Shown here: piece by piece, positions 1-21,537 of the stretch
How positions within the stretch are numbered: the stretch's first letter is position 1
How the letters are laid out: each line of letters begins with the position of its first letter
Virus record (IMG/VR): IMGVR_UViG_3300028548_000878
Coordinates: 1 to 21,537 of that record
Source: a virus
Strand: one strand, 5' to 3'
Length of the DNA stretch: 21,537 nucleotides
Position numbers and translations under genes: made by a program
Notes under the pieces: generated by a model
What the model was told of the DNA's origin: nothing
The model's database searches: none
The model's input: only the letters and a program-made list of their open reading frames with translations

Positions 1-155
1 TCGGGGTCCATTTTAGTACCGATACTTATGCCCCCAGGAGGAGGTCCTTTTCTTGGTGGCGGTGGTAAACGTATAGGCATTTGATCAGGTGGTATACGTT
101 CTTCTGCCTTTACTTGTTGTCTTTTCGCTTCTCTAATTTTACTAAGTATACTCAT
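1..155 (-). CDS. Partial gene, proline-rich N-terminus, unknown
   Basis: This gene starts at the ATG at 155-153 and runs off the left edge, so only about 51 residues are visible. The visible part begins MSILSKIREAKRQQVKAEE, a basic and probably helical stretch, followed by a proline-rich segment (IRLPPPPRK, then GPPPGG). The start overlaps the stop of the preceding gene as TAATG, a coupling used throughout this operon, which supports the start choice. It follows a run of large internal virion-type genes, so it may encode another virion or packaging-related product, but I do not recognise the family and the function is unknown. Confidence 0.6.
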   Translation of the reverse strand, partial: MSILSKIREAKRQQVKAEERIPPDQMPIRLPPPPRKGPPPGGISIGTKMDP

Positions 156-2341
156 TAGTTATCTCCGTAACCGTATTGTAATTCTATTAAGGGGTTACCG
201 CCCATGTTCATTTCTAACCCTTCTATGTCTAACTCTTCTATAACTCTTGATTGTACAGGGAAATTAGTGAGCGGTTGTTCTGGATCTGTACCTCCACTTT
301 TATCGTAAGCTCTAGCTATAGCCCTAGCTGTATCGTAAAACTTAGGATCACTTAAAAGTTTTTCTCTCATGATTCTATTGTATAAAATTTCTGGGTTAAG
401 AATCATATTTTCAAAAGTTGCTTTTCTGCTTTTGGAAGTAAGTTTAGTACCCGCAGTAATCACCCTTCCTGGTCTAGTAAAGATACCTAAATAAGCTCTA
501 GCTAAACTATTAGCTAATTCAATCACTTGGTTTTCTGGTAAGCCTTCTTTACCAGCTATGATGTTTATATCTTTAATAAGTTTATTGTAGCTCCTTAAAC
601 CATTAACGAACTCTTCCCCATACACGGCTTTAAGACCGTCTGTATGTTTATTCAAGTAAACTTGTATAGCATTAGGATTAAAGTTACCGTCCACCGCTTT
701 AGTAGAATCGATAAAATCCCTATAAATTAAAGTTTTAAAATCATTCACCTTACTACTAGGCATCATATCTAAAAACGTTTGAGTATTGGTTAGTTTACCT
801 TCTCTCCATACGACATCAAATACGCCTTCGGGGTCAGCTCCTCTAGTAAGCTCGGTTATTTTATTAGCCATGGCTTTTCTATCAGTTGGGTTTACGCCTT
901 TACCAGCTTTAGTACTTACGTCTTCAGGGTCAAAATACCCGCCAATATCTCTACCGAACGTTTGTTTAATTTTAGTGACATCAGGCACAATCAAAATATT
1001 AGGGTCAATACCTACTTCGTCAAATATTTTTTCATACCCTAGGTCAAAACCAGTTTGTTGGTCTATCATCCTTTGTTCAACTTCAGCCCTAGTTGAAACT
1101 GACTCATCAACCTCTTTTTGCATTGCCTGTCTACGTATAGGAGTTGCGTCTTCAGAAAAACCTAAAACTTGAGGAGTTGTTAAATCTTCAACCGCTTCTT
1201 GTTCAGCTTTACTACCACCAGTTTTTATACCTTCTACTTCATCATAAGCTTTTATAAAACTGTCTCTATCTATACCTAAAACACTAGCTGGGTTACGACC
1301 CAAAAATCTAGCGAACATATTGAAAGCAGCACCGCCACCAGCACTAAAAGCAGTAACTAATCCAGCATCTTTCATGGCTACTTGTGCTATTTTATCAGGT
1401 GTGTATGTTTCATCTAAGATACCACGGTCTTTCATACCTCTTAAATTACTTGACCTCCAAAGGTAGTGACTTAAAGCTTCACCTGCTAGGGTAAACGTTA
1501 CGGGTCTAGTAGGGTTTAAAGCACCAAGCACCGTCCCCGTAGCAGCACCAACACCTTGGAAAAATTCACTATCGGTTAATTGTGCTGTTGTAACTAAACC
1601 AGCTGTACCCCCCGTTAAACCACCTTGAACTCTACCTGCTGTATTACCAGCTACAAAACCAGCGACGCCACCAGCTATCTCAAGCATCACAGGTTCCATC
1701 ACCGCACTAACATCTGCCCAATCCACACCAGGAGGTTGTACAAATTGTTTTTCCCCTGATTCAGGATCCTTATAAACTACTCTACCTGTACGTGGTTCAG
1801 TAGCTAATTCTAAAGCATCTAAAGGTACGTTAGGGTAAGCTTCTTTTAATAGAACTTTTATTCCTCTCTCGTAATTATCGGCGGGTAAGTAACTGGCGTC
1901 TTTTTGTACTTGAAACGATGCACCCTCTTTTGGGTTTATTCCTGCAGCTTCCGCTCTTTTAGTTGCGGGGTCAGTAGGGTTAAATAGTTCATCCATATTT
2001 AAACCGAAAGGTTGCTGACCTTCTTTTAACGGTTGGTCACCAGGAAGTGTGCCTCTAAATAAATCTCTTATAGCGTCTTTAGGGTTTAAATTTATAAAGC
2101 GGTCTCTAAACCCGTAAGGTTGCCCCAATACTTTATCAATAATATTAGGGCTAATGTTTAATTTGTCTACTAAATAATTTTTAAAATCACTAGGTACAAA
2201 CTGTCCAGGAGTTTCTTCACCGTAAACTCCAGGTTTTATAGTCATTGGGTCAGGTTGTTGAGCCATGGGCGGTATAGGTTGACTTAAATCAATATTAGCA
2301 TCTATAAGTTCATCAATATCTATTATATCGTTTTGTGCCAT
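155..2341 (-). CDS. Large internal virion / ejection-type protein
   Basis: A 728-residue protein without a recognisable enzymatic domain. Residues about 1-100 are acidic and proline-rich. Residues about 212-275 form a Gly/Ala-rich hydrophobic stretch (for example GGVAGFVAGNTAGRVQGG) that could insert into a membrane, and the remainder is charged and probably helical. Large proteins of this kind, several in a row after the tail hub genes, are typical of podovirus internal core or DNA-ejection proteins, and that is the basis of the call. The start ATG overlaps the stop of the upstream 837-residue gene as TAATG. The exact role is inferred from size, composition and position, not from a recognised motif. 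Confidence 0.55.
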   Translation of the reverse strand: MAQNDIIDIDELIDANIDLSQPIPPMAQQPDPMTIKPGVYGEETPGQFVPSDFKNYLVDKLNISPNIIDKVLGQPYGFRDRFINLNPKDAIRDLFRGTLPGDQPLKEGQQPFGLNMDELFNPTDPATKRAEAAGINPKEGASFQVQKDASYLPADNYERGIKVLLKEAYPNVPLDALELATEPRTGRVVYKDPESGEKQFVQPPGVDWADVSAVMEPVMLEIAGGVAGFVAGNTAGRVQGGLTGGTAGLVTTAQLTDSEFFQGVGAATGTVLGALNPTRPVTFTLAGEALSHYLWRSSNLRGMKDRGILDETYTPDKIAQVAMKDAGLVTAFSAGGGAAFNMFARFLGRNPASVLGIDRDSFIKAYDEVEGIKTGGSKAEQEAVEDLTTPQVLGFSEDATPIRRQAMQKEVDESVSTRAEVEQRMIDQQTGFDLGYEKIFDEVGIDPNILIVPDVTKIKQTFGRDIGGYFDPEDVSTKAGKGVNPTDRKAMANKITELTRGADPEGVFDVVWREGKLTNTQTFLDMMPSSKVNDFKTLIYRDFIDSTKAVDGNFNPNAIQVYLNKHTDGLKAVYGEEFVNGLRSYNKLIKDINIIAGKEGLPENQVIELANSLARAYLGIFTRPGRVITAGTKLTSKSRKATFENMILNPEILYNRIMREKLLSDPKFYDTARAIARAYDKSGGTDPEQPLTNFPVQSRVIEELDIEGLEMNMGGNPLIELQYGYGDN

Positions 2342-4854
2342 TACTGCAGTCCTAGTTTTTTAGCTTGTTGTAAATGTGCTTTGAATATAATCAACTCTTG
2401 AGCGGTTAAATTTGTTTCTAGTTGTGTAAAGTAAGCGTCTTGTTTTTCCAGATTATTAGCAAAACTCGAGTATTTATTAACCATATCACGGAAAGTACCT
2501 TCAATTTCAGTTTTAGTGTCTGTAGTAAAAGGTGTGGTTATACCGTATTTTAGGGCAAATTGAGAATCAGGAGATATATTAATATTCAAGTTTTTAACTT
2601 GTTCATTTCCAGGGTCTATACTATCGTCAGCGACAAAGGTTATTGCGCCTGGTGGTTTAGGGTCACTTATGGAAGTACTTAATTTTTCTTTACGATCGAG
2701 TAATTTTTTCATGTACTTATCTCTTGTGTCTTTTAGAGCTTGTACTTTCTCTATGTCTAATGTATTGTCAGCTTTTTTTATATCCATTAAATCAATATCT
2801 TCTGTGCTTCTATCCAGTTCTAGGATATTCCTATTAATTAAGTTACCTCTAAAGTCATTAGTAATAGCTTGGAATTGTTTTAAAGTAGTTGCGTTAGCAC
2901 CTTGAATTCTCATAAATTGTTTAGTTTCAAAATCCGATATAGCTCTAAGGTCTAAACCTTTTTCAGTTGAATAAGCACCCGCACCTAACATAGCTAAATC
3001 AAATAATGCAGCGTCTTTTCTAGCTCCTGTCACACCGTTAGCTTCTAAAAATCCAGCGATAGGGCTATTTCTAAACGTTTCAAATTCTTTAGAAGTTATA
3101 AGATCAATTTTGTATTTATCATAACTTACTTTATTATCACCTTGATAAAAAGAGCTTCCTCCTTGATCGGGTGCTGCTTGAAACAGAGAACCAAAACCTT
3201 TAACAGAAATAACAAACTTATCAGCTAATTCCGTTGCTCTACCCGCTAGGTTATCAAATGCTAAATCTGCTTGGTCTGGGAATCTACTTACGTAATCATT
3301 AATAACACCGTCTAAGTTATCAGCTGAAACAAAATAATTGTCAATTGCTCTGTCTATACCTTTTATTTTATTTCTAACTTTATCAAACTGTTTTATACCT
3401 TGTCTTTCTATAGCTTTACTACCGTTAGGGCTGTTACCGAATTCAATAACTGAACCATCAGTGTTAGTCACACTACCGCTAAAGCTACTGATTTTTTCGT
3501 ATTTAGCTCCGTTACGTGCTAACTCCATAGGACTTACAAAATCAGTTGCATTTGTAAGTTTATTTAACACATAAGTTGGTACACCGCTAGTAGGTAATAT
3601 AGTACCTATATGACCTTCTGGTAAGTTATCAAACTCATCCGTAGTTAACCACTTCTCTATTTTAGAATCGTTACCTTCATCTATTGAGTATAGTTGCATG
3701 TTTGTACGTTTGTCATGCCCAGCACGTATTTGCCCCGCATACTTAGGGTTACTTTGATAAAAAGCTAATTGATCTTGGTCCATGAACACATTCATTGTGC
3801 TACCTGAGTCAGCATTAACAGTATAAGGTTTTAAATCTTGTTTTTCTGTTGGTCTTACACTGTTCGGGAATGTTTTAATAATTGCTTTATACTGGGTATC
3901 AGTTAAAGGTCTAGTCTGTTTATCAGCAAAGCCGTTACTACCAGCTATATCATACATTTTTATAGTAGATTCATCTGTGTACGCTTGTTTTCTGATAGCT
4001 GTATTCATAGCCATTCTATCTTTAACATCAGTAAGAGCCATATTAGTTACTAGGCTATTAATATTTCCTTGTCTCTGCATATCTAAAGTGGCTTTAGATT
4101 TTTTGTACCGTGACTCTTCTTTTTTACTGGACATTTTACCAGATATAAATGCTTTACCTAGAGCTGCACCCCAGTCCTCACCTCTTTCTCCAGAGTTAAT
4201 AAGGGAAAGCCCTGCTGCTAGATACGGCATCACCTTGTCGGGTTGTTCTATTAAACTTTCGTAATCTAGTTCTCCGACCATGTTTGCTGCTGCTCTTTTA
4301 TAAACTTCCATTTTTTCTGGGTCAGTCATATCTTCTAACATACTAGAACTCTCTAAATAAGAAGAGAATGAACCTTGATTACCTTTACTACCAGCGAGAC
4401 TTCCTGCTTCTAGCATTTCACCTACGGTTAAGTCTTCGTCTTCACCTTTATTAACACCTAAACTTACATCTAAAAATTCTTTTATATCAGCACCTTCACC
4501 TTCACCACTAGTCATACCGTCAATTATCATCTGAGTAGTTTCATCGTTAGAAGAGTTACTCATAATACCTTGAGTTATCGAAGGGTCAATTGGGTTAGGC
4601 ATAACGTTTGGTTGTTGTCCCATCACGGAATCTTTCATGAAGATATTTTCTACGCTTTGTCTATCAAGACCAGTAGCTTGCACAACATCTTCCATGGTCG
4701 CTCCACGGCTAAGCATTTCCCTAGCGGAGTTTTCTATTTGACTACGTTGAAAACTATCCTGCATTAAAACTGGGTCAATATCAGTAGGTTCCATACCGTA
4801 ACCTTCCATCCCTGAATATCTATCAACAAACTGACTTAAATAATTACTAGCCAT
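2341..4854 (-). CDS. Large internal virion-type protein
   Basis: An 837-residue, mostly hydrophilic protein with no signal peptide. Its N-terminus contains a small helical segment reading ATMEDVVQATGLDRQSVE, which looks like a helix-turn-helix or UBA-like fold, but I would not call DNA binding from it. Long charged stretches in the C-terminal third (about residues 640-740 and 790-830) look helical or coiled-coil. It sits between two other large structural-type genes and is joined to both by TAATG junctions, so its expression is probably tied to theirs. An internal core or ejection protein is the likeliest role; no conserved catalytic motif was seen. Confidence 0.5.
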   Translation of the reverse strand: MASNYLSQFVDRYSGMEGYGMEPTDIDPVLMQDSFQRSQIENSAREMLSRGATMEDVVQATGLDRQSVENIFMKDSVMGQQPNVMPNPIDPSITQGIMSNSSNDETTQMIIDGMTSGEGEGADIKEFLDVSLGVNKGEDEDLTVGEMLEAGSLAGSKGNQGSFSSYLESSSMLEDMTDPEKMEVYKRAAANMVGELDYESLIEQPDKVMPYLAAGLSLINSGERGEDWGAALGKAFISGKMSSKKEESRYKKSKATLDMQRQGNINSLVTNMALTDVKDRMAMNTAIRKQAYTDESTIKMYDIAGSNGFADKQTRPLTDTQYKAIIKTFPNSVRPTEKQDLKPYTVNADSGSTMNVFMDQDQLAFYQSNPKYAGQIRAGHDKRTNMQLYSIDEGNDSKIEKWLTTDEFDNLPEGHIGTILPTSGVPTYVLNKLTNATDFVSPMELARNGAKYEKISSFSGSVTNTDGSVIEFGNSPNGSKAIERQGIKQFDKVRNKIKGIDRAIDNYFVSADNLDGVINDYVSRFPDQADLAFDNLAGRATELADKFVISVKGFGSLFQAAPDQGGSSFYQGDNKVSYDKYKIDLITSKEFETFRNSPIAGFLEANGVTGARKDAALFDLAMLGAGAYSTEKGLDLRAISDFETKQFMRIQGANATTLKQFQAITNDFRGNLINRNILELDRSTEDIDLMDIKKADNTLDIEKVQALKDTRDKYMKKLLDRKEKLSTSISDPKPPGAITFVADDSIDPGNEQVKNLNINISPDSQFALKYGITTPFTTDTKTEIEGTFRDMVNKYSSFANNLEKQDAYFTQLETNLTAQELIIFKAHLQQAKKLGLQ

Positions 4855-6533
4855 TATTTAAGTGCTCCGTATGCTGCTACTGCAGTTCCTAAACCTTGCA
4901 TTACACTATTACTACCACCGCTACTAGAACCTGAAGCTAGAGTAGTACCTCCTAAAGTAGGGGCTAGTCCTGCTGCAGTTCCTGCTGCTTGACTAATTAT
5001 TTGTCCTGGTAAGTTATACTGACCAACAAAGTTTTGGTACGCTAAGTCTAGTCCTGCTTGATTCTGACCACGTTGCATTCCGCCTACGCCCATCATATTA
5101 TTTACGTCTCCTTGACGTAAAGCTGATAAACCTTGACCTAATCCAGCCATTTGACCACCGACGTTAGAACCAAACTGACCAGCTTGTAACCCGCTTTGTG
5201 CTAAGTTCTGACCAGTACCGCCTAATACGTTACTTAGTCCTGTTCCTAAACTACCTAGTCCTCCAGCTGCAGTACCCATAGTACCTGCTAGGTTTTGTCC
5301 CATACCCGCTATTTGTGCACCCATACCCGCTTGACCACTTCCTAAGTTAGCCATAGCATTAGCTTGATTAAGCTGTGCACCTTGTTGACCTAGTCCTAAA
5401 GTACCCATAGCTTGACCACGTTGAATGCCTTGTGCACCTTCGCCTAAACCTAATTGACCTAGAGATTGCCCTGCCTGTAAGTTTTGAGCATTTTGGTTCA
5501 AACCTAATTGACCCATTTGACTACCGATACCTGCTTGTTGCCCTGCTAAGTTACCTAGTAAACCTGCTTGTTGTGCTTGTCTGTTTTGTTGTGATTCAAA
5601 TGCTTGTTGTGCTCTACCAGCTGAAGACTCATAACCTTGACTACGTAAACCCGCAGCAGTTTTTAATTGAGCTTCTCTTAATGATTCTTCTCTTTCTTGA
5701 GCACCTAATCTGGCTCTACTACCGCCAAAAGCACCAGAGCCTATAGCTTGAGCTCTACCTGCGACGTCTGCTTTAGCACCTTGATCTTCTAAATCTTGTA
5801 AAGCTCTACTTACTACTTGATCTTCATACGGGTTAGAAAAACTAGAGATACCTCTAGGGTCAAAACCTTGAGTTGAACCTGCCCCAGTTTGAGCACTAGC
5901 TCCTATATTACCTAAAGCTCCACTGATAGCGTTCTGTGCTTGACCGACGTTTGCCTGACTACCTAATAAATTACGTGCTTGACCTAAGTCCGGTCTTGAA
6001 CCAGATACTTGGTTCATAGCCCCGCTTAAATCTATACCAGCGTTACCGATCATGTTACCAGCTTGACCTAATGTCTGCTGACCAGCACGTACACCGCCTA
6101 AACCTTCAAACGTTGCGTCTTGTGCTATACCTGGAACTTGTCTTAATAAACCTTGAGCTTCATTTATACCCGCAGCACCCTGTTGAGCACCTTGACGCAT
6201 AAAGTCCATACCTTCTTGAGCACTACTTCTAGCGTCACCGTAACCTTGTTGAGCCATTTGGCTACCTTGGTCAAAATACGGTTGATAAGAACCTACGTTT
6301 TCACCCGCTAGTTGCATAGCTTGTTGTTCAGCTGGGGTAAAGTCTGCTATCCTTTGACCTTGGTAAGAATAAGGAGTTGCCCCTTCTACGCCTAAACCTT
6401 GAATCTTATTGACTAAGTCTTGATTCAATAAAGGCATTATGCCAGGGACGTTCGCTCCTGGAACACCCGCCATAAAATCTCTATAATACTGTGCTGGTAA
6501 TTGCTCGGTACGTCCTGTTGTTTGTTCTGCCAT
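4854..6533 (-). CDS. Gln/Gly/Ala-rich repeat virion protein
   Basis: A 559-residue protein very rich in Gln, Gly and Ala. Residues 325-432 fall into about six consecutive 18-residue units, for example LGLNQNAQNLQAGQSLGQ followed by LGLGEGAQGIQRGQAMGT. Eighteen residues equal five alpha-helical turns, so the units could stack as amphipathic helices. A charged segment near residues 265-300 (GSRARLGAQEREESLREAQ) separates an N-terminal Gln-rich half from the repeat half. In phages such composition is usual for internal virion or ejection proteins, which must unfold and insert into the envelope. The gene is coupled by TAATG at both ends. The virion assignment is inferred from composition and neighbours. 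Confidence 0.55.
   Translation of the reverse strand: MAEQTTGRTEQLPAQYYRDFMAGVPGANVPGIMPLLNQDLVNKIQGLGVEGATPYSYQGQRIADFTPAEQQAMQLAGENVGSYQPYFDQGSQMAQQGYGDARSSAQEGMDFMRQGAQQGAAGINEAQGLLRQVPGIAQDATFEGLGGVRAGQQTLGQAGNMIGNAGIDLSGAMNQVSGSRPDLGQARNLLGSQANVGQAQNAISGALGNIGASAQTGAGSTQGFDPRGISSFSNPYEDQVVSRALQDLEDQGAKADVAGRAQAIGSGAFGGSRARLGAQEREESLREAQLKTAAGLRSQGYESSAGRAQQAFESQQNRQAQQAGLLGNLAGQQAGIGSQMGQLGLNQNAQNLQAGQSLGQLGLGEGAQGIQRGQAMGTLGLGQQGAQLNQANAMANLGSGQAGMGAQIAGMGQNLAGTMGTAAGGLGSLGTGLSNVLGGTGQNLAQSGLQAGQFGSNVGGQMAGLGQGLSALRQGDVNNMMGVGGMQRGQNQAGLDLAYQNFVGQYNLPGQIISQAAGTAAGLAPTLGGTTLASGSSSGGSNSVMQGLGTAVAAYGALK
5238..5561 (-). repeat. Six 18-residue Gln/Gly/Leu repeats in a virion protein
   Basis: Within the 559-residue protein, residues 325-432 divide into 18-residue (54-bp) units beginning LG or LA, for example LGLNQNAQNLQAGQSLGQ, LGLGEGAQGIQRGQAMGT and LGLGQQGAQLNQANAMAN. 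The first and last units are degenerate. Confidence 0.65.
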
Positions 6534-7960
6534 TATGCCCTGCCTATGCCCATTGTTTGAGCTTTGTTTTCATTCATTCCCATCATTGCATACAATTGAG
6601 CTATGCCTTTATCATGGTCGCCATCGCCTATACCGGCTACTGCTTGTTTTGTCATAACGAATTCACCGTCAGCAAGTAATGCTGGTACAGTATCTTCATC
6701 CCCCGAACCTTCTGGGTCATCAATGTCCCCGCCATGTTCTCTTAAATCTAAATCTTGTGTTGGCATTTGACCACCGTCAGCTAATCTTGCTACATCGTTG
6801 GATTGAATATTGAAATTGTTTCTATCCATTCCTTGATCTGTGGTGTTTATTTGTTTTAACTGACCTATCCCGTTACTTTGCCCTGGACCACCGTACATGT
6901 TTTGAAAACCACCTTGCATGCCTCCACCGTTATTATCTGGGAACTTACTTTCAATAGTTTGAGCAAACTCCTGTAGAGTAGAATCAACCTCATCGGTATT
7001 TAATCTATCTTTTATAAAATCACCTACGGGTCTTAATGCACTCATAACGTCTCCTTGTGCCCCTCTCCTTTGTTGAAATGGTTGACTAAGTGAAGGAAAT
7101 GGTTTAAGCATTTGCACCGGTGGTGGTTGTGACATATCATTCATAATAGGTTGTAGTTGTTGTATATCTGTACCCATTTGTATAGCAGGTGACATGCCTA
7201 AAGCTCCACCCCTATTCATACCTACTCTAGCGAACTCAGGGAACTCTAATTCGTATTCATCTTGTTGTTTTAATAGTTCCGCTATACTAGAATTGACAGG
7301 GTCATAGTCATAAGATTGTTCTAAACTAGGCATACTACCGGTTATCCCCGTACCTGAACCTTTAGTACCGTAAACGTCACTTAATTGAGCAGGGGTTAAA
7401 CCTCGAGTAAGATACCCACTTTGATCTATTGGTCCGGGCATTGCCGCTGCTTCATCATCACCAAAACCACCAGTAAGACTACTAACTCCACTAGCTCCTA
7501 TAAGCCCAGCTCCTGCTTTTTGTAAAATATTCAGCCCTTCATAACCTTCACCTATAGTGGCTAAAGTTCCCGGAGCACCTGCAACACCACCAGCACCAGG
7601 AACATTTGCACCTAGAGCTGCAGCTGTATTAGCACCTACGCCTTCAAAAAATCCAGTTATACCAGTACCACTAACCCCAGCATTTGCGGAATTATAAAAT
7701 TTTGCTGTACCTGATGCTGTACCGTCAAAGCCAAAACCAGCACCTTTCATCATACTACCAGCAGCATATATTTGTGCACCAGCCATTGCTGCTTCACCGA
7801 GGTCTTCACCTTCAGCTAGTCCACCTATACCTCTACCTATACTTGCACCTAAAACTGGACCGACTCCAGGAATAAATAAGCCTGCAATAGTTGCGATCTC
7901 TTTTGTGTTCTTCTTTACGAACCTCTTAAGACTTTTAGCTACACTTTTTAAACCGCCCAT
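6533..7960 (-). CDS. Virion protein with Gly-rich membrane-like N-terminus
   Basis: A 475-residue protein. The N-terminus is basic (KSVAKSLKRFVKKNTKE) and leads into a hydrophobic Gly-rich segment (about residues 23-80, including IPGVGPVLGASIGRGIGG), a pattern seen in phage structural and ejection proteins that touch membranes. The middle is low-complexity. The C-terminus has an acidic Asp/Gly-rich linker followed by a segment including LLADGEFVMTKQAVAGIGDG (about residues 427-446), which I recognise as recurring near the end of marine phage structural proteins without a known function. The gene starts after a 46-bp gap, the largest in the window, and ends in a TAATG junction. Virion protein is the best call; the precise role is unknown. 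Confidence 0.55.
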   Translation of the reverse strand: MGGLKSVAKSLKRFVKKNTKEIATIAGLFIPGVGPVLGASIGRGIGGLAEGEDLGEAAMAGAQIYAAGSMMKGAGFGFDGTASGTAKFYNSANAGVSGTGITGFFEGVGANTAAALGANVPGAGGVAGAPGTLATIGEGYEGLNILQKAGAGLIGASGVSSLTGGFGDDEAAAMPGPIDQSGYLTRGLTPAQLSDVYGTKGSGTGITGSMPSLEQSYDYDPVNSSIAELLKQQDEYELEFPEFARVGMNRGGALGMSPAIQMGTDIQQLQPIMNDMSQPPPVQMLKPFPSLSQPFQQRRGAQGDVMSALRPVGDFIKDRLNTDEVDSTLQEFAQTIESKFPDNNGGGMQGGFQNMYGGPGQSNGIGQLKQINTTDQGMDRNNFNIQSNDVARLADGGQMPTQDLDLREHGGDIDDPEGSGDEDTVPALLADGEFVMTKQAVAGIGDGDHDKGIAQLYAMMGMNENKAQTMGIGRA

Positions 7961-8003
7961 ATTATCTACTTATTGAACATCTATTTATTATATATACAAC
8001 TTT

Positions 8004-8019
8004 CTACTATGTATAGTAG
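8004..8019. repeat. Near-perfect palindrome at a gene end
   Basis: The sequence CTACTAT, gt, ATAGTAG forms 7-bp perfect inverted arms around a 2-base centre. It covers the stop codon of the small gene ending at 8007 and lies beside the AT-rich 46-bp gap before the 475-residue gene. No T-run follows on either strand, so it does not look like an intrinsic terminator. It could be a small operator, a processing hairpin, or chance in AT-rich DNA. Confidence 0.3.
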
Positions 8020-8378
8020 GCTTCTACACCATAACCAGAATTATTACTTCCTATGTTTATAGAAACGTCACCATTAGTAGTAACCGTTACACTACCTAAA
8101 CTGGCTGTAGCCTCGTAACCAAGGTCAATTAACCGTTCACCAATGTCTAACCAGTAGTGACCAGTCCAAACCTGTAATACACCAATAGTAGTGTTCCAAA
8201 TAACACTACCAATATTAAACCTAAGAGTATCTCTTTCTACTTGATTAATCTGTCTTGTGTTATCAGGGTCAAACGTACCTAAGTTGAGCTCTAAAACCCT
8301 GATTAATCTATTGTAAGTTTCAGATTTTACTGACTCCTCCATAGACTGGGGTAGTCTAGTAGCTAAGAGCCTACTCAT
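8007..8378 (-). CDS. Small virion-associated protein, unknown
   Basis: A 123-residue protein with no signal peptide or membrane segment. The first half is helical and charged (for example MEESVKSETYNRLIRVLELN) and the second half is Ser/Thr/Gly-rich with beta-strand character (SVTVTTNGDVSINIG). Its start overlaps the stop of the 621-residue tail protein gene as ATGA, so the two are translationally coupled and probably made in related amounts. The position directly after the tail hub gene suggests a tail or head-tail accessory protein, but I do not recognise the family. Confidence 0.5.
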   Translation of the reverse strand: MSRLLATRLPQSMEESVKSETYNRLIRVLELNLGTFDPDNTRQINQVERDTLRFNIGSVIWNTTIGVLQVWTGHYWLDIGERLIDLGYEATASLGSVTVTTNGDVSINIGSNNSGYGVEAYYT

Positions 8379-10240
8379 CTTCTACCGTCACCTTTTATAT
8401 CTAACCTAGTAGCACCCAATCTCCAACCAGTATCATCATTACTTGAATTTGTATTTGTATCATCTGACTCTAAACGTATCACAGCTTGTCGTGCTCTACC
8501 TCTTATGTGTGCTTGTTGAGTTGTACTAGCTATAGCGTTAGTGCTATTAGTAGTAAGCGTATCCCCAGGGAAGTCCCTAGTTTTTAAAACTAAATTAACT
8601 TTACCGCCACCGCTATTATTTAAGAATTTGATATCTGGTATAATTTTACTAAAGAATGCATACTGTTCACCATCACCTATATCAAAATCACTACTTTCTA
8701 TAAATACATTAGTCATAGGGTTACCATCATCGTTAAAACCAAACTCATGTTCATATAGATAATTCTCACTTACGGCTCTAGGGTAGTCTACTGTACCTTC
8801 ATCTAACCAAGCGGTTCTACTTAACTCACCGTAACTCCAAACGTTATCGTTATAATCATACACAACATATCTGTCCACTTCAGTTGAATTAGCAGAAGGA
8901 TAAAACCAACCTATTTCATCATGGGCATTATTAGTAAATGCATTTATTTTGTATACTTGACCGCTGTTAAGATCATCAAAAACATAACTAAGTACGCTAC
9001 AAGGTACTTTTTGAACGCTACCGTTATACACGTAAAAGTTATCGTAACCCATCCAGTAAACACCGTTAGGTGACGTAATAGCCCCGTTAGGTGATATAAG
9101 ACCTGTATTATTGTTTATTAGATTAAGACCAAAAGTAAACGGTGGTCCAATAAAAGCCATACTATATAAAGCTGTGTCTGTCCATATCAAAGTTTCTTGT
9201 CTAGCTTTTACTGAGCCTACTATTAAACTACCTTCCGATAATCTTAAATCTCCAGCAGTATTAGTGTCAAGTGGCTCAAATTGTAACGGGTTTTCTTGGT
9301 CACTAAAAGATACTAACATAGGGTCAAGAACCCCAGTTCTAGCATCCCCGACTATAGGGTCAGCCCCTAAAACTATAACGTGCCTATCAGTTTCCGAGAC
9401 AGTAACCCCTAAACAAATAGTAGGAACAAAACTAGCTCCGCTTATACCTGTTAAAGCTACGGCTCTGGTTTGTACCCCGTCAGTTTTATCCCAATAAAAA
9501 AGCTCACCGTTACGCACAGCTATTATCAAGTCTTCCCCAAAATGGTCGTGAGACCAATTACGTAACTGGTTAGTTTTAGATAGAGCAGTAACTGAACCCC
9601 ATGTACCTGTGTTATATTGTCCAGAACCAAAACCCGTTGATTGAACATACACGTCTAAACCTATGTTTATCTGGAACGCACCGTCTACACCGCTTCCCCC
9701 GTTACCGCTATCGCTTGAGTTAGCTGTTATTGTGTTACCGCTAGTATCTTTAGCAGTAAAGGTAAAAGTACTAGTAGTAGGTACAGAAAGTATTTGATAT
9801 TCTTGATTCAATACCGCAGCAGTAACAAGACCACCTAAACTAGCAGAACCAGATATAGTTACAAAATCACCCGATACTGCTCCATGAGCACTATCAGTTG
9901 CGGTTATAGTACTGCTGCCATTAGTAGCAGAAAAAACAATACCATTAGTTGTGGTGGCTCTAATTGGGGTAACATCGTTAAAAGTATCTCCTTCTAATAT
10001 ATAGTATTTTAAATGAGTTCCTAGTCCTAAGAACTTACTTCCGTCTAAAGAAACCCAAGAGTGTAACGCACGACAAGTACCTAAAAAAGTATTGATAGAA
10101 TCTTTTTGCCATCCGCCTATCTTCTCTGGTCTACCGGCATTAAACCTAACTAAATTTGAATCAAACCACCCACCTTCATTATCGTAGGCAGTACCTTCTC
10201 GCATAATTCCTGGTTTAAATACAAACTTACTTAACGGCAT
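8375..10240 (-). CDS. Tail hub / packaged-DNA stabilisation protein (P22 gp10-like)
   Basis: A 621-residue beta-rich protein. The N-terminal region (residues about 1-60, with DNEGGWFDSNLVRFNAGRPE) and the end (about 575-621, RGRARQAVIRLESD and WRLGATRLDIKGDGRR) match the style I know from podovirus tail accessory factors of the P22 gp10 packaged-DNA stabilisation type. Residues about 95-180 look like an inserted Ig-like or carbohydrate-binding beta domain (SSTITATDSAHGAVSGD). The family's role is to close the portal channel and connect the tail. The start has a good ribosome site (GAGGTG just upstream) and lies one base after the endolysin stop. A generic podovirus tail tubular protein is the alternative. 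Confidence 0.55.
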   Translation of the reverse strand: MPLSKFVFKPGIMREGTAYDNEGGWFDSNLVRFNAGRPEKIGGWQKDSINTFLGTCRALHSWVSLDGSKFLGLGTHLKYYILEGDTFNDVTPIRATTTNGIVFSATNGSSTITATDSAHGAVSGDFVTISGSASLGGLVTAAVLNQEYQILSVPTTSTFTFTAKDTSGNTITANSSDSGNGGSGVDGAFQINIGLDVYVQSTGFGSGQYNTGTWGSVTALSKTNQLRNWSHDHFGEDLIIAVRNGELFYWDKTDGVQTRAVALTGISGASFVPTICLGVTVSETDRHVIVLGADPIVGDARTGVLDPMLVSFSDQENPLQFEPLDTNTAGDLRLSEGSLIVGSVKARQETLIWTDTALYSMAFIGPPFTFGLNLINNNTGLISPNGAITSPNGVYWMGYDNFYVYNGSVQKVPCSVLSYVFDDLNSGQVYKINAFTNNAHDEIGWFYPSANSTEVDRYVVYDYNDNVWSYGELSRTAWLDEGTVDYPRAVSENYLYEHEFGFNDDGNPMTNVFIESSDFDIGDGEQYAFFSKIIPDIKFLNNSGGGKVNLVLKTRDFPGDTLTTNSTNAIASTTQQAHIRGRARQAVIRLESDDTNTNSSNDDTGWRLGATRLDIKGDGRR

Positions 10241-10241
10241 A

Positions 10242-10685
10242 TTACACCTCGTGCCATTCTTTATCTTGGAACAATAAAGATTCTGCTTCTCTACGTCTAA
10301 TCAGACCTTCTAAAACTTTTCCTGCTGCTTTATTCCAACGTTTCATTTGATTTGGGACTTCCTCATATTCTTTGTTGTTCAGTACTTTAAGCATAGTAGA
10401 TGCTCTTAGATTAGCTGGTCCAAGATTGAAGACCCAACTTACTAAAGAATCAAATTGATTCTGATCAAGGTCAACAGTCACATAATCGTTGATATACCCT
10501 TCGTACTCTTTCATGTCTTCTTCTAGTATTTTATCTGCTTCTTGTTGAGTTACTAAGTCTCCTTCTTTAACACCAGCAGTATGACCATAGCCTATAGTCA
10601 ATACCCCAGCAGCACATTTGTATGCGTTGTATTCACACCCTTCAAATTTTTTAATTAATGATAACCCTTCTTGTGATATATTCAT
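10242..10685 (-). CDS. Endolysin, GH24 T4/P21-type lysozyme (muramidase)
   Basis: A 147-residue lysozyme that would cut the N-acetylmuramic acid to N-acetylglucosamine bond in peptidoglycan at the end of infection. The catalytic signature is visible near the N-terminus: Glu in KKFEG, eight residues, then Cys, five residues, then Thr in VLTIGYGHT. This is the E-8aa-(D/C)-5aa-T triad, here with the Cys variant. The C-terminal lobe has the family pattern FDSLVSWVFNLGP and a final RRREAESLLF helix. The start at 10685 was preferred over an in-frame ATG 63 bp upstream because GAGGAG lies just before it, inside the last codons of the o-spanin gene. There is no signal or signal-anchor sequence, so release needs a holin. 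Confidence 0.93.
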   Translation of the reverse strand: MNISQEGLSLIKKFEGCEYNAYKCAAGVLTIGYGHTAGVKEGDLVTQQEADKILEEDMKEYEGYINDYVTVDLDQNQFDSLVSWVFNLGPANLRASTMLKVLNNKEYEEVPNQMKRWNKAAGKVLEGLIRRREAESLLFQDKEWHEV

Positions 10686-10689
10686 ATCT

Positions 10690-11070
10690 TTACTCCTCTT
10701 CTTTAATAGTAACCTTTCTATAATACACAATAACTTCTTTAAGTTCATTTATATACCTTTTTAATTCTTGCATGTTATAAGCCATGACCTCGTAATCTGG
10801 TATTGTCATTGCTAAAAATACCAACTCCCCTTCTTGTTCTTCTATCTTTGCTAATTGATCTTCCCAGTTATCTGGAGTAACCACAATCCACATAGGTTCT
10901 TTAAGATCTATTTCTCTAGGCATAACTGGTTGAACTATTCTTCGTTCTATAGGTTTTGCCGTAACCTCAATCTGTTTACTAGGAATCAGACTGCAACTGC
11001 AAACCGTCATCAAGAGAGTCAACTGTACCGCTAAGTTTCTCGATTTCTTCCATGATATGTTTTGTGCCAT
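10690..11070 (-). CDS. Outer-membrane lipoprotein, probable o-spanin (Rz1-like)
   Basis: A 126-residue predicted lipoprotein. A short basic N-terminus is followed by a hydrophobic stretch and a lipobox-like VCS-C with the lipidated Cys at residue 26 (LLMTVCSCSLIP). A proline-containing linker follows (AKPIERRIVQPVMPRE), then a mixed charged helical region. Its first 92 bp overlap the end of the i-spanin gene in another frame, the arrangement typical of Rz/Rz1 pairs, and the endolysin follows directly. O-spanins sit in the outer membrane, bind the i-spanin across the periplasm and drive membrane fusion after peptidoglycan is cut. It is longer than classical Rz1. Confidence rests on lipobox, overlap and position. 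Confidence 0.7.
   Translation of the reverse strand: MAQNISWKKSRNLAVQLTLLMTVCSCSLIPSKQIEVTAKPIERRIVQPVMPREIDLKEPMWIVVTPDNWEDQLAKIEEQEGELVFLAMTIPDYEVMAYNMQELKRYINELKEVIVYYRKVTIKEEE
10693..10698 (-). promoter_or_regulatory. Ribosome binding site fixing the endolysin start
   Basis: GAGGAG on the minus strand, seven bases before the ATG at 10685 and within the C-terminal Glu codons of the upstream lipoprotein gene. It supports the internal start over the longer reading frame from 10748, which has no comparable site. Confidence 0.7.
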
Positions 11071-11371
11071 TATTTATTTTCCTTTGCATTTCTACTGGGT
11101 CAGCAAGTATTTTTGCTGACAGTTCATAGTTCTGTATAAATTGTGTATATCTATTTAACTCTCTTTGTGCTGCTTGGCTTTTAATACTTAACTCATTTAA
11201 TTGTCCTGTTTGTAACTCAAAGTCTTCTTGTATAGATTTGATTGCTTCTTCTTGTGTTGCTATAGCTCCTTCTAATAAAGCATTATTTGTAGTAAGTGTT
11301 TTGTTTTCATTGAATAAGTAATAAGAACTAAAACCTAAAACTAATATTATTGCTATTAAAAATTGTTGCAT
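10979..11371 (-). CDS. Inner-membrane coiled-coil protein, probable i-spanin (Rz-like)
   Basis: A 130-residue type II membrane protein. Residues 3-20 (QFLIAIILVLGFSSYYLF) form one N-terminal transmembrane helix, followed by a long charged helical region (about 22-125) with coiled-coil character (EEAIKSIQEDFELQTGQLNE). This matches the topology and length of phage i-spanins, which reach across the periplasm. The last 92 bp are shared with the downstream lipoprotein gene in another frame, as in Rz/Rz1 pairs. The start overlaps the stop of the 79-residue gene as TAATG. Sequence similarity to Rz itself is not evident, so the call rests on topology and gene arrangement. Confidence 0.7.
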   Translation of the reverse strand: MQQFLIAIILVLGFSSYYLFNENKTLTTNNALLEGAIATQEEAIKSIQEDFELQTGQLNELSIKSQAAQRELNRYTQFIQNYELSAKILADPVEMQRKINNGTKHIMEEIEKLSGTVDSLDDGLQLQSDS

Positions 11372-11610
11372 TAAAGTTCCTCGATAATGTAATTAAGTCC
11401 ACCTGAACTACGATACTCTATTTCTCTATTTTTTTCGTTACGAAATTTTAAATGATTCTCTTTTTGAACAATTATCTTTTTTGTTATGTGTACCGTATCA
11501 TCTGAGTCTCCGTACTCTTTATTAAAAGATACTGTAACTTTATAGCGTCTCCATATATGGTGTAAAACCCAGTGTATGCCTAATTTGATAATGTTCTTAA
11601 TTTTTTTCAT
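11371..11610 (-). CDS. Small basic protein, unknown
   Basis: A 79-residue basic protein beginning MKKIKNIIKLGIHWVLHHIW, with a short amphipathic or weakly hydrophobic N-terminus and a charged remainder rich in Lys, Glu and Asn. The first 14 bp overlap the end of the adenylate cyclase gene and the end is fused to the i-spanin start by TAATG, so it belongs to the same transcript as the lysis genes. I do not recognise a domain. A peripheral membrane or lysis-accessory role is possible from position only. Confidence 0.5.
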   Translation of the reverse strand: MKKIKNIIKLGIHWVLHHIWRRYKVTVSFNKEYGDSDDTVHITKKIIVQKENHLKFRNEKNREIEYRSSGGLNYIIEEL

Positions 11611-13369
11611 ACGTATAAATTTCTAATGCTTTCGCTTTACCTTTAACTTTTATAGGTTTCAATAATTTTAACTTAAATTTAGACTTTTGTTTAGTGTTTT
11701 GACCTATAATTAAATCTTTCCCCACCTCTTTAGTAGAACTTTCAAGTCTTGCTGCAGTATTAACTGCGTCACCAATAGCTGTGTAATCAAACCTTGAGTC
11801 ACTGCCCATGTTTCCTATAATAGCGTCACCTGAGTTTATACCTATGCCGATAGCTATACTAGGTAGTCCTTCCTCTACTAATTCACGGTTTAATTCAATC
11901 ATGTTTTTCTGTATTTCTAAAGCACATTCAATAGCCTTATCTTCATGCTTATCAAGATCTATAGGAGCATTAAATATAGCCATCATGGCGTCACCAATAT
12001 ATTTATCAACCATTCCTTCATATTTTTGTACGGCTGACTGTTGAGCTGTAAGTGCTTTATTCATTATGTATGTTACCTGTTCCGGTTCAACGCTTTCACT
12101 TAGTGAAGTAAACCCTCTTACGTCAGTGAATAAGAAAGTAGCATATCTTTTTTCACCGCCTAGTTTTAATAGCTCTGGGTTTTTCTGTAGACGTTTTACT
12201 TGACGTGGATCAAGGTAATGTTCAAACTGTTTTTTGATTTGTAAACGTAACTTAAACTGTTCTCTAAACCTAAGGTAAAAAGCTATTGATGCAGCAATAA
12301 ACTCAGAAATCAAAGTCCATGTCACATCAATCAATAAACCTTTGTTAATCAAATAATAACCTAACCCAGCGGTACTAACTAAAACCAACCCACCACTAAT
12401 AACTCCTGTACTTATACCTAGCAACTGTAATATAAACCAGACTAATAATACACCTACAGTAAATATCAATAACTCTAAAGCTAAAGACCAGTCAGGTATG
12501 TATGGGCTGTCTTGTATAAGTATAGATTCTGCTAGAGCTGATTGTATTTTATGTGGTTCTAATAATCCTACTGGAGTTGCTATCTGTGGCATAACCCCGT
12601 TAGCAGTAACTCCAATAAATACAAACTTATTAGCAACGTCCATTTCCTTTAAAGTAGTTTGCGGTGTGTCAACCCAGCTTATCCATTTACGACCTAACGT
12701 ATCTGTTTTTACAGGGGGAATACCTTTTATAGATATTTCTTGAATACCGTTTTCGTTAGTTGTGATAATGTAAGTTTTAACATTGAATAAAGCTTTGTAT
12801 ATCTGAGTACCAAAACTAGGTATCCATTCGTTATTTGGTGTTCTTACTAGTAGGGGTATCCTTCTGACTAATTGGTCAACTTCAGTGGGAGCAATGGCTA
12901 AGCCCTGTAATGTATTATCTGCTAGAGTGTTCAGGTTTTCCTTGACTCCCAAACTCAGTATACCCCCTATATCCTCACCTTTAATAACAGTTCCAGTAGA
13001 TTCAGGGTATTTATTTTTACCGTCTTCAAACATAGCTATAACAGAAGGGATATAAGACAAGGTTTTAGCAAAGACTTCATCCCCTCCCATTCTATCTGCT
13101 TGAGGAAAACTTATAACCCAACCCACACCTATAGCTCCTTTATTGATTAAGTCTACTTGTATCTGAGCTAGTCTTCTTCTAGGGAATGGCCATCCACCTT
13201 CGTTAGTTACATCGTCTTCAGTTATATTAAGCACTACAAAATTACCACTAGGTTCTTGTTTCTTAACCAGACTGTCAAAAGTTTTTAATTTTAATATCTC
13301 AGTAGGTGTGGATTGAAACACCAAGGGTAGAGAAAGTATAACTAATAATGGAACTATGAGTCTTTTCAT
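11597..13369 (-). CDS. CHASE2-domain class III adenylate cyclase
   Basis: A 590-residue membrane-bound cyclase predicted to make cAMP from ATP. Residues 1-19 form a signal-anchor helix and about 25-285 an extracytoplasmic CHASE2 sensor (GNFVVLNITEDDVTNEGGWP, FVFIGVTANG). Three membrane helices follow at about 296-318, 320-342 and 346-366, then a cyclase domain at 405-590. Catalytic residues are all present: metal-binding D416 (LFTDVRGF) and D460, adenine-contacting K456 (VDKYIGD) and T530 (DYTAIGD), and transition-state N537 and R541 (VNTAARLE). The Lys/Thr pair indicates ATP rather than GTP. The start is fused to the FecR gene by TAATG with AAGGCGG before it. CHASE2 cyclases next to FecR genes are familiar in proteobacteria, so a bacterial origin is likely. 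Confidence 0.93.
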   Translation of the reverse strand: MKRLIVPLLVILSLPLVFQSTPTEILKLKTFDSLVKKQEPSGNFVVLNITEDDVTNEGGWPFPRRRLAQIQVDLINKGAIGVGWVISFPQADRMGGDEVFAKTLSYIPSVIAMFEDGKNKYPESTGTVIKGEDIGGILSLGVKENLNTLADNTLQGLAIAPTEVDQLVRRIPLLVRTPNNEWIPSFGTQIYKALFNVKTYIITTNENGIQEISIKGIPPVKTDTLGRKWISWVDTPQTTLKEMDVANKFVFIGVTANGVMPQIATPVGLLEPHKIQSALAESILIQDSPYIPDWSLALELLIFTVGVLLVWFILQLLGISTGVISGGLVLVSTAGLGYYLINKGLLIDVTWTLISEFIAASIAFYLRFREQFKLRLQIKKQFEHYLDPRQVKRLQKNPELLKLGGEKRYATFLFTDVRGFTSLSESVEPEQVTYIMNKALTAQQSAVQKYEGMVDKYIGDAMMAIFNAPIDLDKHEDKAIECALEIQKNMIELNRELVEEGLPSIAIGIGINSGDAIIGNMGSDSRFDYTAIGDAVNTAARLESSTKEVGKDLIIGQNTKQKSKFKLKLLKPIKVKGKAKALEIYTYEKN

Positions 13370-14484
13370 TATCCGCCTTGGGTAATAGTGATTGTGCTAT
13401 TACTACCACCGTTTATTTTGATTATATTAGAAACACCATCTTGTATAAAGATAACCGTATAACTCTCACTTCCGTTTACATCTAACCTAACACTTTCATT
13501 TACTTGCCTTCGTAAACTAATGACGTTACCTGTTATTAAAGCTGTTATCTGTGTGTCTGAGTCTTTACCTAATAATGTACCTGTTATCTGTGTACTTGTA
13601 GCTTGAGCTAAAGCATCCTCATCTTGAGATATAGCTAAAGCATCTAAGACATTTAACAGATCTTCTAAAAAGTTGACGTCTAAATAGTTTATGTCTAGTT
13701 CTGTGAACTCTAGTTCATCGTTGGCTAAGAAATCCTCAGCTAAATAGTCTATGTCCAACCCGTTAAAATCCAGTATACTTGCTTTTTTAGTTGTCAGTTC
13801 TTCTTGTACTAATACATCTTCTTTAGCAGGGGTGACGATAAGCATATTATCTATTAACTCTAGGGTTAAATCTAATATGACTGGTTTACTAGGTGCTGAT
13901 TCAAATACGCTTACGGTGGTGGCTTGATAAGGTTTATTGAGAGTAACCACACCCATAGCAGTAACTACTTCTATCTCACCACTTGATAACCCTAACGCAT
14001 CAGGCAGAAGTATTATTAAACTCCTTCCTAGCTCATCAACAGTAGCAGTAAAGTCTGTACCACGAATCGCAATATTAGCCGTAGGAGTTTTGAGAATTAT
14101 GTTTTGTTTATCTATTCTACCTAAGTTCCCAGTTACAAACCTAGCAGTACCCAAACCAAAAGTAAGAGCCATTTTAGATTTAGATGGGTCTGGGTCGTAG
14201 ATATACTCATCTATAGTTAGTTGTGAGTGTTCAGTTAACCTAACAGTAGAATCATCTAGAAACTTGATAGCCATTCTACCGTTTTTAGTGATAGCTTCGT
14301 CGTTACTTTGTATAGCGAACTCTAATGTAGCGTCCACTGGTTTATCTCTTACTATTTGTGCTGAACCATTTAGTTCAGAAATACCACCTATACTAACAAC
14401 CGACGGCTGTTCCTTGATCGTTTTGGATAACGCAAACTGTGGAAGAAGCATTACCACCAACAGAAATAATTTTAAGCCAGTCAT
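13369..14484 (-). CDS. Secreted FecR-domain protein with curlin-like C-terminus
   Basis: A 371-residue protein with a signal peptide (LKLFLLVVMLLPQFALS, cleavage near residue 20). Residues about 55-160 form a FecR domain, shown by the hallmark LKTPTANIAIRGTDF (131-145) and the upstream FLDDSTVRLTEHSQL. FecR domains are periplasmic sensor modules; this protein lacks the cytoplasmic part and membrane helix of true FecR, so it is not an iron-citrate regulator. An acidic region contains a twofold motif, LDIDYLAEDFL (243-253) and LDINYLDVNFL (263-273). The end (about 333-371) turns Gly/Asn/Thr-rich and finishes NSTITITQGG, resembling curlin repeats. It overlaps the curlin-like gene by 92 bp and is fused to the CHASE2 cyclase by TAATG, so it may feed a surface signal to that enzyme. 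Confidence 0.82.
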   Translation of the reverse strand: MTGLKLFLLVVMLLPQFALSKTIKEQPSVVSIGGISELNGSAQIVRDKPVDATLEFAIQSNDEAITKNGRMAIKFLDDSTVRLTEHSQLTIDEYIYDPDPSKSKMALTFGLGTARFVTGNLGRIDKQNIILKTPTANIAIRGTDFTATVDELGRSLIILLPDALGLSSGEIEVVTAMGVVTLNKPYQATTVSVFESAPSKPVILDLTLELIDNMLIVTPAKEDVLVQEELTTKKASILDFNGLDIDYLAEDFLANDELEFTELDINYLDVNFLEDLLNVLDALAISQDEDALAQATSTQITGTLLGKDSDTQITALITGNVISLRRQVNESVRLDVNGSESYTVIFIQDGVSNIIKINGGSNSTITITQGG

Positions 14485-15118
14485 TGTCTTGGGTACTCAG
14501 TTGTTGAATATTAAAGTTTCTTTGTCCACCTGTATGGTCTAGATAAAAATAACCACCAGCTGAAGCAGTTACGCCAGTACCTGTATAAGTAACTGTATTA
14601 TCACTACCATCTATATCCATGTAATTTGTAGCTCCGTCAATATTAATATTAGAAGTAACTGTGTTATTAGAACCTTGAATGATCCAATCTAAATCTAAAG
14701 TAGCTGCTAATGCAGATGTCCCTTGATTTAAAGTAAAAGTATTACCAGCACCTGTAACAGCTACGTTTTGGTTAGAGCTGTCTGCTCCGTAAGTATTAGT
14801 AGGATCTACTTGTATTGTGAAAGTATTAGTAGAGCCTGTGAAGTTATAAATACCTGTGAAGCTATCCGCCCAGATATCACCCAAGAATTTGTTTGTTGCA
14901 CCAATCATATTAATGTCAAGTGTCATACCTGTACCGTCTAAATCAAAAGCCGTGAGACTACCCGCACTAGAACTAAGACCACCAATTATATTTGATATAC
15001 CTAATTGTTCTAGGTCTATATTAGCTGTAGTTCCTGACTGGTCTAAGTAGATTTCGTTATCTGCTGAATGCAATGGAAGAAAAACGAAACACAATAACAT
15101 GTATAGATAATTTTTCAT
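14393..15118 (-). CDS. Secreted curlin-like repeat protein, candidate CsgG substrate
   Basis: A 241-residue protein with a clear signal peptide (MKNYLYMLLCFVFLPLHSA). The mature part is a beta-strand-rich repeat region in short Asn/Gln/Gly/Thr units, such as LDQSGTTANIDLEQLG (25-40), GNTFTLNQG (125-133) and GSDNTVTYTG (161-170). This resembles the Q-x-G-x-x-N rhythm of curlin repeats and beta-solenoids, though less regular than CsgA. The tail has two Cys residues (229 and 241) flanking an IQNDQGTAVG segment, which could form a disulphide-closed cap. It lies 9 bp after csgG and before the FecR gene, so it is the natural substrate or fibre subunit of this pore. A non-amyloid beta-helical exoprotein is an alternative. 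Confidence 0.72.
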   Translation of the reverse strand: MKNYLYMLLCFVFLPLHSADNEIYLDQSGTTANIDLEQLGISNIIGGLSSSAGSLTAFDLDGTGMTLDINMIGATNKFLGDIWADSFTGIYNFTGSTNTFTIQVDPTNTYGADSSNQNVAVTGAGNTFTLNQGTSALAATLDLDWIIQGSNNTVTSNINIDGATNYMDIDGSDNTVTYTGTGVTASAGGYFYLDHTGGQRNFNIQQLSTQDNDWLKIISVGGNASSTVCVIQNDQGTAVGC

Positions 15119-15127
15119 GCTTAAAGT

Positions 15128-15958
15128 CTACTCTATAATTTCCTTGTTGTAAACCCAATATTTTTTCTTATCGCCTTGTTTGATAATTTCAAGCACCCCG
15201 CCTTCTATAGCTTTCATTAAAGCTATGGTTGAAGATTCGTTTCTAGCGTTACCTAGTTCTATTTCTACTAGGTCTGTACCGCTTTCAATAAACCTAAAAA
15301 CGTCTTCTGATTTACCGTAACTAAATATAGTTTTTTGACTCAATACTTCTAGTAACACCTCTCCTGTAGCAACAGAAACCATACGTAAACTAACAGTAAC
15401 ATTATCTTCTCTGTATTGAACACTTGTACCTATGCCTAAATATCTAGCACCAACACCGCCACTTTCTAAATTCGCTTCGTAAGATATCACAGCACCTTCT
15501 ATTAAGATACCAGCAAACAAAAGAGGAGATAATTGTTTTTTCTTTTCTTCTTCATTAGCGAACTTTTCTCTTGCAGACCTTATGAGCTGACGCTCTTTAA
15601 CTAAGTTATCTAAACCAACCCTTTCTACCACTCTAAAAAAATCACCGTTCCCTGCGTGTTTTAAGGCTCTTATTAAGAGGGCGTTAGGTTGTTGAGTTAT
15701 AGCTGTACTAAACAAAGCAAACTCACTATTACTTTTACGTTGGCCAGTTTGATCTGTAAAAGAAGTTGGGTACACAGCTACAACAGGACTAACTGTAGGA
15801 ATATCTAAATCTCTAAGTTCTTTTGATTGCAGATCTTGTATAGAAACCACATCGCCTAGATTTAATCTTTGTTCATATGTATCTTCTAACTGGTAGAAGA
15901 TAGAACAACTAGAAAGTAAAAGTACCGATAGGTATCGTAATAGAGGTAACTGTGCCAT
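15128..15958 (-). CDS. csgG: CsgG-family curli secretion channel lipoprotein
   Basis: A 276-residue lipoprotein. The lipobox LLSSC puts the lipidated Cys at residue 18. The mature part follows CsgG along its length: VERVGLDNLVKERQLIRSAR (111-130), the diagnostic SGGVGARYLGIG (166-177), and VSVATGEVLLEV followed by KTIFSYG and VFRFIE. CsgG forms a nonameric outer-membrane channel that exports curlin subunits (type VIII secretion). At the pore constriction, the E. coli Y51 and N55 positions appear as S78 and L82, while F56 is kept as F83, so the pore eyelet should differ. The start lies 50 bp inside the csgF gene. CsgE is not recognisable nearby. Confidence 0.95.
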   Translation of the reverse strand: MAQLPLLRYLSVLLLSSCSIFYQLEDTYEQRLNLGDVVSIQDLQSKELRDLDIPTVSPVVAVYPTSFTDQTGQRKSNSEFALFSTAITQQPNALLIRALKHAGNGDFFRVVERVGLDNLVKERQLIRSAREKFANEEEKKKQLSPLLFAGILIEGAVISYEANLESGGVGARYLGIGTSVQYREDNVTVSLRMVSVATGEVLLEVLSQKTIFSYGKSEDVFRFIESGTDLVEIELGNARNESSTIALMKAIEGGVLEIIKQGDKKKYWVYNKEIIE

Positions 15959-16439
15959 CGCTTTCCGTTATTGTTAAAGTTAATGTAATACCGTCACTAG
16001 AGTAAACTATAGTGTTTCCTTCTAGCGTTATTGTACCTGACTCAGAAGGTATTTCCCCAAAAAGGTTGTTTACTAGCTGTCTTGAAAGTTCGGCATAGAC
16101 TCGTGATTCGAGATTCCTTAAAAATCTAGCGAGTGTACTATTTTCTTTTTCTCTTTCTATCTCGTCTTGTAAGGCTTTAATCTCTTCTTTAATAGTAAGC
16201 TTACGACTGAACTCTTGATTTTCTATAGTGAGATAGTGGGAACTAGTGCCCACACCGTTAAAACTAGGAGATTTAAACTTGTGTACTATTTGATCTGCTA
16301 TTACTTGCTGCACAAAAATAGCTAAAAACAAAACTACGCTTATAAAACAAGCCCATTTTATAACTGTATCTTTACCAGCTTCCCGTCTTCTACGTTTAAG
16401 CTCGGTTTTACTAGGTCTTCCTCTTTTATTTTTTGTCAT
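15909..16439 (-). CDS. csgF: CsgF-like curli pore partner with basic N-terminal extension
   Basis: A 176-residue protein. Residues 1-23 are strongly basic and include an AT-hook-like KRGRPSK, residues 28-48 form a signal or anchor helix, and a cleavage site is plausible at VIA-DQ. The mature start, DQIVHKFKSPSFNGVG (49-64), matches the CsgF N-terminal peptide that lines the CsgG pore (E. coli TFQFRNPNFGG). SRVYAELSRQLVNNLFGEI (112-130) matches the CsgF helix, and the protein ends in a beta region (GITLTLTITESDGT). A charged helical insert (about 78-105) makes it longer than E. coli CsgF. A consensus AGGAGGT precedes the start. It overlaps csgG by 50 bp and the upstream holin-like gene by 14 bp. 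Confidence 0.85.
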   Translation of the reverse strand: MTKNKRGRPSKTELKRRRREAGKDTVIKWACFISVVLFLAIFVQQVIADQIVHKFKSPSFNGVGTSSHYLTIENQEFSRKLTIKEEIKALQDEIEREKENSTLARFLRNLESRVYAELSRQLVNNLFGEIPSESGTITLEGNTIVYSSDGITLTLTITESDGTVTSITIPIGTFTF

Positions 16440-16680
16440 GTTTTAGTACCTCCTGATCTTTAAGCTCTAAAACAGTATTTATTTTCTCTTTTAATCTTAT
16501 CATATCTTGGTCTAATAGCCTAAGTTGATCAGTGAGTCTTATGATAGTTTTTTTCATTTCTGATACAGCAGGATCAATTATATTGGTTATAGTTTGCCAT
16601 ACATAATAAACAAAGTAACCAAGACCTACCACCATAATAGTAGTAAAACCGAACTGTTCTACTAATGCAACTATATCCAT
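16426..16680 (-). CDS. Small one-helix membrane protein, holin-like
   Basis: An 84-residue protein with one transmembrane helix at about residues 8-33 (VEQFGFTTIMVVGLGYFVYY) followed by a charged coiled-coil tail (KKTIIRLTDQLRLLDQDMIR). The layout recalls BhlA/UviB-type small holins. It resembles the gene just upstream (both start MDI, share a short Gly-containing helix and a tail with an II-R-L/I rhythm), so the two are probably tandem paralogues. It begins at a TAATG junction and its last 14 bp overlap csgF. A role as holin, holin antagonist or lysis accessory is inferred. Confidence 0.6.
   Translation of the reverse strand: MDIVALVEQFGFTTIMVVGLGYFVYYVWQTITNIIDPAVSEMKKTIIRLTDQLRLLDQDMIRLKEKINTVLELKDQEVLKHDKK
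16448..16454 (-). promoter_or_regulatory. Consensus ribosome binding site for csgF
   Basis: AGGAGGT on the minus strand, eight bases before the ATG at 16439. It is a complete match to the anti-Shine-Dalgarno complement, stronger than the other sites I inspected in this window, and implies high translation of csgF at the head of the accessory block. Confidence 0.7.
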
Positions 16681-16973
16681 TAGTCTCTTCTAGCGTCTAT
16701 CTTTCCGTCTTCTACAAAGTTTTCTGCACGTGCTATTCTATCAAGATCAGGTTTTAAATTTAATGCACTTGAAATACTGGTATCTATTCTTATAATGTCA
16801 TTATTCATAATAGAAGCTCTTGTTATAAGCATTTTAGTAATACCTTGTATACTTTTTATGTCATTTACAAGATTGCCCATGAGTTGTTTCATAATAAGAA
16901 ATATAAAATAACCCATAATAAGACCACCAGCTATAGGTAATCCGACCTTTTCTATAAGGTCAAAAATATCCAT
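16680..16973 (-). CDS. Small one-helix membrane protein, holin-like paralogue
   Basis: A 97-residue protein starting MDIFDLIEKVGLPIAGG, with one transmembrane helix at about residues 9-32 and a helical charged tail (MLITRASIMNNDIIRIDTS). It has the same order of elements as the 84-residue protein that follows and shares a MDI-L-E-G start, suggesting duplication. Tandem small membrane proteins in phage lysis regions often act as a holin and its regulator. No family-level match can be asserted from sight. Confidence 0.6.
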   Translation of the reverse strand: MDIFDLIEKVGLPIAGGLIMGYFIFLIMKQLMGNLVNDIKSIQGITKMLITRASIMNNDIIRIDTSISSALNLKPDLDRIARAENFVEDGKIDARRD

Positions 16974-16976
16974 TGA

Positions 16977-17354
16977 CTACTGACTATTGATTTTATCTTT
17001 AGCTGTTCCTGCATATAGTCCAAACCAAGCTGCACCTGCTCCGACTACTACTGAAATCAACCCTGACTGTTCAAATGTTGGTGCTGGAAGATCCATAAAC
17101 CATATAGTACATTTATAAAGTAATATGATATACACACTTAAGAACGCTCTAGGGAATATTCTCCAAGCATCAATCATGTTAGATAACCATATCCATTTTT
17201 GCCAAGGATTATCAGGAGCTTTGTCGTTCTCTAGCTCCATAATTTTCTGCTTTAGTTCACCAATTTCAGAAACCATTGCCATGAATTTATTAAGGTCAAT
17301 TTCAACCTCGTTGCGACTCATGTCTCCGCTAAACTTATTACTGCCATCATTCAT
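16977..17354 (-). CDS. Two-helix membrane protein, probable holin
   Basis: A 125-residue protein. An N-terminal cytoplasmic-type helical segment (about 20-45, SEIGELKQKIMELEND) is followed by two hydrophobic segments at about 66-87 (FPRAFLSVYIILLYKCTIWF) and 98-116 (SGLISVVVGAGAAWFGLYAG), then a short charged tail. Two-helix proteins of this size in a phage lysis region are good holin candidates, which would open the inner membrane for the endolysin. The start at 17354 was chosen because its ATG forms a TAATG overlap with the previous stop and has GAGG upstream; a longer in-frame start at 17408 would run deep into the neighbouring gene. Confidence 0.6.
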   Translation of the reverse strand: MNDGSNKFSGDMSRNEVEIDLNKFMAMVSEIGELKQKIMELENDKAPDNPWQKWIWLSNMIDAWRIFPRAFLSVYIILLYKCTIWFMDLPAPTFEQSGLISVVVGAGAAWFGLYAGTAKDKINSQ

Positions 17355-17536
17355 TATATGTACCTCGTTAATACTATGCTTGCTAATATGAAGGGATAAA
17401 CAGCCCAAATCATATTCTCTAATTTATCAAATCTTTTTGAGCCGTCTTCTAATCTTTTATCAATACTTTTGTATAATGCTTTACATTCTCTTTCATGTGA
17501 CTCTATTGCATTAAGAGCATCTTTAGCAGTAGCCAT
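17354..17536 (-). CDS. Small tail-anchored coiled-coil protein
   Basis: A 60-residue protein with a charged helical N-terminal two-thirds (DALNAIESHERECKALYKSI) and a C-terminal hydrophobic segment at about 43-58 (WAVYPFILASIVLTRY). The layout is that of small XhlA-like or lysis-accessory membrane proteins, and I recognise the MATAKDALNAIESHE style as common in marine phages, without known function. It is joined by TAATG on both sides, so it is translated in step with its neighbours. Confidence 0.6.
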   Translation of the reverse strand: MATAKDALNAIESHERECKALYKSIDKRLEDGSKRFDKLENMIWAVYPFILASIVLTRYI

Positions 17537-17730
17537 TAATCGCCTATATTATCTGTAGTAATTCTAGTTGGCTTAACTACTTTTTTCTTAACTCTTTTAG
17601 TTGTATATGCCTCATTAACATCTGGAGTAGACTTATCATCTGCTACAAATTCACCTTTCGCAGTTCTGGATCTTACTATTACTTCTTCAGTACCAGTAAA
17701 ATTATTCCAAAAGTTTTTAATAAAATTCAT
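17536..17730 (-). CDS. Small basic protein, unknown
   Basis: A 64-residue hydrophilic protein beginning MNFIKNFWNNFTGTEEVIV, with a Lys-rich stretch (KRVKKKVVKP) near the C-terminus. There is no signal peptide or membrane helix. It starts one base after the stop of the 51-residue gene and ends at a TAATG junction. Its function is unknown; the context is a set of small lysis or late proteins. Confidence 0.55.
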   Translation of the reverse strand: MNFIKNFWNNFTGTEEVIVRSRTAKGEFVADDKSTPDVNEAYTTKRVKKKVVKPTRITTDNIGD

Positions 17731-17731
17731 A

Positions 17732-17887
17732 TTATTTATCCTTTGCCCTGCCTATGTTTAGAGCTAACATATCAATGAACTTGTATAGTTTACCGATCCA
17801 AACGTCATCTTTTGGTGTTGGTGTTGAAGCAGCCACTATTGAAGCAACCGTTACTATTGTGGTAATCCACATAATCAAATCAATCAT
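17732..17887 (-). CDS. 51-residue membrane protein, unknown
   Basis: A short gene encoding 51 residues that begins MIDLIMWITTIVTVASIVAA, a hydrophobic helix, followed by STPTPKDDVWIGKLYKFIDM and a basic tail ending KDK. AGGAGA lies five bases before the ATG, and the gene exactly fills the space between its neighbours, which together support it as real. I recognise the TPTPKDD...KFIDMLALN pattern as a frequent small protein of marine phages. It is probably an inner-membrane protein of the late operon; a lysis role is possible. Confidence 0.7.
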   Translation of the reverse strand: MIDLIMWITTIVTVASIVAASTPTPKDDVWIGKLYKFIDMLALNIGRAKDK

Positions 17888-17892
17888 TATTC

Positions 17893-17898
17893 TCTCCT
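17893..17898 (-). promoter_or_regulatory. Ribosome binding site of the 51-residue gene
   Basis: AGGAGA on the minus strand, five bases before the ATG at 17887, in the 26-bp gap between genes. It supports translation of this short gene. Confidence 0.6.
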
Positions 17899-17913
17899 TA
17901 TGGGTTTATAAAC

Positions 17914-18198
17914 TTAGTTAGCTGCGATGTAATTTGTTCCAGTTGTGACAGCTGCAACGTGAGTAGTTTTTTTACTACCTGCTGCTCCTGCTACGTTTGG
18001 AGTATCGTCACTAGCGTCTACTGGTGCGTATAAAAGTATTGTAGATAAATGGTCTACATTTCTTTGTACTAGTTCATTAATTTCTGCTTGTGTCATACCA
18101 TCACACTGTAGTTCTGCTGAAGCGTCTGTATTAATACTATTGATAAGCGTTACGCTATCTGTTCCTGCTGCTAAACATTCTGTTACTGTTTGTGCCAT
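17914..18198 (-). CDS. Small protein following the tail fibre, unknown
   Basis: A 94-residue hydrophilic protein starting MAQTVTECLAAGTDSVTLIN. The first two-thirds look helical (EINELVQRNVDHLSTILLY) and the last third is Ala/Thr/Gly-rich. GGAGA precedes the start, which lies 11 bp after the tail fibre stop. It could be a tail-fibre accessory or chaperone from position, but no motif confirms this and the family is not recognised. Confidence 0.5.
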   Translation of the reverse strand: MAQTVTECLAAGTDSVTLINSINTDASAELQCDGMTQAEINELVQRNVDHLSTILLYAPVDASDDTPNVAGAAGSKKTTHVAAVTTGTNYIAAN

Positions 18199-18209
18199 TC
18201 TATTCTCCG

Positions 18210-21200
18210 TTACCCTTCTAGGGTTGTTATACGAGCCGTTAATGACTCAATTAAAGCGTTCTGTTCTTGTATAGCTTTTACTAGGATTGGTACAAATTTA
18301 CTGTACTGTAATCCTATTTGTTTACCATCATCTGTGTGGCTAGAAACTAAATTAGTTTTACTACTTTTATTATATCCTGCTGCTATTTCTAGTGCTTCTA
18401 CTTCTTGAGCTTTAAAACCTATATCTAACCAATCTTCTTTGTGAGTTCCGTCTGGAGATTGTGAGGCTAAGTCATACCCATCCGCAGTTTTATCACCGTA
18501 CTTAGAACGCTTATCCCATTTATAAGTAACAGGTGCTAGAGCTTTAACAAAGTCTAAACCAAGGTCTAGGGCTGTAAAGTCTGTTTTGTCTCTTTGGTCA
18601 GAGGCTACTGTCCAATCTACTTGGATAAAAGCATCAGCAATATTTTCATCTCCTATGAAAACACGATTACTTCCTGAAGTTTGATTACCACCTGGGCTTC
18701 CTGAACGAGCTGCATCATGTCCTAATACAAGGTTGTTACCACCAGAAGTTATTGCTAAACCAGCATTTGCTCCTAGGCAAGTATTATCAGCTCCTGTGAT
18801 AGCAGTACCAGCACTTAAACCAACTCCTGTATTTCCATCTCCACAGTTTGCAGATAAAGCAGCATAACCTATAGCAGTATTACCCGCACCATCATCAGTA
18901 GCATCTCCTGCCAATGCTCCAACAGCAGTATTGTTTGCTCCAGTGGTGTTTGCATTAAGGGCTGAATGACCTACTGCTGTGTTGTTATCTGCGGTTGTAT
19001 TATTGAATAAGGCTCTTTGACCAGTAGCAGTGTTATTATCACCTGTGGTGTTTGCTTTTAAAGCTTCTCTACCAAGGGCAGAATTACTCACCCCTGTTGT
19101 GTTAGTTTGTCCAGCTCCTTGACCAACGGCAGTATTTTGAGCACCTGTAGTATTTGCACCTAAAGAATTTACACCAACTGCTGTGTTGTTACTTGCTGTA
19201 GTATTAGCATCTAATGCACCTTTACCCACAGCAACATTTTCTGCACCTGTAGTATTAAGTGCTAAAGCATTTTGACCAACAGCAACATTTCTAATACCTG
19301 TAGTATTAGATGTTCCAGACGATTCACCAAGAATTGTATTACTATGACCAGTTGTATTAGCGTCAAGTGCATTTCTTCCTACAGCTACGTTATCAGCACC
19401 TGTAGTGTTTTCTGTTAATGCTTTATGTCCAATAGCTGTGTTGTTTGAGGCTGTGGTATTAGCGTCTAATGACCCACCACCAAATGCTGTATTATTTGAA
19501 CCTGTAGTATTGCCACCCAAGGCGTTCCAACCACCAGCAGTATTTTCATCACCTGTAGTATTAGCGTCCAATGAGTTATAGCCGACAGATGTATTATAAG
19601 CACCAGTAGTGTTTAGTCCTAAAGCACTTTTACCAACTGCGGTATTAAAAGATGCAGTTGTATTAGCATCTAACGCTTGATGTCCAACTGCTGTATTACT
19701 AGCCCCTGTAGTATTAACTTCTAGTGCAGCTCTACCTAATCCTGTATTTGAAGAACCAGTTGTATTTGATGCTAGTGCTGCTGTTCCAAAGGCTGCATTA
19801 TTTGCTGCTGTTGTGTTTGCTGCAAGAGCAGTCATACCAACTGCTGTATTTTCACCACCTGTAGTGTTTGCGGTTAAAGCACCTTTTCCAACTGCTGTGC
19901 CGTTAGATGCTGTGGTGTTGGCGTCTAAAGTATTATGTCCAACAGCTACGTTGTCTCCACCAGTTGTATTAGCGTACATAGCATTAACACCAACTGCTAC
20001 ATTTTCTGCTGCTGTTGTGTTTGTTAATAATGCGTTTAAACCTAGAGCTACATTTTCAGAGCCTGTAGTGTTTGCTAATAAAGCACTTTTACCAAGTGCT
20101 GTATTGTTATCTGCTGTAGTATTATTCCCTAAAGCGTCTGAGCCAATTGCTGTGTTATTGCTACCTGTGGTACTGTCGAACATTGAATCATTACCAACTG
20201 CAACATTACCTGTTCCTGTGGTATTTGCTTGTAAAGTGTCTTTACCAATTCCTATGTTAGAATCACCTGTAGTATTACTATCTAATGCGTCTTTACCTAC
20301 TGCGGTATTTGCAGTACCTGTGGTGTTTGAAGCTAAAGCATTAAATCCTATAGCTGTATTAGCACTAGCCGTAGTATTTGCTTTTAAAGTAGATTTACCT
20401 ACGCCTACATTTTCTGTTCCTGTTGAATTTGTTTGTAAAGATAAATATCCTACAGCAACATTATTAGCTGCAGTAGTGTTTGCTGTTAAAGCGTCTCTAC
20501 CAACAGCAACATTGTTTGCACCTGTAGTGTTTGTAATTAAAGCATCAGTACCAACTGCTGTATTGTTATCTGCTGTAGTATTATTAGCTAATGCTCTATA
20601 TCCAAGAGCAGCATTACTACCACCAGAAGTATTATCTAATAAAGATTGATAACCTATAGATACGTTATTAGCTCCAGTTGTGGTAGTTGATAATGCATTT
20701 TGTCCTACTGCTGTGTTACTGTTAGCAGTAGTAATCGCATCACCTGTTAAACCACCTATAAGTGTGTTGTTTACGCCTGTGGTTACTGCTGTACCTGCGT
20801 TAAAACCAACTGCTGTGTTATATGTATCTGTAGAAGATGTAAAGTTTTGAGTTGATAAAGCGTTACCACCAATAGCAACTGATGTGCTGCCTAAAGTATC
20901 TGCACTTAAAGCAGATTTACCTATCGCTACGTTTGCCCCTCCTGTGGTTAAAGCATCACCTGCCAATGCTCCAACAGCAGTATTGTTTGCACCTGTAGTA
21001 TTTGCTCTAAGAGAGCCATCACCAACTGCTGTATTAGAAGCACCTGTTGTAGTAGCAGTCATTGATGCGTTACCAATAGCTGTGTTGGCATCTGCTGTTG
21101 TAAGTGCGTCTAAAGACAATCTTCCAAACGATGTATTTTGTGAACCTGTTGTATTTACAGCTTGAGAATTATAACCAACTGCTGTGTTATTAGAGCCTGT

Positions 21201-21537
21201 CGTTAGTTTTTCTAAACTAGCAGCACCAACACCTGTATTAGCATCACCAGTTGTAAGGTCATCAAAAACATTAGAACCTAACCCTGTGTTATTAGAAGCA
21301 GCATTTAAAGTACCTGTACTTCCATCTTGACTAATAAGAATACCATTAGAGAAGTTAGTGATATCAGAAATAATACCTACGCCATTAATAGTTCCTGTTA
21401 CTGCTGCGTCTCCACCTATAGCAACATCATCTGTTACTGTTAGATCATCTTGTACTTTTAAATCTACTACGCTAAGACTAGCAAAAGCGTCAACTACTGC
21501 TGCACCACTTCCTGCTCCGTCTAAATAAACTGCTTTT
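18210..21537 (-). CDS. Tail fibre with beta-roll repeats and S74 self-cleaving C-terminus (partial)
   Basis: The reading frame stays open to the right edge, so the N-terminus is missing and 1,108 residues are visible. The first visible part (KVQDDLTVTDDVAIGGDAAV, then TGTING) has the fibre-shaft style of marine phage tail fibres. It is followed by about 40 repeats of a 17-residue unit such as NTTGADNVAVGRNALDA, similar to the left-handed beta-roll repeats of YadA-type trimeric adhesin heads. The last about 130 residues form a peptidase S74 intramolecular chaperone: SDQRDK (Ser/Lys cleavage signature), FVKALAPVTYKWD, GFKAQEVEAL and a final coiled coil (VKAIQEQNALIESLTARITT). The chaperone assembles the trimer and cuts itself off. 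The likely role is host recognition. Confidence 0.92.
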   Translation of the reverse strand, partial: KAVYLDGAGSGAAVVDAFASLSVVDLKVQDDLTVTDDVAIGGDAAVTGTINGVGIISDITNFSNGILISQDGSTGTLNAASNNTGLGSNVFDDLTTGDANTGVGAASLEKLTTGSNNTAVGYNSQAVNTTGSQNTSFGRLSLDALTTADANTAIGNASMTATTTGASNTAVGDGSLRANTTGANNTAVGALAGDALTTGGANVAIGKSALSADTLGSTSVAIGGNALSTQNFTSSTDTYNTAVGFNAGTAVTTGVNNTLIGGLTGDAITTANSNTAVGQNALSTTTTGANNVSIGYQSLLDNTSGGSNAALGYRALANNTTADNNTAVGTDALITNTTGANNVAVGRDALTANTTAANNVAVGYLSLQTNSTGTENVGVGKSTLKANTTASANTAIGFNALASNTTGTANTAVGKDALDSNTTGDSNIGIGKDTLQANTTGTGNVAVGNDSMFDSTTGSNNTAIGSDALGNNTTADNNTALGKSALLANTTGSENVALGLNALLTNTTAAENVAVGVNAMYANTTGGDNVAVGHNTLDANTTASNGTAVGKGALTANTTGGENTAVGMTALAANTTAANNAAFGTAALASNTTGSSNTGLGRAALEVNTTGASNTAVGHQALDANTTASFNTAVGKSALGLNTTGAYNTSVGYNSLDANTTGDENTAGGWNALGGNTTGSNNTAFGGGSLDANTTASNNTAIGHKALTENTTGADNVAVGRNALDANTTGHSNTILGESSGTSNTTGIRNVAVGQNALALNTTGAENVAVGKGALDANTTASNNTAVGVNSLGANTTGAQNTAVGQGAGQTNTTGVSNSALGREALKANTTGDNNTATGQRALFNNTTADNNTAVGHSALNANTTGANNTAVGALAGDATDDGAGNTAIGYAALSANCGDGNTGVGLSAGTAITGADNTCLGANAGLAITSGGNNLVLGHDAARSGSPGGNQTSGSNRVFIGDENIADAFIQVDWTVASDQRDKTDFTALDLGLDFVKALAPVTYKWDKRSKYGDKTADGYDLASQSPDGTHKEDWLDIGFKAQEVEALEIAAGYNKSSKTNLVSSHTDDGKQIGLQYSKFVPILVKAIQEQNALIESLTARITTLEG
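18900..20786 (-). repeat. 37 consecutive 51-bp (17-residue) tail-fibre repeats
   Basis: Counting units in frame gives 37 uninterrupted 17-residue repeats with consensus N-T-T-(G/A)-x-x-N-(T/V)-A-(V/I)-G-x-x-(A/S)-L-x-(A/T). The core positions are very constant while positions 5-6 and 12-13 vary (charged, aromatic or small), as expected for exposed loop positions on a beta-roll. Position 4 switches between Gly and Ala in a partly regular pattern. Further, less regular units lie on both sides. Confidence 0.9.

Follow-up and report, generated by a model that had tools for sequence, protein, structure and literature searches.

A phage cassette of curli-type secretion genes and a FecR/CHASE2-adenylate cyclase pair

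The window analyzed here is the whole 21,537-nt stretch of the IMG/VR virus record IMGVR_UViG_3300028548_000878. Five of its genes, encoding homologues of CsgF and CsgG, a curlin-like protein, a FecR-domain protein and a CHASE2-adenylate cyclase, lie on the minus strand at positions 11597–16439, with junctions that mostly overlap or are no more than about 10 nt apart (Table 1). Coordinates and Pfam matches agree with a first-pass annotation made from the sequence, which had described a gapless block on one strand and had correctly recognized a set of pore, substrate, sensor and cyclase. A spanin pair and a lysozyme are found 3′ of the cassette. No tRNA genes were found in the window, and a promoter and terminator scan gave no enrichment over shuffled sequence. 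The first-pass annotation had also raised the possibility of a chimeric contig. This is ruled out at both cassette ends, because a second contig (L002) runs through both, aligning to window positions 7131–18017 over 10,887 bp at 99.5% identity. Another contig (L043) aligns to positions 7890–17858 at 77%.

Table 1. Cassette genes and their neighbours in the window
Feature	Position	Strand	Evidence
Small membrane and coiled-coil protein, copy 1, 97 aa	16680..16973	-	phrog_18771, E=5e-25
Small membrane and coiled-coil protein, copy 2, 84 aa	16426..16680	-	phrog_18771, E=8e-23
CsgF homologue	15909..16439	-	PF10614, E=1.5e-14; phrog_35372
CsgG homologue, outer-membrane secretion pore, lipoprotein (lipobox LSSC)	15128..15958	-	PF03783, E=5e-46
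Curlin-like secreted protein, candidate export substrate	14393..15118	-	signal peptide by eye
Secreted FecR-domain protein, conserved C-terminal tail ending h-x-h-x-Q	13369..14484	-	PF04773, E=2e-9; phrog_37870
CHASE2 - class III adenylate cyclase	11597..13369	-	PF05226, E=3e-25; Guanylate_cyc PF00211, E=2e-20
79-aa protein between cyclase and spanins	11371..11610	-	weak phrog_8012
Rz-like inner-membrane spanin, lysis-module neighbour	10979..11371	-	phrog_739, E=1.4e-11
Rz1-like outer-membrane spanin, lysis-module neighbour	10690..11070	-	phrog_812, E=2.6e-11
Endolysin, phage lysozyme, lysis-module neighbour	10242..10748	-	PF00959, E=1e-48; phrog_7

The CsgG homologue has the features of the pore lipoprotein of type VIII (curli) secretion. 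In addition to its Pfam match, the lipobox is present in 113 of 123 homologues, and a profile comparison with E. coli CsgG structures covers residues 43–269 (E=7e-64). In CsgF, the motif F-K-x-P-x-F-[NS]-G, which adjoins the predicted signal cleavage site, is kept in 111 of 120 homologues, and F55, P58, F60 and G62 are invariant in an alignment of 17 sequences. We take this segment to be similar to the N-terminal segment of the E. coli protein that binds CsgG, and a corresponding binding role in the phage is putative. The cassette has no CsgE gene, which leaves gating unexplained and speaks against a secretion reading.

The curlin-like protein falls below detection by the Curlin_rpt model, matching none of the Pfam and NCBIfam models, and against the PDB neither a sequence search (no significant match) nor a fold search (nothing at E<=0.001) identified a relative. 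These missing curlin-model and PDB-fold matches count against a secretion reading. The protein aligns with its homologues from phages Melnitz and HTVC008M at 27% identity, and the Melnitz homologue exceeds the cut-off of Pfam Curlin_rpt (PF07012). The N-terminal repeat, of the curlin-type form Q-x-G...Q-x-G-x-x-N, is found in all 103 of 103 homologues, and the AlphaFold2 model, of fair confidence, is nearly all beta (pLDDT 78, pTM 0.77).

At its start the FecR-domain protein has, as judged by eye, a signal peptide in place of an anti-sigma region, and no FecI or FecA homologue was recognized among the scanned window proteins. A role as the anti-sigma factor of FecI-FecR-FecA iron signalling was rejected on these grounds. 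About 28 residues before the C-terminus is a motif, h.h.Q.G..N, present in 95 of 107 homologues and in 0.5% of shuffles, a comparison that involves sequences that are not independent; the C-terminal end itself, h.h.Q, is present in 106 of 107. A true curlin repeat was considered for this tail and dropped despite the strong motif: the curlin-repeat profile scored below significance and the sequences are non-independent, so the tail only resembles a curlin repeat. Structure prediction for this protein gave no usable model (pLDDT 33).

In the cyclase, residues D416, K456, D460, T/S530, N537 and R541 are invariant or nearly so in 145–148 aligned phage homologues, and the two metal Asp, the adenine-selecting Lys and the transition-state Asn and Arg of class III adenylate cyclases are all present. 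Its closest solved relatives are bacterial adenylate cyclases, including 2w01, CyaB and 1wc1. The neighbouring FecR gene has a clear bacterial precedent. Of the 99 CHASE2 genes in 45 alphaproteobacterial genomes, 35 lie no more than 6 kb from a FecR gene, where about 0.9 would be expected, and a CHASE2-cyclase and FecR cluster has also been reported in Campylobacterota, with the same adjacency as in the phage cassette (PMC9239204). FecR and the CHASE2-cyclase form a signalling pair known from bacteria, and the cassette results speak against an iron-switch role for FecR. Unlike in the phage, the bacterial pairs inspected are not joined to curli genes, and the h.h.Q.G..N tail occurs in none of nine bacterial FecRs checked.

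Upstream of csgF are two small genes, the second of which overlaps the first by 1 nt and csgF by 14 nt. They had been labelled holin-like, which is unproven. Genes of this phrog_18771 type precede csgG in one or two copies in 92 of 92 contigs with room, and they travel with the cassette in myophages too (HTVC008M, Melnitz). Wittmers et al. (2022; PMC9599517) describe a module preceded by one or two genes called histidine kinases ("HK, sometimes two"), and these are probably, by our inference, the same small genes. Their products, at 84–97 aa, have neither a conserved His nor a kinase domain by Pfam or NCBIfam and are not recognizable kinases. The cassette results argue against that name for the first genes, and the label is likely a naming issue in the paper.

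On the other side of the cassette, the gene for the 79-aa protein overlaps the end of the cyclase gene by 14 nt and has 28 homologues in related contigs, and the Rz1-like gene overlaps the Rz-like gene by 92 nt. The earlier description of a cassette embedded in the lysis module holds for this lineage, in which Lys or Rz genes lie within 2.5 kb downstream in 66 of the 82 contigs with room downstream. It does not hold generally: virion genes follow in 10 of the 82, none of the listed genes in 6, and myophages have a tape-measure-type gene there. The cassette is therefore not always accompanied by holin, endolysin or spanin genes. Because its order is fixed while its neighbourhood varies, it is a mobile unit and not part of the lysis module.

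All 66 of the CsgG contigs with room share the intact order CsgF-CsgG-curlin-like-FecR-cyclase. The five genes are under purifying selection, with median dN/dS of 0.10 for CsgG, 0.11 for FecR and the curlin-like gene, 0.14 for CsgF and 0.19 for the cyclase; the comparison genes Lys and gp621 gave 0.26 and 0.36. Intact order and low dN/dS together rule out the scattered, decaying fragments that the first-pass annotation had considered a possibility in related phages. The existence of a cellular operon with all of these genes was also considered and rejected. Matches in metagenome-assembled genomes (L167–L173, L193, L195) look like phage contigs, the neighbours on L193 matching pelagimyophage Mosig. 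Models of the phage FecR, cyclase and small genes had no match within ~10 kb of five alphaproteobacterial csg loci, so the extra genes are missing there. Bacterial csg operons have CsgG and CsgF homologues and curlin-repeat proteins in common with the phage set, which is without their CsgC, CsgD and CsgE.

The cassette had been proposed as a distinct system, but a 2022 publication had already described this module, which is common in marine phages. According to Wittmers et al. (PMC9599517), it is found in SAR11 podo- and myophages (HTVC023P-type podoviruses and pelagimyophages) as small gene(s)-CsgF-CsgG-CsgA/B-like-FecR-adenylate cyclase, the genes from CsgF to FecR in fixed order and the cyclase frequent. 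The window has this arrangement, without the second curlin-like gene given there between FecR and the cyclase and without a histidine-kinase signature in its small upstream genes. It belongs to the same broad podovirus group, its gp621 being 32% identical to that of HTVC027P and 35% to that of 023Pt_psg01, but it is only distantly related to cultured phages. No cassette was found in the homologous region examined in the cultured phages HTVC023P and HTVC027P. The Pelagibacter phage HTVC008M and the Methylophilales phage Melnitz, in which most cassette parts are annotated in GenBank, have two small genes, CsgF, CsgG, curlin-like, FecR and cyclase in the same order. They differ from the window in being myophages, in having an extra curlin-repeat gene and in that lysis genes do not adjoin. 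Identity to the window's proteins is 52% (HTVC008M) and 46% (Melnitz) for CsgG, and 34% and 32% for the cyclase. Melnitz cultures showed no clumping (PMC9004378), an observation against a secretion reading.

We consider it reasonably probable that this ocean phage carries a type VIII (curli-type) secretion cassette for the envelope of the infected cell, paired with a FecR/CHASE2-cyclase sensor. The homologies, fixed order, tight packing, intact catalytic site, purifying selection and bacterial FecR/CHASE2 precedent underlie this reading. CsgG would form the outer-membrane channel, with CsgF plugged into it or sitting on it. The curlin-like protein, as the presumed substrate, would leave through CsgG and remain on the cell surface, perhaps polymerized, forming a fibre or coat rich in beta structure. 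From the periplasm, the FecR-domain protein might signal periplasmic conditions or export status to CHASE2, upon which the cyclase would produce cAMP inside the infected cell for some putative target. Acting presumably late in infection, the cassette could alter the surface that the infected cell and its debris present, so that sibling hosts are caught or other phages are blocked.

Among the alternatives, we place highest, while considering it unlikely, that the exported protein covers the cell and hides receptors instead of forming adhesive fibres. Such superinfection exclusion, suggested in PMC9599517, suits the predicted surface location and the abundance of the pore in marine phages (IMG/VR contains 401 CsgG relatives), but direct evidence is nil, a simple mask needs no sensor cyclase, and the position of many copies near lysis genes implies that they are expressed late, at a stage where exclusion is less important. 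Ranking behind it, and improbable, is the role that Buchholz et al. (2022; PMC9004378) proposed for Melnitz CsgGF, in which the outer-membrane pore is repurposed to depolarize or permeabilize the envelope and contributes to the timing of lysis. The overlapping frames in the window and the lysis genes that so often follow the cyclase agree with it. However, the spanin pair and lysozyme exist independently of the cassette, which the cultured phages HTVC023P and HTVC027P lack in the region compared, and the contigs and myophages with other downstream genes show no such linkage. A pore alone also leaves the conserved substrate, the CsgF motif, FecR and the cyclase unaccounted for.

Least likely is that an open CsgG channel admits larger molecules, with FecR as an iron sensor (a hypothesis of Wittmers 2022; uptake was also proposed by Zaragoza-Solas 2020). 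The missing CsgE gate gene and the FecR-family domain fit this proposal, but FecR is secreted and adjoins a CHASE2 cyclase, as it commonly does in bacteria, FecI and FecA are not recognized in the window, and the conserved secreted curlin-like gene would have no part to play.

No class III cyclase was found in 61 Pelagibacter genomes. Selection preserves an enzyme that is predicted to make cAMP and has an intact catalytic site, in phages whose best-known host genus shows no such cyclase. A cNMP-binding domain occurs in 5 of the 61, always in one 870-aa protein that does not look like CRP, and in none of 25 phage records. The likely SAR11 hosts thus seem to be without any usual cAMP receptor, judging from their genomes, and, should the host be SAR11, no known receptor backs the suggestion that cAMP adjusts host physiology. 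This scarcity of receptors also speaks against a sensor reading. The resulting questions are which target reads the cAMP and whether the FecR/CHASE2 pair monitors curli export. A self-contained second-messenger circuit is a long shot, which we place after the lysis role: the curlin-like FecR tail would gauge periplasmic or pore-bound curlin subunit, the CHASE2-cyclase would convert this to cAMP, and some phage or host target would tune export or lysis timing. If true, the circuit would operate in a host without class III cyclases or CRP-type receptors. Ocean viruses commonly carry the cassette genes, and PMC9599517 reports module transcripts from the Pacific.

The genes of this linear 21.5-kb virus record are carried on the minus strand, and they run nearly without gaps from 16973 down to 10242 in the window. 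The first-pass annotation had described a curli-secretion and cAMP-signalling set here, and this was correct: its gene names are backed by Pfam and PHROGs, the curlin-like one excepted, and CsgF, CsgG, FecR and the cyclase each already had a phage family in PHROGs.

Genes of the near-gapless block, in order of transcription
Feature	Window position	Strand	Backing or remark
Small paralogous gene 1	16680-16973	-	
Small paralogous gene 2	16426-16680	-	
CsgF	15909-16439	-	Pfam and PHROGs
CsgG	15128-15958	-	Pfam and PHROGs
Curlin-like secreted protein	14393-15118	-	Name without Pfam or PHROGs backing
Secreted FecR-domain protein	13369-14484	-	Pfam and PHROGs
CHASE2-adenylate cyclase	11597-13369	-	Pfam and PHROGs
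79-aa protein, no assigned function	11371-11610	-	After the cyclase
Two spanins, then phage lysozyme	After the 79-aa gene, down to 10242	-	

The set had also been suggested to form a distinct system, which it does not, having already been published. The curli cluster of pelagimyophages was reported, with a "sibling capture" proposal, by Zaragoza-Solas et al. 2020 (PMC7029224), and Wittmers et al. 2022 (PMC9599517) describe the full module, FecR and adenylate cyclase included, in HTVC023P-type podoviruses and pelagimyophages, backed by metatranscriptomes and with transfer between viral families. The GenBank annotation of the Pelagibacter myophage HTVC008M names CsgF, CsgG, a CsgB-like protein and the cyclase, to which that of the Methylophilales myophage Melnitz adds FecR and curlin-repeat proteins. 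Judged by sequence, the window's phage is a distant relative of the HTVC023P-type podovirus group: the identities of its 621-aa virion protein are 32% with HTVC027P, 35% with 023Pt_psg01 and 39% with DSL-LC04. The long product of 18210-21119 (minus strand), with TTGxNNTAVG-type repeats and a terminal Peptidase_S74 endosialidase-type chaperone domain, is a tail-fibre-like protein.

An assembly chimera was rejected as the origin of the five-gene cassette, since the IMG/VR contig L002 matches 7131-18017 at 99.5% over 10,887 bp, across both cassette ends; contig L043 matches 7890-17858 at 77%. In IMG/VR, CsgG has 401 relatives and the cyclase at least 599, and the order CsgF-CsgG-curlin-like-FecR-cyclase was complete in each of the 66 contigs that reach far enough around CsgG. 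Median dN/dS was 0.10 to 0.19 for the cassette genes, lower than for lysozyme (0.26) or a virion gene (0.36). The cassette also turns up in contigs from a number of GTDB species genomes (Maricaulis, Rhodobacteraceae, Pelagibacter and Flavobacteriaceae bins); these contigs, L193 and L167-L173 among them, look like phage sequence that was co-binned. A very short "phage" record, OR851715.1 (Salmonella phage S.Kent 1-2-1, 1499 bp), encodes a CsgG with 43% identity to that of the window and is probably host csgG contamination.

The proposed placement within a lysis module stands for part of the family only. Of 82 contigs with room downstream, 66 have lysozyme or spanin genes within 2.5 kb after the cyclase and ten have the virion genes gp475/gp559 in their place; in six none of these genes was found, and HTVC008M and Melnitz carry a tape-measure-type gene there. 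The link to lysis is one of adjacency, seen in some lineages. In four contigs (L008, L012, L119, L146) the cassette lies after gp621/u123 and ahead of gp475 rather than of lysis genes, and related podoviruses have at least two cassette positions. In many podoviral contigs (e.g. L106, 8922-9398) a ~159-aa holin-like membrane protein replaces Rz/Rz1 between cyclase and lysozyme; in L137 the intervening gene encodes a GTA_holin_3TM protein (E=1e-16). The small upstream genes, previously read as holin-like, are better assigned to the cassette because they are present in all 92 contigs long enough to show them, as well as in both myophages. As the gene count agrees with that of Wittmers et al., they are probably the genes called histidine kinases there; no kinase domain or conserved histidine was found in those examined.

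The most likely role of the cassette would be to export the curlin-like protein to the infected cell's surface, accompanied by a sensor of envelope status. The phage CsgG is a lipoprotein, and its residues 43-269 match the solved E. coli CsgG. CsgF conserves an F-K-x-P-x-F-x-G segment that resembles the end of E. coli CsgF by which CsgG is bound. Such conservation would speak, short of proof, against the suggestion that phage CsgF has lost CsgG binding. The curlin-like protein combines a signal peptide (by eye) with a curlin-type repeat in its N-terminal part; its AlphaFold2 model is mostly beta (pLDDT 78, pTM 0.77) and gave no significant match in a PDB search. A lysis role for CsgGF was proposed by Buchholz et al. 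2022 (PMC9004378), who saw no clumping of Melnitz-infected cells.

On the signalling side, no aligned phage cyclase has lost a metal-binding aspartate, the lysine that selects adenine or the arginine, and Melnitz alone departs at the asparagine, with Ser in its place; the closest solved structures are bacterial adenylate cyclases. The phage FecR is a secreted protein, to judge by eye from its signal peptide, and lacks the anti-sigma part. Across 45 alphaproteobacterial genomes, a FecR gene lies within 6 kb of 35 of 99 CHASE2 genes, against ~0.9 pairs expected, and nearly all CHASE2 loci inspected include a cyclase domain; the pairing is also found in Campylobacterota (PMC9239204). Phage FecR is therefore best read as the partner of the CHASE2 sensor and not as an iron regulator. 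Its tail has a conserved terminal h-x-h-x-Q, and h.h.Q.G..N occurs ~28 residues from the end in 95 of 107 phage sequences, compared with 0 of 9 bacterial FecRs from CHASE2 pairs. The motif resembles half a curlin repeat, a lead only; a curlin-repeat profile gave no significant score against the tail.

No class III cyclase, the only class searched, was found in 61 Pelagibacter-genus genomes (the genus being that of a MAG whose title reads Candidatus Pelagibacter), and the window phage's host may be of another genus. The search for a cAMP receptor used PF00027 alone; this cNMP-binding domain was found in none of 25 phage records, many of them fragments, with full HTVC008M, Melnitz and HTVC023P included. 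It occurs in five of the 61 Pelagibacter genomes, always in one 870-aa protein (L229, 1-2346, minus strand). By eye, its cNMP-binding-like domains are fused to acyltransferase-like and SGNH-like regions, a make-up that points to an acyltransferase fusion and away from a CRP; though rare, it is possibly cAMP-responsive.
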